Positions 1 to 64,000 of a stretch of DNA of 64,000 nt are shown here, piece by piece; position 1 is the stretch's first letter; every line of letters begins with the position of its first letter. The notes beneath the pieces were generated by a model that ran no database searches, had not been told where the DNA came from, and saw only the letters and a list, made by a program, of their open reading frames with translations. The position numbers were made by a program, and so were the translations under genes. Source of the stretch: Dinoroseobacter shibae DFL 12 = DSM 16493. Its GTDB lineage: Bacteria; Pseudomonadota; Alphaproteobacteria; Rhodobacterales; Rhodobacteraceae. The stretch covers positions 1 to 64,000 of the forward strand of contig NC_009956.1 of the NCBI RefSeq assembly GCF_000018145.1. Reading direction: 5' to 3'.

Positions 1-51
1 CGCAAGATAGTTGCACAAATCTCTTGCAAATGTATGCGGTAGATTTAAAAC

Positions 52-61
52 ATGTATACAA
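52..61. promoter_or_regulatory. Possible GntR-type operator upstream of ABC operon
   Basis: The 8-bp palindrome TGTATACA (53-60) lies in an A/T-rich stretch about 105 bp before the binding-protein gene. Palindromes of this kind are common operators of GntR-family repressors. No GntR gene is in the window, so the assignment is only a motif match; the rest of 1-166 shows no gene. Confidence 0.25.
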
Positions 62-166
62 TAAAAAATAATCCTGTGGCCAAAGCGCTGGCCGGGGTTT
101 GATGAGAATTGTCCGCGTTCCGCCTCCGCCGCGAGTCGGGGCGCAGAGCATCAACAGGAGAGAGAC

Positions 167-1822
167 ATGCGCACACGATTTTGGGCAACGACTGCGGCCG
201 CGACCATGGCCGCCGTTCTGGCCTCCGGCTCGGCCTGGGCTGAAAGCGTTCTGACGATCGGGATGACGGCGGCGGATATTCCGCGCACCTCCGGTCAGCC
301 GGACCAGGGTTTCGAGGGCAACCGCTTCACCGGGATTCCGATGTACGACGCCCTGACCCATTGGGACCTGTCGTCCGAGACCGAGGCGTCGGTGGTGATC
401 CCCGGGCTGGCAACCGAATGGTCCGTGAACCCGGATGACACGACCAAGTGGACCTTCAAGCTGCGCGAGGGCGTGACCTTCCATGACGGCTCGCCCTTCA
501 ACGCCGAGGCGGTGGTCTGGAACGTGGAGAAGGTGCTCGACGACGAGGCGCCGCATTTCGCCCCCGACCAGGTGGGTGCGACCGCGTCGCGGATGCCGAC
601 CCTGCGCTCGGCCCGGGCGATCGACGAGCTTACGGTGGAGCTGACCACGTCACAGCCCGATGCGTTCCTGCCGCTGAACATGACGATGCTCTTCATGGCC
701 TCGCCGACCCATTGGCAGAGCCTCTATGACGCGGTGGATGCCGGGGTCACCGACCCGACCGAGCGGGCGGCCGCGGCCTGGACCGCCTTCGCCGCCAACC
801 CGTCGGGGACGGGGCCGTTCAAGGGCGAGACCCTGGTGCCGCGGGAGCGGTTCGAGATGGTGCGCAACGAGAATTACTGGGACCCGGCGCGCACGCCGAC
901 CATCGACCGGGTGGTTCTGGTGCCGCTGCCGGATGCCAACGCGCGCACGGCGGCCTTGCTGTCGGGGCAGGTGGACTGGATCGAGGCGCCCGCGCCGGAC
1001 GTGATCCCGCGCATCGAATCCCAGGGCAACGTGATCTACGCCAACCCGCAGCCCCATGTCTGGCCCTGGCAGCTGTCCTTCGTGGAGGACTCGCCCTGGC
1101 TCGACAAGCGGGTGCGCCATGCGGCCAACCTGTGTGTGAACCGCGAGGAGCTGCGGGTGCTTCTGGGGGGCTACATGGGGGTGCCCCAGGGCACGGTGAA
1201 CGAGGGCCATCCGTGGTGGGGCAACCCGTCCTTCGAGATCAAGTATGACCCGGATGCGGCGCGCGCGCTGATGGAAGAGGCCGGGTTCGGCCCGGACAAC
1301 CCGCTGAGCGTGACGGTGCAGACCTCGGCCTCGGGGTCGGGCCAGATGCAGCCGGTGACCATGAACGAGTATGTCCAGCAGAACTTGGCGGAGTGTCATT
1401 TCGACGTGAACCTGGACGTGATCGAGTGGAACACGCTGTTCAACAACTGGCGGGCCGGGGCGAAATCCGAGGGCGCGCGGGACGCGGATGCGATCAACGT
1501 CTCCTTTGCGACGATGGACCCGTTCTTTGCCATGGTGCGGTTCGTCTCGACCGAGACCTTCCCGCCGGTGTCGAACAACTGGGGCTTCTTCGGCAATGAC
1601 GAGTTCGACGCGCTGATCGCGGAGGCGCGGACCTCCTTCGACGATGCGGACCGGGATGCGGCGCTCGCACGGCTCCATGCCCGGGTGGTCGAAGAGGCGC
1701 CCTTCGTCTGGATCGCCAACGACGTGGGACCGCGCGCCATGAGCCCGCGGGTCGGCAACGTGGTTCAGCCCAAGAGCTGGTTCATCGACATCGCGCCGAT
1801 GACCCTCGACGACGACACCTGA
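167..1822 (+). CDS. ABC transporter periplasmic binding protein, family 5 (peptide/opine type)
   Basis: Binding protein of 551 residues that captures a small solute, probably a peptide, opine or related nitrogen compound, in the periplasm. A clear Sec signal peptide covers about residues 1-25, ending in SAWA. The body has the family-5 (SBP_bac_5, DppA/OppA-like) pattern: a WTFKLREGVTFHDGSPF segment near residue 95 and GTGPFK near 215. The start is preceded by AGGAGAGAGAC, a good ribosome binding site. Two permease and two ATPase genes follow in the same direction, then a racemase-like gene. The ligand cannot be read from sequence; the racemase neighbour hints at hydantoins or amino-acid derivatives, which is inference. 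Confidence 0.9.
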   Translation: MRTRFWATTAAATMAAVLASGSAWAESVLTIGMTAADIPRTSGQPDQGFEGNRFTGIPMYDALTHWDLSSETEASVVIPGLATEWSVNPDDTTKWTFKLREGVTFHDGSPFNAEAVVWNVEKVLDDEAPHFAPDQVGATASRMPTLRSARAIDELTVELTTSQPDAFLPLNMTMLFMASPTHWQSLYDAVDAGVTDPTERAAAAWTAFAANPSGTGPFKGETLVPRERFEMVRNENYWDPARTPTIDRVVLVPLPDANARTAALLSGQVDWIEAPAPDVIPRIESQGNVIYANPQPHVWPWQLSFVEDSPWLDKRVRHAANLCVNREELRVLLGGYMGVPQGTVNEGHPWWGNPSFEIKYDPDAARALMEEAGFGPDNPLSVTVQTSASGSGQMQPVTMNEYVQQNLAECHFDVNLDVIEWNTLFNNWRAGAKSEGARDADAINVSFATMDPFFAMVRFVSTETFPPVSNNWGFFGNDEFDALIAEARTSFDDADRDAALARLHARVVEEAPFVWIANDVGPRAMSPRVGNVVQPKSWFIDIAPMTLDDDT

Positions 1823-1904
1823 GTCTGTCGCCACTCCTCGGGTCGCCGGTGCATTTCCGCCGGCGGCCCATCCTTCCCTTTTCCAGGTTTCGGAGACGTC
1901 CGCC

Positions 1905-2858
1905 ATGCTGACTTTCCTGATACGTCGCGTCGCCTACACGATCCCGATCATGCTGGGCGTGTCGCTGGTGTGCTTCGCGCTGGTGCATATCTCGCCCGGC
2001 GATCCGCTGGTCTCGATCCTGCCGCCGGATGCGTCGGTGGAGTTGCAGCAGCAGCTCATGGCGATCTACGGCTTCGACCGCTCCTATCCCGAGCAGTTCA
2101 TCCGCTGGCTCGGCCGAGCGGTGCAGGGGGACCTGGGCAATTCCATCGCCACCGGGCGGCCGGTGACGGCCGAGGTGCTGAACGCGGTGGGCAACACGCT
2201 GATCCTGGCGGTGACCGCGACGATCATCGGGTTCACCTTCGGCGGGCTGTTCGGCTTCGTGGCCGGGTATTTCCGTGACAGCTGGATCGACAAGCTGGCC
2301 TCGACCATCTCGGTCGTGGGCGTGTCGATCCCCCATTACTGGCTGGGCATGGTGCTGGTCATCATCTTCTCGGTCCAGTTGGGCTGGCTGCCCGCGACCG
2401 GGGCGGGGCCGCGCGGGTCGAGCGAATGGGCCTTCGACTGGGAGCATCTGCAATACCTGATCCTGCCCGCCGTCACCATGTCGGTGATCCCCATGGGGAT
2501 CGTGGCGCGGACGGTGCGGGCGCTGGTCGCGGATATCCTGCAACAGGAATATGTCACCGGGCTGCGGGCCAAGGGGCTCCTGGATCGCGGGGTTCTGGCT
2601 CATGTGATCAAGAACGCCGCCCCCACGGCCCTGGCGGTGATGGGGCTGCAGCTGGGCTACCTGCTGGGCGGATCGATCCTGATCGAGACGGTGTTTTCCT
2701 GGCCCGGGACGGGGTTCCTGCTGGGACAGGCGATTTTCCAGCGTGACCTGCCGTTGTTGCAGGGGACGATCCTGGTGCTGGCGATGTTCTTCGTCATTCT
2801 CAACCTGCTGGTGGATGTCGCGCAGAGCGCGCTCGATCCCCGGCTGCAAAGGAGCTGA
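1905..2858 (+). CDS. ABC transporter permease, DppB/OppB type
   Basis: Inner-membrane permease of 317 residues, the usual DppB length. It begins with the typical LIRRVAYTIPIMLGVSLVCF first membrane helix and the FxxxHxxPGDP motif of this family. The EAA-like coupling loop (LRAKGLLDRGVLAHVIKNA) near residues 222-240 contacts the ATPase. It follows the binding protein by about 80 bp and is followed 3 bp later by the second permease, so they are co-transcribed and form a heterodimeric channel. Confidence 0.92.
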   Translation: MLTFLIRRVAYTIPIMLGVSLVCFALVHISPGDPLVSILPPDASVELQQQLMAIYGFDRSYPEQFIRWLGRAVQGDLGNSIATGRPVTAEVLNAVGNTLILAVTATIIGFTFGGLFGFVAGYFRDSWIDKLASTISVVGVSIPHYWLGMVLVIIFSVQLGWLPATGAGPRGSSEWAFDWEHLQYLILPAVTMSVIPMGIVARTVRALVADILQQEYVTGLRAKGLLDRGVLAHVIKNAAPTALAVMGLQLGYLLGGSILIETVFSWPGTGFLLGQAIFQRDLPLLQGTILVLAMFFVILNLLVDVAQSALDPRLQRS

Positions 2859-2861
2859 GCC

Positions 2862-3749
2862 ATGGCGGTAACGGCATCCGAGATAAGCCTGATCGCACAG
2901 GCCGAGAAGCCCGAGGGCTACTGGCGGTCGGTCGGACGGCGCTTCATGCGCGACAAGGTGGCGGTGGGCGCGGGGCTCGTCGCCGGGGGGCTGATCCTGA
3001 TGGCGGTCTTTGCGCCCTGGATCGCGCCGCAGGACCCGCTGGACGGGAGCATGATGGACCGGCTGTCGCCCATCGGGACCGAGGGCTATCCCCTGGGTGC
3101 GGACGAGTTGGGCCGCGACATGCTGAGCCGGCTGATCTACGGCGCGCGATTGTCCCTGTTCATGGGGGTGACGCCGGTTCTGATCGCGTTCTTCATCGGC
3201 TCGGCCATCGGGATCGCGGCGGGCTATGCGGGGGGCTGGGTGAACTCGGCCACCATGCGGGTGCTCGATGTTCTGTATGCCTTCCCGTCCGTCCTGCTGG
3301 CGATTGCGATTTCCGGCGCGCTGGGGGCGGGGATCGCCAACGGGCTTCTGTCGCTGACGGTGGTGTTCATCCCGCCGATTGCGCGGGTCGCCGAGAGCGT
3401 GACCACCGCGGTGCGGGAGCTGGAATACGTGGAGGCCGCCAAGGCCAGCGGGGCCTCGGCCCTGTCCATCGTGCGCCACCATGTGCTGGGCAATGTGCTG
3501 GGCCCGATCTTCGTCTATGCCACCAGCCTGATTTCCGTGTCGATGATCCTGGCGGCCGGTCTGTCCTTCCTGGGCCTGGGCGTGAGCCCGCCCAACGCGG
3601 AATGGGGGCTGATGCTGAACACGCTGCGCAACGCGATCTACGTGCAGCCTTGGCTGGCGGCCCTGCCGGGGGTGATGATCTTCCTCACGTCGATTTCCTT
3701 CAACATGCTCAGTGACGGACTGCGCTCTGCCATGGATATCAAGCAATGA
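2862..3749 (+). CDS. ABC transporter permease, DppC/OppC type
   Basis: Second permease, 295 residues, of the DppC class. The N-terminus has the family's cytoplasmic helix and FMRDKVAVGAGLV membrane segment, followed by the HPLGxDxLGRDxLSR-like motif (here YPLGADELGRDMLSRLIYGAR) near residues 77-97. The coupling loop (AAKASGASALSIVRHHVLGN) lies near 193-212. Its stop overlaps the next gene's start (ATGA, 3746-3749), showing translational coupling to the ATPase. Partner of the preceding permease. Confidence 0.92.
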   Translation: MAVTASEISLIAQAEKPEGYWRSVGRRFMRDKVAVGAGLVAGGLILMAVFAPWIAPQDPLDGSMMDRLSPIGTEGYPLGADELGRDMLSRLIYGARLSLFMGVTPVLIAFFIGSAIGIAAGYAGGWVNSATMRVLDVLYAFPSVLLAIAISGALGAGIANGLLSLTVVFIPPIARVAESVTTAVRELEYVEAAKASGASALSIVRHHVLGNVLGPIFVYATSLISVSMILAAGLSFLGLGVSPPNAEWGLMLNTLRNAIYVQPWLAALPGVMIFLTSISFNMLSDGLRSAMDIKQ

Positions 3750-4741
3750 CCAAGCAAGACACATCCGGCGCGGTTCTGTCGGCGCATAACCTGGTGAAGC
3801 ATTTTCCCCTGGGCGGCTGGGGGAAGAACCGGCGCGTGGTGCGCGCGGTCGATGACGTGACCTTCGAGGTCGCCCCGGGCGAGACTCTGGGCGTTGTCGG
3901 CGAGAGTGGCTGCGGCAAGTCCACCACGGCGCGATTGCTGGTGCAGTTGCTCGGCGCCGATAGTGGCGAGGTGCGGTTCCAGGGCCATGTGGCCGGGACG
4001 GAAATGCCCCTGAAAGAGTTTCGCCGCCATGTGCAGATGGTGTTCCAGGACAGCTATGCCTCGCTGAACCCGCGGATGAGCATGCTGGATGCCATCGCCT
4101 TCGGGCCGACGGTGCACGGGGTGTCCGAGGCCGAGGCGCAGCGCATCGCGCGCGACCTGCTGGACCGGGTCGGGCTTGATCCGTCGCGCTTCGGGCCGCG
4201 TTATCCGCATGAATTGTCGGGCGGGCAGCGGCAGCGGGTGAATATCGCGCGGGCGCTGGCCTTCCAGCCGGAGGTGATCGTGCTCGATGAGGCGGTCTCG
4301 GCGCTCGACAAGTCGGTGGAGGCGCAGGTTCTCAACCTGCTGATGGACCTCAAGCGCGAGCGGAACCTGACCTATGTGTTCATCTCCCACGATCTGAACG
4401 TGGTGCGGCACGTGTCGGACCGGGTAATGGTGATGTATCTGGGCGAGGTGGCCGAGATCGGGCCGACCGCCGAGATGTATGCCGACCCGCGCCATCCTTA
4501 TACCCGCGCCCTGCTGGCGGCGATGCCGTCGCTCGACCCGGATCGGCGCACGACCGAGGCGCCCCTGTCGGGCGATCCTCCGAACCCGATCGATCCGCCC
4601 TCGGGCTGCCGGTTCCATACCCGCTGCGCCGAGGCGTTCGGGGCGTGTTCCGCCCAACGGCCGTCGAACCTGCGCGTGGGGGCGGGACATTACGCGTCCT
4701 GTCACCTCAACGATCCCAAGATGCGGGAGGCCGCGGCATGA
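3746..4741 (+). CDS. ABC transporter ATP-binding protein, DppF/OppF type
   Basis: Cytoplasmic ATPase of 331 residues that powers the importer. Walker A is GESGCGKST near residues 52-60, the signature LSGGQRQR near 155, Walker B VIVLDEA near 175 and the switch histidine in ISHDLN near 212. The C-terminal oligopeptide/dipeptide extension with cysteines (CRFHTRCAEAFGACS) is typical of this subfamily, some of whose members bind an Fe-S cluster there. The start overlaps the preceding permease and the stop overlaps the next ATPase (ATGA at 4738), so all are one operon. Confidence 0.92.
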   Translation: MTKQDTSGAVLSAHNLVKHFPLGGWGKNRRVVRAVDDVTFEVAPGETLGVVGESGCGKSTTARLLVQLLGADSGEVRFQGHVAGTEMPLKEFRRHVQMVFQDSYASLNPRMSMLDAIAFGPTVHGVSEAEAQRIARDLLDRVGLDPSRFGPRYPHELSGGQRQRVNIARALAFQPEVIVLDEAVSALDKSVEAQVLNLLMDLKRERNLTYVFISHDLNVVRHVSDRVMVMYLGEVAEIGPTAEMYADPRHPYTRALLAAMPSLDPDRRTTEAPLSGDPPNPIDPPSGCRFHTRCAEAFGACSAQRPSNLRVGAGHYASCHLNDPKMREAAA

Positions 4742-5739
4742 CCCATCCCCTGGTAGAGATGACCGACGTGACGGTGCGCTTCGACGGCACGCCGCCGGTC
4801 CACGCGGTCAATGGCGTGTCCTTCAAGCTGGCCCCGGGCGAGGTGCTGGGCATTCTCGGCGAGAGCGGGTCGGGCAAGTCGGTGACGCTGAAGACGCTCT
4901 TGCGGCTCCTGCCCGAGAAAAAGACCCGCATCGGCGGGCAGGTGCGCGTCGACGGGCAGGACGTTCTGGCTCTGAACGGGCGGGCGCTGGCCGATCACCG
5001 GGGCGGGGTCGTGTCGATGATCTTCCAGGACCCGGCGCTGGCGCTGGACCCGGTCTATACCATCGGCCAGCAGATCGCGGAATCGGTGGTGCGCCACGAG
5101 GGGCTGAGCCAGCGCGACGCCATGGCGCGCGCGCTGGAGATGCTGGAGCTGGTGCGCATCCCCTCGGCCAAGCGGCGGCTGAAGGCCTATCCGCACGAGA
5201 TGTCGGGCGGCATGCGCCAGCGGGCGATGATCGCGCTGGCGCTGGCCTGCAAGCCGAAGCTGCTGCTGGCGGACGAGCCGACCACCGCACTGGACGCCAC
5301 GGTGCAGATCCAGGTGCTGCTCCTGCTGCGGGAATTGCAGAAGGAGATGGGCATGGGCGTGATCTTCGTCACCCATGATATCGGGGTGGCGGTGGAGGTC
5401 TCGGACCGGCTTGCCGTGATGTATGCCGGCAGTTTCGTGGAGACCGGCAGCGTCGCCGAGATCATCCGCGACGGGCGCCATCCCTATACGAAGGGCCTGC
5501 TTGCGGCGAACCTGGTGGGCGCGGAGCCCGGCACGCCGCTGGAGGCGATCCCCGGCGCGCCGCCCGCGCTCCATGCTCCGCCGGTGGGCTGTGCCTTCGC
5601 GCCGCGCTGCGACCGCGCGCGGGAGGCCTGCGCAAGCGATCCGCTGCCGGTGTGGACGCAGGGGCCCGACCGCTGGGCGCGCTGCGTCGCCGCGGTGGAG
5701 GACGCCCGGCCCTCCGGTCAGGTGTCGGCGGCGAAATGA
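4738..5739 (+). CDS. ABC transporter ATP-binding protein, DppD/OppD type
   Basis: Second ATPase, 333 residues. Walker A is GESGSGKSV, the signature MSGGMRQR and Walker B LLLADEPT, with VTHDIGVAVEVSDRLAVMYAG following. The cysteine-bearing C-terminal tail (CAFAPRCDRAREAC) is present as in DppD. The ATG at 4738 is chosen because it overlaps the upstream stop (ATGA); a longer reading from 4645 would lie inside the previous gene. Its TGA (5737-5739) overlaps the ATG of the racemase-like gene at 5736. The order, DppF-like then DppD-like, is reversed relative to E. coli dppDF. Confidence 0.92.
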   Translation: MTHPLVEMTDVTVRFDGTPPVHAVNGVSFKLAPGEVLGILGESGSGKSVTLKTLLRLLPEKKTRIGGQVRVDGQDVLALNGRALADHRGGVVSMIFQDPALALDPVYTIGQQIAESVVRHEGLSQRDAMARALEMLELVRIPSAKRRLKAYPHEMSGGMRQRAMIALALACKPKLLLADEPTTALDATVQIQVLLLLRELQKEMGMGVIFVTHDIGVAVEVSDRLAVMYAGSFVETGSVAEIIRDGRHPYTKGLLAANLVGAEPGTPLEAIPGAPPALHAPPVGCAFAPRCDRAREACASDPLPVWTQGPDRWARCVAAVEDARPSGQVSAAK

Positions 5740-6419
5740 AGATGCGTCTTGCCATACTGAACCCGAACGCGACCCGGACCATGACCGACGACATGGTCAC
5801 CGCCGCGCGCGCCGCCGTCCCGACCGATGTGGAGGTCGTGGGCTACACCAACCTGGCCGGGCCGCCGGCGATCCAGGGGGCGGAGGATGCGCTCGCCTGC
5901 CTGCCGGGTCTTTTCGCGCTGTATGACACGGCCCTGGCCGAAGGGGCCACGGGGGTCGTGGTGGGCTGTTTCGACGATACCGGGTTGGCGGAGTTGCGGG
6001 CGCGCTGCGCCGGGCCGATCGCCGGGCTGGGGGAGGCGGGCTGCCTCGCGGCAAGCCTGCACCGGGCGGAATTCGCGGTGCTGACCACGACCGAGGGCTC
6101 GGTGCCGGTGATCGCGGACAATATCGACCTGATGGGTCTGGCGCCGCGCTGCCGGGGCGTCGTGGCCGCGGGCGTGCCGGTTCTGGGCCTCGCCGCCGGT
6201 CTGCCGCAGTTGCGCGCCACGCTCGCCGGGCTGCTGGAGACCGCGCCGGAGGCGGCGGTCGTGCTGGGCTGCGCAGGGATGTCGCCCCTGGCCGGGCAGA
6301 TCGCCGAGGGCGTGGACGTGCCAATCATCGACCCGGTTCTGGCGGCCACGGCGCTGGTCCTGTCGGCGGCCCGGGCCGCGCAGCGCGACCCGGCGACGAG
6401 CCTGGAGCGGAGCGCCTAG
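5736..6419 (+). CDS. Aspartate/glutamate/hydantoin racemase family protein
   Basis: Protein of 227 residues in the Asp/Glu racemase superfamily, closest in layout to hydantoin racemases. These enzymes use two cysteines as acid/base pair. Both candidate cysteines are seen, in VVVGCFDDTGL near residue 76 and VVLGCAGMSPL near 180. The N-terminus MKMRLAILNPNATRTMT is typical of hydantoin racemase. The ATGA overlap with the upstream ATPase shows it belongs to the transporter operon, so it probably acts on the imported solute or a product of it. No hydantoinase or carbamoylase is present here. Its stop overlaps tail-to-tail with the next gene on the other strand. Confidence 0.8.
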   Translation: MKMRLAILNPNATRTMTDDMVTAARAAVPTDVEVVGYTNLAGPPAIQGAEDALACLPGLFALYDTALAEGATGVVVGCFDDTGLAELRARCAGPIAGLGEAGCLAASLHRAEFAVLTTTEGSVPVIADNIDLMGLAPRCRGVVAAGVPVLGLAAGLPQLRATLAGLLETAPEAAVVLGCAGMSPLAGQIAEGVDVPIIDPVLAATALVLSAARAAQRDPATSLERSA

Positions 6420-6958
6420 TACACCCCGATTTCGCGGATATCGACGCGGGCCGCATGGTCCCGTCCGAAGGCGGCGATGGCGATGGAGGTCAGGCTTTCG
6501 GGCCGGGGCAGGGCGCGCAGCATCCGGCCCGAGGGCACGAAATCGGCAAAGGGCAGGCGGATCTCGGCCCAGTCGCCAGCGACCTCGAACCCGGCCTGGT
6601 AATACTGCCAGGGCAGGCGCGATCCGCGCGTGCGCAGGTGGACGAAATAGCGCTGGTCATTGCCGCGCGCGACCAGACGGATGCCCGTGGCGGTCTCGGG
6701 CGCGGCCTCCGGCAGATCCCGGCGCATCTGGATGAAGCCGCCGCGATTGGCGGTGCTGACTTGCCCGGTCATCCGGGCGAAGGGCACGCCCGCCTCGGTC
6801 AGGAACGCGACCTGCCCCTCGGAGACGCCGCCCATCACCCCATCGGTGAAAAAGCGCCAGCGGGTTTCGGGCTGGGCGGTGAAATCGTCGGTCATCGGCG
6901 CCTCGGACTGGGCCATGGGGGCGAGCAGGATCAGCAGGGCGGCAAGCAGATGGCGCAT
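6416..6958 (-). CDS. CIA30-domain secreted or periplasmic protein
   Basis: Protein of 180 residues. A signal peptide (RHLLAALLILLAPMAQSEA) precedes a CIA30 fold (complex I intermediate-associated protein 30 family): WRFFTDGVMGGVSEGQV, then RMTGQVSTANRGGFIQMRRDL, then LPFADFVPSGR. The mitochondrial relative is a complex I assembly factor. The bacterial secreted versions have no firm role; the fold is a jelly-roll that can bind carbohydrate. The gene stands alone, its stop overlapping the racemase stop on the opposite strand by a few bases. Confidence 0.75.
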   Translation of the reverse strand: MRHLLAALLILLAPMAQSEAPMTDDFTAQPETRWRFFTDGVMGGVSEGQVAFLTEAGVPFARMTGQVSTANRGGFIQMRRDLPEAAPETATGIRLVARGNDQRYFVHLRTRGSRLPWQYYQAGFEVAGDWAEIRLPFADFVPSGRMLRALPRPESLTSIAIAAFGRDHAARVDIREIGVY

Positions 6959-7083
6959 GGGGTCCCCCTCGGGTTTGGCGGCCAGTGTGGCGGCGCGGCG
7001 TGCTCCTGTCGAGGGTGGTTGATCGCGCCCGGGGGCTGGCGTAGCGTCACCCCCAGGGTTTCGGTTTCATTCGGGAGTTTTCC

Positions 7084-7680
7084 ATGCTGCATCGCGTTTT
7101 GCCCGCCGTTCTGGCGGTTCTCATCCTCGTGTCGCTGAGCGCCATGCCAGCGCTGGCCCATGAGACCCACGGCCATGGCGGCGGGTTCGTTGCGGGCTTC
7201 ACCCACCCGATCCTGGGCTGGGATCACGTGGCGGCGATGGTCGCCGTCGGGCTCTGGGGCGCGTTTCTGGGCGCGCCGGCGATCTGGATCCTGCCGGTGG
7301 TCTTCCCGCTGGTCATGGCGCTTGGCGCGGTGCTGGGAATTGCGGGTGTCCCGGTTCCGGCGATCGAGACGGGGATCGCGCTCTCGGCGGTGGTGCTGGG
7401 GCTGATGATCGCCTTCGTGGTGCGCCCGCCGCTCTGGGTGGCGGCGGTGATCGTGGGGCTGTTTGCAGTGTTTCACGGCTACGCCCATGGCACCGAGCTG
7501 CCGGGCACGGTCAATGCCTTTGCCTATGCCGTGGGCTTCGTGATCTCGACCGGGCTCTTGCACATGATCGGGATCGCATTCGGGCTGGCGATAAAGTGGC
7601 CCGCGGGACGGATGGCCGTGCGCGGGGCAGGGGGGCTGATTTCCATCGCGGGGGTGGCGTTCCTGACCGGCATGGCGTGA
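7084..7680 (+). CDS. HupE/UreJ family membrane protein
   Basis: Integral membrane protein of 198 residues. A signal peptide ends near AMPALA, followed by HETHGHGGGFVAGFTHPILGWDHVAAMVAVGLWG, the histidine- and aspartate-bearing HupE/UreJ signature. About six membrane helices follow, with a second motif FAVFHGYAHGTELPG. In hydrogenase and urease clusters such proteins are thought to import nickel (or cobalt). No hydrogenase or urease gene is in this window. A second protein of the same type follows after 4 bp. Confidence 0.85.
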   Translation: MLHRVLPAVLAVLILVSLSAMPALAHETHGHGGGFVAGFTHPILGWDHVAAMVAVGLWGAFLGAPAIWILPVVFPLVMALGAVLGIAGVPVPAIETGIALSAVVLGLMIAFVVRPPLWVAAVIVGLFAVFHGYAHGTELPGTVNAFAYAVGFVISTGLLHMIGIAFGLAIKWPAGRMAVRGAGGLISIAGVAFLTGMA

Positions 7681-7684
7681 TGCC

Positions 7685-8299
7685 GTGAGGCTTGCGACAT
7701 GGGGCGTCTGGCTCTTCGGGCTGGGCGTCGCGGGGCCTGCGCGCGCCCATAGCCCGGCCCCGGGGGTGGAGGGGTTTTTCCTCGGCCTGGCGCATCCATT
7801 CTCGACGCCCGGGCAGGTCGTTGTGATCCTGGCGCTTGCGCTGGTGGTGGGCGGCTTCGCGACCCGTCTTGTGCCCTGGATGCTGGGCGTGTTCTTTGCC
7901 GCCGGTTTTGCATCGCTGCTGCCGGGGCCGGTTCTGGCGGCGCTGGAGGTGCCGCTGTTTGCCGTGGGCCTGGTGGCCGCGGTGGCTGCGGCGAGCCTGC
8001 CGGGGCAGGGGGCGGCGGTGGCGTTCGGGCTGCTGGTACTGGGGGGTGGGCTGATCGGGCAGGCCTCGATCCCCGGACCGGGACCGGTGCAGGACCGGAT
8101 CGTCACCATGGCGGGTGCGATCACCGGGGCGAGCCTCGGGCTGGCCTACGGGGTCGGGTTGCTGGTGGTGCTGCGGGAGAAGATGCGCGCGCCCTGGGTG
8201 GCGATCGGGCTGCGGGTGCTGGCGGCGTGGATCGCGGCTGTCGCGGCCCTGATGCTGGCGCTGGTCTTCGCGCCGGGGGCGGAGGTGGCGCCGCTCTGA
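7685..8299 (+). CDS. HupE/UreJ-like membrane protein, second copy
   Basis: Protein of 204 residues starting at GTG 7685, four bases after the preceding stop. It has a short signal-like segment ending in ARA and then HSPAPGVEGFFLGLAHPFSTPGQVVVILALAL, a degenerate HupE-type start where the usual GWDH is replaced by TPGQ. About six hydrophobic helices follow. It probably works with the upstream HupE-like protein, perhaps as a two-part metal permease; the loss of the GWDH motif makes the exact role uncertain. Confidence 0.65.
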   Translation: MRLATWGVWLFGLGVAGPARAHSPAPGVEGFFLGLAHPFSTPGQVVVILALALVVGGFATRLVPWMLGVFFAAGFASLLPGPVLAALEVPLFAVGLVAAVAAASLPGQGAAVAFGLLVLGGGLIGQASIPGPGPVQDRIVTMAGAITGASLGLAYGVGLLVVLREKMRAPWVAIGLRVLAAWIAAVAALMLALVFAPGAEVAPL

Positions 8300-8324
8300 A
8301 AATCAGAGCGACGCCGGGGGATGG

Positions 8325-8347
8325 TCCGGGCAGGCGGTCTGCCCGGA
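8325..8347. terminator. Hairpin between convergent genes
   Basis: A perfect 9-bp inverted repeat, TCCGGGCAG with CTGCCCGGA, around a 5-nt loop. It sits between the HupE-like gene (+) and katG (-), ending just before the katG stop. There is no T-tract, so it may be a weak or Rho-assisted bidirectional terminator. Confidence 0.5.
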
Positions 8348-8357
8348 GCCCACTGGC

Positions 8358-10648
<2,291 letters not shown>

Positions 10649-11578
10649 ATGAAAGGACTGACCCTCAAACACCTGCGCTATTTCGATGCCCTGGCCCGCA
10701 CCGGCCATTTCGGCCGCGCGGCGGAGGCCTCGGGCATCTCGCAACCGGCCCTGTCCATGCAGATCAAGGAGTTGGAGGCGATGCTGGGGGCGCCGCTGGT
10801 CGAACGGCGCGCGCGCGAGATCCGGCTGACCGGGCTGGGGGAGGACCTGCGCCTGCGGGCGCGCAAGATCCTGGCCGAGATCGGGGAGCTGGACGAGCTT
10901 GTGCGGTCCCGCGACGGGCCGCTGGTCGGGCGGCTGCGGATCGGGGTGATTCCCACCGTCGCCCCCTATTTCCTGCCCCAGGTGATCCGGGCGCTGGCCC
11001 TTCGGATGCCCGCGATCGAGTTGCAGCCGCGCGAGACGGTGACCGAGACGCTGATTGCGGAGCTGCTCGATTCGCGGCTGGACGCGGCGCTGGTGGCCCT
11101 GCCGATCTCGGAGCCGGACTTGCGGGAATTCGCGCTCTTTTCCGAGGATTTCGTGCTGGTGCGCGCCGCCGACGAGGCGGACCAGCCGGTCCCCAGCCCC
11201 GAGCGGCTGAAGGAGATGCGGCTCCTGCTGCTGGAGGAAGGGCATTGTTTCCGCGACCAGGCCCTGAGTTTCTGCGATATCTCCGTGGGCGAGCCGCGCT
11301 ACATGATGGAGGGCAGCTCGCTCTCGACCCTGGTGCAGATGGTTGGCGCGGGCATGGGGCTGACCCTGATCCCGGAGATGGCGGTGCCGCTGGACACCGC
11401 CCGCGCCGAGGTGTCGGTCGCCCGTTTCGAGCCGCCCGCGCCGTCGCGCACCATCGGCATGGTCTGGCGCAAGACCAACCCCCTGGCCGCGCAACTGGCC
11501 GAGATCGGCGCGACCCTGCGCCAGGCCGGGGCGGTGGCCGATGCGGGGTTTTCCGCGCCGCGTGGTCCGATCGGATGA
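10649..11578 (+). CDS. oxyR: Peroxide-sensing LysR-family regulator OxyR
   Basis: LysR-type regulator of 309 residues. The N-terminal winged helix-turn-helix (LRYFDALARTGHFGRAAEASGISQPALSMQIKELE) is followed by the effector domain. The two redox cysteines are at Cys200 and Cys209 in GHCFRDQALSFC, essentially matching Cys199 and Cys208 of E. coli OxyR. A disulfide between them on peroxide exposure switches on target genes. The divergent position next to katG supports the call. Confidence 0.95.
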   Translation: MKGLTLKHLRYFDALARTGHFGRAAEASGISQPALSMQIKELEAMLGAPLVERRAREIRLTGLGEDLRLRARKILAEIGELDELVRSRDGPLVGRLRIGVIPTVAPYFLPQVIRALALRMPAIELQPRETVTETLIAELLDSRLDAALVALPISEPDLREFALFSEDFVLVRAADEADQPVPSPERLKEMRLLLLEEGHCFRDQALSFCDISVGEPRYMMEGSSLSTLVQMVGAGMGLTLIPEMAVPLDTARAEVSVARFEPPAPSRTIGMVWRKTNPLAAQLAEIGATLRQAGAVADAGFSAPRGPIG

Positions 11579-11635
11579 CAGGGCAGGGCGCGCAGATCTG
11601 GCACACCGGAGGGGACGCAACGATGGAGCGATCCC

Positions 11636-11827
11636 ATGGACCCCATGCATCTGAAACTCGCCGCCGACATGGCCCGCCGCCCGCTGGACCCGGAGGCCCT
11701 CTATACACGGCCGGACATGGCCCTCTGGGTCTGGCTGCGCCGGGCGGGGGCCGTGCTTGGCGCGGTCCGACCCATGCCTGCCATCCGGAGACCCGCGCGC
11801 GATGAGCGTGTCAGGCACCCCGTCTGA
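11636..11827 (+). CDS. Possible small protein upstream of LuxR-type regulator
   Basis: An open frame of 63 codons starting MDPMHLKLAADMARR, with a hydrophobic middle (MALWVWLRRAGAVLGAVRP). It ends 26 bp inside the next gene. No family is recognised. High GC makes chance frames common, so this is a weak call; a purine-rich stretch before the ATG is the only support. Confidence 0.25.
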   Translation: MDPMHLKLAADMARRPLDPEALYTRPDMALWVWLRRAGAVLGAVRPMPAIRRPARDERVRHPV

Positions 11828-12791
11828 GCCCCGCCGCGACCCGGAGGACGCGGCGATCATGGCCGTGATCGCCCGTGAGACCGACACTTTCGTGGTGCGG
11901 GATTTCGACGGTTGGGCCGCCTGCTGGGTCCAGGATGCGCGCACGCGGCTAATCAGCGCCTCCGCCGCGTTCGGGGTCACGGTGCAGGACGGCTGGGAGG
12001 CGCTGGCCAGCTACATGCGCGGGGTCTTCGCGGCCGGGGCAAGTTGCGAGATCCTGAGCTTCGAGCGCCGCAATGTCAGCGTGACCCGGACCGGCGGCTT
12101 CGCCTTTGTCAGTTTCGAGGGGCACGGGGTGCACCGGGGCGGGCGGCACGAGCGCACCTTCGAGACCCGGACGCTGGAACAGGGGCCGCAGGGCTGGCTC
12201 ATCCTGCATGCCGCCTTCGTGCTCAGCGGTGCGGTCGAAGATGCCGGGCCGCGGATCGCCGTGGACGGGCGGGGACAGGTCCTGTCGCTGCCCGAGGGGG
12301 CGCGCGCGGCCCTGGCGGGTCATCCGGGCCTGACGATATCCCAAGGGAGGCTCAGGGCGCGGCGCCCGGCCTGGGACGCGGTGCTGCAGGAGGGGTTGGC
12401 CCGGGCCGCCGGGCTGCACGGGTTTTGCCAGCATTACCGGTTTACCGCCGATCACGGGCGGCAGTTCCGCCTGCCCCTGGTGCTGGGCGAGACGGCGGAG
12501 GGCGGGCTTGCGGTCTGCATGCTCTTCGTGCGGGACGGCATGACCTTCGTCGATTTGCAGCCCGGGGGCGATTTCGATGCCCGGCTCGACCTGGCGCGCG
12601 CGCTCTACGGGTTGTCCGAGGCGCAGGCCGCCCTGGCCCGCCACGTGGTGGGTGGGCAGAGCCTGACCGCGGCGGCGCGCGAGCTGGGCATCAGCGTCAA
12701 CACCGCCCGGACCCATCTGTCGCGCATTTTCGAAAAGACCGGGGTTCAGTCCCAGACCGCGCTGGTGCGCACCCTGCTCAGCATCGTCTGA
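11802..12791 (+). CDS. LuxR-type regulator with SnoaL-like N-terminal domain
   Basis: Protein of 329 residues from ATG 11802; an in-frame start at 11757 is less likely because its extension is basic and unstructured. Residues about 15-120 look like a SnoaL/NTF2-type fold (ETDTFVVRDFDGWAACWVQDARTRLISASAAFGV). A central sensory-like region follows. The C-terminus has a LuxR helix-turn-helix (LSEAQAALARHVVGGQSLTAAARELGISVNTARTHLSRIFEKTG). No autoinducer domain is seen, so it is not a classical quorum sensor. Signal and targets are unknown; it lies upstream of the Mrp operon, which may be coincidental. Confidence 0.7.
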   Translation: MSVSGTPSEPRRDPEDAAIMAVIARETDTFVVRDFDGWAACWVQDARTRLISASAAFGVTVQDGWEALASYMRGVFAAGASCEILSFERRNVSVTRTGGFAFVSFEGHGVHRGGRHERTFETRTLEQGPQGWLILHAAFVLSGAVEDAGPRIAVDGRGQVLSLPEGARAALAGHPGLTISQGRLRARRPAWDAVLQEGLARAAGLHGFCQHYRFTADHGRQFRLPLVLGETAEGGLAVCMLFVRDGMTFVDLQPGGDFDARLDLARALYGLSEAQAALARHVVGGQSLTAAARELGISVNTARTHLSRIFEKTGVQSQTALVRTLLSIV

Positions 12792-12917
12792 GGCGGGGTC
12801 GGGGACGGGCCTTGCGCGGCAATTGGTCTTTCGCCCCGGCAAAAGCTTTGCTTTACACCGGGGTCGAACGATGACGCCAAAAGGCGCGCAGAAGACGGTC
12901 TAAAGGGACAGGACAAC

Positions 12918-15827
12918 ATGAGTCACGAGGGCAGCTTCCTCTTCATCATCGCGCTGCTGCCATTTCTGGGTGCCTTGGTGCCGGGATTGATGATCCGGGC
13001 CGGGCGCACCGCCTGCGCGTCTTTCACGGCGGTGCCCACGGCGCTGGCCTTCATCATGCTGCTGATCCTGTCTCCCGCGGTGCTGCGCGGGGAGGTGATC
13101 ACCGCCGAGATCGGCTGGCTGCCGCAGCTGGGGCTGTCGGCGTCGTTCTTCCTCGACGGTCTGGGGCTGCTCTTTGCGCTGATGATCACGGGCGTCGGGC
13201 TGCTGATCATCCTCTATGCGCGGTTCTACCTGTCGGGCGACGATCCGATGGGGCAGTTCTATACCTACCTGTTGCTGTTCCAGGGCGCGATGCTGGGGAT
13301 CGTGCTGTCGGACAACATATTGCTGTTGCTGATTTTCTGGGAGCTGACCTCGCTCAGCTCCTTCCTGCTGATCGGGTATTGGAAGCATCTGCCCGAGGGG
13401 CGTCAGGGCGCGCGGATGGCGCTGGCCGTGACCGGGGCAGGGGGCCTGGCGATGATCGGGGGGATGCTGATCCTCGGGAACATCGTGGGCAGCTATAACC
13501 TGACCGATATCCTGCAGGCGGGCGAGCAGATCCGGGCGTCCGAGTGGTACCTGCCCGCGCTGATCCTGATCCTGCTCGGCGCCTTCACCAAATCGGCGCA
13601 ATTCCCGTTCCATTTCTGGTTGCCGCACGCCATGGCCGCGCCCACGCCGGTCTCGGCCTATCTGCACTCGGCGACCATGGTGAAGGCGGGCGTGTTCCTG
13701 ATGGCACGCATGTGGCCGGTGCTGGCGGGAACCGATGCGTGGTTCTACATCGTGGCGACCACGGGTCTGGTGACCATGGTGATGGGCGCGGGCATCGCGC
13801 TGTTCAAGGATGACCTCAAGGCGCTGCTGGCGTTTTCCACGGTCAGCCACCTGGGCCTTCTGACCATGCTGCTGGGCTTCGGCACGCAGGCAGCGGCGGT
13901 GGCGGCGGTGTTTCACATCATCAACCACCTGACCTTCAAGGCCGCGCTCTTCATGACCGCGGGGATCGTGGATCACGAAACGCACACGCGGGATATCAAG
14001 CGGCTCGGGGGCTTGCGGCACCTGATGCCGATCACCTTCGCGATCGGGACGGTGGCGGCCCTGTCCATGGCGGGCATACCGCTCTTCAACGGGTTCCTGT
14101 CGAAAGAGATGATGCTGGAGGAGGCGTCGCATACGGGCTGGCTCGGCAATCCCTGGGTGGTGCCGGTGGTGGCGACCTTCGGCGCGCTCTTGTCGGTGGC
14201 CTATTCGTTCCGGTTCATTGGTCATGTGTTTCTCGGGCCGGTGCGGGATGACTACCCCGCCAAGCCCCATGATCCGCCCTTCGGGATGTGGGCCTCGCCT
14301 GCGTTGCTGGTGGTGCTGGTCCTGGTGATCGGGATGGCGCCGTTTGTGGCCGAGGGGATCGTGACGGCGGCGTCCAGTGCCGTGACCGGCGCGGATCTGC
14401 ACCCGCATCTGAAGATCTGGCACGGGTTCACGCCCGCCTTGTGGATGTCGGTGGTGGCGACCCTGGGCGGTCTGATGCTGCTGGCGCTGCATGGCAAGCT
14501 CGATCCGATCTGGCAGGCGGCGCGCCGCCCGGAGGCCAAGGCGATCTTCGACGGGTTGGTGGCGGGGCTCGTGGCGCTGACGCGCGGGATCACCGAGCGC
14601 ACCCACACGGGCAAGATCAGTGCCTATCTCGCGCTCTTCACGGTGTCTTCCGTGGCGCTCGGCTGGATCGCCTATGCGGGCAGCGGGCTGTCGCTGCCCA
14701 CGCGTGAGTTGTTGCCGGTGCCGCCGGTGATCGCGGTGGGCTGGCTGATGCTGGTGGTGGCGACCGCGTCGGTCGTGGTCATGCATCATCAAAGGTTCCA
14801 GGCGCTGATCCTGATCGGGATCATCGGTTTGTCGATCTCGGCGGGCTTTGTCTACCTGTCGGCGCCGGACCTCGCCCTGACCCAGGTGTCGGTCGAGACC
14901 GTGACCATCATGCTGCTGCTGCTGGCGCTGCATTTCCTGCCCAAGACCACGCCGAAGGAAAGCAGCCTCGGCCGCAAGATCCGCGACGGGGCGATTGCCG
15001 TGACCGCCGGCGGCGGGGTGGGGGCGCTGGCCTTTGCGTTCCTGCTGCGCGACGTGGAGACGATTTCCGGCTTCCACCTGGAGAACAGCTACGAGGGCGG
15101 GGGCGGCACCAATGTTGTCAACGTGATCCTCGTGGATTTCCGGGGCTACGATACCTATGGCGAGATCATCGTGCTGGGGATCGCGGGGCTCGTGATCTAT
15201 GCGCTGATGCAGGCGCTGCTGGACGGGCCCGCGGCGCGGCGGCTGCGGAGCGGCGATTTCTCCAACGACCGCTCGCGCGACCGGCATCCGATGATGATGG
15301 TGGTGGTCACCCGGGTCCTGATGCCCATCGCGGTGGTCGTGGGGCTCTATATCTTCCTGCGCGGCCATAATGAGCCGGGCGGCGGCTTCGTCGCGGGGCT
15401 GGTGATCGCCATCGCGCTTCTGATGCAATACATGGCCTCGGGCTTTGCCTGGACGCAGGAGCGCAAGCGGATCGAGTACCACACCATGATCGGGCTCGGG
15501 GTGATCATCGCCGGGTTGACCGGGGCAGGCGCGTGGCTGCTAGGCCGGCCCTTCCTGACCAGCGCCTATACATATATAAACCTGCCCCCCATCGAGGAGT
15601 TCGAGCTGGCCACCGCCATGCTGTTCGACCTGGGCGTGTTCCTGACCGTCCTCGGCGCGGTGATGCTGATGCTCTACAGTCTGAGCCGGATCGCGCGGTT
15701 CGCGGGCGAGACGGTGAACACCGGGCCGATGGATTACGACCCCGCGGTGAAGGGGAGTGTGGGCACGCCGCCGCGCCCGGCGGAGCCGCCCACCCCCGTG
15801 CGCCCCGGACCGGAAGGAGCCCGCTGA
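12918..15827 (+). CDS. mrpA: Mrp cation/proton antiporter, fused subunit AB
   Basis: Membrane protein of 969 residues combining MrpA and MrpB (PhaAB arrangement). The NuoL-like A part carries the proton-channel segments, for example LIFWELTSLSSFLLIGYWKH and LGAFTKSAQFPFHFWLPHAMAAPTPVSAYLHSATMVKAG. The MrpB domain starts near residue 790 with RHPMMMVVVTRVLMPIAVVVGLYIFLRGHNEPGGGFVAGL. With the five small subunits it exports Na+ or K+ in exchange for protons, giving pH and salt tolerance. It is first in a tightly packed operon. Confidence 0.95.
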   Translation: MSHEGSFLFIIALLPFLGALVPGLMIRAGRTACASFTAVPTALAFIMLLILSPAVLRGEVITAEIGWLPQLGLSASFFLDGLGLLFALMITGVGLLIILYARFYLSGDDPMGQFYTYLLLFQGAMLGIVLSDNILLLLIFWELTSLSSFLLIGYWKHLPEGRQGARMALAVTGAGGLAMIGGMLILGNIVGSYNLTDILQAGEQIRASEWYLPALILILLGAFTKSAQFPFHFWLPHAMAAPTPVSAYLHSATMVKAGVFLMARMWPVLAGTDAWFYIVATTGLVTMVMGAGIALFKDDLKALLAFSTVSHLGLLTMLLGFGTQAAAVAAVFHIINHLTFKAALFMTAGIVDHETHTRDIKRLGGLRHLMPITFAIGTVAALSMAGIPLFNGFLSKEMMLEEASHTGWLGNPWVVPVVATFGALLSVAYSFRFIGHVFLGPVRDDYPAKPHDPPFGMWASPALLVVLVLVIGMAPFVAEGIVTAASSAVTGADLHPHLKIWHGFTPALWMSVVATLGGLMLLALHGKLDPIWQAARRPEAKAIFDGLVAGLVALTRGITERTHTGKISAYLALFTVSSVALGWIAYAGSGLSLPTRELLPVPPVIAVGWLMLVVATASVVVMHHQRFQALILIGIIGLSISAGFVYLSAPDLALTQVSVETVTIMLLLLALHFLPKTTPKESSLGRKIRDGAIAVTAGGGVGALAFAFLLRDVETISGFHLENSYEGGGGTNVVNVILVDFRGYDTYGEIIVLGIAGLVIYALMQALLDGPAARRLRSGDFSNDRSRDRHPMMMVVVTRVLMPIAVVVGLYIFLRGHNEPGGGFVAGLVIAIALLMQYMASGFAWTQERKRIEYHTMIGLGVIIAGLTGAGAWLLGRPFLTSAYTYINLPPIEEFELATAMLFDLGVFLTVLGAVMLMLYSLSRIARFAGETVNTGPMDYDPAVKGSVGTPPRPAEPPTPVRPGPEGAR

Positions 15828-15828
15828 G

Positions 15829-16182
15829 ATGGAGATCCTGGTTGCCAGCACCGTTGCCGTTCTGACCGCGGGGGGGGTGTACCTGCTGCTGCGGCTGCGG
15901 ACCTTCCCGATCATCCTGGGCCTCGCCCTGCTGTCCTACGCGGTGAACGTGTTCCTGTTCGCCAGCGGGCGGTTGGCCATCGACCAGTCGCCGATCCTGT
16001 CGAAATACGGCGATGCGAGCTATTCCGACCCGCTGCCCCAGGCGCTGGTGCTGACGGCGATCGTGATTTCCTTCGGGATGACGGCGGTTCTGGTGATGAT
16101 CGGGCTCGGCGCCTACCTGGAATCCGAGACCGACCGGATCGACATCGAGGATGAGGATACCCGCGAGGAGGGCCAGCCATGA
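15829..16182 (+). CDS. mrpC: Mrp antiporter subunit C
   Basis: Subunit of 117 residues, homologous to NuoK, with three membrane helices (ILVASTVAVLTAGGVYLLLR, FPIILGLALLSYAVNVFLFASG and ALVLTAIVISFGMTAVLVMIGLGAYLE). The ATG at 15829 lies one base after the mrpA stop and is preceded by GGAAGGAGCC. Its stop overlaps the mrpD start (ATGA, 16179). NuoK-like membrane-bound carboxylates are replaced as usual for Mrp. Confidence 0.93.
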   Translation: MEILVASTVAVLTAGGVYLLLRLRTFPIILGLALLSYAVNVFLFASGRLAIDQSPILSKYGDASYSDPLPQALVLTAIVISFGMTAVLVMIGLGAYLESETDRIDIEDEDTREEGQP

Positions 16183-17699
16183 TGCACTGGATCATCCTGC
16201 CCGTGGTGCTGCCGGCGATGCTGGCCCCGATCATCGCCTTCGTGATGCGCCACGATATCACCCTGGCGCGCACGGCCTCGGTGGCGGGGACCGTGGTGCT
16301 GGTTGGGATCGCGCTGGTTTTGACCGGCATGGCGGCGGACGGGACCACCCATGTCTACCGGCTGGGCGACTGGCCCGCGCCCTTCGGCATCGTGCTGGTG
16401 CTCGACCGGCTGTCGGCGCTGATGGTGCTCTTGACCTCGGTGCTGGCGCTGATGGTCCTGCTCCATGCCATCGCCACGGGCTGGGACGCGCGCGGGCGGC
16501 ATTTCCACGCCCTGTTCCAGTTCCAGCTGATGGGGATCAGCGGCGCGTTCCTGACCGGCGACGTGTTCAACCTCTTCGTGTTCTTCGAGGTGCTGCTGAT
16601 CGCGTCCTACGGGTTGATGATCCATTCGGGCGGCAAGGCGCGGATGCGCGCGGGGCTGCAATACGTGGTGATGAACCTGGCGGGCTCGACCCTGTTTCTG
16701 TTCGCGCTGGGGACGCTCTATGCCACCACCGGAACGCTGAACATCGCCGATCTCGCCTTGCGCATCCCGCAGATCCCGGCGGAGGAGGCGGCGCTGGTGC
16801 GGGTCGCGGCGATCCTTCTGATGATCGTCTTCGCGGTGAAGGCGGCGCTGTTCCCGGTGCAGTTCTGGCTGCCCGCGACCTATGCCAATGCGCCCGCCCC
16901 GGTCGCCGCCCTCTTCGCGATCATGACCAAGGTCGGCGCCTATGCGATCCTGCGGGTGCATACCACGGCCTTCGGACCCGGCAGCCCGGGGACGGCGGAT
17001 CTGGCGGCCACATGGCTCTTCCCGGCGGCGATCGTGACCATCGCGGTGGGGGCGATCGGCGTGCTGGGGGCGCGGCGGCTGATGCCGCTGATCGCCTTCT
17101 CGGTGGTGGGGTCCATGGGCACGCTGCTGGTGGCGGTGGCGGTGTTTTCGACCACGGCGACCTCGGCGGCGCTCTATTACATGGTGCATTCGACCTTCGC
17201 GGCGGCCTGCCTGTTTCTGATCGCGGACCTGGTGGTGACCCGGCGGGAGGCCGACAGCCTGACGCCCGCGCCCGCCACGGTGCAGAACGGGCTGTTTGCG
17301 GCGCTGTTCTTCGGGGCGGCGATTGCCATGGCGGGAATGCCGCCCCTGAGCGGCTTCCTCGGTAAGCTGCTGGTGCTTGATGCGCTGCGCGATCCCGGCG
17401 TGATCGGCTGGGCCTGGACCGCGATCCTGGCGGGCTCGCTCCTGACAATTGTCGGGTTTGCCCGGGCGGGCAGCGCGCTGTTCTGGAAATCCACCGCCCT
17501 GCCGGCACCGGATGGGGCCGCCCCCGCCACCCGCGCCACCCCGATGGAGATCGCGCCGACCCTCGCGATGCTGCTGACCCTTGGCGCGCTGGCGGTGTTC
17601 GCGGGCCCGGTTTCGGCCTATCTTCAGGACACGACCACGCAATTGTTCGACCGGGCGGGTTACATATCGGCGGTGCTCGGCACCGGGGAGGAGGGCTGA
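16179..17699 (+). CDS. mrpD: Mrp antiporter subunit D
   Basis: Subunit of 506 residues of the NuoM/NuoN type with about 14 membrane helices. The conserved proton-path segments are visible: FNLFVFFEVLLIASYGLMIHSG, and VKAALFPVQFWLPATYANAPAPVAALFAIMTKVG. Normal MrpD length. It overlaps mrpC by 4 bp and is followed by mrpE after 4 bp. Confidence 0.94.
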   Translation: MMHWIILPVVLPAMLAPIIAFVMRHDITLARTASVAGTVVLVGIALVLTGMAADGTTHVYRLGDWPAPFGIVLVLDRLSALMVLLTSVLALMVLLHAIATGWDARGRHFHALFQFQLMGISGAFLTGDVFNLFVFFEVLLIASYGLMIHSGGKARMRAGLQYVVMNLAGSTLFLFALGTLYATTGTLNIADLALRIPQIPAEEAALVRVAAILLMIVFAVKAALFPVQFWLPATYANAPAPVAALFAIMTKVGAYAILRVHTTAFGPGSPGTADLAATWLFPAAIVTIAVGAIGVLGARRLMPLIAFSVVGSMGTLLVAVAVFSTTATSAALYYMVHSTFAAACLFLIADLVVTRREADSLTPAPATVQNGLFAALFFGAAIAMAGMPPLSGFLGKLLVLDALRDPGVIGWAWTAILAGSLLTIVGFARAGSALFWKSTALPAPDGAAPATRATPMEIAPTLAMLLTLGALAVFAGPVSAYLQDTTTQLFDRAGYISAVLGTGEEG

Positions 17700-17703
17700 T
17701 CCC

Positions 17704-18195
17704 ATGCTGGCACGACTGATCCCCCATCCGTTCCTGAGCCTGACCCTGGTGCTGGTCTGGCTGGCCCTGGTGAACAAGTTCACACTGGGCAACCTGATCC
17801 TCGGCAGCGCCTTCGGGCTGGTGATCCCGATGCTGACCGCGGCCTATTGGCCGAACCGGCCCAGGATCGGGCGGCCCCTGAAGATCGCGGAATACGTGCT
17901 GATCGTGCTGTGGGATATCGTGGTGGCCAATGTGCAGGTGGCCATGATCATCCTGTTCAAGCCCGAAAAGAACATCCAGTCTCACTGGATCCCGGTACCG
18001 GTGGAGCTGACCTCCGCCGAGGCGATCACGGTGCTGGCGGGCACGATCACCATGACGCCCGGCACGGTGTCGGCCACGCTGGCCGCCGATGGCAGCTGCA
18101 TCCTCGTGCATTGCCTGCATACCGACGACCCGGACGCCGTGCGCGACGAGATCAAGACCCGCTATGAACGACGCCTGAAGGAGATTTTCGCATGA
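17704..18195 (+). CDS. mrpE: Mrp antiporter subunit E
   Basis: Subunit of 163 residues. Two or three N-terminal membrane helices (PFLSLTLVLVWLALVNKFTLGNLILGSAFGLVIPM) precede the MrpE cytoplasmic part with SAEAITVLAGTITMTPGTVSA, the family signature. ATG 17704 is chosen; an in-frame start at 17581 would lie inside mrpD. It overlaps mrpF by ATGA at 18192. Confidence 0.93.
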   Translation: MLARLIPHPFLSLTLVLVWLALVNKFTLGNLILGSAFGLVIPMLTAAYWPNRPRIGRPLKIAEYVLIVLWDIVVANVQVAMIILFKPEKNIQSHWIPVPVELTSAEAITVLAGTITMTPGTVSATLAADGSCILVHCLHTDDPDAVRDEIKTRYERRLKEIFA

Positions 18196-18461
18196 TCGAA
18201 TACGCTCTGCTCTTCGCCGCGGCCTGTTACGGCGCGGCGCTTCTGCTGGATTTGTGGCGCATCGCCGTGGGTCCGGATTCCGCCGACCGCATCCTTGCCC
18301 TCGACACGATGGTGATCAACGTGATCGCGCTCCTGGTGCTCTATGGCATCTGGCGCGGCACGGCGATCTATTTCGAGGCCGCCATGCTGGTCGCCATGGT
18401 CGGGTTCGTGGCCACCGTCGCCTATTGCCGCTTCGTGTTGCGCGGCGACATCATCGAGTGA
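18192..18461 (+). CDS. mrpF: Mrp antiporter subunit F
   Basis: Subunit of 89 residues with three membrane helices. The conserved RIAVGPDSADRILALDTMVINVIALLVLYGI segment, with its buried aspartates, is the MrpF signature. The start overlaps the mrpE stop. Confidence 0.93.
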   Translation: MIEYALLFAAACYGAALLLDLWRIAVGPDSADRILALDTMVINVIALLVLYGIWRGTAIYFEAAMLVAMVGFVATVAYCRFVLRGDIIE

Positions 18462-18468
18462 GGATGCC

Positions 18469-18858
18469 ATGCCCTTTTTCGCAGAGCTTCTGATCGCCAT
18501 CGCCCTCGTCGTCAGCGGGATTTTCGGCTTCGTCGGCTCCTACGGGCTGATCAAGCTGAAGGACTCGGTGCAACGTCTCCATGCCCCGACCAAGGCGACG
18601 ACCCTGGGCGTGGGCGGGGTGCTGATCGCCTCGATGATCTATTTCTACGCCAAGACCGGCTATATCTCGGTCCATGAGCTGCTGATCTCGGTCTTCTTGT
18701 TCCTGACCGCGCCGATCACGGCGAATTTCATCGCCAAGGCCTACATGGCGCGGAACATTGGCGAAAAGGACCTGCCCCAGAGCAGCGGCGCCTATGGCTG
18801 GTCGATCTATGACGACGCGCCGGAGAGCACACCGGGAGAAGGCCGCCCGGCGGAGTGA
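18469..18858 (+). CDS. mrpG: Mrp antiporter subunit G
   Basis: Subunit of 129 residues with three membrane helices and the MrpG signature GSYGLIKLKDSVQRLHAPTKATTLGVGG. ATG 18469 follows the mrpF stop by 7 bp; the reading from 18343 would overlap mrpF. Last gene of the operon. The 42 bp to the convergent fahA stop hold no obvious hairpin. Confidence 0.92.
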   Translation: MPFFAELLIAIALVVSGIFGFVGSYGLIKLKDSVQRLHAPTKATTLGVGGVLIASMIYFYAKTGYISVHELLISVFLFLTAPITANFIAKAYMARNIGEKDLPQSSGAYGWSIYDDAPESTPGEGRPAE

Positions 18859-18900
18859 GATCGGCGGGCCCGTCCATCATGTAAGACATGTTATGTAAAG

Positions 18901-20142
18901 TTAGGGCCGTTTCGGCGCGGGCAGGATGGTGCCGGTACACGTCCCGAACCCGATCCGGTAGCCATCGCCCCGGGCTTCCCCCTTCAGCGTGACGGTGTCC
19001 CCATCGGCCAGAAAGCGGCGCGTCGCCCCGCCCGCCAGCGCGACCGGATCGCGCCCGCCCCAGGTGATCTCTAGCAGAGAGCCGAACATGCCCTTCTCCG
19101 GCCCCGAGATCGTGCCCGAGCCCAGCAGATCGCCCGTCCGCATCGCGCAGCCCGACGTGCTGTGGTGGGCCAGAAGCTGCGCGGCGGAATAGTAGAGCGC
19201 GTTGGAATTGGTCCGGCAGACCTCGGTCGGGGCACCGCCCGGGGGCGCGAGGGTCACCGCCAGGTCGATATCGTGGAACATCGGCCCGGTGTCGCGCAGA
19301 TGGGGCAGCAGCGGCACCTCCCGCACCGGCGGGCCGCAGCGGAACGGCGCGAGAGCGGCCCGGGGGACCACCCACGGGCTGATCGTGGTGGCGAACGCCT
19401 TGCCCTGAAACGGGCCGAGGGGGACGTATTCCCAGGCCTGGATATCCCGCGCGGACCAGTCGTTCAGCAGCACGTAGCCGAAGATCATCTCGTCGGCCTC
19501 ATCCACCGTGACCGGGACGCCCATCTGCGACGGGGTGCCGACCACCGCGCCCAGCTCCAGCTCAAAATCGAGCCTTTCGCAGGGGCCGAAGCGCGGCATC
19601 GGGTCGGAGGGGTCCTTGATCTGGCCCGCCGGGCGGTGGATCGGCGTGCCCGAGACCACCACGGTGGAGGCCCGGCCGTTATAGCCGATGGGCATGTGCA
19701 GCCAGTTGGGCGGCAGGGCATTGGCCGGATCGCGGAAGAGAGAGCCGACATTGAACGCGTGTTGCCGCCCGGCGTAGAAGTCGGTGAACTCGGCAAGGGT
19801 GAAGGGCAGATGCAGGCGGACGCCGGCCCGGTCGTGCAGGGCGGCGCGCACCGGCGCGGTCTCCGCCCCCGCGCGGAGCAGCTCGGTCAGGGCCTCGCGC
19901 ACCGCCTGCCAGGCGGGCTGGCCGCGCCCCATGAAGGTGTCGAGCGCGGGCGCGTCGAACCCGTGATCGGGCAGCAGTCCCGCGGCCTGCAATGCGGCAA
20001 GGTCCAGCACCTTGTCGCCGATGGCCACGGCGCAGCGCGGCCCATCCCCGGTCGAGAACACCCCGAAGGCCAGGTTGTTGAGCGGGAAAGCCCCCGCCGG
20101 GTCGTTTGCCCCCGGCACCCAGGAGTGGATCAGCCCGCTCAC
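18901..20142 (-). CDS. fahA: Fumarylacetoacetase
   Basis: Enzyme of 413 residues that splits fumarylacetoacetate into fumarate and acetoacetate, the last step of tyrosine/homogentisate breakdown. The N-terminus [28 protein letters not shown] is the FAH N-terminal domain. The catalytic domain has [15 protein letters not shown] (metal and catalytic His region), [36 protein letters not shown] and [25 protein letters not shown]. The start is GTG 20142, overlapping the hmgA stop as GTGA, which explains the absence of an ATG. Co-transcribed with marR and hmgA. Confidence 0.96.
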
Positions 20143-21494
20143 TTCTTGCCCGGGGTGCCGTCGAACTTCTTTTCGATGTCCTTCCAGCAGTCGATATAGT
20201 CGTCCTGCAGCGGCGCCTCGGTGCCGGCAAAGCGGGTCAGGTGCTGTGGAAACCGGGTCTCGAACATGAAGGACATGGTGTTGTCGAGCTTGTCGGGGCC
20301 CAGATTGGCGTTGGAGGCCTTCTCGAACGCGTCGCGGTCGGGGCCATGCGGCAGCATCATGTTGTGCAGGCTGATCCCGCCGGGCACGAAGCCCTGCGGC
20401 TTGGCATCGTACTGGCCGTAGATGTTGCCCATCAGCTCGGACATGATGTTCTTGTGATACCAGGGCGGGCGGAAGGTATCCTCGGCCACCATCCAGCGCT
20501 CGCGGAACAGCACGAAGTCGATATTGGCGGTGCCCGGCTGGCCCGAGGGCGCGGTCAGCACGGTGAAGATCGACGGGTCCGGATGGTCGAACAGGATCGC
20601 GCCCACGGGGCAGTAATTGCGCAGATCGTATTTGCAGGGCGCGTAATTGCCGTGCCAGGCCACCACGTCCAGCGGGCTCTGGCCGATCTGCGTCTCGTGG
20701 AACTGGCCGCACCATTTCACCGTCACGGTCGAGGGCACCTCGCGGTCCTCGAAGGCCGCCACGGGCGTCTTGAAATCCCGCGGATTGGCCATGCAGTTGG
20801 CCCCGATCGGCCCGCGGCCGGGCAGCTCGAACTTCTGGCCGTAGTTTTCGCACACGAAACCCCGCGCGGGACCGTCCAGCAGTTCCACCCGGTAGAGAAG
20901 GCCGCGCGGCAGGATCGCGATCTCCTTCGGTTCCAGATCGATGATCCCCAGCTCGGTGGCAAAGCGCAAACGACCTTCCTGTGGCACCACCAGCATCTCG
21001 CTGTCGGCGGAGTAGAAATAGGCGTCCTGCATGGACTCGGTCACGAGGTAAACGTGGGCGGCCATGCCAACTTGTGTGTTCACGTCCCCCGCCGTGGTCA
21101 TGGTGCGCATCCCCGTCAGCCATGTGAGCGGCGCGTCCGTGTGCGGGACCGGGTCCCAGCGGTACTGGCCGAGGCTCGTGACCTCCGGATGGATGTCCGG
21201 CGCGGAGCGGAAATAGGGCAGCTCGACCCGCCGGTAGCGGTGGGAATGCTTGACCGAGGGCCGGATCCGGTAACACCAGGTCCGCTCGGGGCGCACATCG
21301 GTGAAGGCGGTGCCCGAGAGCTGCTCGCCATAAAGCCCGTAATTGCATTTCTGCGGGCTGTTCATGCCCTGCGGCAGGGCACCGGGCAGGGCCTCGGTCT
21401 CGAAATCATTGCCGAAACCGGGCATGTACCCTTCGGTCGTGCCCATGGGCGTCGCCGCCCGGGTCAGACCGCTGACTTGCGCTTGGGTGTTCAT
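20139..21494 (-). CDS. hmgA: Homogentisate 1,2-dioxygenase
   Basis: Non-haem iron enzyme of 451 residues that opens the homogentisate ring to maleylacetoacetate. The family pattern is clear: [44 protein letters not shown] at the start, then the C-terminal cupin with [23 protein letters not shown], which holds the iron ligands. ATG 21494 is chosen because GAGAGGAGGAGGACGG directly precedes it; the ATG 18 bp upstream would place that site inside the gene. A maleylacetoacetate isomerase is not in the window. Confidence 0.97.
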
Positions 21495-21526
21495 CCGTCC
21501 TCCTCCTCTCAAGCCGACAGGGGCGT

Positions 21527-21970
21527 TCAGGCCTCTTCGGCGGGCAGCAGCCGGTCGAGCGCCTCGTGCAACGCGTCGCGATGGCCCCCGAGCCGCGCGT
21601 CGAGATCAGCCTGGAACGCCGCCGCGATGGGGATCAGTGCATCGAGCAATTGCCGTCCCTCCTCGGTCAGGGACAGCTGAAGCAGCCGCTTGTCCTGCGT
21701 ATCCACATGCTTGCGCAGATAGCCCTTCGCTTCGAGTTTCGAGGCCGCGCGGCTGACCTTGGATTTCTCCAGGTCGGCGCGTTTCTCGATATCGCGGATC
21801 GACAGGTTCTCCGCATGGCCGACATTCAGCAGCACGCGCCACTCCGGCAGAGAGATCCCGAACCGCGCCTTGTATTGCCGCGCGATCTCGGCGCTGAGCC
21901 GCCCGGCGATCACGGTCAGCCGGTAGGGCAAGTAGCGTTCCAGGTCGAAATCCGGGGCTGGGGTCTGCAT
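21527..21970 (-). CDS. MarR-family regulator of the homogentisate cluster
   Basis: Regulator of 147 residues with a winged helix-turn-helix ([49 protein letters not shown], and the wing [16 protein letters not shown]). The ATG at 21970 fits the family length; longer in-frame reading would run into the operator region. It leads a marR-hmgA-fahA operon and faces the metallo-beta-lactamase-fold gene. Paired inverted repeats between them are likely its operators. It probably acts like HmgR, released by homogentisate or a related aromatic acid. Confidence 0.85.
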
Positions 21971-22008
21971 CGCGGGTCCTTTGTCCGTCCAAGTATGGCG
22001 GCGATATC

Positions 22009-22052
22009 GTTGCAGACGCAACAACTATCTTGACACTCATTGCGATTGCAAC
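22009..22052. promoter_or_regulatory. Paired inverted repeats, likely MarR operators, with -35 element
   Basis: Two sites share the layout TTGC-N4-GCAA: GTTGC-AGAC-GCAAC at 22009-22022 and ATTGC-GATT-GCAAC at 22039-22052, exactly 30 bp apart. A TTGACA -35 element for the rightward promoter lies between them at 22030-22035. Binding would control both divergent operons. The sites are seen directly; the MarR assignment is from position. Confidence 0.7.
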
Positions 22053-22096
22053 AGACTGCCCCGGCATGCGCGCCGCATCAGACAGAGGAACATCCC

Positions 22097-23047
22097 ATGG
22101 CAAAGGCCTTCGCATCCCAGGGCGACATGACCGAGAAGACCATCACCTTCGACGAGGTCGGCCGGGGCGTCTATGCCTTCACCGCCGAGGGCGATCCGAA
22201 TTCGGGCGTGATCATCGGCGATGACAGCGTCATGATCGTAGAGGCCCAGGCCACCCCGCGCCTGGCGCAGAAGGTGATCGAGCGGGTGCGCAGCGTCACC
22301 GACAAGCCGATCAGCCACCTGGTGCTGACCCATTACCATGCGGTGCGGGTGCTCGGCGCGTCGGCCTACGGGGCGGGGCAGATCATCATGTCCGACACCG
22401 CCCGCGCCATGGTCGCCGAACGCGGGCAGGAGGATTGGGACAGCGAATTCCAGCGCTTTCCGCGCCTGTTCGAGGGGCACGAGTCGATCCCCGGCCTGAC
22501 CTGGCCGACCACGACCTTTTCCGAGAGCATGACCGTCTATCTCGGCACCCGCCGGGTCGATATCCGCAAGATCGGGCGCGCCCATACCGCCGGGGACGCG
22601 GTGATCCATGTGCCCGACGAGAACGTCATGTTCACCGGCGACATCGTCGAGGACCGCTCCGCGTGTTATTGCGGCGACGGGCATTTCGGCGACTGGGGCC
22701 GGACGCTCGACGCGATCCTGGCCTGCGAAGTGGACGCGGTCGCTCCCGGGCGCGGCGGGGCGCTGATCGGCAAGGAGGCGGTGCAGCGCGCCATCGCCAG
22801 CACCCGCGACTTCGTCGACAGCACCTATCGCCCGGCGGCCCGTGTCGCGGCGCGCGGCGGCTCGCTCAAGGAGGCGTGGGACGCCGTGCGCGCCGCCTGC
22901 GACCCGAAATTCGCCGATTACGCGATCTACGAGCATTGCCTGCCCTTCAACGTGGCCCGGGCCTTCGACGAGGCCCGCGGCATCGACACGCCCCGGATCT
23001 GGACCGCCCAGCGGGATCTCGAGATGTGGGAGGCGTTGCAGGGCTGA
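22097..23047 (+). CDS. Metallo-beta-lactamase-fold protein with altered metal motif
   Basis: Protein of 316 residues. The fold is shown by GVIIGDDSVMIVEAQATP, LVLTHYHAVRVLG and RAHTAGDAVIHVPDENVMFTGDIVED. The usual HxHxDH metal motif reads H79-Y-H81-A-V83-R84, so the Asp and third His that bind the second metal are missing, while the later His and Asp are kept. A one-metal or otherwise altered site is expected. It is the first gene of the rightward operon with a flavin monooxygenase and DUF2783 protein, so it probably acts on an aromatic pathway ester or thioester; the substrate is unknown. ATG 22097 follows AGAGGAACATCCC. Confidence 0.75.
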   Translation: MAKAFASQGDMTEKTITFDEVGRGVYAFTAEGDPNSGVIIGDDSVMIVEAQATPRLAQKVIERVRSVTDKPISHLVLTHYHAVRVLGASAYGAGQIIMSDTARAMVAERGQEDWDSEFQRFPRLFEGHESIPGLTWPTTTFSESMTVYLGTRRVDIRKIGRAHTAGDAVIHVPDENVMFTGDIVEDRSACYCGDGHFGDWGRTLDAILACEVDAVAPGRGGALIGKEAVQRAIASTRDFVDSTYRPAARVAARGGSLKEAWDAVRAACDPKFADYAIYEHCLPFNVARAFDEARGIDTPRIWTAQRDLEMWEALQG

Positions 23048-23076
23048 GCCCGGCCCGCACCGTGCACGGAGGCCCC

Positions 23077-24702
23077 ATGCTGCAAGACCGCTACGCCCTC
23101 GCCTTTCGGCTCTATCCTTACCGCAAATGCGCCGATCAGGACGCCCCCGCGCCGCGCCGCCACAAGGTCGTGGTGGTCGGCGGCGGGCCCATCGGGCTGG
23201 CCACCGCGCTCGATCTCGGGCGGCAAGGGGTGCCGGTGCTGCTGCTCGACGATCACGAGGGGATCGGCATGGGCAGCCGGGCGATCTGTTTTTCCAAGCG
23301 TACCCTGGAGATCGCCGCGCGCTATGGCTGCGCGGGCCCGATGCTCGACAAGGGGGTGGTGTGGAACGTGGGCAAGGTGTTCCAGGACGACCGGCAGGTG
23401 TTCGAGTTCAACCTGCTGCCCGAGGCCGGCCATGCCCACCCGGCCTTCATCAACCTGCCGCAACCCTGGTTCGAGAAATACCTCTTCGACCAAATCTGCA
23501 CCGCGCAAGAGGCCGGCGCACCGATCGAGATCCGCGGCCGCAACCGGGTGGAGGGGATCGACACCCTTGCCGATCACGCCGCGCTGGAGGTGGCGACCCC
23601 CGACGGCCCCTACCGGATCGAGGCCGATTGGGTGATCGGCTGCGACGGGGCGGGCTCGCCGCTGCGGGCGATGCTGGGGCTCGATTTCAAGGGGCGCGTC
23701 TTCCAGGACAGCTTCCTGATCGCCGATATCCGCATGCGCTCCGACGATTTTCCGACCGAACGCTGGTTCTGGTTCGAGCCCTGGTTCAAATCCGGCGCTT
23801 CCACCCTGCTGCACCGCCAGCCTGACGATATCTGGCGGGTGGATTTCCAGATCGGCTGGGACGTGGACCGGGCCGAGGAATTGAAAGAGGCCAACATCCG
23901 CCGCAGGCTCGACGCAATGCTGGGGGCAGAGGTCGCGTACGACATCGTCTGGTCCTCGATCTACACCTTCCAGTGCCGCCGGATGGAGAAATTCCGCCAC
24001 CACCGGGTGATCTTCGCCGGGGACGCGGCGCATCAGGTTTCCCCCTTCGGCGCGCGCGGGGCCAATTCGGGCATGCAGGACGTGGACAACCTGGGCTGGA
24101 AACTGGGGCTGGTGATTACGGGGCAGGCCCCCGACACCCTGCTCGACAGCTATGATCACGAGAGGATCCAGGGCGCGGACGAGAATATCCTGCATTCGAC
24201 CCGGGCCACGGATTTCATCACCCCGAAATCCAAGGTCAGTCACCTCTTCCGCAACGCGGTGCTGCACCTGGCCGAGAAGCATCCCTTCGCCCGACCCCTC
24301 GTGAATTCCGGGCGGCTGTCGGTGCCGTGTGTCTATGACGGCTCGCCGCTCAACGGCCCGGACGCCCTGCCCGGCGGCCCGGCGCGCACCCGGGTGGGCA
24401 GCCCCTGCGCCGACGCCCCCCTGGGCGCGGATTTCCTGCTGCGGCAGCTGGGCGACGGCTTCGTCCTGCTGGCGATCGACCGGGCGGTGCCGGACGAGAT
24501 CGCGCTGGACGGCCCACCGGTCCGCGCCTTGCGCATCTCCAAGGCGGACGATCCCAGCGGGGCGCTGGCCGCGCGCTACCTCGGGACCGCCGAAGGGGCG
24601 GTCTATCTCATCCGCCCGGATCAGCATGTGGCCGCCCGCTGGCCCGCCTTCGATGCGGGGGCCGTACAGGCCGCCCTGACCACCGCCTGCGGAAAGGACT
24701 GA
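23077..24702 (+). CDS. FAD-dependent aromatic ring monooxygenase
   Basis: Flavoprotein of 541 residues of the PheA/TfdB/MhpA class. The FAD-binding motif is [31 protein letters not shown] near residues 29-60, the DG motif [17 protein letters not shown] near 188, and the second FAD contact [34 protein letters not shown] near 310. A C-terminal thioredoxin-like domain follows. ATG 23077 is preceded by GGAGG. In this cluster it may hydroxylate a phenolic acid to give homogentisate or a neighbour compound; that is inference from position only. Confidence 0.82.
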
Positions 24703-24704
24703 CC

Positions 24705-24890
24705 ATGACCCGGCTCAACACCGACCCGAATATCGACGCCCCGGACGATTTCTACGCCGCCCTGCTCGCCGCGCACGAAGGCAAGACCGACGCGGAAAGT
24801 GCCGCCTTCAACGCCCGGCTGATCCTGGTGCTGGCCAACCATATCGGCGACCGCGAGGTGCTGGAGGCCGCCCTGGCCGCGGCGCAGTAG
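24705..24890 (+). CDS. DUF2783 small protein
   Basis: Protein of 61 residues ([21 protein letters not shown], then [26 protein letters not shown]). The pattern matches DUF2783, small proteins found next to flavin monooxygenases of aromatic pathways. Two bases separate it from the monooxygenase stop. The function is unknown; a partner or stabiliser of the monooxygenase is plausible. Confidence 0.75.
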
Positions 24891-24978
24891 CCCCGCCGCC
24901 CGCCGAACATGTTACAGAATTCCAGCCACCCAGAATAATCGTAACTTTTTTCTTGAGCGACTCTGCGCGGCGGCATAT

Positions 24979-24999
24979 ACCGACCACACGGTCGATTAA
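24979..24999. promoter_or_regulatory. PaaR-type operator upstream of paaJ
   Basis: ACCGACC-ACAC-GGTCGATTAA, whose core CGACC-N4-GGTCG is a perfect inverted repeat. The same element (ACCGACC-N4-GGTCAATTAA) stands at 32376-32396 before the other paa operons. It lies 17 bp before the GTG start of paaJ, so a bound repressor would block transcription of paaJABCDE. Confidence 0.75.
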
Positions 25000-25015
25000 C
25001 CCCGGGGGGAGCGCG

Positions 25016-26218
25016 GTGGACGCAGTGATTTGCGATGGGGTCCGAACCCCGATCGGGCGCTATGGCGGGGCGCTGTCCTCGGTGCGGGCCGATGACCTCG
25101 CCGCCCTGCCCATCGCAGCCCTGATGGCGCGCAATCCGGGTGTGGACTGGGCCCGGGTCGACGAGGTGATCTATGGCGCCGCCAACCAGGCCGGGGAAGA
25201 CAACCGCAACGTCGCGCGCATGGCCGCCCTGCTCGCCGGTCTGCCCGAGGAGGTGCCCGGCCTCACGGTGAACCGGCTCTGTGCCAGTGGCATGGACGCG
25301 GTCGGCGCTGCCGCGCGCGGGATCAAGGCCGGGGAATATGACCTGGCCATCGCCGGCGGGATCGAGAGCATGAGCCGCGCGCCCTTCGTCATGCCCAAGG
25401 CCGAGAGCGCGTTTACCCGCGCCGCCACGGTCCACGACACCACCATCGGCTGGCGCTTCGTCAACCCGAAGATTGCGGCAATGCATGGCATCGATACGAT
25501 GCCGCAAACCGCCGACACCGTCGCCGCCGCCTACGAGATCAGCCGCGCCGACCAGGACGCCTTCGCCGCGCGGTCCCAGGCCCGCTGGGCCGCCGCCGAC
25601 GCAGCCGGGCTCTTTGCCGACGAGATCGTGCCGGTCCCGGTGCCCCAGCGCGGGAGTGCCCCGATCCTCGTGGACCGGGACGAACACCCCCGCCCGGGCA
25701 CCGATGCCGCCCGGCTGGCCGGGCTGAAGGGCATCAACGGGCCCGGTCTGTCGGTCACGGCGGGCAATGCCAGCGGCGTGAACGACGGCGCCGCGGCGCT
25801 GCTGATCGCGTCGGCCGCCGCGGCGCGGGCCCATGGGCTGACCCCGATGGCGCGGGTGGTCGGCATGGCCTCCGCCGGGGTGGCGCCGCGTGTCATGGGA
25901 ATTGGCCCCGTGCCCGCCAGCCGCAAGCTGCTGGACCGCGCGGGCCTGACCCTCGACCAGATGGACGTGATCGAGCTGAACGAGGCCTTCGCGAGCCAGA
26001 GCCTCGCGACACTGCGCCAGCTTGGCCTGGCCGATGACGATGTCAGGGTGAACCCCAATGGCGGCGCCATCGCCATGGGCCATCCGCTGGGCATGTCCGG
26101 CGCGCGGCTGGTGCTGACGGCGGCGCATCAGCTCAGGCGCACGGGCGGGCGCTATGCGCTCTGCACCATGTGCGTCGGCGTGGGCCAGGGCACGGCCCTG
26201 ATACTCGAACGCGTCTGA
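25016..26218 (+). CDS. paaJ: 3-oxoadipyl-CoA / 3-oxo-5,6-dehydrosuberyl-CoA thiolase
   Basis: Thiolase of 400 residues, the normal PaaJ/PcaF length, making the final cleavages of phenylacetate breakdown to acetyl-CoA and succinyl-CoA. The active Cys is in [13 protein letters not shown] near residue 89, the His in [16 protein letters not shown] near 354, and the second Cys in [13 protein letters not shown] near 384. Start GTG 25016 is chosen because GGGGGGAGCGC precedes it and the operator would otherwise be inside the gene. First gene of paaJABCDE. Confidence 0.93.
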
Positions 26219-26235
26219 CCCGGGAGGAACACGAC

Positions 26236-27213
26236 ATGTATGCACAGATGATCGCATCCGAAGCGAGCCGGGAGGACCCGGAGAAGCTGGCCGCCTTCCA
26301 GGCGCGCATCGACGCGGGCGAGAAGATCGAGCCGAAGGACTGGATGCCCGAAGGCTACCGCAAGACCCTGATCCGCCAGATCGGCCAGCACGCCCATTCC
26401 GAGATCGTCGGCCAGCTGCCCGAGGGCAACTGGATCACCCGGGCCCCCACACTGGAGCGCAAGGCGATCCTGCTGGCCAAGGTGCAGGACGAGGCGGGCC
26501 ACGGGCTCTATCTCTATTGCGCGGCCGAGACCCTGGGCGTGTCGCGCGACGAACTGACCGAGATGCTGCTGGATGGCCGCATGAAATACAGCTCGATCTT
26601 CAACTACCCGACCCTGACCTGGGCCGATATGGGGGCGGTCGGCTGGCTGGTCGATGGTGCGGCGATCATGAACCAGGTGCCGTTGCAGCGGACCTCCTTC
26701 GGGCCCTATGCCCGGGCGATGATCCGGATCTGCAAGGAGGAATCGTTCCACCAGCGGCAGGGCTATGACATCATGATGAAGATGGCCCGGGGCACGCCCG
26801 CCCAGAAGGCGATGGCCCAGAACGCGCTGGACCGGTTCTGGTATCCCGCGCTGATGATGTTCGGCCCCTCGGACAAGGACAGCGTACATTCCGCCCAGTC
26901 GATGGCCTGGAAGATCAAGATCAACACCAATGACGAGCTGCGCCAGAAATTCGTCGACCAGACCGTACCGCAGGCCGAATATCTCGGGCTGACCGTGCCC
27001 GACGAGACGCTGAAATGGAACGACGACAAGGGCGGCTACGATTTCGCCGAACCGGACTGGGACGAGTTCTTCGAGGTGATCCGCGGCAACGGGCCGTGCA
27101 ACACCGAACGTCTGGCGGCGCGCAACAGGGCCTGGGACGAGGGCCAATGGGTGCGCGACGGCCTTCTGGCCCATGCCGCGAAACGCAAGCACAGGAAGGT
27201 TGCCGCAGAATGA
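26236..27213 (+). CDS. paaA: 1,2-phenylacetyl-CoA epoxidase subunit A
   Basis: Catalytic subunit (325 residues) of the di-iron epoxidase that turns phenylacetyl-CoA into the ring-1,2-epoxide. Ferritin-like iron ligands are visible in [17 protein letters not shown] and [15 protein letters not shown] (ExxH motifs). ATG 26236 follows GGGAGGAACACGAC. The stop overlaps paaB (ATGA, 27210). Confidence 0.97.
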
Positions 27214-27542
27214 GCACACAGCCCGCCGCAGATCCCGACGCGCCCGCCCCGCGCCCCCGCCGCCCCGAATGGCCCCTCTGGGAGGTGTTCATCCGTGGTC
27301 AGCACGGGCTGAGCCACCGCCATGTCGGCAGCCTGCATGCCCCGGACGAAGAGATGGCGATCAAGCATGCCCGCGACGTCTATACCCGCCGCAACGAGGG
27401 CGTCAGCATCTGGGTGGTGGAGGCGCGCCACATCGCGGCCTCCAGCCCGTCGGAGAAAGGGCCGCTCTACGAACCCTCCGAGAGCAAGGTCTACCGGCAT
27501 CCGACCTTCTTCGACATCCCCGACGACGTGGGGGCGATGTGA
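27210..27542 (+). CDS. paaB: 1,2-phenylacetyl-CoA epoxidase subunit B
   Basis: Small subunit of 110 residues. The PaaB core is [50 protein letters not shown]. An extra proline-rich N-terminal stretch of about 20 residues precedes it. Required for assembly of the epoxidase. Overlaps paaA by 4 bp and paaC by 1 bp. Confidence 0.96.
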
Positions 27543-28309
27543 TGGGACAGGCGGACCCGGACCCGCTCTTCGCGTTTCTGTGCCGGATGGGCGACAACAC
27601 GCTGGTGCTCGGCCACCGGGTCAGCGAGTGGTGCGGCCATGCGCCGGTGCTGGAGGAGGACATCGCCCTGGCCAACACCGCGCTCGACCTGATCGGCCAG
27701 ACCCAGATGTGGCTCGGCCATGCGGGCGCGGTCGAGGGCAAGGGCCGCTCGGCGGACGATCTGGCGATGCTGCGCGACGTGTGGGATTTCCGCAACCTGC
27801 TGCTGGTCGAGCAGCCCAATGGCGATTTCGGCCAGACCATGATGCGCCAGTTCCTGTTCGATGCGTGGCACCTGCAGATGTTGCGCGCCCTGACCGGGTC
27901 GTCGGAGCCGCAGGTGGCCGCGATCGCGGCCAAGTCGGTCAAGGAGGTGCAGTACCATCTCGAACGCTCCGGCGAGATGGTGATCGGGCTGGGCGACGGC
28001 ACCGCCGAGAGCCATGGCCGGATGCAGGCGGCGCTCGATCTGCTGTGGCCCTATGTGGGCGAGATGTTCCAGCCCGACCCGGTGGACAGGGCGATGGCCG
28101 CCGCCGGGATCGCGCCGGACCCGTCCGGTCTGCGGGCGGGGTTCGACGCCCATGTGGACGCGGTGCTGGCCGAGGCGACCCTGTCGATCCCCGAAGGCGG
28201 CTTTGCCCAGACCGGCGGCAAGACTGGGTTCCAGCATTCCGAGCACCTGGGACACATGCTGACCCAGATGCAATGGCTGCAACGGGCCTATCCCGGGGCC
28301 CGGTGGTAG
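27542..28309 (+). CDS. paaC: 1,2-phenylacetyl-CoA epoxidase subunit C
   Basis: Structural ferritin-like subunit of 255 residues that pairs with PaaA. The pattern LGHRVSEWCGHAPVLEEDIALANTALDLIGQTQMWL and VKEVQYHLERSGEMVIGLGDGTAESH is characteristic. ATG 27542 overlaps the paaB TGA; a GTG one codon upstream is an alternative. Confidence 0.95.
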   Translation: MGQADPDPLFAFLCRMGDNTLVLGHRVSEWCGHAPVLEEDIALANTALDLIGQTQMWLGHAGAVEGKGRSADDLAMLRDVWDFRNLLLVEQPNGDFGQTMMRQFLFDAWHLQMLRALTGSSEPQVAAIAAKSVKEVQYHLERSGEMVIGLGDGTAESHGRMQAALDLLWPYVGEMFQPDPVDRAMAAAGIAPDPSGLRAGFDAHVDAVLAEATLSIPEGGFAQTGGKTGFQHSEHLGHMLTQMQWLQRAYPGARW

Positions 28310-28310
28310 G

Positions 28311-28769
28311 ATGCAACCCGCCCCGGCAGAGATCTGGGCCTGGCTCGACGCGGTGCCCGACCCCGAGATCCCGGCGATCTCGGTGGTGGATCTGGGCATC
28401 GTGCGCGACGTGGCCTGGGACGGCGACACCCTGGAGGTCGCGGTGACCCCGACCTATTCGGGCTGCCCGGCCACCCGGGTCATCGCGATGGATATCGAGA
28501 CAGCGCTGCACGCCCGCGGGCTGGACAAGGTCCGCATCAGGACACAGATCAGCCCGCCCTGGACCACCGACTGGCTGTCGGAAAAGGGCCGTGCAAAGCT
28601 GCTGGACTACGGCATCGCGCCCCCCCGGGCGGCGGGCGGGCCGGACAGCTGCCCGCGCTGCCGATCCACCAACGTCACCCGGATCAGCCAGTTCGGATCG
28701 ACCCCGTGCAAGGCGCAATGGCGCTGCGCCGACTGCCTCGAACCCTTCGACTATTTCAAGTGCATCTGA
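28311..28769 (+). CDS. paaD: Epoxidase maturation protein PaaD
   Basis: Protein of 152 residues of the DUF59/MIP18 type with a C-terminal zinc-ribbon. Residues 1-100 hold VPDPEIPAISVVDLGIVRDV and TYSGCPATRVIAMDIE. The C-terminal cysteines (CPRCRSTNVTRISQFGSTPCKAQWRCADCLEPFDYFKC) are complete. It likely helps load iron or Fe-S on the epoxidase complex. Confidence 0.94.
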   Translation: MQPAPAEIWAWLDAVPDPEIPAISVVDLGIVRDVAWDGDTLEVAVTPTYSGCPATRVIAMDIETALHARGLDKVRIRTQISPPWTTDWLSEKGRAKLLDYGIAPPRAAGGPDSCPRCRSTNVTRISQFGSTPCKAQWRCADCLEPFDYFKCI

Positions 28770-28781
28770 GGAGCGCGTGTG

Positions 28782-29852
28782 ATGGCCCGTTTTCATCCCC
28801 TGTCAGTCACGGATGTCCGCAAGACCATTCGCGACGCGGTCGTGGTGACCCTGAAACCCGTCGACGGGGGCGATTTCGGGTTCATCCAGGGGCAGTACCT
28901 GACCTTCCGGCGGTCCTTCGACGGCACCGAGCTGCGCCGCTCCTACTCGATCTGCGCCGGACGGGATGACGGCGTGCTTCAGGTCGGCATCAAGCGGGTC
29001 GAGGGCGGCGCGTTCTCGACCTGGGCCAATGACAGCCTCGCGCCCGGCATGACCCTGGAGGCGATGGCGCCGATGGGCAGCTTCCACACGCCCCTCGACC
29101 CGCACACGCCCCGCAACTATCTCGCCTTCGCCGGGGGGTCGGGCATCACGCCGATCCTGTCGATCCTGAAGACCGTGCTCGCCCGGGAGCCCGGCAGCCG
29201 CTTGACGCTGGTCTATGCCAACCGGGGTGTGAACACGATCATGTTCCGCGAGGAGCTGGAGGATCTCAAGAACCTGCACATGGGGCGGCTGACCGTGATC
29301 CATGTGCTGGAAAGCGACGCGCAGGAGATCGACCTGTTCACCGGCCGGGTCGACGGGGCGAAATGCGACGCCCTGTTCGCCCACTGGATCGACATCGACA
29401 GCATCGACACCGCCTTCATCTGCGGGCCCGAACCGATGATGCTGGGCATCGCGGCGGCGCTGCGGGCGCACGGGATGACCGACGACCGGATCAAGTTCGA
29501 ACTTTTCGCCAGCGGCCAGCCCGGGCGCCTGCCGCGCAAACCCGGCGCCGCCGCCGGTCACGACCCCGAGGCCCGGGCGACCGCGGCCACCGTCACCATG
29601 GACGGCGCGGCGCGCAGCTTTGCCATGGACAAGGACCAGTCGATCCTCGACGCGGCGCTCGCGAACGCACTGGATGCGCCCTATGCCTGCAAGGCCGGGG
29701 TCTGCTCCACCTGCAAGTGCAAGGTGCTGGAGGGCGAGGTGGAGATGATCGCCAACCACGCGCTGGAAGATTACGAGGTGGCAAGGGGGTACGTGCTGTC
29801 CTGCCAGTCCTACCCGGTGACGGACCGGGTTGTGGTGACCTACGACCACTAG
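28782..29852 (+). CDS. paaE: 1,2-phenylacetyl-CoA epoxidase reductase subunit E
   Basis: Reductase of 356 residues feeding electrons to PaaA. An FNR-type flavin domain (RRSYSICAG) and NAD domain (GGSGITPILSILKTVL, ICGPEPMMLGIAAAL) are followed by a C-terminal plant-type 2Fe-2S domain with cysteines in YACKAGVCSTCKCKVLEG and VLSCQSYP. ATG 28782 is preceded by GAGGAGCGCGTGTG; a GTG one codon upstream is possible. Ends convergent to paaR. Confidence 0.96.
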   Translation: MARFHPLSVTDVRKTIRDAVVVTLKPVDGGDFGFIQGQYLTFRRSFDGTELRRSYSICAGRDDGVLQVGIKRVEGGAFSTWANDSLAPGMTLEAMAPMGSFHTPLDPHTPRNYLAFAGGSGITPILSILKTVLAREPGSRLTLVYANRGVNTIMFREELEDLKNLHMGRLTVIHVLESDAQEIDLFTGRVDGAKCDALFAHWIDIDSIDTAFICGPEPMMLGIAAALRAHGMTDDRIKFELFASGQPGRLPRKPGAAAGHDPEARATAATVTMDGAARSFAMDKDQSILDAALANALDAPYACKAGVCSTCKCKVLEGEVEMIANHALEDYEVARGYVLSCQSYPVTDRVVVTYDH

Positions 29853-29859
29853 GCCGGGC

Positions 29860-30456
29860 TCAGAGCCCGCGCAGCCCCGACAGGGTCAGCCGCGTGACCA
29901 GCCCGGCGTAGTCGTCCCGCGCCTGCCGGTCGGCGGGGCTGTTCCACATGTAGAACCAGTTGAGCATTCCGAAGATCGACATCACCGTCGCACGCAGCTT
30001 GCGCGAGTCCTGCGCGAACGCCTCCGGTGCGATCGCGGCCACGATGCCGCTCATCTGCCCCACGAGGTCGCGCTGATAGGCCTTGAGGATCTTCTGCTGC
30101 TCCGGGGGCAGCAACGGGATGCCCTCGGTCTGGATCTTGTGCTCGTGATCCATCCCCTCATAGGCGCGCAGGGTCTCGGTCACGATCCGCCCGAGCTGCG
30201 CCTCGGGGGCGAGCCCGGCCAGGTCCAGCCCGAGGATACGGTCGCGCAGGGCCGACAGGTAAGTGTCGAGGATATCGAAGAGCAGCGCGTCCTTGCTGCT
30301 GTAATAGTGATAGATATTGGCCTTCGAGATGCCGCAATCCTTCGCCACCTGGGCCATCGAGGCGCGCGCGAACCCCTGGTCCGCGAAGACGCGGGCCGCG
30401 ACCTTCAGGATATGCATCCGCTTTGCGTCGTGGTCCTTGGCGATGGGGCGCGACAC
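29860..30456 (-). CDS. paaR: TetR-family regulator of phenylacetate genes (PaaR type)
   Basis: TetR/AcrR-type repressor of 198 residues. The helix-turn-helix (FADQGFARASMAQVAKDCGISKANIYHYYSSKDALLFDIL) is N-terminal and the ligand domain follows. The start is GTG 30456, two bases after the paaK stop, preceded by AAAAAGGACTAGCC. It is last in a paaI-paaK-paaR operon, and two identical-type palindromes stand before the paa operons. By analogy to known PaaR it should release DNA on binding phenylacetyl-CoA. Confidence 0.87.
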   Translation of the reverse strand: MSRPIAKDHDAKRMHILKVAARVFADQGFARASMAQVAKDCGISKANIYHYYSSKDALLFDILDTYLSALRDRILGLDLAGLAPEAQLGRIVTETLRAYEGMDHEHKIQTEGIPLLPPEQQKILKAYQRDLVGQMSGIVAAIAPEAFAQDSRKLRATVMSIFGMLNWFYMWNSPADRQARDDYAGLVTRLTLSGLRGL

Positions 30457-30458
30457 GG

Positions 30459-31769
30459 CTAGTCCTTTTTGCGGTTGTCGATGACGCGGACGGCCTTGCC
30501 CTGGCTGCGCGCGACCGAGCCGGGGTCGCCGACGACCACTTCGATGGACACCCCGACCATGTCCCGGACATGCTTGGTCAGGACACGGGCCGCGGCGGTT
30601 CTCGACAGCTCGTCCGCCGCCGCCGGGGTCGCCTCGACGAAGACCCGCATCGCGTCCAGCCGCCCCGAGGTGTAGAGTTCGATCTGGAAATACGGGCCCA
30701 GCCCGCCGGTGGCCATCACCTGTTCCTCGATCTGGGTCGGAAAGACATTGACCCCGCGCAGGATCATCATGTCGTCGGAGCGCCCGGTGATCTTTTCGAT
30801 CCGCCGCATGCTGCGCGCCGTGCCGGGCAGAAGCCGGGTCAGATCGCGCGTGCGGTAGCGGATCATCGGCATCCCCTCCTTGGTCAGGGTGGTGAAGACC
30901 AGCTCGCCCTCCGCACCGTCCTTGAGCACCTCGCCGGTCTGCGGGTCGATGATCTCCGGATAGTAATGGTCTTCCCAGACATGGAGCCCGTCCTTGGTCT
31001 CCACGCATTCATTGGCCACCCCCGGCCCCATGACCTCGCTCAGCCCGTAGATGTCCACCGCGTGCATGTCGAAGGCCTCTTCGACCTCCTGGCGCATGGC
31101 GTTGGTCCAGGGCTCGGCCCCGAACACGCCCACCTGCAACGAGGATTGCCGCGGATCCAGACCCGCCTTGTGGAACCCTTCAAGGATATTGAGCATGTAG
31201 GACGGCGTCACCATGATGGCGGTCGGCCGGAAATCATGGATCAGGCTGACCTGCTTTTCGGTCTGCCCGCCGCCCATGGGAATGACCGTCGCGCCCAGCT
31301 TCTCGATGCCGTAATGGGCGCCCAGACCCCCGGTGAACAGCCCGTAGCCATAGGCATTGTGGATCATGTCGCCCGCCCTGAGGCCGGAGGCCCGCAGACT
31401 GCGCGCCAGGGTGTCGGCCCAGACCTCGATATCGTGGCGGGTATAGACCACCACCGTCGGCTTGCCCGTGGTCCCCGACGAGGCATGCACCCGCACCAGC
31501 CTGTCGCGCGGCACCGCCGACATGCCGAAAGGATAGTGGTCGCGCAGGTCGCTCTTGTGGGTGAAGGGAAACTTCGCGAGATCCTTCAAGTCGCGCAGGT
31601 CGTCGGGATGCACCCCGGCCGCGTCGAACCGGGCGCGATACATCGGCACATTGTCATAGGCATGGCGCAGGGACCATTTCATCCGGTCGAGCTGGAGCGC
31701 CGCAATCTCGTCGCGGCTGGCGATCTCGATCGGGTCCAGCTCCGCCCGGTTCGGGCTCAGGTCTTTCAT
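30459..31769 (-). CDS. paaK: Phenylacetate-CoA ligase
   Basis: AMP-forming ligase of 436 residues that activates phenylacetate to phenylacetyl-CoA. The nucleotide loop is VHASSGTTGKPTVVVYTRHD; further motifs are YGLSEVMGPGVANEC, and RTRDLTRLLPGTARSMRRIEKITGRSDDMMILRGVNVFPTQIEEQ. Full length. Confidence 0.96.
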   Translation of the reverse strand: MKDLSPNRAELDPIEIASRDEIAALQLDRMKWSLRHAYDNVPMYRARFDAAGVHPDDLRDLKDLAKFPFTHKSDLRDHYPFGMSAVPRDRLVRVHASSGTTGKPTVVVYTRHDIEVWADTLARSLRASGLRAGDMIHNAYGYGLFTGGLGAHYGIEKLGATVIPMGGGQTEKQVSLIHDFRPTAIMVTPSYMLNILEGFHKAGLDPRQSSLQVGVFGAEPWTNAMRQEVEEAFDMHAVDIYGLSEVMGPGVANECVETKDGLHVWEDHYYPEIIDPQTGEVLKDGAEGELVFTTLTKEGMPMIRYRTRDLTRLLPGTARSMRRIEKITGRSDDMMILRGVNVFPTQIEEQVMATGGLGPYFQIELYTSGRLDAMRVFVEATPAAADELSRTAAARVLTKHVRDMVGVSIEVVVGDPGSVARSQGKAVRVIDNRKKD

Positions 31770-31791
31770 GTGGGCTCCTCCCTCCCTGGGA

Positions 31792-32217
31792 TCATTCCTC
31801 GAACAGCCGCCCCTTGATCGCGCGGGACAGGCCGCGCATCTCGGCGACGGTCCGGTCGTCCTGATCCGCGACGCGTATGTCGTAGATGCCGCTGCGCCCG
31901 GTCAGCGAAAGCTCCCGCGCCGTGGCCGTCAGGGTGTCGCCCAGTTGGGCGGGGGCGATGTAGGTGATCGCATTGTGCTGGGCGACCGTCGCCTGGTTGC
32001 GGCTGTTGCAGGCAAAGGCGAAGGCGCTGTCGGCCAGGGCAAAGGTGATGCCGCCATGGCAGATCCCGTGCCCGTTGCAATGGTGGGCGGCCACCTCCAG
32101 GGTCAGGGTTGCGGTCCCCACATCGACCGACACGAGCCGCATGCCCAGCCATCTGGAGGCCTGGTCCGAGGACCACATGGCCTCCGCGGCGCGGCGGGCG
32201 CGCTCCTGCGGTGTCAA
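31792..32217 (-). CDS. paaI: Hydroxyphenylacetyl-CoA thioesterase PaaI
   Basis: Hotdog-fold thioesterase of 141 residues. The catalytic segment HCNGHGICHGGITFALADSAFAFACNS has the HGG motif and catalytic Asp. It rescues CoA from dead-end hydroxylated intermediates. First gene of the leftward operon; paaK starts 22 bp downstream. Confidence 0.93.
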   Translation of the reverse strand: MTPQERARRAAEAMWSSDQASRWLGMRLVSVDVGTATLTLEVAAHHCNGHGICHGGITFALADSAFAFACNSRNQATVAQHNAITYIAPAQLGDTLTATARELSLTGRSGIYDIRVADQDDRTVAEMRGLSRAIKGRLFEE

Positions 32218-32375
32218 CGCCCGGCCCCCCGGACCGGAGCCCGGCCGCGCGGGCCAGCGGCGAGTCGCCCCCCGCGGGTCGCGACGATTTCGGTTGCCGT
32301 CTCAATGTCTTGCATCCGCGCGGGATCAGTCATTCCGGGTCACTTTCTGGCCAGCCCGAAATGATCCTTGCATAA

Positions 32376-32396
32376 ACCGACCGGTTGGTCAATTAA
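32376..32396. promoter_or_regulatory. PaaR-type operator between divergent paa operons
   Basis: ACCGACC-GGTT-GGTCAATTAA matches the element at 24979 in all but the spacer and one arm base. It lies between paaI (-) and the crotonase/HADH gene (+), so one site could control both directions. Confidence 0.75.
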
Positions 32397-32429
32397 TGTC
32401 GGGGTACCGAGTCAGCAAGGGAAGCCGCC

Positions 32430-34451
32430 GTGGGGGGCATCGTCGACACGCGCGTGGATACCGACACCGGCCTCGCCTGGGTGACCGTGGACAACCCGCC
32501 GGTCAATGCGACCTCGACCGCGGTGCGCCAGGGCCTGCTCGACGCCGTCACCCGGGTGCAGGGGGCGCGGCTGGCGATCCTGCGTTGCGCGGGCCGCACC
32601 TTCATCGCCGGCGGCGACATGCGCGAGTTCGACGCCCCGCCGCAGCCGCCGGACCTTCCCGACGTGGTCGACGCGATCGAGGCCAGCGCCACGCCCTTCG
32701 TCGCGGTGATGCAGGGCACGGTGCTGGGCGGGGGGCTCGAAATCGCCATGGGCTGCGCCTATCGCATCGCGGCGCCGGGCACACGGTTCGGGCTGCCCGA
32801 GGTGACCGTCGGGCTGATCCCCGGCGCGGGCGGCACCCAGCGCGCGCCACGCCTGTTCGGCTGGGACGCGGCCATCGACATGGCCTGCGCGGGCAAGCTG
32901 CTGAGCGCGCAGGAGGCCCACGCCCGCGGCGCGCTCGACGCCATCGCCGACGACCCGGAGGCCGCCGCGCGCGCCTTGGTGCCCGAGCCCCGGATCCCGG
33001 TCTCCGAACGCCCCGCACCGCCGCCGCCCGACAGCGCCCGGATCGCCGCGCACCGCCGCACCTTGGCCGCGCGCGCCCGCGGGCAAACCGCCCCCCTGCA
33101 GGCGCTCGACGCACTGCTCTGGGCCACGGGGCCCTTCCGCGAAGGCCAGCGGAAGGAACGCGCGCTGCACCTGTCCCTGCGCGCCTCCGATCAAAGCCGC
33201 GCCCTGCGGCATGCGTTCTTCGCCGAACGCACCGTGGCGCGCCCCGCGGTGATCCGGGACAGGACACCGCGCGAGATCGCCCGCATCGCGGTCATGGGCG
33301 GCGGGCTGATGGGGGCGGGCATTGCCGCCGCCTGCCTCGGCGCGGGCTACCGGGTCGACTTGCTGGAACGGGACGCCGCCACCGCCGAGGCGGCCCGCGA
33401 CCGGGTGCGGGGGCTGATCGCCGGGGCGCTGCGCCGTGGCAAGATCGACCAGGCCCGCCATGACGCGCACTGCGCGGCCCTGCGCACCGGGGTCGGTATC
33501 GGGCACGCCGCGGAGGCCGATCTCGCCATCGAAGCGGTGTTCGAAGAGACCGCCACGAAACGGGCGGCCTTCGCCGCGCTGGCGCAGGTCATGGCCCCCG
33601 ACGCGATCCTGGCAACCAACACCTCCTATCTCGATCCGCGCGAGATCTTCGCGGGCATCCCCGCTCCCGATCGCTGTCTCGGGCTGCATTTCTTCGCCCC
33701 GGCCCATGTGATGAAGCTGCTGGAGGTGGTGCGCCTGCCCGAGACCTCCGCCGAGACCCTCGCCACGGCCTTCGCCCTGGCCGGGCGGCTGCGCAAGGTG
33801 GCGGTCCTGTCGGGGATCTGCGACGGGTTCATCGGCAACCGGATGCTCGCGGCCTACCGGCGGGCGGCGGAATACATGCTGGCCGATGGCGCCCTGCCCG
33901 AGCAGATCGACGGGGCCATGCGCGCCTACGGCATGGCCATGGGCCCGTTCGAGGCGCAGGATCTCAGCGGGCTGCACATCGCCGAGGCCAACCGCCGTCG
34001 ACAGGACGCGACGCGCCCGGCGCGCGAACGCTACGTCACCCTGTCGGACCAGCTCTGTGCGCTGGGGCGGACCGGACAGCGCGCCGGCAAAGGCTGGTAT
34101 GCCTATGCCGAGGGCGACCGCCGCCCCCGCGTCGACCCGGCGGTGACCGCCCTGATCACCGACTATTCCGCCGCGCACGGCCTGCCGCGCCGAACCCATG
34201 ACGCGGGCGAGATCCAGGCCCGGCTGCTGGCGGTCCTGGCCAATGAAGGCGCGCGCCTGGTCGAGGAGGGCATCGCCGACAGCGACGCCGCCGTCGACAT
34301 GGTCAAGCTGCACGGCTACGGCTTCCCGCGCTGGCGCGGCGGGCCGCTCTTCGCCGCCCGACAGGCGGGCGATGCCACCATCCGCGCCGCCCTCGATGCG
34401 CTCGACGCCGCAAGCCCCGGCTCCTGGGTCCGGGCGCAGCGCTACCGCTGA
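32430..34451 (+). CDS. Fused enoyl-CoA hydratase/isomerase and 3-hydroxyacyl-CoA dehydrogenase of the paa cluster
   Basis: Bifunctional protein of 673 residues. Residues about 1-185 form a crotonase domain with both catalytic glutamates in place (GGGLEIAMGC and FGLPEVTVGLIPGAGGTQR) and the oxyanion segment FIAGGDMREFD. Residues about 285-460 form the NAD-binding dehydrogenase (RIAVMGGGLMGAGIAAACLGAGYRVDLLERD), then the C-terminal HADH domains with GLHFFAPAHVMKLLEVV and GFIGNRMLAAY. Start GTG 32430. No separate paaF, paaG or paaH is in the window, so this protein probably covers some of these steps. Confidence 0.88.
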   Translation: MGGIVDTRVDTDTGLAWVTVDNPPVNATSTAVRQGLLDAVTRVQGARLAILRCAGRTFIAGGDMREFDAPPQPPDLPDVVDAIEASATPFVAVMQGTVLGGGLEIAMGCAYRIAAPGTRFGLPEVTVGLIPGAGGTQRAPRLFGWDAAIDMACAGKLLSAQEAHARGALDAIADDPEAAARALVPEPRIPVSERPAPPPPDSARIAAHRRTLAARARGQTAPLQALDALLWATGPFREGQRKERALHLSLRASDQSRALRHAFFAERTVARPAVIRDRTPREIARIAVMGGGLMGAGIAAACLGAGYRVDLLERDAATAEAARDRVRGLIAGALRRGKIDQARHDAHCAALRTGVGIGHAAEADLAIEAVFEETATKRAAFAALAQVMAPDAILATNTSYLDPREIFAGIPAPDRCLGLHFFAPAHVMKLLEVVRLPETSAETLATAFALAGRLRKVAVLSGICDGFIGNRMLAAYRRAAEYMLADGALPEQIDGAMRAYGMAMGPFEAQDLSGLHIAEANRRRQDATRPARERYVTLSDQLCALGRTGQRAGKGWYAYAEGDRRPRVDPAVTALITDYSAAHGLPRRTHDAGEIQARLLAVLANEGARLVEEGIADSDAAVDMVKLHGYGFPRWRGGPLFAARQAGDATIRAALDALDAASPGSWVRAQRYR

Positions 34452-34492
34452 CAGCGGCCCCGGGATGCCCGGCCCAAGGAAAAGGAAAGACC

Positions 34493-36529
34493 ATGAGCCT
34501 TCTCGACGTCCAAAGCTTCGCGGCCGGCCACTGGATCGCCCCCGATGCCGATGCCCGGATGATCGCGCATGCGGTGACCGGCGCCCCCCTGGCACGGGCG
34601 GGCAACGGCGCGCTGGACGTGCAGGCCATGCTGGACTACGCCCGCGACACCGGCGGCCCGGCCCTGCGCGCGCTGACCTTCCACGACCGCGCCCGGATGC
34701 TGAAGGCGCTGGCCCTGCACCTGGGCGCACACAAACAGGCGCTCTATGACCTGTCCTTCGCCACCGGCGCCACCCAGGCCGACCACCTGATCGACATCGA
34801 CGGCGGCATCGGCACGGTGTTCGTCTTTGCCTCCAAGGGGCGGCGGGAGATGCCCGATGCCCATGTCTATCTCGACGGCGAGGTCGAACAGCTGTCCCGC
34901 ACCGGCACCTTCCTGGGCCAGCATATCGCAACCCCGCTGCAAGGCGTCGCGGTGCATATCAACGCCTTCAACTTCCCGGTCTGGGGCATGCTGGAGAAGC
35001 TCGCCCCGACCCTGCTGGCCGGGATGCCCGCGATCGTCAAACCGGCCACCGCCAGCTGCTATGTCACCGAAAAGGCGGTGCGGATCATCCTCGACAGCGG
35101 CATCCTGCCCGCCGGCGCGCTGCAGCTTGTCACCGGCGGGCTGGGCGACATGCTCGACCGGCTGACCTGCCAGGACGTGGTCAGCTTCACCGGCTCCGCC
35201 GACACCGCGCTGCGCCTGCGCGCGGCCCCTCACCTGCTGCGCAACGCGGTCCGCTTCGTGGCAGAGCAGGACAGCCTCAACGCCTCGATCCTCGGCCCCG
35301 ACGCGGTGCCCGGCACGCCGGAATTCGATCTCTTCATCCGGGAGGTGGCGCGGGAAATGACCGCCAAGGCGGGCCAGAAATGCACCGCCATCCGCCGCAT
35401 CCTCGCCCCGCAGGCCCAGGTCGACGGGGTGATCGCCGCCCTGGGCGCCCGGCTGGCCAAGACGGTGATCGGCGACCCGCGCGACACCGCCACCACCATG
35501 GGCGCCCTGGTCTCCAACGGCCAGAAACGCGACGTACTGGCGAAGGCCCGCGTCATCGCCACCGAGGCCGAGCGTGTCTTCGGCGACCCGGAGGCGTTCA
35601 CGGTCCACGGCGCCGATGCCCGAACGGGCGCGTTCCTGCCACCGATGCTGTTACACTGCGCCGATCCCGATGCCGCGCAGCGCCTGCACGACACCGAGGC
35701 CTTCGGGCCGGTCTCGACGGTCATGGGCTACCGCGACCTGGATCATGCCGTGGCCCTGGTCAATCGCGGGGCAGGCTCCCTGGTGGCCTCGCTGATCACC
35801 CATGACCCGGAGGTCGCGCGCCAGGTCGCCCTGGGCGCGGGCGCCTTCCACGGGCGGCTCTATATCAACGATCGCGACAGCATGGGCGAGGCCACCGGCC
35901 ACGGCGCCCCCCTGCCCCACATGATCCATGGCGGCCCCGGACGTGCCGGCGGCGGCGAAGAACTGGGCGGCGTGCGCGGGGTGATGCACTACATGCAGCG
36001 CACCGCGATCCAGGGCAGCCCGGACATGCTGACCGCGATCGGGGGCAAATGGGTGCCCGGCGCGACCGAAACCCCGGCCCCGGCCCATCCCTTCACCCGC
36101 GGCTTCGACGCGCTGCGGATCGGCGAGACCCTGCACACCCCGGCGCGACAGGTCACCCTGGCCGATATCGAGCATTTCGCCGCGTTCACCGGCGACACCT
36201 TCTATGCCCATATGGATGACGCGGCGGCGGCGCGAAACCCGTTCTTCCCCGGGCGGGTGGCCCATGGCTACCTGCTGCTGAGCTTTGCCGCCGGGCTGTT
36301 CGTGGATCCCGACGAAGGCCCGGTTCTGGCCAATACCGGCCTCGACAGCCTGCGCTTTCTCAAGCCGGTCGCGCCGGGCGACAGCCTCAAGGCCCGCCTG
36401 ACGGTCAAGCACAAGACCCCGCGCAACGACGCATATGGCGAGGTGCGTTGGCATGTGAGCCTGACCAACCAGGAGGACGACCTGGTGGCGGAGTACGAGT
36501 TGCTCACCATGATCGCCTATGCCGCCTAG
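34493..36529 (+). CDS. paaZ: Oxepin-CoA hydrolase / semialdehyde dehydrogenase PaaZ
   Basis: Bifunctional ring-opening enzyme of 678 residues. The N-terminal aldehyde dehydrogenase domain has [31 protein letters not shown] and the catalytic Cys in [11 protein letters not shown]. The C-terminal MaoC-type hydratase domain begins near residue 540 with [25 protein letters not shown] and [19 protein letters not shown]. Both domains complete. RBS AAGGAAAAGGAAAG. Confidence 0.96.
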
Positions 36530-36566
36530 GGTTGGAAACAGCGCCCCCACGGTCTAGGAACCGGGT

Positions 36567-37361
36567 ATGCAGAGCCCGCCCTTTCCCGCGATCGTCCAGC
36601 ACCTGACCGGGGACCGGACCCCGCGGGTCTGGTCCTTCCTGATCTCGGTCTTCGGCGATCTGGCCCAGGCCCCGGACGCCCGGATCAGCGCAGCCCTGCT
36701 GCGCCAGATCTCCGCCCAGATCGGCATCAGGCCCGAGGCGATGCGTGTCGCCCTGCACCGGCTGCGCAAGGATGGCTGGATCGACAGCGCCCGCGCGGGC
36801 CGCACCAGTGCCTATTTCCTCACCGACCGCGGCCGGGCGCAAAGTGCGGCCGCCTCGCCGCGGATCTACGGCACCGGCCCCGGGGCCGAGACCGCCTGGC
36901 TGGCCGCCTTCAACCCGGGTCAGCCAGGGGCACACCAGGACGAGGCGGGCGTCTGGCTGTCGGCGACCCTGCTGGTCAGCGCCACCCGGCCGGCGACTGC
37001 CGACGCCTTCGTCACCCCGCTGGGGCCGGGCACCGCCCTGCCCGACTGGATGACCGCCCGGATCTGCGACGCGACCACGGTGCAGATGGCCGCGGACTTC
37101 GCCAGGGCCCTGGCCGGTCTGCGGCCGTTGCTGGACAGCGCGCCGGGTCTCACCACGTTGGAGACCACCGCCCTGCGCGTGCTGCTGGTCCATGGCTGGC
37201 GCCGGATCGTGCTGCGCACCCCGATCCTGCCCGATCACCTGTTTCCCGCAACCTGGCAGGGCCCGGTCTGCCGTGACGGGGTGGCGGACCTGCTCGCCCG
37301 CTACCCCAAGCGCCCCCTGGCCGAGCTGGAAGCCGCCCGCACTGCGCTGCCTTGCGGCTGA
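36567..37361 (+). CDS. paaX: PaaX-family transcriptional regulator
   Basis: Protein of 264 residues. The N-terminal winged helix (PRVWSFLISVFGDLAQAPDARISAALLRQISAQIGIRPEAMRVALHRLRKDGWI) and the central and C-terminal PaaX domains (LRVLLVHGWRRIVLRTPILPDHLFPATWQGP) are intact. PaaX represses paa genes and responds to phenylacetyl-CoA in E. coli. Having both PaaX and a PaaR-type regulator in one cluster is notable. It lies 37 bp after paaZ. Confidence 0.9.
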   Translation: MQSPPFPAIVQHLTGDRTPRVWSFLISVFGDLAQAPDARISAALLRQISAQIGIRPEAMRVALHRLRKDGWIDSARAGRTSAYFLTDRGRAQSAAASPRIYGTGPGAETAWLAAFNPGQPGAHQDEAGVWLSATLLVSATRPATADAFVTPLGPGTALPDWMTARICDATTVQMAADFARALAGLRPLLDSAPGLTTLETTALRVLLVHGWRRIVLRTPILPDHLFPATWQGPVCRDGVADLLARYPKRPLAELEAARTALPCG

Positions 37362-37405
37362 GACCGGCCCACGCCCACGGGCGGCAGAACTTTTCTGGTA
37401 TCATC

Positions 37406-37430
37406 GGAACCAAAGCGATTTGGCGGTGTT
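37406..37430 (+). promoter_or_regulatory. Near-consensus EcfG-type promoter
   Basis: GGAAC at 37406-37410 and TGTT at 37427-37430, spacer 16 bp. The -10 differs from the CGTT consensus by one base. It is 59 bp before the start of the repeat protein. Weaker than the other EcfG sites of the window. Confidence 0.4.
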
Positions 37431-37488
37431 GGTAAGGCAATGGCACGGCGCGACCGTGCTGCATGACCGAACGAAAAGGAGTTTCACC

Positions 37489-37941
37489 ATGAAACGCATT
37501 CTGACCTACACCACCGCCCTGACCCTTCTCGCCGCACCGGCCCTCGCGGACATGAGCGCCGATGCCAAGATGGACCTGGTCCGCAACGCCCAGCAGTTGC
37601 TCAACGAGTATGACATCGCGGCGGATGCCGACAGCCTGAGCACCGCGCAACTGGCCGAGATCCAGGCGCTCGACGTGAGTGACCGCTCCGTGGCCGAACA
37701 GCGGCTGGAACAGATCGTGGGCGCCTCCGCCACCGACACGAACGTCACCGCGGACGTGTCCGTCCCGGATGTCGAGGTCGCAACCCCGGACAGCGAAGTC
37801 GTGCAGAGCATTCTGGATGATTTCGACATCGCGGCGGATGCCGACAACCTGACGGAGGCCCAGAAGGCTGAAATCCTGGCCGTGGACATGAGCGACCGCT
37901 CGCAGGCCGAGATGAAGCTGAAGACCATTGTCTCCGGGTAA
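37489..37941 (+). CDS. Secreted protein with two internal repeats
   Basis: Protein of 150 residues. A signal peptide (RILTYTTALTLLAAPALA) precedes two copies of a segment of about 43 residues. The first includes LLNEYDIAADADSLSTAQLAEI and LDVSDRSVAEQRLEQIV; the second ILDDFDIAADADNLTEAQKAEI and VDMSDRSQAEMKLKTIV. A linker rich in Val, Asp and Thr joins them. The repeats are acidic and helical in pattern. No family is recognised; a possible EcfG-type promoter precedes it, suggesting a stress-induced periplasmic protein. RBS AAAAGGAG; followed by a clear terminator. Confidence 0.8.
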   Translation: MKRILTYTTALTLLAAPALADMSADAKMDLVRNAQQLLNEYDIAADADSLSTAQLAEIQALDVSDRSVAEQRLEQIVGASATDTNVTADVSVPDVEVATPDSEVVQSILDDFDIAADADNLTEAQKAEILAVDMSDRSQAEMKLKTIVSG

Positions 37942-37986
37942 TATCCCACACCGGGCGGCGCCCCGCGCGTCGCTCGACCAGACCAG

Positions 37987-38012
37987 GGGGCGTCCTGCGG
38001 GGCGCCCCTTTT
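37987..38012 (+). terminator. Rho-independent terminator
   Basis: Stem GGGGCG (37987-37992) with CGCCCC (38003-38008), 10-nt loop, followed by TTTT. It ends the transcript of the repeat protein. The remaining gap to 38246 holds no gene; it contains the direct repeats at 38136-38168. Confidence 0.7.
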
Positions 38013-38135
38013 GGCGTGCCCGCGCGCGTCCACGCCCTGCATGATTTCCCGGCAAGTCGGTGCAAAACCGCACAGAGCGGGGAAAGATCCGGCAGAAATA
38101 CGGCACAACTATTGACCTTCGGAGCCAGCAATGCA

Positions 38136-38168
38136 CTTTAAGCGACATGACTGTTCTGTAAGCGACAT
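38136..38168 (+). repeat. Direct repeats CTnTAAGCGACAT spaced 20 bp
   Basis: TAAGCGACAT occurs at 38139-38148 and 38159-38168, each preceded by CT and one variable base. The centre distance is exactly 20 bp, two helical turns. This layout is typical of tandem binding by OmpR/PhoB-type regulators. It lies about 80 bp before gpsA, so it may control the glucosylglycerol operon. Confidence 0.6.
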
Positions 38169-38246
38169 ATACGCGGCACTGCTGCGCGCCCCTGCGCGCC
38201 GGTGCCCTGAGCCGTCCCCGCCCTCTTCCAACCCTTCGAGGTCCCG

Positions 38247-39386
38247 ATGAAGCACGAGCCCGTCTCCGGCGCCCCCCTTCCATTCAACGCCCGCCCCTTC
38301 GCCCGCGTCGCCGTGCTCGGCGCCGGGTCCTGGGGCACGGCCCTGGCCGTGACCTTGGCCCGCGCCGGGGTTGAAACCCGGCTCTGGGGACGGGATCCGG
38401 CCGTTCTGCGCCAGATCAATGCCGGGAACAGCACCCCACACCTGCCGGGCGTGACCCTCCCGGCCAGCCTGCGCGCGGTCAAGGACATGGAAGGCGCGCT
38501 GACGGGCGCCGAGGCCGCGCTGATCGTGGTCCCCTCGCGCAGCGTGCGCAGCGTCGCGCGCCAGGTGGCGGAATACGTCCCCGACGGCCTGCCCATCGCG
38601 GTCTGCGCCAAGGGGATCGAGGCCGAGACGGGCCTGTTGATGACCCAGGTGGCCGAAGAAGAACTGGGCAAATGCCCGATCGGCTGCGTCTCGGGCCCCA
38701 CCTTCGCGGTGGAAACCGCCCTCGGCCACCCGACCGCCGCCACCGTGGCCTTCCCGTTCTCCTATGCCGACCGCCTGCGCCCGCAGGACAGCCCCGCCGC
38801 CCGGCTCGCCGTGTCCCTGACCACCGAGAGCTTCCGCGCCTATGTCTCCGACGACCTGGTGGCGGTGGAGATCGGTGGCGCGGTCAAGAACGTCATCGCC
38901 ATCGCCTGCGGGATGATGACCGGCGCGGGGTTTGCCGAGAACACCCGTGCCGCCCTGATCACCCGCGGCCTCGACGAGATGAAGACGCTGGCCGAGGCCC
39001 TCGGCGGACGCCGCGAAACCGTCACCGGCCTGTCGGGCATCGGCGATCTGTCCCTGACCTGCTCCAGCCCGACCTCGCGCAACATGTCGCTCGGCCAGCA
39101 ACTGGGCCAGGGCCTCGCGCGCGCCGCCTGTTTCGACGGCAAACCCGTGGTGGTGGAGGGCGAGGTCAACGCCCGCTCCGTCACCGATCTCGCCCGCAGC
39201 GTCGGTGTCTCCATGCCGATCTGCGAAACTGTCCGTGCCATTCTCCATGACGGCGCGGATCTCGGGCAGGCCTTCGCCGCGCTCTGGGCCCGCCCGATCG
39301 AGGCCGAGCCGCGCGCCATGGACCTGTCTTTCGATCACCCGGCCACCGATAAGGCCATCGCAACACTTGCCGAAAGGATCTCATGA
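38247..39386 (+). CDS. gpsA: Glycerol-3-phosphate dehydrogenase (NAD(P)+)
   Basis: Enzyme of 379 residues reducing dihydroxyacetone phosphate to sn-glycerol 3-phosphate. NAD motif RVAVLGAGSWGTALAVTLARAG near residue 25; catalytic Lys region AVEIGGAVKNVIAIACGMM; substrate motif GLSGIGDLSLTCSSPTSRN. It is longer than typical GpsA (about 330) through an N-terminal extension and inserted segments. Its stop overlaps the phosphatase start (ATGA, 39383). In this operon it likely supplies glycerol 3-phosphate for glucosylglycerol synthesis rather than for lipids; a second, housekeeping gpsA would be expected on the chromosome. Confidence 0.9.
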   Translation: MKHEPVSGAPLPFNARPFARVAVLGAGSWGTALAVTLARAGVETRLWGRDPAVLRQINAGNSTPHLPGVTLPASLRAVKDMEGALTGAEAALIVVPSRSVRSVARQVAEYVPDGLPIAVCAKGIEAETGLLMTQVAEEELGKCPIGCVSGPTFAVETALGHPTAATVAFPFSYADRLRPQDSPAARLAVSLTTESFRAYVSDDLVAVEIGGAVKNVIAIACGMMTGAGFAENTRAALITRGLDEMKTLAEALGGRRETVTGLSGIGDLSLTCSSPTSRNMSLGQQLGQGLARAACFDGKPVVVEGEVNARSVTDLARSVGVSMPICETVRAILHDGADLGQAFAALWARPIEAEPRAMDLSFDHPATDKAIATLAERIS

Positions 39387-40162
39387 CCCGTCACGAAACC
39401 TTCCCCCCCTCCCCCATCGCCGACAAGGACCTGGTGCTTGCCACCGATCTCGACGGCACCTTCCTCGGCGGCACCGACGCCGACCGCGCCACCTTCTACA
39501 ACTGGATCGAGGCGAACCGCGCCCGGGTCGGCCTGATCTTCGTCACCGGCCGCGACGCCGGGTTCATCAGCCAGATGGCCCGCCGCGGCGAGGTGCCCAA
39601 GCCCGATTACGTGGTGGGCGACGTCGGCACGACCATCGCCGAAATGGGCAAGACCGACCATTTTCTCAGCCCGATCGAGATGCTGGAGGCGGATATCGCC
39701 GACGCCTGGGGCGATGCGGGCACGCGGGTGCAGGCCGCCCTGCGCGGGGTGAAGGGGTTGCGTTTGCAATCGACGGGCTTCCGCTACCGGGCGAGCTATG
39801 ACCTCGACCCCGACGCCTTCGAGGACCGCGCCTTCGACATCGTGGCCGATCTGGGCCTCGACGCGCTGAAATCCGACAACCGCTTCTTCGACGTCCTGCC
39901 CAAGGGGGTCAGCAAGGGCCCCTCGCTGCTGCGACTGCTGACCCATCTGGGCGTGCAGAACCACAAGACGCTGGTGGCCGGCGACACGCTCAACGATCTG
40001 TCGATGCTCCGGCTCGGCCTGCCTGCCGTGGCCGTGGGCGGCTCCGAGCCCGCCCTGCTGGCCGAGGTCGAACCGCTTGATCATGTCCATGTCGCGCGCG
40101 GCATCGGCGTCGCCGGGATCGCCGAGGCGATCACCCACCTGAACCTGTTTCCGAAAAGCTGA
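39383..40162 (+). CDS. HAD-family sugar phosphatase, likely glucosylglycerol-phosphate phosphatase
   Basis: Protein of 259 residues of the HAD IIB (sucrose-phosphatase-like) class. Motif I is LATDLDGTFLGG near residue 19, motif II FVTGRDAGF, and motif III-IV KGVSKGPSLL and VAGDTLNDLSMLRLG. Between gpsA and ggpS it should remove phosphate from glucosylglycerol phosphate. Known enzymes for this step are StpA in cyanobacteria or a fused HAD domain in bacterial GgpPS; this is a free-standing HAD version. The substrate is inferred from context. Confidence 0.8.
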   Translation: MTRHETFPPSPIADKDLVLATDLDGTFLGGTDADRATFYNWIEANRARVGLIFVTGRDAGFISQMARRGEVPKPDYVVGDVGTTIAEMGKTDHFLSPIEMLEADIADAWGDAGTRVQAALRGVKGLRLQSTGFRYRASYDLDPDAFEDRAFDIVADLGLDALKSDNRFFDVLPKGVSKGPSLLRLLTHLGVQNHKTLVAGDTLNDLSMLRLGLPAVAVGGSEPALLAEVEPLDHVHVARGIGVAGIAEAITHLNLFPKS

Positions 40163-40173
40163 AGGAGAGACCC

Positions 40174-41664
40174 ATGTCGTCAGATCTCGTGATCGTCTAC
40201 CACCGTCAGCCCTATGAAGAGGTCGAGGAGGACGGCCAGACCGTCTTCCGCGAGAACAAGAGCCCAAATGGCATCGTCCCCACGCTCAAGAGCTTCTTCG
40301 GGCGCGTCTCCCACGGGTCCTGGATCGCCTGGAAACAGACCGAGACCCCCGAGACCCCGGAATTCGACCGCAAGGTCGAGATCTCCGACGATTACGGGAA
40401 CTACACGGTCTCTCGCCTGCCGCTGGCGCCCGACCAGGTGCGCGAATTCTATCACGTCACCTCCAAGGAGGCCTTCTGGCCGATCCTGCACGGCTTCAAG
40501 GAGCGGTTCAATTACGACCCCGTGGAGTGGGAGAATTTCCGCGACGTGAATCGCCGCTTCGCCGAGGCCGCCTCCGAAGAGGCCGCCGAGGGGGCCGTGG
40601 TCTGGATCCACGACTACAATCTGTGGCTGGTGCCCGGGTTCCTACGCGCGATGCGCCCGGATGTGAAGATCGCCTTCTTCCACCACACGCCCTTCCCCTC
40701 GGCGGATATCTTCAACATGCTGCCCTGGCGCAAGGAAATCATCGGCAGCCTGCTGGCCTGTGACGAGGTGGGCTTCCACATCCCGCGCTATGCGGCGAAT
40801 TTCGTCTCTGTCGCGCGCAGCCTGTTCGACGTGGACACGCCCAAGCGCCACGCGGTGCCCGAGGCCTGGATTTCCGAAGGCACCGCCCTGACGGAGCGGG
40901 TACTGCCCAGCACGATCACCCATGACGGGCGCGACGTGACGGTGACGGTAACACCCCTGGGGGTGGATGCCGCCTATATCGACGCCCAGGCCCGCGCGCC
41001 CGCGACCCAGGCCCGCGCCGCCGAGATCCGCGCCGAGATGGGCGAAACACGGCTGCTTCTGTCGGTGGGCCGCACCGATTACACCAAGGGCGGCGTGCAG
41101 CAGCTCGAAAGCTTCGAGCGCGTGCTGGAGGCTCGGGCCGACCTGCGCGGCAAGGTGCAGCTGATGCATGTGTCGGTGTCGGCGAACCGCAACATGGCCG
41201 CCTATGAAGAGATCCAGAACGAGATCGAGCAGGTCGCGGGCCGGATCAACGGCCGTTTCGGCTCGCTCGACTGGCACCCGCTGGTGCTGGTGTCCCGCGC
41301 GATCCCGTTCACCGACCTCGTGGCCTATTACCGGGCGGCGGATGTGGCCTGGATCACGCCGCTGGCGGACGGGATGAACCTAGTGTGCAAGGAATTCATC
41401 GCCTCCCGGATCGACGGCGACGGGGTGCTGGTCCTGTCGGAATTCGCCGGGGCCGCGGTGGAGCTGGAGGATGCCATCATCACCAACCCGTTCTCGCACA
41501 AATCCATGGACCTGCGCATCCAGGAGGCGCTGGACATGGATTCGGCCGAGCGCAAGGCCCGCATGGCCGGGCTGCGCGCCTCGGTGCTGGGCAACACGGT
41601 GCAGGACTGGAAGCCGCAAATCCTCGCCGCCCTCGACAAGCCGGTCTTCGACAGCGCGGCCTGA
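40174..41664 (+). CDS. ggpS: Glucosylglycerol-phosphate synthase (GT20)
   Basis: Family-20 glycosyltransferase of 496 residues joining glucose from ADP-glucose to glycerol 3-phosphate. The family pattern SPNGIVPTLKSFF near residue 30, FYHVTSKEAFWPILHGF near 90, VWIHDYNLWLVPGFL, KIAFFHHTPFPSADIFNMLPWRKEI and DGMNLVCKEF is closer to cyanobacterial GgpS than to trehalose-phosphate synthase OtsA. Adjacent gpsA, and the absence of otsB-type context, fit GgpS. The product is the salt-stress solute glucosylglycerol. RBS AAGGAGAG. Confidence 0.85.
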   Translation: MSSDLVIVYHRQPYEEVEEDGQTVFRENKSPNGIVPTLKSFFGRVSHGSWIAWKQTETPETPEFDRKVEISDDYGNYTVSRLPLAPDQVREFYHVTSKEAFWPILHGFKERFNYDPVEWENFRDVNRRFAEAASEEAAEGAVVWIHDYNLWLVPGFLRAMRPDVKIAFFHHTPFPSADIFNMLPWRKEIIGSLLACDEVGFHIPRYAANFVSVARSLFDVDTPKRHAVPEAWISEGTALTERVLPSTITHDGRDVTVTVTPLGVDAAYIDAQARAPATQARAAEIRAEMGETRLLLSVGRTDYTKGGVQQLESFERVLEARADLRGKVQLMHVSVSANRNMAAYEEIQNEIEQVAGRINGRFGSLDWHPLVLVSRAIPFTDLVAYYRAADVAWITPLADGMNLVCKEFIASRIDGDGVLVLSEFAGAAVELEDAIITNPFSHKSMDLRIQEALDMDSAERKARMAGLRASVLGNTVQDWKPQILAALDKPVFDSAA

Positions 41665-41687
41665 GCGACGGCACGGGGCGCCGGGAT

Positions 41688-41753
41688 AAAACCCCGGCCT
41701 ACCCCCGGCCCCGCCCTGTGCGCAAGGATGTAGGCCGGGGTTTTGCCCCGGCC
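41688..41753. terminator. Bidirectional terminator of nested inverted repeats
   Basis: A perfect 15-bp inverted repeat (AAAACCCCGGCCTAC, 41688-41702, with its complement at 41730-41744) overlaps a second hairpin, GGCCGGGG-TTTTG-CCCCGGCC, at 41733-41753. The arms carry A/T runs suited to termination in both directions. It lies between convergent ggpS and the phospholipase-D-like gene. Confidence 0.7.
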
Positions 41754-41762
41754 TTGCCGATC

Positions 41763-43181
41763 TCACACGATGTCCTCGGGCACCCCGGGCATGGGCATAT
41801 GCAACTCCGGCACCTGCGCGATGTCATGGGGCACCATGAACCCGCGCCGGGCCTCCGGGGCGCTGCGGGCATTCTCTTCGGCCTGCGCCGCCCACCAGGC
41901 CTGCGCCGTCCCCAGCGCCAGCGCGCTGTCCGGCACCGCCCCGCCCCACCAATGCATCGCCAGCGCCCGCCACAGGGCCCCCACCCGCTCCGGCGCGCGC
42001 AGATCCAGCGCCACCTCCGTGTCCCAGCGCAGCGACCGCCCGTTCAGGTTGGCCGAGCCCACCAGCGCCCGCCGGTCGTCGCAGATCAGCACCTTGGAAT
42101 GGACGTAGACCATCGGCGCGCCGGCATGGACCTTCAGGTCATCCTCCGCCGCGCGCTCGGGCTTGACCGGGCTGAGCACCGCTGCCCGCGGCCCGAACGC
42201 CTCCGTCACCCGCTTCAGGCTCTTGTGGCTCAGCCACAGCCCGAACCGCGCATCCGCCCCGCGATTGTCCTCGAAGGCCACGTCATCGGGCAATGCCGGC
42301 AACACCAGGATCAGCCGCAGCCCGGGCCGGCTCATCCCCGCATGGGCAAGCGCCGCCGCGATCCGGCTCGACCGCAAGAACTGCGTCTCGATATAGATCA
42401 GCTGCTCGGCATCGCGGATCGCCTCCAGATGGGCCGCCTCGATCTCCCGCAGCCGGGTCCAGGGGGCGAGGTACGGCGCCTGCAACCGCCGTGGCGCCGA
42501 GATCGTCCGCCGCAGACACCGACCCTTCGCAAGGGCCCCCTGCCCCGCACAGGCCGCCAGGAACCCGTCGAGATGCGCCGCCGCCTCCGCCGCCTCGGGC
42601 CCGCGCAGCAACAGCTGCACATCGGTCCAGGTCCGGCGCGCCCTGCGGTCATGCTCCAGCGTGTCGAACCGCCGCTCGTTCTGGTCCAGACCCCCGATAT
42701 AGAGCCATTCCCGGTCGATCACGGCGATCTTCTGGTGATGGGTGACCGTGGCAAAGACCGGCACCTTGCCCTTCTCGCGCTTGGCCAGCGGCCCCAGCAC
42801 GCTGCGCCACATCAGCCCGGCCCGCGCCGGATGCAGGGCGCGCACCACCTCCAGCCGGTCGCCCGCGCCCGTGACCTCGGCCAGCCCCGCGCCCTGCCGC
42901 GCCGTCGCCAGCGCGATCTTGTGCAGGGGCGCGGCCATCACCGGGTCGAAATCGCTGACCACCAGCCGGATGCGCACCCCCTGCCCCAGCTTGTGCGCCA
43001 GAAGGTCGAACCAGTCCGCCCCCACCGCCCGGCCCTCGTCGCTGCGCAGGGCGGTGGTCATGTCGAAGATGCGAAACCCCATCTGGATCTCGTCGCGTGC
43101 GTCCAGCACCGCGCGCTCGAAGGCCGGCCAGGCCTCCTCCGCGGTGATCAGCACCTGGAAGGGCGTCCGCTCAGGCAGCAT
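41763..43181 (-). CDS. Phospholipase D-like protein
   Basis: Protein of 472 residues with two HxKx4D motifs: THHQKIAVIDREWLYIGGLDQNERRFD near residue 147 and VYVHSKVLICDDRRALVGSANLNGRSLRWDTE near 372. No signal peptide or long membrane helix is seen, unlike cardiolipin synthases of the Cls class. Activity on phospholipid or another phosphodiester is likely. It overlaps the sensor kinase stop by 11 bp and is the last gene of the nepR-ecfG-kinase operon, so it is probably part of the general stress response. Confidence 0.85.
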   Translation of the reverse strand: MLPERTPFQVLITAEEAWPAFERAVLDARDEIQMGFRIFDMTTALRSDEGRAVGADWFDLLAHKLGQGVRIRLVVSDFDPVMAAPLHKIALATARQGAGLAEVTGAGDRLEVVRALHPARAGLMWRSVLGPLAKREKGKVPVFATVTHHQKIAVIDREWLYIGGLDQNERRFDTLEHDRRARRTWTDVQLLLRGPEAAEAAAHLDGFLAACAGQGALAKGRCLRRTISAPRRLQAPYLAPWTRLREIEAAHLEAIRDAEQLIYIETQFLRSSRIAAALAHAGMSRPGLRLILVLPALPDDVAFEDNRGADARFGLWLSHKSLKRVTEAFGPRAAVLSPVKPERAAEDDLKVHAGAPMVYVHSKVLICDDRRALVGSANLNGRSLRWDTEVALDLRAPERVGALWRALAMHWWGGAVPDSALALGTAQAWWAAQAEENARSAPEARRGFMVPHDIAQVPELHMPMPGVPEDIV

Positions 43182-44907
43182 CGGGCACGAACTCCGCCGG
43201 GCGGAACCGCACCACCATCCTGTAGCTGTCCGGCAGGTCCTCGACCTCCTCGACCCCGTCGAGCTGCATCACGAAGGCCCGCATCAGCCGGGTGCCGATG
43301 CCGGTGCTGTCATTGTCCAGTTCCTCGCCAAGGGGCGTGCCGCGCGTATTCTCCACCGCCAGCTCCACTCGCCCGTCCGGTGCGGCCTTCAGGGTCACGT
43401 CGATCCGCGCGGCCGCGTCCTCGGGCCGGCCCACGTATTTGAACGCATTTGTCAGCATCTCCGACAACACCATGGACAGGGGCACCGCCTGGTCGGGATA
43501 GAGCTGCAAGGGCGTCAGATCCCGCCGCACGGTCACCGCCCGCGCCCCCTGCCCGGCCAGGGCGGCGACTTCCGACACCATCTCGTCGGCCAAGGCCGCC
43601 ACGTCCACGCAGGTCATCTCGGTCGTTGTATACAGCGTCCGGTGGATTGCCGCCAACCCCTGCACCCGCCGCTGCAAGCCCTGCAACACGCGCTTGGTCT
43701 CGGGCGCGGTGACGGTCCGGCTCTGCATGTTCATGATCGAGGCGATCATCTGCAGGTTGTTCTTCACCCGGTGATGCACCTCGCGCAGCAACACCTCCTT
43801 GTCCTGCAGATCCTGCTCCCGCCGGGCCTCCGCCTCCGACAGGATCAGAACCATCCGGTTGAAGGCCCGCTGCGCCTGGGCGAACTCGGTCGAGGGCGCG
43901 TCGAGCTGCAGGGCCGCCACGTCCCGCTCCCCCAGGGCGAAGCGGCGCATCGCATCCCGCAACGCGCTCACATGGCGGATCACCAGACGGTGCAGCCCGA
44001 AATAGGCCACCAGCACCCCAGCCGCCCACATCAGCAGCGGGAAGAGCACCGCCATCCGCCCCTGCGCCGGGGCCGTCCCGATGGCGCCGACGGGCCAGCT
44101 GCCGATCACCAGCACCTCGTCCTCCAGCAGGGTGAAGGTGGCAAAGACCCGTACTTCCCCGGCTTGGTTCCGCCCCCGAAAGGTGGTGCTGCCATCGCTG
44201 CGCAAGACCCCGGTATCCAGCGCCTCGGGCAAGAGCGCCCGAGCCCCGTCCAACCCTTCGGAGGCGGAGATCACCTCGCCCGCGCGGTTCAGCACCACGA
44301 TCTCCAGCCCGCGCTCGGCGGGTTGGCTCGGCAACAGGTCGTTGACGATGGCATGGGGGATCGAGATCGCGACATAACCCGCAAATGCCCCCGCCGCATA
44401 GATCGGCACATTGGCGATCATCACTGACTGGCCGCTCACCGCGCCCTGTTCGTTCACCTCGAAACTCAGGCCCGGCGCGGCCATCAACTCTGCAAATCCC
44501 GGAAAATCCGAGAAATCCACCTCCTCGCCATGGCTCGAACACCGCATCACCCCGTCCGGCGGCAGGAATCCGGCGAACACGATCTGGTTGCTTTGGTCGA
44601 TGAATTCGCCCAGCACCGCGCTGCACCGGGCGGGATCGTCCAGAAGCGGCAACAGGGCAACCCCCAGCCCCCGGGCCGCGCCCACCGCCTCGATCAGGAC
44701 CCGACGCTCCAGGGCCACGGCCTGCCGCGCTTCGGCGATCAGGGCGCCGCGGGCCAGATCCTCCGCCCGGTCGATCACGCTCCGCGTCTGGTAGAGCGAG
44801 ATCAACCCGAGCGGCAGCAGGGCAAGCGTCATCAGGCCGATCAGCCGAACCGGCAGGCTGCGCAAGGACAGGCGCACAGGCTCAGGCCGCGCTCTGGTTT
44901 CCGGCAA
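43171..44907 (-). CDS. HWE/HisKA_2-type sensor histidine kinase of the general stress response
   Basis: Membrane kinase of 578 residues. An N-terminal helix (LIGLMTLALLPLGLISLYQT), a periplasmic sensory region of about 240 residues, a second helix (MAVLFPLLMWAAGVLVAYFGL), a HAMP-like linker and then the kinase core. The phosphorylated His lies in LREVHHRVKNNLQMIASIMNMQ, the HisKA_2 form typical of PhyR kinases; the ATP domain has EMLTNAFKY and STGIGTRLMRAF. It likely phosphorylates PhyR. Start TTG 44907, with AGGG upstream, overlaps the ecfG stop; GTG 44877 is an alternative. Confidence 0.9.
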   Translation of the reverse strand: MPETRARPEPVRLSLRSLPVRLIGLMTLALLPLGLISLYQTRSVIDRAEDLARGALIAEARQAVALERRVLIEAVGAARGLGVALLPLLDDPARCSAVLGEFIDQSNQIVFAGFLPPDGVMRCSSHGEEVDFSDFPGFAELMAAPGLSFEVNEQGAVSGQSVMIANVPIYAAGAFAGYVAISIPHAIVNDLLPSQPAERGLEIVVLNRAGEVISASEGLDGARALLPEALDTGVLRSDGSTTFRGRNQAGEVRVFATFTLLEDEVLVIGSWPVGAIGTAPAQGRMAVLFPLLMWAAGVLVAYFGLHRLVIRHVSALRDAMRRFALGERDVAALQLDAPSTEFAQAQRAFNRMVLILSEAEARREQDLQDKEVLLREVHHRVKNNLQMIASIMNMQSRTVTAPETKRVLQGLQRRVQGLAAIHRTLYTTTEMTCVDVAALADEMVSEVAALAGQGARAVTVRRDLTPLQLYPDQAVPLSMVLSEMLTNAFKYVGRPEDAAARIDVTLKAAPDGRVELAVENTRGTPLGEELDNDSTGIGTRLMRAFVMQLDGVEEVEDLPDSYRMVVRFRPAEFVPDAA

Positions 44908-45445
44908 CGATGCCCTGGGTGACGCTGTCGGTCATCTCCATCGCGTCGTCCTCCGACATCTCCAGAAGCTCGGTCAGCTTGTTGCGCGCACGGTTCACCC
45001 GGCTCTTGATCGTGCCGATCCGCACGCCGCACATCTCGGCGGCTTCCTCATAGGAAAATCCGCCCGCGCCAACCAGGATCAGCGCCTCGCGCTGCTCGTC
45101 CGGCAACTCGGCGAAGGCTTCCCCAAACTCGCGCATCTGCAAGCGCCCGTCATGGTCGGGTTTCTGGGCGAGGCCCGCGGCCATCTCGCCCTCGGTGTCC
45201 TCGACCTCCCGCTTGCGCTTGCGGCGCAGGGAATAATAGGTGTTACGCAGGATGGTGAAGAGCCAGGCCCGCATGTTCGTCCCGGCCTGGAACTTGTCGA
45301 TATTCGACCAGGCCTTGACCAGCGTGTCCTGCACCAGGTCATCGGCGGTGGCCGAGTTGCGTGTCAGGCTGACCGCAAAGGCGCGCATGGCCGACAAATG
45401 CTCGACGATCTCGTCGCGCGGGTCCGCCTTGGGTGCACCGCTCAT
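44882..45445 (-). CDS. ecfG: General stress ECF sigma factor EcfG
   Basis: Sigma factor of 187 residues. Region 2 is MRAFAVSLTRNSATADDLVQDTLVKAWSNIDKFQAGTNMRAWLFTILRNTYYS; region 4 is LPDEQREALILVGAGGFSYEEAAEMCGVRIGTIKSRVNRARNKL. This is the EcfG class (ECF15), held by NepR and freed by phospho-PhyR. It reads promoters of the GGAAC-N16/17-CGTT type, several of which are seen in this window. The start overlaps the nepR stop. Confidence 0.96.
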   Translation of the reverse strand: MSGAPKADPRDEIVEHLSAMRAFAVSLTRNSATADDLVQDTLVKAWSNIDKFQAGTNMRAWLFTILRNTYYSLRRKRKREVEDTEGEMAAGLAQKPDHDGRLQMREFGEAFAELPDEQREALILVGAGGFSYEEAAEMCGVRIGTIKSRVNRARNKLTELLEMSEDDAMEMTDSVTQGIVAGNQSAA

Positions 45446-45621
45446 GCGTCACCCCCGGACTTTTTCTTGGCATCCTGCGCCTTGAGCTGCTCCAGAAGCT
45501 GGGTCAGCCGATCCGGCACCTCTTCCTTCAGAACATCCTCATAGGCGCGCTTGAGGTTCTGGTCGATCTGGGCATCGAGCGTTGATTTCCGCCGTTTCTG
45601 CATCACGTCTTTCTGGGTCAA
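45442..45621 (-). CDS. nepR: Anti-sigma factor NepR
   Basis: Protein of 59 residues from TTG 45621, or 53 residues from ATG 45603. The NepR core STLDAQIDQNLKRAYEDVLK followed by EEVPDRLTQLLEQLKAQ is clear, matching the two helices that grip EcfG. TTG is preceded by AGGA at a good distance; ATG 45603 has only a weak site, so the start is uncertain. Its TGA overlaps the ecfG ATG (ATGA). Confidence 0.93.
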   Translation of the reverse strand: MTQKDVMQKRRKSTLDAQIDQNLKRAYEDVLKEEVPDRLTQLLEQLKAQDAKKKSGGDA

Positions 45622-45646
45622 GGCATCCGGTCCTGCGAATTATTGT

Positions 45647-45672
45647 GGAACCGAAACGCAGGACCGCGCGTT
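45647..45672 (+). promoter_or_regulatory. EcfG-type promoter of phyR
   Basis: GGAAC at 45647-45651, 17-bp spacer, CGTT at 45669-45672. It lies about 85 bp before the phyR start and overlaps the opposed promoter of nepR-ecfG. Confidence 0.85.
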
Positions 45673-45679
45673 TGGTTCC
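45655..45679 (-). promoter_or_regulatory. EcfG-type promoter of nepR-ecfG operon
   Basis: On the minus strand GGAAC (45679-45675), 16-bp spacer, CGTT (45658-45655). The -35 and -10 of the two opposed promoters interleave over 33 bp, so only one polymerase can bind at a time. Confidence 0.85.
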
Positions 45680-45757
45680 AGACTTCGGTCGAAAAAAAAC
45701 CTAGCTCGCGCCCGGACGCTTTCAAAGTCCGGGCCATCCGAACAACAAGAGGGGTTC

Positions 45758-46573
45758 ATGTCCCAGGTGACTGATACATCGCTTTCGGCTCAGATCGGAG
45801 CCAACCTTCCCTACCTGCGCCGCTATGCCCGCGCCCTCACCGGCAGCACCGCCTCCGGCGACGCCTATGCCGCCGCCACGCTCGAAGCGATCCTGTCGGA
45901 CCCGGCCCAGTTCGACGCAGCCCACGGGCCCAAGGCGGGCCTGTTCCGGGTGTTCCACGCGATCTGGTCCAGCTCCGGCGCGCAGATGGACGACGAATTC
46001 GCTCCCGGCAGCCTGCAGGCCAAGGCCCAGGATCATCTGCGGCGGCTGACCCCGAACACCCGCGAGGCGCTGCTGCTGCACACGGTCGAGGGCTTCGACA
46101 TCACGCCGCTCGCCTTCGTGATGAACGCCACCGCCGAAGAGGTCTCGGAACTCGTGGACATCGCCTATGCGGAAATGGCCCGGTCGGTCAGCGGCAAGGT
46201 GATGATCATCGAGGACGAGGCGATCATCGCCGCCGATCTCGAAAGCATCGTGGCCGAGATGGGCCACCGCATCACCGGCATCGCCCGCACCGAGACCCGC
46301 GCGCTCGAGCTCGCCGCCGAGGAGAAACCCGACCTGATCCTGTCTGACATCCAGCTCGCGGATCAGTCCAGCGGCATCGACGCGGTCAACCGCATCCTCG
46401 ACCGCGACGGCGAAGTCCCGGTGATCTTCATCACCGCCTACCCCGAACGCCTGCTGACCGGAGAAGGCCCCGAACCCGCCTTCCTGATCTCGAAACCCTA
46501 CACCGAGCAACAAGTCCGCTCGGCCGTCAGCCAGGCGATGTTCTTCGCGTCGACCGAGACGTTGAAGGCGTAA
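45758..46573 (+). CDS. phyR: General stress response regulator PhyR
   Basis: Protein of 271 residues. The N-terminal half is a sigma-like domain (LPYLRRYARALTGSTASGDAYAAATLEAIL and LTPNTREALLLHTVEGFDITPLAFVMNATAEEV) that mimics EcfG to bind NepR. The C-terminal half is a receiver with phospho-acceptor Asp197 in DLILSDIQLADQSSG, the acidic pocket MIIEDEAII and the Lys in LISKPYT. Phosphorylation frees EcfG by partner switching. ATG 45758 follows AAGAGGGG. Confidence 0.97.
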   Translation: MSQVTDTSLSAQIGANLPYLRRYARALTGSTASGDAYAAATLEAILSDPAQFDAAHGPKAGLFRVFHAIWSSSGAQMDDEFAPGSLQAKAQDHLRRLTPNTREALLLHTVEGFDITPLAFVMNATAEEVSELVDIAYAEMARSVSGKVMIIEDEAIIAADLESIVAEMGHRITGIARTETRALELAAEEKPDLILSDIQLADQSSGIDAVNRILDRDGEVPVIFITAYPERLLTGEGPEPAFLISKPYTEQQVRSAVSQAMFFASTETLKA

Positions 46574-46685
46574 CCGTCAAGACACCCGGGACCGCACATT
46601 CACCATGTGACGGTTTCGGGTTGGCACAAGGCAAGGCTCGGAAATCAGAGAACAAGGGGTCCGTAATGTGCGCCTTGTGAGCGGT

Positions 46686-48080
46686 TTACTTGAAGTAGAG
46701 CCTCCGTGCAGTCTTGCTGGCCTTGACGTCTTTTTTCCAGCCGCCGCCACCAGCGGAGTCATATATGGCAAAATACCCGGTATCGGCCCGATACCTGAGA
46801 GTTTCCGTTCCCTTTGAGTATCGGCCTTCATCGGGACAACCGCTTGCTACAAATGCGACCGCCTGGGGCACACTCCCTCCGTTTTTGTTTCGGTATTTGA
46901 GCGCTTTCTCTTTACCCTTGGTTGTCAGGTCCGTGGCCGCAAAATCCGCATAAGGATCAACCGAGTTGTCAACCTGGGCGCCGCCTTGGGGCAGCATGCC
47001 GCCTTTAGCGTTCTTCAGGACCAGTTTGCTGCCCGTCTTTACCCTGACATGGTAGCCCGTGCCGCCGACCATAAGCGTGATGTGGGGTTCAGGGTCCGCG
47101 CCACCCGCGGCGCCACCAAGACCCCCCTTGTGAACCCAGGCCGCAACGCACCAAGCGTTTGTCTCCATCTCGTTCATCAAAGCCGCGAAGTCTTTTTGGG
47201 TCCCGCTATAGCCTCTGTGGACAATCGCGGCTGCCAGCTCGCGAAGGCCGAAAACCCTCGTAATAGGCGTGTTCGCATTCCCGGGAAACATCGCAACCGT
47301 TTGACTGTGTTGATCCATGATTGCGTCGGTAATATCGGATTTGCTCTTGCGCTGAAGAACGGCGCGGGCCTGCATCGGCGCCCCGGTCTTCATGACCTCG
47401 GTCGGCGTGAATTTCGATTGGTGAAGAGCCTGCGCCCCCATCCGGTCCGCCTCGGCCTCCAGCCCCGCGTCGTCGTTGATCGCCACGCCCTTGGCCTGCA
47501 TCGTGGGCCGCACCCGGCCCTGGGCCTGCTGGACCACGTGCCAGGCTTCGTGGGGCAGATGTTTCTCCTGTCCCGGGCCCAGGTGGATATCACGGCCCTG
47601 GGCGTAGGCGAGCGCGCCGACCTGCGCGGGCTGCGGGGAATTGCGATGCACCCGCACATCAGCCATGGAGTGGCCCGACAACGCCTCGACGCCCGCCTGC
47701 AACTGCGGCGGCAGGCCCCCATTCCCCCCCGGACCCGGTTGCGCCTGCACGGGCGCGGCGCCGTTCGCCTTGCCCTGCAACGGCTCTTCGTCCTCCAGAC
47801 CCCTGCCCTGCAGCGGCTCTTCATCTTCCAGCCCGGCGGCCTGAAGCGGCTCCTCATCCTCCAGACCCTTGCCCTGCAAAGGCGCCTCGTCCTCGACAGC
47901 CATCCGCTGCACCGCCCGCGCGGCCATCCCCTGTTGCATCGCCAGAAGCTGTGTCACCCGCGGGCTCGCCTGCATCACGGCCTGCAACGGGGTCGCGGCC
48001 AAGGTCGCGCGCCGCTGTCGCACCGGCATGAGCGGGGCCACCGCCCCTTCCGGGCTGGCCTTTCGGGCATGATCGGGCAT
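46686..48080 (-). CDS. DUF4157 protein, contractile-injection-type effector
   Basis: Protein of 464 residues from ATG 48080, chosen for the GAGGGAGAAACGC before it. Residues about 55-105 hold four copies of an 11-residue acidic repeat (LEDEEPLQG type). Residues about 120-215 are a DUF4157 domain with a zinc-protease-like motif HEAWH (177-181) in GPGQEKHLPHEAWHVVQQAQG. DUF4157 marks effectors carried by extracellular contractile injection systems. The C-terminal 250 residues match no family I recognise; a lone Cys311 (TNAWCVAAWVHKG) and later His residues (PHITLMVGGTGYHV) could be catalytic. This part is visibly richer in A/T. No injection-system genes are near. Confidence 0.8.
   Translation of the reverse strand: MPDHARKASPEGAVAPLMPVRQRRATLAATPLQAVMQASPRVTQLLAMQQGMAARAVQRMAVEDEAPLQGKGLEDEEPLQAAGLEDEEPLQGRGLEDEEPLQGKANGAAPVQAQPGPGGNGGLPPQLQAGVEALSGHSMADVRVHRNSPQPAQVGALAYAQGRDIHLGPGQEKHLPHEAWHVVQQAQGRVRPTMQAKGVAINDDAGLEAEADRMGAQALHQSKFTPTEVMKTGAPMQARAVLQRKSKSDITDAIMDQHSQTVAMFPGNANTPITRVFGLRELAAAIVHRGYSGTQKDFAALMNEMETNAWCVAAWVHKGGLGGAAGGADPEPHITLMVGGTGYHVRVKTGSKLVLKNAKGGMLPQGGAQVDNSVDPYADFAATDLTTKGKEKALKYRNKNGGSVPQAVAFVASGCPDEGRYSKGTETLRYRADTGYFAIYDSAGGGGWKKDVKASKTARRLYFK
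47777..47893 (-). repeat. Tandem 33-bp repeats coding LEDEEPLQ units
   Basis: Four head-to-tail units in the DUF4157 gene, each coding about 11 residues (GLEDEEPLQ plus two variable). The first unit is diverged (VEDEAPLQGK). Similar acidic PLQ repeats are common in DUF4157 proteins and may act in loading. Confidence 0.8.
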
Positions 48081-48161
48081 TGCGTTTCTCCCTCGGTCCG
48101 GATGCATGGCGATGTCATCCGTAGCACGAAACGCCCGTTTCCCAAACGTCAACACGCCATG

Positions 48162-48189
48162 AAAAAAGCCCCGCCGGGAACGGCGGGGC
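48162..48189 (-). terminator. Rho-independent terminator of dps
   Basis: Read on the minus strand: GCCCCGCCG, loop TTCC, CGGCGGGGC, then TTTTTT. A perfect 9-bp stem 27 bp after the dps stop. Upstream of the DUF4157 gene (48128-48141) is a separate short inverted repeat, GAAACG-CC-CGTTTC, of unknown role. Confidence 0.9.
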
Positions 48190-48215
48190 CAGGCAGGCAA
48201 CTCGGATCAGAGCTG

Positions 48216-48713
48216 TCAGGACTTTGTCAGCGCGCGCAGCATCCAGGCCGCTTGCTCGTGGAACGCGCTGCGCTCGGTCGCCAGATCCTCGGTCACCGGG
48301 TCCTTGCGGCTCTCCACAAGCTCCACCAGCGCGTGGAGCCGGTGCGCGATCTTCTCATGGTCGGCGGCCAGATCCTCGATCATTTCGAAGGCACTCATGC
48401 CATCATGGCCGTCCTGCACCCGCGACCGCTCCATCACGGCGCTCAGCTGCATCGGGGCCAGCTCGCCCAGGGCGCGGATCCGCTCGGCCAGCTCGTCGGC
48501 GGCCGCGAACATGTTCTCGTACTGCTCCTCGGTCATCTTGTGCACCGAATAGAACAGCGGTCCCTCCACGTTCCAGTGATAGGCATGGGTCTTGAACACC
48601 AGCCGGTAGGTGTCCGACAGCACATCCGCCAGACCGCTGGCGATGGTGGCGGTGTCGCGGACGCCGGTGGACACGTCGTCGGTGGAGGGGATGATTTTCA
48701 ATGCGTCGGTCAT
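48216..48713 (-). CDS. dps: Dps-type DNA-protection ferritin
   Basis: Protein of 165 residues forming 12-mers that bind DNA and store iron, protecting against peroxide. The ferroxidase segment FKTHAYHWNVEGPLFYSVHKMTEEQYENMFAAADELAERIRALG is intact. ATG 48713 is chosen because AAGGAGACAGAC precedes it; an in-frame ATG at 48731 would bury that site. An EcfG-type promoter lies directly upstream and a strong terminator downstream, so it is a single-gene unit of the stress regulon. Confidence 0.94.
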   Translation of the reverse strand: MTDALKIIPSTDDVSTGVRDTATIASGLADVLSDTYRLVFKTHAYHWNVEGPLFYSVHKMTEEQYENMFAAADELAERIRALGELAPMQLSAVMERSRVQDGHDGMSAFEMIEDLAADHEKIAHRLHALVELVESRKDPVTEDLATERSAFHEQAAWMLRALTKS

Positions 48714-48744
48714 GTCTGTCTCCTTGCTCATTGCTTGAAAGACC

Positions 48745-48770
48745 AACGTCCGCATGCGCGGTTTTGTTCC
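48745..48770 (-). promoter_or_regulatory. EcfG-type promoter of dps
   Basis: Minus strand GGAAC (48770-48766), 17-bp spacer, CGTT (48748-48745), about 32 bp before the dps start codon. Full match to the consensus. Confidence 0.85.
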
Positions 48771-48773
48771 GCC

Positions 48774-50414
48774 TCACGCCGCGGGGCGCACCCCCGGCAA
48801 GCCCCCTCCGGCGGCATAATCCACCGGCACGGAGACCAGGGTCGGCCCGGCGCTGTCATGGCCCGCGCGCAGGATCTCGCCCAACTCCGACAGGCCCGCG
48901 ACCGGCGCATGGCTCCAGCCGAAGGCGCGCGCGAGCCGCCCCCAGTCGGGCGTGCCGAAGCCGAAGGTCGAGTCGTCCCCGGCCTTCTGCTGATGCGCGT
49001 CGATCAGGCCATAGCCGCCGTCCTCCCAGACCATCACCGTCAGGTCGAGACCCAGCCGCGCCGCCGTCTCCATGTCCTGGACGTTCATCATCACGTCCCC
49101 GTCGCCGCAGATCGCGAGCACCCGGCCCGCCTGCTGCAACCGCGCCGCCGCAACCGCCCCGGGCAGGGCAAGGCCCATCCCCGCCAGCCCGTTGGGAATG
49201 ATCACCTGCCCGGGCCGCCGCGGCAGCACATGCCGCGCGATCCACAGCTTGTGCAGCCCCACGCCGGACAGGACCGTGTCCTCGGCGCGCAACTGCCGGG
49301 TGATCTCGGCGCAGATATCCTGGGGCGCGACCGGCCCCTCCGACGACGTGGAATAGGCTCTTGCAAAGGCTTTGCGCATCCCCGCCTGCACCCCGGCAAA
49401 GGCCGGCGGCATGTCCCAGCGCCGCGCCTCAAGTGCCTCGGCGAGCGCCGCGAGGGTCTCGGGCAAGCCCGCGACCACCTGCCCGGCGACGTGCCAGCCC
49501 GCATCCGCCGGGGCCGGGCCGGCCCCGAGATGCAGCACCGGTATCGCCCCGTCCCGGCTCAGATCCGCGGCAGGGTATTCCACCGGGTCGAACCCCACCG
49601 ACACGATCAGATCCGCCGCCTCGAAGGACAGATCCACATAATCGCCTTCGGGCTGGCCCACGGTGAACAGGGTCAACTCGTGCTCCGGCGGCAGCACGCC
49701 CCCGGCCATGAAGCTCGTGACCACCGCGATCCCGGTCGCCTCGGCAAAGGCGCGCAGCTCCGCCGTCGCCCCGGCCCGGATCACCCCGGCCCCGGCCAGC
49801 AGGATGGGCCGTTCCGCCCGGGTCAACAGGGTCAGCGCCTGGGCAATCGCCTCCGGCGCGGGGGGGCTGGGCAGGACCTGGGGCACCGGCACATCGCGCA
49901 GCGCGGTCTGCGCGTCCGCCACGTCCTCGGGCAGGCACAGATGCACCGCGCCCGGCTTTTCCGCCCGGGCCAGGCGCACGGCCTCGGCCACGGCCCCGGG
50001 CACCGCGTCGGCCTCCAGCAAGGTCCGGCTCTGTTTCGTCACCGGCGCAAACAGCGCCTCCAGGTCGATGATCTGGTGGCTCTCCCGGCCAAGGCGGCCG
50101 CACCCCCCCTGCCCCGTGATGGCAATCATCGGCACGAAATCCAGCGTGGCATCGGCCACCCCGGTCACCAGGTTCGTCGCCCCCGGCCCCAGCGTGGCGA
50201 GACACGCCGCCGGTCGCCCGGTCAGCCGCCCATGCACCCCGGCCATGAAGGCCGCCGCCTGTTCGTGCCGGCACAGCACGAACGCCATCTCGCTGTCGTG
50301 AAGGGCGGCCATCAGCGCCGTGGTCTCCTCGCCCGGCACGCCGTAGACCGTGTCCACGCCCGCCGAAAACAGGCTCTCCACAAGGGCCTGAGCCCCGCTG
50401 CGCCGCCCCGCCAT
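48774..50414 (-). CDS. Acetolactate synthase-like ThDP enzyme (large subunit type)
   Basis: Enzyme of 546 residues with three ThDP-family domains. The catalytic Glu is in VYGVPGEETTALMAAL near residue 29; the cofactor motif GDGDVMMNVQDMETAARL near 430 ends in VWEDGGYGLI, closer to catabolic AlsS-type enzymes than to biosynthetic IlvB. No small regulatory subunit gene is adjacent. The start overlaps the gdhA stop by 1 bp, so the two are co-transcribed. Substrate uncertain (pyruvate likely). Confidence 0.8.
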   Translation of the reverse strand: MAGRRSGAQALVESLFSAGVDTVYGVPGEETTALMAALHDSEMAFVLCRHEQAAAFMAGVHGRLTGRPAACLATLGPGATNLVTGVADATLDFVPMIAITGQGGCGRLGRESHQIIDLEALFAPVTKQSRTLLEADAVPGAVAEAVRLARAEKPGAVHLCLPEDVADAQTALRDVPVPQVLPSPPAPEAIAQALTLLTRAERPILLAGAGVIRAGATAELRAFAEATGIAVVTSFMAGGVLPPEHELTLFTVGQPEGDYVDLSFEAADLIVSVGFDPVEYPAADLSRDGAIPVLHLGAGPAPADAGWHVAGQVVAGLPETLAALAEALEARRWDMPPAFAGVQAGMRKAFARAYSTSSEGPVAPQDICAEITRQLRAEDTVLSGVGLHKLWIARHVLPRRPGQVIIPNGLAGMGLALPGAVAAARLQQAGRVLAICGDGDVMMNVQDMETAARLGLDLTVMVWEDGGYGLIDAHQQKAGDDSTFGFGTPDWGRLARAFGWSHAPVAGLSELGEILRAGHDSAGPTLVSVPVDYAAGGGLPGVRPAA

Positions 50415-51757
50415 CACAACACGCCCTGGGCCGTGATCGCATCCGCCAGCTTGCGATAGGCCGCGATATTCGCCCCGCGCCCGTAATCGATCCGGCCATC
50501 CACGCGGCCCTCGGCGACCACGGCGCGGTGGATCCGCTCCATGATGTCGCGCAGGGTCTCGTCCACCCGGGCCGCGCTCCAGGTCAGCCGCTGGGCGTTC
50601 TGCGTCATCTCCAGCCCGCTGACCGCGACACCGCCCGCATTGGCCGCCTTGCCCGGCGCCACCGCGATCCCCGCGAGGCGCATCACCCGGCTGGCCCCCG
50701 GCGTCAGCGGCATGTTCGCCCCCTCGGCCAGCAGCATCAGCCCATTGTCGCGCAGGATCTCCGCCGCGCTCTGATCCAGCTCGTTCTGGGTGGCGCAAGG
50801 CAGCGCGATATCCGCCGGGATATGCCAGGGCGTCTGCCCCTCCAGGTACCGCAGGCCCAGTTCCGCCGGGGGCGCGGCGATATCCTCACCCGCATCCTTG
50901 CGCGCCTGAACCCAGGCAATCGCATCCAGCGTCAGGCCCTCCTCGGCCAGAAGGGTGCCGCCCGTATCCGACAGGGTCAGCACCTTGGCGCCTTCCTCCA
51001 CCGCCTTCTGCGCCGCATGGGTGGCCACGTTCCCCTTGCCCGAGACCAGCACCCGCTTGCCCTCCAGGGACGTGCCCATCTCCGCCAGCATGCAGGCCAC
51101 GAAATAGACCACTCCGAAGCCGGTCGCCTCCACCCGCATTTTCGAGCCGCCAAAGCTCAACCCCTTGCCGGTAAACGCCCCCCCGAACATCCCGCGCCGC
51201 TGCCGCCACGCCCCGAAGAGCCAGCCGACCTCCCGCGTGCCGACATTGATGTCCCCGGCGGGCACATCCTGGTCCGGCCCGATGAAAGGCGCCATCTGCG
51301 CCATCAGCGCCTGGCAGAACCGCATGATCTCCTGCCGGGACCGGCCGCGCGGGTTGAAATCCGCCCCGCCTTTGGCCCCGCCCATGGGCAGCCCGGTCAG
51401 CGCATTCTTGAAACACTGCTCGAAGCCGAGGAATTTCAGGGTGTCCTGCGTCACCGACGGGTGAAACCGCAAGCCGCCCTTGTAGGGCCCGATCGCGTTG
51501 GAGGTCTGCACCCGCCAGGCCTGGTTCACCTGCACCTCGCCCGCGTCATCCGCCCAGGTCACCCGGAACGACAGGATGCGATCCGGCACCGCCAGACGCG
51601 CCAGAACCCGGGCCGCCGCATATGCCTTGTCGTTCTTCTCGATGGTCAGGACATCCTGCGCCACCTCCGCCAGGGCATTGTAGAAATTCGGCTCGAAATC
51701 CGGGTTCGTGGCGAGTTCGGACAAAAACAGTTCGGACAGGGCATCACGGCGCTCCAT
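50414..51757 (-). CDS. gdhA: NADP-type glutamate dehydrogenase
   Basis: Enzyme of 447 residues, the hexameric GdhA length, interconverting 2-oxoglutarate plus ammonia and glutamate. Substrate-binding YKGGLRFHPSVTQDTLKFLGFEQ and catalytic Lys MGGAKGGADFNPRGRS are present, with the nucleotide domain VLVSGKGNVATHAAQKAVEEG. First gene of a two-gene operon with the acetolactate-synthase-like enzyme; RBS GTAAGGAGCCCCC. Confidence 0.95.
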   Translation of the reverse strand: MERRDALSELFLSELATNPDFEPNFYNALAEVAQDVLTIEKNDKAYAAARVLARLAVPDRILSFRVTWADDAGEVQVNQAWRVQTSNAIGPYKGGLRFHPSVTQDTLKFLGFEQCFKNALTGLPMGGAKGGADFNPRGRSRQEIMRFCQALMAQMAPFIGPDQDVPAGDINVGTREVGWLFGAWRQRRGMFGGAFTGKGLSFGGSKMRVEATGFGVVYFVACMLAEMGTSLEGKRVLVSGKGNVATHAAQKAVEEGAKVLTLSDTGGTLLAEEGLTLDAIAWVQARKDAGEDIAAPPAELGLRYLEGQTPWHIPADIALPCATQNELDQSAAEILRDNGLMLLAEGANMPLTPGASRVMRLAGIAVAPGKAANAGGVAVSGLEMTQNAQRLTWSAARVDETLRDIMERIHRAVVAEGRVDGRIDYGRGANIAAYRKLADAITAQGVL

Positions 51758-51856
51758 GGGGGCTCCTTACACTTGCGAAGAAAAATCTCGAACCGCTCTA
51801 AGGCTCCGGGCGGACCGCGTCCAGACCCGGCGTCCGCGCAGCCCGTGGCGCGGGGC

Positions 51857-52027
51857 TCAGTCCCGGTTGCGCGTGCTGATCCCCCAGGCCAGTGCACCGA
51901 AGCCGAGAACAAGGAAAATCCAGAACAAAACCACGGCGATTCCGGCCGTCGCCTCCGCCAGACCGGTGAAGCCGAACAGGGCCGAGATGGCCGCAAAAAC
52001 AAAGAAAATCAAACTCCAAGCACGCAC
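51857..52027 (-). CDS. DUF1328 small membrane protein
   Basis: Protein of 56 residues from GTG 52027. Sequence begins RAWSLIFFVFAAISALFGF and continues LAEATAGIAVVLFWIFLVLGF, two membrane helices in the DUF1328 (YtjA) pattern. RBS AGGAAAGGACC. A full EcfG-type promoter lies upstream. Function unknown; small stress-induced membrane proteins of this type are frequent in Alphaproteobacteria. Confidence 0.85.
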   Translation of the reverse strand: MRAWSLIFFVFAAISALFGFTGLAEATAGIAVVLFWIFLVLGFGALAWGISTRNRD

Positions 52028-52061
52028 AATCGGTCCTTTCCTGCTCCTCGCTCAGGCCGAC

Positions 52062-52087
52062 AACGCGCGCTCGGACAGATCGGTTCC
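52062..52087 (-). promoter_or_regulatory. EcfG-type promoter of DUF1328 gene
   Basis: Minus strand GGAAC (52087-52083), 17-bp spacer, CGTT (52065-52062), 35 bp before the GTG start. Confidence 0.82.
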
Positions 52088-52169
52088 CGGAACTTTTCCG
52101 CTCCGACCGTCGTTCACCTTGTGGAATGCCTTGTCTGACCACACGCAAGCGGCGCGGGCCCCGGCCTGC

Positions 52170-52529
52170 TCAGCCCGAGCGCGCCCGCGGGTCGCTGTCC
52201 AGCAGGTCGCGCACCTGCTCGGCCGTGAAGGGCCGCGCCAGGGTCTCCACTCCGAGCGGTCCCGCCGCTGCCGCGTCGAGGTCGATCACCACGATCCGCG
52301 CCCCCGTGCCACGCAACGCAATCAGCAGCCCGCTGTCCTCCAACGCGGGTACCGGCGGGGTGACAAAGGCCATTTGCAGGCGCGCACCGGCCCGCGTCGC
52401 CAGCTCCAGCGCCGCCGCCAGATCCCGGCAGGTCGCGGCCTCCCAGCCGCGCAGGGCGCGCAGCATCTCGGACAGATCCTCTGCCTCCAGAACATTCCGG
52501 GTGAACAGCAATGCGTGTGGCGCCACCAC
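52170..52529 (-). CDS. Receiver-like protein of unknown function
   Basis: Protein of 119 residues from GTG 52529, chosen because AAGGAG lies 6 bp upstream; an ATG at 52586 is possible but has no clear site. The alternating helix/strand pattern (ALLFTRNVLEAEDLSEMLRAL, ARLQMAFVTPPVPALEDSGLLIAL, ARIVVIDLDAAAAGPLGVETLARPFTAEQVRDLL) resembles a CheY-type receiver lacking the phospho-Asp. Divergent from the Crp/Fnr gene. Function unknown. Confidence 0.6.
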   Translation of the reverse strand: MVAPHALLFTRNVLEAEDLSEMLRALRGWEAATCRDLAAALELATRAGARLQMAFVTPPVPALEDSGLLIALRGTGARIVVIDLDAAAAGPLGVETLARPFTAEQVRDLLDSDPRARSG

Positions 52530-52615
52530 ATTCGACTCCTTGAAAAGACAAGGGTCCAACATCGCAGACCGCGCCATTCCATGCATTAAACTGTGACATA
52601 GTAAGACGAGGAAAC

Positions 52616-53344
52616 ATGACCATCGACTGCACCGCCTGCCCTTTGCGCAAGAATGCGCTCTTTTCGCCCATGACGGAGGAGGAAGTCGCCTTCATGCGCC
52701 GCTTCAAGACCGGCGAGATGACCGTGACCGCCGGCACCCAGCTGCTGCTCGAAGGCTCCAACGCGGCCCAGCTCTATACCTGCCTGTCCGGGCACGGGCT
52801 GCGCTACAAGACACTCTCGGACGGACGGCGCCAGGTGGTCAGCTTCGTGTTGCCGGGGGATTTCATCGGCCTTCAGGCCAGCGTCATGGGCGAAATGCAC
52901 CATTCGGTCGAAAGCACCACGGACATGACCCTGTGCGTGTTCAACCGCGCCGACATCTGGACCCTGTTCAAGACCCACCCCGCCCGCGCCTTCGACCTGA
53001 CCTTCCTCGCCGCGGTGGAGGAACATTTCCTGGGCGAGTCCCTCGCCACGGTCGGCCAGAAGGGTGCCTTCGAAAAACTCGCCTGGAGCCTGCACCGCTT
53101 CTTCACCCGTGCGGACGCGGTGGGGTTGGTCGAGGATGGACAATGCCCCCTGCCCTACCGGCAACAGGATCTCGCCGACGCGCTCGGCCTGTCGCTGGTG
53201 CATACCAACAAGACCCTCTCTCGGTTGCGCGGGCAGGGTCTGGCCGATTGGTCCGACGGGCGGCTCACCGTGCCGGACGTGGCTGCCCTGGCCGAGATCG
53301 GCTTGGTGGACGAAACCCGCATGCAGACCCGGCCACTGATCTAG
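52616..53344 (+). CDS. Crp/Fnr-family regulator
   Basis: Regulator of 242 residues: an N-terminal cyclic-nucleotide-like domain (GTQLLLEGSNAAQLYTCLSGHGLRYKTLSDGRRQVVSFVLPGDFIGLQ) and a C-terminal helix-turn-helix (RQQDLADALGLSLVHTNKTLSRLRGQGL). The start has a DCTACPLR motif, Cys5 and Cys8, but not the full four-Cys set of FNR; Cys residues at about 59 and 102 are scattered. It is unlikely to bind a standard 4Fe-4S cluster. Signal unknown. Confidence 0.85.
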   Translation: MTIDCTACPLRKNALFSPMTEEEVAFMRRFKTGEMTVTAGTQLLLEGSNAAQLYTCLSGHGLRYKTLSDGRRQVVSFVLPGDFIGLQASVMGEMHHSVESTTDMTLCVFNRADIWTLFKTHPARAFDLTFLAAVEEHFLGESLATVGQKGAFEKLAWSLHRFFTRADAVGLVEDGQCPLPYRQQDLADALGLSLVHTNKTLSRLRGQGLADWSDGRLTVPDVAALAEIGLVDETRMQTRPLI

Positions 53345-53356
53345 GGGCGCGAAACA

Positions 53357-53380
53357 GCCTCTAAACCCAGGTTCAGAGCC
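53357..53380. repeat. Imperfect hairpin related to the parA-parB hairpin
   Basis: GCCTCTAAAC-CCAG-GTTCAGAGCC pairs at 8 of 10 positions. It resembles the perfect hairpin at 62134-62161 (GGCTCTAAAC-GGCG-GTTTAGAGCC). It directly follows the stop of the DnaA_N gene and could end its transcript or be a replicon element. Confidence 0.5.
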
Positions 53381-53695
53381 TTATGGCTTCTGCAGCACCA
53401 CCCGGTGGATCGACGGTTCCACCTGCCGGGCGGCCGAGACCAGCAGCCCCTCGAAATCCCGCATCACCGTCGCCGCCACGAAGGCCGAGGGCGCGGCCAG
53501 GGTCAGGCACCCGCCCTCCAGGTCCACCTCTTCGAGCTTGCTGAACCAGGTCGCGAACTGCGCCGGGTAGCTGTCGCGCAACTGCAGCTGCACCTGCGGC
53601 CAGAGCCCGCCCGCCCGGCTCACCTCCGGAACCGGGCGCAGGGGGACGACATTGCTCTGTGGCACCTCCGCCCCCTGCCCCATCCGCGTGGCCAT
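53381..53695 (-). CDS. DnaA N-terminal-domain protein
   Basis: Protein of up to 104 residues; starts at ATG 53695 or 53683 or GTG 53665 are all possible. Residues about 35-104 match the DnaA N-terminal domain (GLWPQVQLQLRDSYPAQFATWFSKLEEVDLEGGCLTLAAPSAFVAATVM). The AAA+ and DNA-binding domains of true DnaA are absent. On roseobacter plasmids DnaA-like proteins pair with parAB, so it may belong to the replication machinery of this module. It runs opposite to parA and, except from the shortest start, overlaps its 5' end. Confidence 0.65.
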   Translation of the reverse strand: MATRMGQGAEVPQSNVVPLRPVPEVSRAGGLWPQVQLQLRDSYPAQFATWFSKLEEVDLEGGCLTLAAPSAFVAATVMRDFEGLLVSAARQVEPSIHRVVLQKP

Positions 53696-54665
53696 CGTCA
53701 ACTTCAAGGGCGGCGCGGGCAAGTCCACCGTGGCGCTGCACTTCGCCCATGCCGCCGCCCTCGATGGCTACCGCGTCCTCGCCGTGGACTTCGACCCCCA
53801 GGCAACCCTCAGCCATTCCATGGGCCTGTCGGACGTGGTCGAGGATCACACCGTCTGGGGCATCATGGCCCGCGACCTGATCCGCGAGACCGAGCGGATG
53901 AACGCCACCGCCGCCGGCGCCGAGAGCGGCACCGCCCTGCCCCGCCGCCAGCTGCCCGCCGCGATCCAGGATCTCGGGCTCGGCGCGCTGCGGGTGTCGG
54001 ACTTCATCCAGCCGACCGCCTGGCCGACCATCGACATCATCCCCTCCTGCGCCAACGCGGCCTTTGTCGAGTTCGCCTCCGCCCAGTACCGCCACCTCAA
54101 CCCCGAATGGTCCTTCTTCGCGGCCGTGTCGCGCTTTCTCGACCAGATCCCGGACGACGCCTATGACATCATCCTCTTCGACTGTCCGCCCGCCATCGGC
54201 TACCAGTCCATGAACGCGGTCTTCGCCGCCGACATGCTCTATATCCCCTCGGGCCCGGGCTATTGGGAGTATGACAGCACCACCTCCTTCATCGGCCAGC
54301 TCGCCGAGGCGCTCGAGGATCTCGCCCACGGCGCCGACAGCTTTGCGCGCGCCGGGGTTACGCTTCCGAAAGTGTTTCGTGACATACGGTTCCTGATGAC
54401 GCGATACGAGCCCGGCAACGAGCTGCACCGGGCGATGTTCCAGGCCTTCAAGCAGGTCTTCGGGGACCGGGTCGCCGACAGTCCGATCGAGATGACCCGC
54501 GCGGTCGAACAGTCGGGCCGTTTCCTGTCATCGGTTTACGAGATCGACTACCGCGAGATGACCCGGGGCACCTGGCGCCGGGCGCGGGCCACCTTCGATG
54601 CAGCCTACACCGAGTTTCGCGGTCACATGCTGGCCGCCTGGGACAATCTGGAGGACACGCCATGA
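53652..54665 (+). CDS. parA: ParA partition ATPase, first module
   Basis: ATPase of 337 residues from TTG 53652 (AGGGGGACGACA precedes it) or 325 from GTG 53688. Walker A is VAIVNFKGGAGKSTVALHFAHAAALDGYRVLAVDFDPQATLS; Walker B IILFDCPPAIGYQSMNAVFAADMLYIPSGPGYWEYDSTTSF. It lacks the N-terminal helix-turn-helix of the longer ParA at 60736, but the C-terminal part (YEIDYREMTRGTWRRARATFDAAYTEFR) is clearly related to it. It overlaps parB by 4 bp. Confidence 0.87.
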   Translation: MLCGTSAPCPIRVAIVNFKGGAGKSTVALHFAHAAALDGYRVLAVDFDPQATLSHSMGLSDVVEDHTVWGIMARDLIRETERMNATAAGAESGTALPRRQLPAAIQDLGLGALRVSDFIQPTAWPTIDIIPSCANAAFVEFASAQYRHLNPEWSFFAAVSRFLDQIPDDAYDIILFDCPPAIGYQSMNAVFAADMLYIPSGPGYWEYDSTTSFIGQLAEALEDLAHGADSFARAGVTLPKVFRDIRFLMTRYEPGNELHRAMFQAFKQVFGDRVADSPIEMTRAVEQSGRFLSSVYEIDYREMTRGTWRRARATFDAAYTEFRGHMLAAWDNLEDTP

Positions 54666-55786
54666 GCAAGAAACGCCGCATGTTCGACATCGAGATGCCG
54701 CCCGAAGCCGACGCGGCCCCGCCGAAAACCTTCCCCGCGGGGAAGGTTTCACATGCTGAGACCACACCGCCCCGGCGCGGTCCCATGGCCGCGGCAATCA
54801 CCGAGACCTCGGATCACGCTCGCGACCGCGGCGCGCTGGAGGCGCAGATCCGGGCGGAAAACGACAAGCTCGCCCATGAATTCGTCCGCCTGAAGAAGGC
54901 CGGGCAGATCGTCGACCGCATCCCGCTGGACCAGATCGAAACCTACAAGCTGGCCCGCGACCGCCTGCCGGGGCTAGACCCGGAGCTTGACGAGCTGATC
55001 GCCTCGATCCGCGACCTGGGCCTGTCGAACCCGATCCGGGTCGAGCCGCGGGAGGATGGCCGCTACGAACTGATCCAGGGCTACCGCCGGGTGCAGGCCT
55101 ATCGCCGGCTGCTGGACGAGACCGGCGATGCCGAGACCTGGGGCGCGATCCCGGCGGGGATCGAGGCCCGCGGCGCGGCGCTGGAAGCGCTCTATCGCCG
55201 GATGGTGGACGAGAACATGGTGCGCAAGGACATCTCCTTTGCCGAGATGGCCCAGCTGGCCCTGAACTACGCCGCCGACCCGCATACCGCCGAGAACGAT
55301 CCCAACCGCGCGGTGGCGGAACTGTTCCAGTCGGCCAACTACTCCAAGCGCAGCTATATCCGTGCCTTCATCCGCGTGATGCGGGAGCTGGGCGAGGACC
55401 TGCAATTTCCCACCGAGATCCCGCGCGCGCTCGGCACGACCCTGGCCGCGCGCATGGACGAGATGGAGGGGATCCCCCACGCGATCCGCGAAGAGCTCAA
55501 GACCTGGGAGAACCGCTCCGTCGTCGAGGAGCTGGCCGTGCTGCGGCGTTTTGCGGGGGGCGAGATCCCCGAGGATGCACCGCGGCCCGCGCCCAAGCCC
55601 GCGGTCCCGGCAACCCCCGGCGGCACCAAGGCCAAGACCACCTTCCAGATGGAGCGCCCCCAGGGCCGGGCGAAATGCACCGCGGCCAACGGGCGGCTGG
55701 AGATCCGGTTGGAGAGGGATTTCTCGGCGCTGGAGCGGCGCAAGCTGGAGCAGGCCGTGCGCCTGTTTCTGGACCAGCTCGACTGA
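54662..55786 (+). CDS. parB: ParB partition protein, first module
   Basis: Centromere-binding protein of 374 residues. The ParB core includes IPLDQIETYKLARDRLPGLDPELDELIASIRDLGLSNPIRVEPREDGRYELIQGYRRVQAYRRL and VDENMVRKDISFAEMAQLAL, then a helix-turn-helix-like part (ELFQSANYSKRSYIRAFIRVMRELG). Near residues 20-31 the sequence KTFPAGKVS is coded by a copy of the long palindrome (54726-54749). A second copy directly follows the stop. Confidence 0.88.
   Translation: MSKKRRMFDIEMPPEADAAPPKTFPAGKVSHAETTPPRRGPMAAAITETSDHARDRGALEAQIRAENDKLAHEFVRLKKAGQIVDRIPLDQIETYKLARDRLPGLDPELDELIASIRDLGLSNPIRVEPREDGRYELIQGYRRVQAYRRLLDETGDAETWGAIPAGIEARGAALEALYRRMVDENMVRKDISFAEMAQLALNYAADPHTAENDPNRAVAELFQSANYSKRSYIRAFIRVMRELGEDLQFPTEIPRALGTTLAARMDEMEGIPHAIREELKTWENRSVVEELAVLRRFAGGEIPEDAPRPAPKPAVPATPGGTKAKTTFQMERPQGRAKCTAANGRLEIRLERDFSALERRKLEQAVRLFLDQLD
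54726..54749. repeat. Long palindrome, copy 1 (inside parB)
   Basis: Perfect 24-bp palindrome: AAACCTTCCCCG followed by its complement. It lies in frame in the 5' part of parB. Candidate ParB-binding site or mobile palindromic element. Confidence 0.9.
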
Positions 55787-55788
55787 AA

Positions 55789-55812
55789 AAACCTCCCCCG
55801 CGGGGAAGGTTT
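55789..55812. repeat. Long palindrome, copy 2 (after parB)
   Basis: Same 24-bp palindrome with one mismatch in the left arm (AAACCTCCCCCG). It starts 3 bp after the parB stop. It could double as a terminator. Confidence 0.88.
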
Positions 55813-55885
55813 CGGGGCGCAGGCGACCGAGGGAGGGCGGCCGCCCGCGCCGAACCGGGCCGGTCAGACAGGATCGGGAGAGGGA

Positions 55886-56080
55886 TCAGGCGGTATGCCG
55901 CGCCCCCCTTGGCCCGGCGAACAGCCAGATCAGGAAGCCGATCAGCGGCAGGATCAGCACCAGCAGGCACCAGATCACCTTGCGGCCGGTGGTGGCGTTG
56001 GACGAGATGATCGACACGAACGCCCAGATGTTGAGAACGAGGAGGATGAAGCCTCCGATGCCGGTGATTTCAATATCCAT
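55886..56080 (-). CDS. Small PLDc_N-type membrane protein
   Basis: Protein of 64 residues with two membrane helices (IGGFILLVLNIWAFVSIISS and KVIWCLLVLILPLIGFLIWLFAGPRG), the pattern of the PLDc_N (phospholipase D nuclease N-terminal) family found as short stand-alone membrane proteins. RBS AAAGGAGACCCCC. Last gene of the stress operon starting at 56588. Confidence 0.82.
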   Translation of the reverse strand: MDIEITGIGGFILLVLNIWAFVSIISSNATTGRKVIWCLLVLILPLIGFLIWLFAGPRGARHTA

Positions 56081-56107
56081 GGGGGTCTCCTTTGACAGGG
56101 TACAGGG

Positions 56108-56320
56108 TCAGGCGGGGCGCACTTCGGTGCAGCTCTTGAGCACCTGGTCGCCATCTTCCTGTTCGATCAGCAGGGCAGGGGTGTCGTCGCTGCCGTGGCG
56201 GGTGACCTCCGAGCCCTTGAGGGTCCTGGTCACCGTTTCGGTATAGATCTGGGTGATCTTGCCCTCGGCGGTGCCGTTGCCCCAATCCCAGGCGACCTGT
56301 TGTCCGGTTTGAAACGCCAT
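56108..56320 (-). CDS. DUF2945 protein
   Basis: Protein of 70 residues (MAFQTGQQVAWDWGNGTAEG, then KITQIYTETVTRTLKGSEVTR and ALLIEQEDGDQVLKSCTEV). It matches DUF2945, small SH3-like proteins often called hypervirulence-associated. Seven bases separate it from the upstream gene. Confidence 0.82.
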   Translation of the reverse strand: MAFQTGQQVAWDWGNGTAEGKITQIYTETVTRTLKGSEVTRHGSDDTPALLIEQEDGDQVLKSCTEVRPA

Positions 56321-56327
56321 GTTGTCC

Positions 56328-56588
56328 TCACTGGTTGCGCAGAGCGTCGATGAGGTCCGCCTTGCTCATGTCGGACCGGCCCTGGATGTCGAGTTCCTTT
56401 GCGCGGTCGTAGAGCTCCGATTTGGTCCACTCTTCATAGGGTGGGGCGGACCCGCCTTTGGACGCGGGGTTTTGGGTGTCGGAGGCCTGTGCATTGGCGA
56501 TCCGGGCGGCCTTCGCCTTGGAGGCACCGTCGTCGCGCAGGGCCTCGTAGGTGTCGTCATCCTTGATCTGGGGGCCGTGGTCGCCCAT
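56328..56588 (-). CDS. Small Rho_N/DUF7218-type protein
   Basis: Protein of 86 residues. Residues 1-50 (MGDHGPQIKDDDTYEALRDDGASKAKAARIAN) match small stress proteins of this kind; the C-terminus (EEWTKSELYDRAKELDIQGRSDMSKADLIDALRNQ) is a Rho N-terminal/SAP-like nucleic-acid-binding helix pair. First gene of the three-gene operon behind an EcfG-type promoter. Confidence 0.82.
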   Translation of the reverse strand: MGDHGPQIKDDDTYEALRDDGASKAKAARIANAQASDTQNPASKGGSAPPYEEWTKSELYDRAKELDIQGRSDMSKADLIDALRNQ

Positions 56589-56622
56589 GGCATGTCCTCC
56601 GCAGCTTGCATGTCGCGGGTGT

Positions 56623-56647
56623 AACGCGTGGGTGGCGGCAAGGTTCC
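56623..56647 (-). promoter_or_regulatory. EcfG-type promoter of small stress operon
   Basis: Minus strand GGAAC (56647-56643), 16-bp spacer, CGTT (56626-56623), 35 bp before the ATG of the first gene. Full match. Confidence 0.85.
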
Positions 56648-56651
56648 CGGC

Positions 56652-56866
56652 TCAGGCGTCTTTCAGGGCCTTGGCGGCGGTCTCCAGCGCCTCGGGCGTG
56701 CCGGCGAGCAGCAGGCAATCGCCCGGACAAAGCTCTGTCTCGGGATCGGCTAGGGCTTCGACCCCGTCGCGGATCCGGGCCACGGGGCGGGTGTCGTCAG
56801 GCAGGTCCAGCCCGGAAACCTTCCCCGCGGGGAAGGTTTCGGGCAGGGTCACTCGGCTGGGGACTG
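56652..56866 (-). pseudogene. Remnant of a TrkA_C/RCK-like protein
   Basis: The minus strand codes a C-terminal piece: LPDDTRPVARIRDGVEALADPETELCPGDCLLLAGTPEALETAAKALKDA, the TrkA-C domain pattern of ion transport proteins. Upstream the homology stops at about 56866, where different sequence begins, so the gene has lost its 5' part. The palindrome copy 3 is read through as ETFPAGKVSG. Confidence 0.6.
56815..56840. repeat. Long palindrome, copy 3 (in gene remnant)
   Basis: Perfect 26-bp version of the palindrome (GAAACCTTCCCCG and its complement). It lies inside the TrkA_C-like remnant, in frame. Confidence 0.9.
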
Positions 56867-57075
56867 TTGCATTAATCGGGTGAGTACACACCGGATCTTT
56901 TCGAAAGCCTGCCATAGCTCGTTGCCGGATCACACAGAGCGATTCTGACCAAAACACTTAGCTCGATGTTCAAACCACGACCCTCTGGCGGCATCGATGA
57001 ACGCAAGCATTGGCGGCGGCGATCCTCTCTCAATGAATCGAGAAGGTCCCTGTCGCTGGATCTGATCACAACGGT
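56862..57075. other. Scarred stretch, possible insertion-sequence end
   Basis: About 210 bp with no recognised gene. At the junction with the TrkA_C-like remnant the sequence GGGGACTGTTGCATTAAT resembles the terminal repeats of IS5/IS6-type elements. Only one end is seen and no transposase is recognised, so a deletion scar is the most that can be said. Confidence 0.35.
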
Positions 57076-58143
57076 CTAATCCTTGATCCGCCACATCCTG
57101 AATCGTCCTTGTTGCGTCACTTCTCGGATCAGGCCTCGCTCTTCCATCCATGCGAGGTTCCTTTGAACAGCCGCGCGACTTGCGCCTGTTAGGGCCTCCG
57201 CCATCGGGGCCGACACCAAAGGCCACTCTGTCAACACAGACCGAAGAGCAGCCGGAGTTCTGCCCGAAAGCTGAGACATGGCTCCTTCCGCCCGAACACT
57301 CCATGTTTGGGTACCATCTAGATGGCGCATCGCCGTCAGAATTGCGCTGTTCATCCCATCCAGCCAGCGGGCCAAACGTTCGGGTGGCAAGCCCGAAACA
57401 CGCAGCCCCCCTGCCCCGCCCATGGCGAGCGGTGCGAAGACGGCGCCGCTTCCGTCTCTGGCCGCGATCCTGGACGCCGTGACGGCGGCTTCGATCTGGT
57501 CGCCCTGCCCACCGAGACCCGCCAGACTCCAGAGATGAAAGCCCATGCAAGCCCGCGTGATCGGGTGGAGCTCGCCCGCAGCCGCCATGACGTCCAGCCA
57601 TCCAACCGCGCGATCTTTGAAGCGTTCCGCGCTGTCTTCAATGTTCTCGGGATCGCGGCGATCCAGGAAGGCGGCCAAGTCAGCCTTCGGTCCGGGACCG
57701 CCTGTCAAGCGCCGAACAGCCCATCCAACGCGTGCCAGCGCATCCGGGTCATCCTGTGCACCCGACAGCCGCATCGATATCCAGAGCGCCAGACGATCAG
57801 AACTCACCCGGTCCCCTGCGAACCAGCTAAGATCCGCCGCCTCGATAAGAGCGAGGCGGTGCCGCCAGCCTTCAGGACCGCGCAGTAGCCGGTCATCCAG
57901 AGCACCCAGGCGTCCAGCGACCCGTGCCAGTCGCGCAGCGTGAATGCCTTCTGCCTTTGCCCAGTCATCTACGACAGCAGTGTCTGGCGGTTCCGCCCGT
58001 GGCCCGGGAGGCAAATCATCCGGTTCTTCCTCGAGTGGCCCAGGCAGAAACCAGAGATCGTCTTCGTGAGCCTCTTCATCCTCCTCGATGGTGTTGAGGG
58101 GGTCATCGAAATCATCAGTCAAAGTAGAGGCTTGCATATTCAT
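57076..58143 (-). CDS. DUF1612-like helix-turn-helix protein
   Basis: Protein of 355 residues. An acidic N-terminus (DDFDDPLNTIEEDEEAHEDD) precedes a DUF1612-like core ([44 protein letters not shown]). The C-terminal helix-turn-helix (WPLVSAPMAEALTGASRAAVQRNLAWMEERGLIREVTQQGRFRMWRI) is typical of the associated HTH_13-like domain. Such proteins are frequent on rhizobial and roseobacter plasmids; the role is unknown. An inverted repeat covers its start codon. Confidence 0.65.
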   Translation of the reverse strand: MNMQASTLTDDFDDPLNTIEEDEEAHEDDLWFLPGPLEEEPDDLPPGPRAEPPDTAVVDDWAKAEGIHAARLARVAGRLGALDDRLLRGPEGWRHRLALIEAADLSWFAGDRVSSDRLALWISMRLSGAQDDPDALARVGWAVRRLTGGPGPKADLAAFLDRRDPENIEDSAERFKDRAVGWLDVMAAAGELHPITRACMGFHLWSLAGLGGQGDQIEAAVTASRIAARDGSGAVFAPLAMGGAGGLRVSGLPPERLARWLDGMNSAILTAMRHLDGTQTWSVRAEGAMSQLSGRTPAALRSVLTEWPLVSAPMAEALTGASRAAVQRNLAWMEERGLIREVTQQGRFRMWRIKD

Positions 58144-58151
58144 ATATGCAA
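58132..58151. promoter_or_regulatory. Inverted repeat over the start of the DUF1612-like gene
   Basis: TTGCATAT-TCAT-ATATGCAA, perfect 8-bp arms around 4 bp, spanning the ATG at 58143-58141. Position suggests an autoregulatory operator of the helix-turn-helix protein. Confidence 0.55.
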
Positions 58152-58310
58152 AATACTGAAGTTTTGCACATTACCCAAGTGATTTTGTGGCGGTTGCCGT
58201 CGCTCTTTATATAGTACGCGCGCGCGACTGCCGGTGAAGCCTCTCAGACCGCGCTCAGCGCAAGGAAACCAAGGAATTTTGGATGAGCACGATCAGAGAG
58301 CGCCTGCTTG

Positions 58311-58326
58311 CATTTGTTTACAAATG
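58311..58326. repeat. Inverted repeat before the recombinase gene
   Basis: CATTTG-TTTA-CAAATG, perfect 6-bp arms, 44 bp before the recombinase start in an A/T-rich stretch. It could be part of a res site or operator. The gap 58144-58369 holds no gene otherwise. Confidence 0.4.
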
Positions 58327-58369
58327 GTCGTTTATTATTGATATCTTAAATTGCAAACGGCCCGATTTC

Positions 58370-59263
58370 ATGTCCCTGATAGGCTATGCCCGTGTTTCCA
58401 CAGAGGATCAGACCCCCCTGCCCCAGTCGGAGGCCCTTCAATCTGCGGGATGTTCCGAGATTTTCGAAGAACACGCCTCAGGCGGCAATCGCGCGCGGCC
58501 GGTGCTTGCGCGGGTCTTGGAGCGCATTAGCAAGGGCGACACTCTGGTTGTCGTTCGGATCGACCGGCTTGCACGGTCCTTGTCGCACTTGCTGGAGGTG
58601 ATCGAGCGGTTGGAAGCCAAGGGAGCTTTTTTCCGCTCCCTGCAGGATCCAATCGACACCGCATCGCCGCAGGGCAAGTTCACGCTGCAGGTTCTGGGCG
58701 CCGCGGCCGAGTTCGAACGTGCCCTGATCCGAGAGCGCACCAAGGCCGGGCTTGCCTCGGCACGCGCCAAGGGTCGCGTTGGTGGCAATCCTGGGCTTCG
58801 CAACAAAGACCCCGCTGCGCTGCGCAAGGTGCGGCTGGCGCGACAGGATGGCTATATGGAGCGACTGAACGAGACCGCGCAGGATTGGGTGCCCCATGTG
58901 CGCCGCCTGCGCCCCGATATGGCTTGGGAAGACGTGCTGCGGATCATTAATGGCCCCCTGCCCCACGGCCGCCATTGGACGCAAAGCCGCCTGCTCCGCG
59001 CCGTGAAAGCCTACGTCCGGGACGGGTTCCTGCCCGCTGAAGTGCTTGGGCGCGCTGGACGCCGCGAAACTGACGACCGCCTGCCTGCGATTGTCGCTGC
59101 AATAAAAGGTGCTGACCCCGAAATCACATTGCAAGCGATTTGCGACCGGCTGGAAGCTATGCGCGAACGCACCCCCCGAGGTCGCACGAGCTGGCAGCCG
59201 TCGTCGGTCAAGATGTTACTCGAACGAGCAGAGCGATTGGAGTTGTTTGACCAAGGTACCTAA
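58370..59263 (+). CDS. Serine recombinase (resolvase family)
   Basis: Recombinase of 297 residues. The catalytic Ser10 lies in IGYARVSTEDQ; LVVVRIDRLARSLSHLLEVIERL and GKFTLQVLGAAAEFERALIRERTKAGLASARAKG complete the resolvase domain. A C-terminal extension of about 110 residues replaces the short HTH of Tn3-type resolvases. ATG 58370 is chosen because the family starts with this MSLIGYARVS-type segment. It may resolve plasmid multimers or belong to a lost mobile element; it lies between the two partition modules. Confidence 0.88.
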   Translation: MSLIGYARVSTEDQTPLPQSEALQSAGCSEIFEEHASGGNRARPVLARVLERISKGDTLVVVRIDRLARSLSHLLEVIERLEAKGAFFRSLQDPIDTASPQGKFTLQVLGAAAEFERALIRERTKAGLASARAKGRVGGNPGLRNKDPAALRKVRLARQDGYMERLNETAQDWVPHVRRLRPDMAWEDVLRIINGPLPHGRHWTQSRLLRAVKAYVRDGFLPAEVLGRAGRRETDDRLPAIVAAIKGADPEITLQAICDRLEAMRERTPRGRTSWQPSSVKMLLERAERLELFDQGT

Positions 59264-59294
59264 CCGCGAAGCTCACCACCCCCTGCAATACCCT

Positions 59295-59310
59295 GCGGGC
59301 ATGCGCCCGC
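59295..59310. terminator. Hairpin between convergent recombinase and repA
   Basis: GCGGGC-ATGC-GCCCGC, a perfect 6-bp stem directly after the repA stop, between convergent genes. No T-tract. Confidence 0.4.
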
Positions 59311-60357
59311 CTACCCTTCCGCCCCTATGCGCGCCCGCACGAAGCCCAGGAACGCCTTGTCGGCGCTGCGCAGGCGCGGACGGCCCGATCCGGCCCAGTA
59401 CGCGCGCCAGTCCGCCTCCAGCCCGTAGACATCCCAGCCGGGTGCCAGCGCCCGGGCCTCCTCCAGGGTCTCGGCCCGCAGGGGCGGCAGGGCCGCACCC
59501 AACCCGGGGCCCGCGTCCTCCACCAGCCCGCCGCGCAAGGCAAACGCGATCTTGTCGCCCGGCACCTCGACCATCTCGTAATCGGGCAGATGATCGGCGG
59601 CGATCATGTCGCGCAGCATCTTGCGAAACACCCGGCGCGGGGAGGCCGAGCCCGACTTCTTCAAGAGCAGGTCCACCGACACCACCCAGCGCGCCTGCCG
59701 GCCACAATGCTTGCGCGCCAACTCGTAGATCCGCCGCTCCAGGGGCTTGCGCAGCCGGAAGTAATCCCGGCTCAGCGTCAGCACCGATTTGCTGACCACC
59801 GCATTGAAGAGCCATTCCGACAGCGTCACGCTCACGCTCACCATCCGCCCGCCGCGCGCCTTGCGCACGATCTCCCAGCTCTCGATCAGCCCGAAGCCGC
59901 GCGTCACCTCCTGCCCTCCGGTGGTCAGGTTGGTGGTGATCCGCGTGCCTGCCAGCCGCTCGAACGCCTCGCGCAGCCGCCGATACGCGTCTCCGGATGT
60001 CTCGCGGTTCGTCGCCACCAGCAAATCATGGGCCTTGATCTGGAGCGTCCGGCTCACCGCGCGCCCCGCGTTCAGCGCCGCCATCAGCTGGCTGATGCAG
60101 AAGATCAGGATGTCCTTGTCGTGGATCGTGGCCAGCCCCTTGACGCTCGGGGTCACCTCGATCTCCACCCCGTTATGGGCATAGGACAGCACCCGCCTGT
60201 CCGGCCGGGTAGCGAGGCTGAACACCGGGTGCTCCATGGTCGCGAGATCATCCTTGGGGATCGCGTCGAAGATATCGCAGACGAAGAAATCCGCCTGACG
60301 ATACCGATCCGGCGCAAGCCCGCGCCCGGCGTTGGAGATACTCAGATCCGATGTCAC
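59311..60357 (-). CDS. repA: Plasmid replication initiator RepA (RPA family)
   Basis: Replication initiator of 348 residues. The family pattern is clear: QADFFVCDIFDAIPKDDLATMEHPVFSLATRPDRRVLSYAHNG, IHDKDILIFCISQLMAA and LSRDYFRLRKPLERRIYELARKHCG. It should bind the iterons at 60431-60491 just upstream and open the origin. Divergent from parA across the origin region. Confidence 0.92.
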   Translation of the reverse strand: MTSDLSISNAGRGLAPDRYRQADFFVCDIFDAIPKDDLATMEHPVFSLATRPDRRVLSYAHNGVEIEVTPSVKGLATIHDKDILIFCISQLMAALNAGRAVSRTLQIKAHDLLVATNRETSGDAYRRLREAFERLAGTRITTNLTTGGQEVTRGFGLIESWEIVRKARGGRMVSVSVTLSEWLFNAVVSKSVLTLSRDYFRLRKPLERRIYELARKHCGRQARWVVSVDLLLKKSGSASPRRVFRKMLRDMIAADHLPDYEMVEVPGDKIAFALRGGLVEDAGPGLGAALPPLRAETLEEARALAPGWDVYGLEADWRAYWAGSGRPRLRSADKAFLGFVRARIGAEG

Positions 60358-60735
60358 TGCCCGACTCAGATTTATCGTGGTTTTAGTGACACCACGCTAG
60401 GGTTATCCACAGCGCCCGGCAACCGCCTGCATCGGGGGTTCGGAGTCGCGCGAGCGTGGGATCGGAATCGCTTTATCGAGGGTTCGGAGTCACCTGCGTC
60501 GAAAAAACCACCATAACCCACTGTTCCAAAGGGAGTTCTCAAACCGGCCGGATCGCTTAACACATATATAACACGACTCTAACAGGGCTGTTTTTTTCCA
60601 GCACCCTCTCCCCAGACCCCAGAAACAGGGCCAAACCTGCGGAAATTGCTGAGAAAACCGCAGTGGTGATGTGGTTTTCCTTTCATGTGCGGTGTTTTTG
60701 CGTATATTTACCAAAACAGCGAACATGAGGCCGTC
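60358..60735. other. Probable replication origin (oriV)
   Basis: This 378-bp gap between repA (-) and parA (+) carries a perfect DnaA box, TTATCCACA (60403-60411), followed by three iterons at 22-bp steps: 60431-60447, 60453-60469 and 60475-60491. The outer two share ATCG(G/A)GGGTTCGGAGTC; the middle one matches at 13 of 17 bases. An A/T-rich stretch (about 60555-60600, including ACACATATATAACAC) follows, suited to strand opening. Confidence 0.8.
60431..60491 (+). repeat. Three iterons at 22-bp period
   Basis: Direct repeats of 17 bp, starts at 60431, 60453 and 60475. The outer copies differ by one base. Likely RepA binding sites. Confidence 0.8.
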
Positions 60736-62127
60736 ATGGCACGGGATCCGGCAGAGCAGCAGCCCCCCTATTTCAACATCGACCCGGACGCGGCTCTGGC
60801 CGAACTGGGGCCGCCCACGGACAGCGCGGGCTTTGCCGCCATCGCCGAGGCCTGCGCACGCGGCCGCACGGACCTCGCCTCAAGGGGGCTGAACGAAGCG
60901 GGGCGCAAGGAGCTGCGCCTTTTCTCCACATGGGAGATCACCCGCTACCTGATCCCCGTCGCCCAGGCCCATTTCCGACGCGTGCTGAAACAGAACCCCG
61001 ACCTGCCCCAGGGCCGCAGCGAAACAACCGGCGGCGCCAAATGGTTCACCCTCGACGAGGTGCTGACCTTGCGCGCGCATTTCGCCGCCGGGGGATCGAA
61101 GGCCAAAGAATACCGCCCCTACCGCCCCGAGGGGCTGCCCGCCAAGCTTGTCGCCGTGGCCAATTTCAAGGGCGGGGTGGGCAAGACCTCCACCGCCGCG
61201 CATCTGGCGATGTCCGCCGCGCTGGACGGCTACAAGGTGCTGGTGCTCGATCTCGACAGCCAGGGCTCCATGACCTCAATCTTCGGCGGCCAGGTCGCCG
61301 ATGAATGGGCCACGGTCTTTCCGCTGCTGGCGCGCCACTACGCCCGGCACCTGCGGGGCGAGAACCAGCGCCGCATGGACAGGGGCGAGCCGCCCATCCC
61401 CTTTGACGACACCCTGTCGGAGGCCCTCGATGTCACGGCGCAGAGCCTGATCCAGCCCACCCATTGGCCCAATATCGACCTGATCGGTGCGCAGCTGAAC
61501 CTCTACTGGGCCGAGTTCCAGATCCCCGTCTGGCGGATGCAGGCGCGGACCTGGAAGCTCTGGGATGCGCTCACCGAAAGCCTGGAGGCGGACGGCATCC
61601 TCGACGCCTATGACCTGGTGTTCATCGACACGCCCCCGGCCCTTGGCTACCTGACGATCAACGGGCTTGCGGCCTCGGATATCCTTCTGGTGCCCATGGG
61701 GGCCTCGTTCCTGGAATTCGACAGCACGGGGCGGTTCTTCGACATGCTCCATTCCACCTTCCACTCCATCGAGGAAGGCGAGAACATGGCCGCCCGCGCC
61801 CTCGGCCGGGACGAGCTGGCGTTCGAATGGGACGCGGTCCGCGCGGTCGTCACCCGCTATGACGGCGCCCAGCAGGCGGAGCTTGCCGGGCTGATGCAGG
61901 CCTATCTCGGTCGCACCCTCAGCCCCCACCGGCAGGATTTCACCGCCCTGATCGGTCAGGCAGGCGAGCAGGTTTCGGGCATCTACGAGGCCGATTACCG
62001 CGACTTCAACCGCGAGACCTATGTCCGCGGGCGCGAGACCTTCGATGCGACCTATGCCGCGTTCAAGCGGCTGCTCATGGGCGTCTGGCGGCGCGAGGAA
62101 CTGGCCGCGCGGGAGCGGGCGGCGTGA
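60736..62127 (+). CDS. parA: ParA partition ATPase, second module
   Basis: ATPase of 463 residues. The N-terminal 150 residues include a helix-turn-helix-like region (LFSTWEITRYLIPVAQAHFRRVLKQNP and WFTLDEVLTLRAHFAAG) used to autoregulate. Walker A is VAVANFKGGVGKTSTAAHLAMSAALDGYKVLVLDLDSQGSMT; Walker B LVFIDTPPALGYLTINGLAASDILLVPMGASFLEFDSTGRFF. ATG 60736 is preceded by GAGG; an in-frame ATG at 60685 is possible. Confidence 0.94.
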   Translation: MARDPAEQQPPYFNIDPDAALAELGPPTDSAGFAAIAEACARGRTDLASRGLNEAGRKELRLFSTWEITRYLIPVAQAHFRRVLKQNPDLPQGRSETTGGAKWFTLDEVLTLRAHFAAGGSKAKEYRPYRPEGLPAKLVAVANFKGGVGKTSTAAHLAMSAALDGYKVLVLDLDSQGSMTSIFGGQVADEWATVFPLLARHYARHLRGENQRRMDRGEPPIPFDDTLSEALDVTAQSLIQPTHWPNIDLIGAQLNLYWAEFQIPVWRMQARTWKLWDALTESLEADGILDAYDLVFIDTPPALGYLTINGLAASDILLVPMGASFLEFDSTGRFFDMLHSTFHSIEEGENMAARALGRDELAFEWDAVRAVVTRYDGAQQAELAGLMQAYLGRTLSPHRQDFTALIGQAGEQVSGIYEADYRDFNRETYVRGRETFDATYAAFKRLLMGVWRREELAARERAA

Positions 62128-62133
62128 CCGCGA

Positions 62134-62161
62134 CAGGCTCTAAACGGCGGTTTAGAGCCTG
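62134..62161. repeat. Perfect hairpin between parA and parB
   Basis: CAGGCTCTAAAC-GGCG-GTTTAGAGCCTG: 12-bp arms and a 4-nt loop, starting 6 bp after the parA stop. Candidate parS or a translational/transcriptional attenuator that sets the ParA:ParB ratio. Confidence 0.75.
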
Positions 62162-62249
62162 GTGGGCGTGTGCAACGCGCGCTGGCCTTACCCGATTTCA
62201 AGACAGATCTGCGAGGCCCTGAGGCCAATATTCCTCACGGAGAGACATC

Positions 62250-63425
62250 ATGGCGAAACGCAAACGGCTCACCCCCGCGCAGCCCGGCTTTTTGGAAACC
62301 AAATCCGCAGGCGCCGACCCCGGCCCCGGCCTGACCCCCGGTTTCGCCGCGCAACAAACGCCCGTGGCCCATACGCCCCCCGCCCCGCCGCCCGCACCCC
62401 CCATCGCCCAGGTGGCCCGCGACAGCTCCGCCTCCGCGGCCCTGGCCGAGGTCTCGGCAGAGCTGGAAAGCGCTCGCGCCGAGGGCCGGCTGATCCAGGC
62501 CCTGCCCCTGCACTCCATTCGCCGCGATCACCTGGTGCGCGACCGGCTGCTGGTGGACCCCGACGAGATGATCGTGCTCAAGCAATCCCTGCGCAGCCGC
62601 GGCCAGCAGACCCCGATCGAGGTGGTCGATCTCGGCCCGGAGGCCGAGCCCCGCCGCTATGGGCTGATCTCCGGCTGGCGGCGCCTGACCGCCCTGGACG
62701 AGCTGCATGGCGGCACCGGCGAGGCCCGGTTCGGCACGGTCCAGGCGATCCTGCGCAGCCCCGAGACCGCCGAGGCCGCCTATACCGCCATGGTCGAGGA
62801 AAACGAGATCCGCGTTGCGCTGAGCCCCTATGAGCGCGCGCGCATCGTCGCGAAATCCGTCGAACAGGGGGTCTTTCCCAGCACGAAACAGGCGCTCCAG
62901 ACCCTGTTCGCCGCCGCGTCACGGGCCAAGCGATCCAAGATCGGGTCGTTTTTGCCCGTGGTCGCGGCGCTGGACGGGGTGCTGCGCCATCCCGCGGCCC
63001 TGACCGAACGGCTGGGCCTGCGGCTGTCGAAGCTGCTGGAGGACGATCCGGAGCTGGGCCGCGACTGGCGGGTGCGCCTGCGCAAGGCCGAGATCGAGGA
63101 TGAGCCCGCCGCCGAGATCGCCTGGCTGGAGGCCGCGGCGGCCGAGGCCGAAGCGGGCCCGGGGGCGTCGGCGCAACCCGCGTCGCCCCCTGAGACGGGC
63201 ACTCGGACAGCCCCCGCGGCGGCGCCGGACACACCGCCCGCCCCGCCTGCCCCGTCCGCGGCGAAACCGGCCACGCCCGCGCCGGAGGGTGCCCGGGAAA
63301 TCATCAAGGGCGTCTATCTCGAACAGGGCGGCGGCTTCATTCACCAGACCCTGACCCTGTCGGGGCCCAAGGTGGATGCGGCCTTCAAGGCCCGGCTGAT
63401 CGCCTGGCTCCAGGACCAGTCCTGA
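62250..63425 (+). CDS. parB: ParB partition protein, second module
   Basis: Centromere-binding protein of 391 residues. The ParB core is LPLHSIRRDHLVRDRLLVDPDEMIVLKQSLRSRGQQTPIEVVDLG, YGLISGWRRLTALDELHGG and VEENEIRVALSPYERARIVAKSVEQG; a helix-turn-helix part follows. A proline/alanine-rich linker leads to a C-terminal dimer domain (REIIKGVYLEQGGGFIHQTLTL). RBS CGGAGAGACATC. Confidence 0.92.
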   Translation: MAKRKRLTPAQPGFLETKSAGADPGPGLTPGFAAQQTPVAHTPPAPPPAPPIAQVARDSSASAALAEVSAELESARAEGRLIQALPLHSIRRDHLVRDRLLVDPDEMIVLKQSLRSRGQQTPIEVVDLGPEAEPRRYGLISGWRRLTALDELHGGTGEARFGTVQAILRSPETAEAAYTAMVEENEIRVALSPYERARIVAKSVEQGVFPSTKQALQTLFAAASRAKRSKIGSFLPVVAALDGVLRHPAALTERLGLRLSKLLEDDPELGRDWRVRLRKAEIEDEPAAEIAWLEAAAAEAEAGPGASAQPASPPETGTRTAPAAAPDTPPAPPAPSAAKPATPAPEGAREIIKGVYLEQGGGFIHQTLTLSGPKVDAAFKARLIAWLQDQS

Positions 63426-63439
63426 CACCCTGCCCGGGT

Positions 63440-63488
63440 GTTTCGCTGCGAAACATTCCAAAAATTGAATGTTTCGCATGCGAAACAA
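63440..63488. promoter_or_regulatory. Two parS-like palindromes downstream of parB
   Basis: TGTTTCGC-T-GCGAAACA at 63440-63456 and TGTTTCGCATGCGAAACA at 63471-63488 are perfect palindromes 31 bp apart. A half-site CGCTGCGAAACA lies at 63551-63562. The layout resembles chromosomal parS (TGTTTCACGTGAAACA). The rest of 63426-63833 is A/T-richer and holds no gene I can support. Confidence 0.75.
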
Positions 63489-63833
63489 ATCTCTAGAAGC
63501 CATTGAAAACAAACGATTTCGCAAAAAAATTTGTCGGCAGATTTTGCGTCCGCTGCGAAACATCGCCGAATTTGGCCCCGATTTCGCCCCGTTTGCCGCC
63601 CTGAGACGCCCGCCAGATCGGGCGCATCCCTCACCCCGGCGGTGGCCCCGCCTTCCCGGCTCGGCGCATTTTCGCAGATGCAGCATCTCCTGCCTTGTGC
63701 CGTAACGTCAGCATCCGTTAGAAGAAATCGAGAGAGAATAGGGCAATTGGTGAATTTGGCGGCAAAGTCGGGGGTGGGCTTGAGCCGCGATCCCACCGTC
63801 ACGTTTTATGCAGTATCCTGAGGGCGGGGTAGT

Positions 63834-64000
63834 GTGAATGGATTGGGTTGCAGCGTGCTGAACTTCGTCAAATCCCTGACATTGGGACAGAAGGCGATCA
63901 CCTTGCTGGTGGTGGACCTGGTGCTGATCCCGCTTGCCCTGATCGTCACCTTCGCCTTGCAGCCGATCCCGGTGTCGCCCGGCGAAACCATTGCGCTCAT
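63834..64000 (+). CDS. CapD/FlaA1-type polysaccharide biosynthesis protein, 5' fragment
   Basis: Partial gene cut by the window end. The best start is GTG 63834 behind GAGGGCGGGGTA; TTG 63843 and GTG 63855 are in frame. The product begins LNFVKSLTLGQKAITLLVVDLVLIPLALIVTFAL, the first cytoplasmic segment and membrane helix of nucleoside-diphosphate-sugar epimerase/dehydratases of the CapD/FlaA1 class. Roseobacter RepA plasmids often carry exopolysaccharide genes, which fits, but the fragment is short. Confidence 0.55.
   Translation, partial: MNGLGCSVLNFVKSLTLGQKAITLLVVDLVLIPLALIVTFALQPIPVSPGETIAL

Follow-up and report, generated by a model that had tools for sequence, protein, structure and literature searches.

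Rickettsia palindromic elements are in-frame insertions that are absent from homologues, and REP sequences are extragenic palindromes present in many copies. In the module of DnaA-like plasmids, a DnaA-like replicase gene lies beside parA in divergent orientation. Work on alphaproteobacterial RepABC replicons describes parS sites, the “diagnostic palindromes,” which lie beside the partition genes, are specific for the type of B protein, and sometimes fall within coding sequence (PMC9040568, PMC9426580); their consensus is GTTNNNNGCNNNNAAC (PMC9040568). Noc of Bacillus is a ParB-family protein whose NBS sites are dispersed over the chromosome (PMC7383237). SGI1 carries parS mimics and IncC plasmids carry numerous parS sites, copies that lie away from parAB and in some cases outside the ParB-encoding plasmid (PMC10954446).

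The window, the whole 64-kb stretch of Dinoroseobacter shibae DNA that was analyzed, contained three copies of the half-site AAACCTTCCCCG joined back to back with its complement, and the core of this palindrome comprised 16 bp, CTTCCCCGCGGGGAAG. The earlier note had placed the copies at 54726, 55789, and 56815, and all were present, although a mismatch in the second had been overlooked. Each copy is a candidate parS without assigned strand. Copy 1 (54726 to 54749) was perfect, lay in the N-terminal linker of parB1, and read TFPAGKVS in frame within ParB1 (PKTFPAGKVSHA). Copy 2 (55789 to 55812), with CCTCCC for CCTTCC, started 3 bases beyond the parB1 stop codon. Copy 3 was perfect as a 24-mer (56816 to 56839) and, with one extra base on each side, over 26 bp (56815 to 56840); it lay in frame in a gene remnant, the minus-strand open reading frame at 56652 to 56957, the later part of which matched TrkA_C. 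The in-frame positions of copies 1 and 3 were as previously described, and the statement that the 64 kb held no further copy also stood, the sole additional match being a single half-site at 39396 that had one mismatch. Seven half-site matches with at most one mismatch were found in the window, whereas 100 shuffles averaged 0.23 and never exceeded 2, and the simulated chance that 3 of the genome’s 10 sites, randomly placed, would fall within 2.1 kb was 9.5e-05. A literature text search for TTCCCCGCGGGGAA, which did not cover Petersen et al. 2011 (DnaA-like plasmids), matched one paper, on maize drought genes.

ParB1 (374 amino acids; 54662 to 55786, plus strand), the predicted binder of the palindrome, was assigned by its Pfam ParB_N domain and its orthologues, and the ParA1 ATPase (53652 to 54665, plus strand) was assigned by AAA_31. 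The C-terminal remnant of a DnaA-like plasmid replicase (53381 to 53728, minus strand) matched the DnaA_N domain, PF11638, and aligned to residues 113 to 222 of a divergent 226-amino-acid open reading frame, likewise matching PF11638, in the relative L120 (1515 to 2195, minus strand). In L120, the one relative examined in full, the DnaA-like replicase gene adjoins parA divergently, and its ParA (2683 to 3975) is of full length. In a comparison of starts whose 96 ParA loci included some duplicate genomes, the orthologues had about 107 residues ahead of the aligned part that were missing from ParA1. With its replicase cut to a C-terminal remnant and its ParA missing the N terminus, the D. shibae module is damaged; ParB1 keeps a ParA gene alongside and the N-terminal motif of the family. 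Beyond the TrkA_C remnant lies a minus-strand gene (57076 to 58143) with a weak HTH_13 match under the Pfam cutoff; of 19 loci examined, 3 had a homologue close to the ParB1 orthologue, and the gene is perhaps part of the old replicon.

Orthologues of this ParB were identified in 74 of 295 genomes of the host’s family, and 66 of these 74 loci contained perfect 16-bp palindromes of one family, 167 in total; reversed sequence contained none, and codon-shuffled controls averaged 0.05. The pattern for this family was written after the palindromes of the orthologue loci had been seen. No perfect family palindrome was found in the span read at the remaining eight loci. The palindromes occupied recurring places: the 3′ end of parA (39 of the 74 loci), downstream of parB (29), the 5′ end of parA (27), and the 5′ end of parB (16). 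Copy 2 of D. shibae falls in the second of these places, and copy 1 occupies a place that some orthologues share. Many lay inside parA or parB, and sites inside coding sequence are usual for this ParB family. The centromere reading proposed in the earlier note is strongly supported, because type-specific inverted repeats lie in or beside parAB, at preferred positions, in 66 of the 74 loci. It is very likely, as judged from sequence, that the palindrome is the ParB1-bound parS of a ParAB module from a former DnaA-like plasmid, now a damaged second module on the 153-kb RepA-type replicon of D. shibae, which the window matches.

The palindrome sequence covaried with the cognate ParB, two small types aside. 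On a quickly built ParB tree, 16 of whose 71 inner branches were starred, the core types of the typed loci (the 8 untyped loci were not counted) required 12 changes, compared with a shuffled mean of 37.4, and none of 200 shuffles was as low. The exceptions were the GTT type (4 rows; 30 of 500 shuffles as low) and the CTTACCCA type (3 rows; 500 of 500 as low), which were unclustered. ParB residue 227 fitted the outer triplet in 65 of the 66 typed loci, with Y paired with CTT in 31, R with TGT in 24, P with TTT in 7, and K with GTT in 3; the lone exception paired R with GTT. ParB1 would bind the 16-bp core as a dimer, the region around residue 227 may set the outer triplet, and Y227 of ParB1 is predicted to read CTT/AAG. 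A comparison of ParB1 with solved structures gave weak matches, and the ParB-family ones ended by residue 195, short of residue 227. Covariation by itself cannot prove ParB binding.

In the D. shibae genome, 10 sites were found with ≤3 mismatches, and a reversed-pattern control gave none. Seven of the sites were chromosomal and away from parAB: five were intergenic, by home-made gene calls from a caller trained on known genes, and two lay in the reading frames of a LeuC-like gene and a peptidase M56 gene. The flanks of the 10 copies had no common body, and the repeat unit was 24 to 26 bp. For even spacing of the seven sites, P was 0.019 when judged by the smallest gap and 0.079 by the largest, and this was not counted as evidence. 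The largest gap, 954 kb, holds dif, reported near 1.6 Mb (PMC7901474), a placing that chance allows. Sampled GC skew was too noisy for locating ori and ter in D. shibae and G063.

Nineteen of the 295 family genomes had the exact core, and 17 of these 19 belonged to the 74 in which this ParB was identified (Fisher p 1.5e-9). In a scan of genome contigs for the exact 20-mer, 104 stretches were found and 80 were taken, some duplicating family genomes (e.g., L145/L032, L101/L031, and L170/L036); 40 of the 80 matched ParA or ParB, the match in L166 being only 38% identical. According to the earlier note, a dedicated centromere would be refuted by numerous copies remote from parAB. The evidence on this point is mixed: in D. 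shibae, 7 of 10 copies are chromosomal, but in 14 of the 17 genomes with both the exact core and this ParB, every core was on the contig of the ParB gene, never the chromosome-sized one of G063.

A few other Rhodobacteraceae also had scattered cores. G063 had 33 cores, and the 26 with known places were all on one contig; its ParB lacked the family’s N-terminal motif, and no ParA was found in the 14 kb around it. The Loktanella bins G323 and G330 contained 58 and 17 cores, respectively; their intact par loci have GTTCCCCGCGGGGAAC with K227, unlike the dispersed core type, and G323 additionally has a broken Y227-type ParB with no ParA beside it. Amylibacter marinus had scattered cores, 2 of 11 at its par locus, and an untruncated ParA, and G061 likewise combined dispersed cores with a normal-length ParA. 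G130 had one core and matched this ParB weakly (E 6e-5). In site profiles from which duplicates and sites close to locus ends had been dropped, dispersed and par-linked sites had a common extended consensus to about position 12.

A chance product of GC-rich sequence has virtually no probability. Four cores in G023, a genome in which nothing matched this ParB at E 1e-4, lack the AAACC extension, and three of them lie within long GC-rich frames, but the half-site excess in the window, the empty reversed-pattern control, and the 167 palindromes of the orthologue loci count against this explanation. For the window copies, a chance origin was ruled out by the shuffle and reversed-pattern controls. 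A Rickettsia-like mobile palindromic element, inserted as an in-frame peptide, had been suggested from the TFPAGKVS reading; on this view it would have spread genome-wide, with its proximity to parAB secondary. The seven chromosomal copies and the four copies in reading frames, two in the window and two on the chromosome, would fit such an element, but its unit would be just 24 to 26 bp with no common body, 5 of 7 chromosomal sites are intergenic, and at equivalent positions in parA and parB the palindromes differ by type in step with the ParB tree. The loop holding the site in the LeuC-like gene, the only chromosomal gene compared, is 14 residues long in D. shibae, 10 in the closest relative, G002, and 20 to 21 in the others aligned (counted by eye), which gives no clean insertion; the closest orthologue is 72% identical. 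In ParB1 itself, the insertion claim lacks support, the 5′-end palindromes of parB in 16 of 74 loci sitting in a linker of variable length. We regard a mobile element as very improbable, and from the recurrence of the palindrome and its covariation with ParB, the peptide appears to be a by-product. The suggestion that the palindrome might be both centromere and mobile element survives only in the weaker sense that the parS sequence is dispersed in some hosts.

For the copies not linked to par, two further explanations concern the dispersed sites as such. They might be bidirectional intrinsic transcription terminators sharing the sequence by coincidence, an improbable reading that draws on outer arms rich in A and T and on gene orientation: in four genomes, the site-bearing intergenic regions were 17 convergent, 20 codirectional, and 3 divergent, compared with 55, 300, and 118 control gaps (convergent versus divergent, Fisher p 5.5e-6). 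Ten genic sites and three at the ends of loci are omitted from these counts, which use the same gene calls, and in RGIG994 and A. marinus the control gaps were drawn from the loci that supplied the sites. A terminator would not be expected to co-occur with one ParB type, however; the T-tract is absent past position +13, and deviations break pairing without compensation. Three of the seven D. shibae chromosomal sites had one unpaired change and none had a compensated pair, although 3 mismatches were allowed, and in a whole-genome 24-mer scan of G063 (≤3 mismatches), only 1 of 37 mismatches was inside the 16-bp core. Such invariant cores suggest ParB binding; the dispersed-site counts covered 20 of 33 cores in G063, 33 of 58 in RGIG994, and 7 of 11 in A. 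marinus, and the RGIG994 and A. marinus loci were found via the exact 20-mer, so that core invariance there is partly selection. Slightly less improbable, but still unlikely, is a separate repeat serving another protein unrelated to ParB1, with its likeness to parS convergent or left over. It would account for the many cores in the Loktanella bins, whose sole intact ParB is of the GTT type, and for G223 (a draft, 93% complete), which has 203 copies of the sister core CTTAYCCGCGGRTAAG and gave no hit to this ParB at E 1e-4. Yet G323 also holds the broken Y227-type ParB, the G223 copies resemble part of a longer repeat (several of seven examined have common flanks) whereas the D. shibae copies do not, and across the 295 genomes the exact core shows a strong association with this ParB. 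The seven chromosomal copies are, on balance, probably further ParB1 sites, originating in the D. shibae lineage.

The analysis yields a centromere assignment open to test and a one-residue specificity rule relating ParB residue 227 to the outer parS triplet, which could help to predict plasmid compatibility. It also presents an unexplained pattern, plasmid-type parS sequences dispersed in host chromosomes, which bears on two questions: how ParB proteins turn orphan or Noc-like, and whether the layout of a chromosome can be shaped by a plasmid residing in the same cell. Noc-like use of the dispersed cores is possible but unproven, and it is doubted because the intact ParB of the Loktanella bins is differently typed and the A. 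marinus ParA is untruncated. A tentative, rather unlikely extension is that Rhodobacteraceae co-opted a plasmid ParB at least twice as a DNA-organizing or nucleoid-occlusion-like protein acting chromosome-wide, with parS seeded between host genes and the tie to ParA weakened; if true, it would be an alphaproteobacterial analogue of Noc derived from plasmid parB. The weakened tie is read from the shortened ParA of D. shibae and the G063 ParB without adjacent ParA, with A. marinus and G061 as counterexamples.

Among the described systems, Rickettsia palindromic elements and REP sequences resemble the palindrome in being short and in some copies lying in frame, but here no insertion relative to homologues was seen in ParB1 or the LeuC-like gene, the flanks are not common, and the sequence tracks the ParB type; the ParB1 palindromes recur in orthologues, and, compared with REP, 5 of 7 chromosomal copies are extragenic and the copies number only seven. 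In the SGI1 and IncC systems, two copies on a mobilizable island act in incompatibility, whereas here single sites lie between chromosomal genes. NBS sites of Noc are scattered and absent near ter; the D. shibae sites are scattered too, and the G063 ParB is Noc-like in having neither an adjacent ParA nor the family N-terminal motif. Unlike Noc, ParB1 offers no evidence of a division role, and ParA1 is present in D. shibae, though shortened. Unlike RepABC modules, the module is paired with a DnaA-like replicase remnant rather than repC, relatives have sites inside parA and parB, and chromosomal copies exist. The D. shibae core (CTT...AAG) departs at both outer bases from the RepABC consensus, which the GTT-type relatives of this ParB do match. 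As in the RepABC parS sites, the palindromes lie by the partition genes, are specific to the ParB type, and in some cases fall within coding sequence.

Three copies of the palindrome were confirmed in the window, at 54726-54749 within the ParB1 coding sequence (54662-55786, plus strand), at 55789-55812 immediately past the ParB1 stop codon (with one mismatch), and at 56816-56839 within a gene remnant bearing a TrkA_C domain. Half-sites with at most one mismatch numbered seven in the window, compared with a mean of 0.23 after shuffling, and copies 1 and 3 were among just five perfect palindromes of at least 16 bp. Between ParB1 and the TrkA_C remnant lie three small ORFs (55886-56588, minus strand), two of which have matches to Hva1_TUDOR and DUF7218/Rho_N.

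All 74 ParB1 orthologues at E 1e-60 or better among 295 Rhodobacteraceae genomes were collected with their flanks. One family of perfect 16-bp palindromes was present in 66 of the 74 loci (167 palindromes in total, whereas reversed sequence had none and codon-shuffled controls averaged 0.05). The palindromes recurred at the parA 5' end (27 loci), at the parA 3' end (39 loci), at the parB 5' end (16 loci), and directly behind parB (29 loci). The core half-site types, each followed by its complement, were CTTCCCCG; CTTATCCG or CTTACCCG; TGTCCCCG; TTTCCCCG; GTTCCCCG; and a few others. On the 74-row ParB tree, the types required 12 changes, compared with 37.4 on average after shuffling, and 0 of 200 shufflings gave a value as low; the larger types, TGT, CTTCC, CTTAY, and TTT, clustered on the tree, and the small GTT and CTTACCCA types showed no significant clustering there. 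The centromere proposed in the earlier note is strongly supported by the recurring parAB positions in 66 of 74 loci and by types that follow the ParB tree, and comparative sequence evidence indicates that the palindrome is very probably the parS belonging to a ParAB module, now damaged, of the DnaA-like-plasmid kind. A parS centromere as such is an already known kind of element. The same note had also suggested, from the in-frame peptide TFPAGKVS, a mobile palindromic element, a reading that is not supported: FPAGK-like peptides recur in orthologues with a palindrome at that place, the N-terminal linker of ParB differs in length among orthologues, and palindromes were found within parA as well. 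The peptide is apparently a by-product of the palindrome. The occurrence of parS inside coding sequence is discussed for RepABC replicons in passages of PMC9040568.

The replicon carrying the window (contig C3, of which the window is bases 1-64000) is 152,970 bp long; a 153-kb D. shibae replicon is termed a RepA-I-type chromid in passages of PMC9426580. The window contains two separate partition gene sets, ParAB1 and a RepA-associated pair, the latter comprising RepA (59311-60357; PF10134), its ParA (60685-62127), and a second ParB (62250-63425). A perfect 18-bp palindrome, TGTTTCGCATGCGAAACA (63470-63487), 45 bp past the second ParB gene, is a candidate parS for the RepA-type module. Two D. 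shibae plasmids encode a ParB with 100% identity to ParB1. Divergent to ParA1 (53652-54665, plus strand) stands a 115-amino-acid ORF with a DnaA_N domain; in L120, a related locus with full-length ParA, a 226-amino-acid ORF that also matches DnaA_N is divergent to a 430-amino-acid ParA. The D. shibae ORF aligns with residues 113-222 of the L120 ORF (36% identity) and is accordingly a C-terminal replicase remnant. ParA starts were compared across 96 loci, some genomes being represented twice, whose frame could be followed upstream to a stop; in 95 of them, an ATG or GTG precedes the aligned part of ParA by 96 codons or more (median, 107); in D. shibae ParA1, a stop lies 27 codons upstream of the aligned part, with no ATG or GTG between. 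A single deletion between the divergent replicase and parA genes would account for both losses. In addition, homologues of the gene at 57076-58143 (minus strand), which matches HTH_13 weakly, stood close to ParB1 orthologues in 3 of the 19 loci inspected (L084:4819-5841, minus strand; L109; and L114), and this gene may belong to the ParAB1 replicon type.

Residue 227 of ParB, in the stretch SANYSKRSYIRAF, tracked the outer triplet of the palindrome: Y occurred with CTT in 31 loci, R with TGT in 24, P with TTT in 7, and K with GTT in 3, the single exception being R with GTT. Additional loci, mostly picked for holding the CTT 20-mer and some from already sampled genomes, combined Y and CTT in 43 cases and K and GTT in 2; a gap at column 227 was seen in two, and no typed palindrome in two. 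Since relatedness inflates such associations, the pairing is a prediction and not proof. Passages of PMC7383237 place the specificity residues of ParB and Noc in and near the helix-turn-helix. Matches of ParB1 to solved structures were weak, and those to ParB-family structures extended no further than residue 195, short of residue 227. Neither the residue-227 rule nor the chromosomal scatter was in print among the matches listed in a text search of open-licence PMC papers, a set outside which the 2011 DnaA-like-plasmid paper falls.

The 24-mer, scanned with up to three mismatches, had 10 sites in the D. shibae genome. Three of them lie in the window, and the other seven, of which four are perfect and three carry a single mismatch, lie on the 3.79-Mb contig C1; a reversed control gave no match. 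With up to two mismatches it occurred in 1 of 60 relatives, adjoining the ParB orthologue of that genome (G015), and was absent from five genomes of the D. shibae genus. The exact 16-mer core was present in 19 of the 295 genomes. Of these 19, 17 also belong to the 74 that have a ParB1 orthologue (Fisher p 1.5e-9), and in 14 of these 17 all cores lay on the ParB gene's contig; cores on other contigs were found in D. shibae and in the draft G061 (three of five cores), and in G063 the contig with the ParB gene measures 4.15 Mb. Sister cores, CTTAYCCGCGGRTAAG, were present in 15 of the 295 genomes, 13 with a ParB1 orthologue; two of seven in G173 and no fewer than 2 of 18 in G187, a fragmented draft, lay off the ParB gene's contig. 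Outside this sample, 58 cores were counted in the Loktanella bin RGIG994, 17 in the Loktanella bin B1Sed10, and 11 in Amylibacter marinus, whose par locus accounts for 2 of its 11. The genome search suggested earlier favored a centromere in that 14 of the 17 genomes have all their cores on the ParB contig, and went against restriction to parAB in that seven of the ten D. shibae copies are chromosomal.

By home-made gene calling, dispersed copies were intergenic in 5 of 7 cases in D. shibae and, among those examined, in 15 of 20 in genome G063, 31 of 33 in RGIG994, and 6 of 7 in A. marinus. Site-bearing intergenic regions of the four genomes were convergent in 17, co-directional in 20, and divergent in 3 cases, compared with 55, 300, and 118 control gaps, indicating that dispersed copies tend to lie at gene ends and are scarce in promoter regions shared by two genes. 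The consensus common to dispersed and par-linked sites reaches about position 12 on either side, no T-tract was found past position 13 of the site profile, and 36 of 37 mismatches in the G063 24-mer scan fell outside the 16-bp core, which points to reading by a DNA-binding protein rather than as an RNA hairpin; a role of the dispersed copies as transcription terminators is less likely. That ParB1 binds the chromosomal copies is somewhat favored. Against a tie to ParB, RGIG994 and B1Sed10 are rich in cores, yet their intact par loci are of the GTT type with K227; RGIG994 also holds a Y227-type ParB with stop codons beside a RepC gene, with no ParA match in the locus (L221), so the cognate protein may have been lost or omitted from the bin. 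The A. marinus (L160) and G061 (L145) par loci have a ParA of normal start alongside dispersed cores, so ParA decay is not required for dispersal. G223, a 2.2-Mb draft, had 203 matches to the sister core, and ParB1 had no match in it at E 1e-4; several of the seven copies inspected (L307, L311, and L314-L316) share flanks, and several are near contig ends. They have the look of an interspersed repeat of their own, and palindromes of this kind can therefore spread in the absence of a ParB1-type protein. G023 had four exact cores (L089-L092), without the AAACC extension, and no match to ParB1 at E 1e-4.

The G063 ParB orthologue, a candidate orphan ParB, is located on a contig of 4.15 Mb, as are all 26 of the 33 exact G063 cores with known places, and no ParA match was found in the 14 kb around this ParB. 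Two G063 cores (L076:1385 and 1637), 252 bp apart, have similar sequence around them, as might result from duplication of a short site-bearing stretch. A pattern search for an N-terminal ParB motif, exemplified by MSKKRRMFDIEMP, matched 64 of the 74 rows; of the remaining ten, eight had variants by eye, one was truncated where its contig ends, and G063 had no motif. Our guess is that this motif binds ParA. A Noc-like chromosomal role is unlikely. Passages of PMC12704722 report that orphan ParBs, including Noc, often lack a ParA-binding motif, and the motif described there differs from the N-terminal motif of the ParB1 family.
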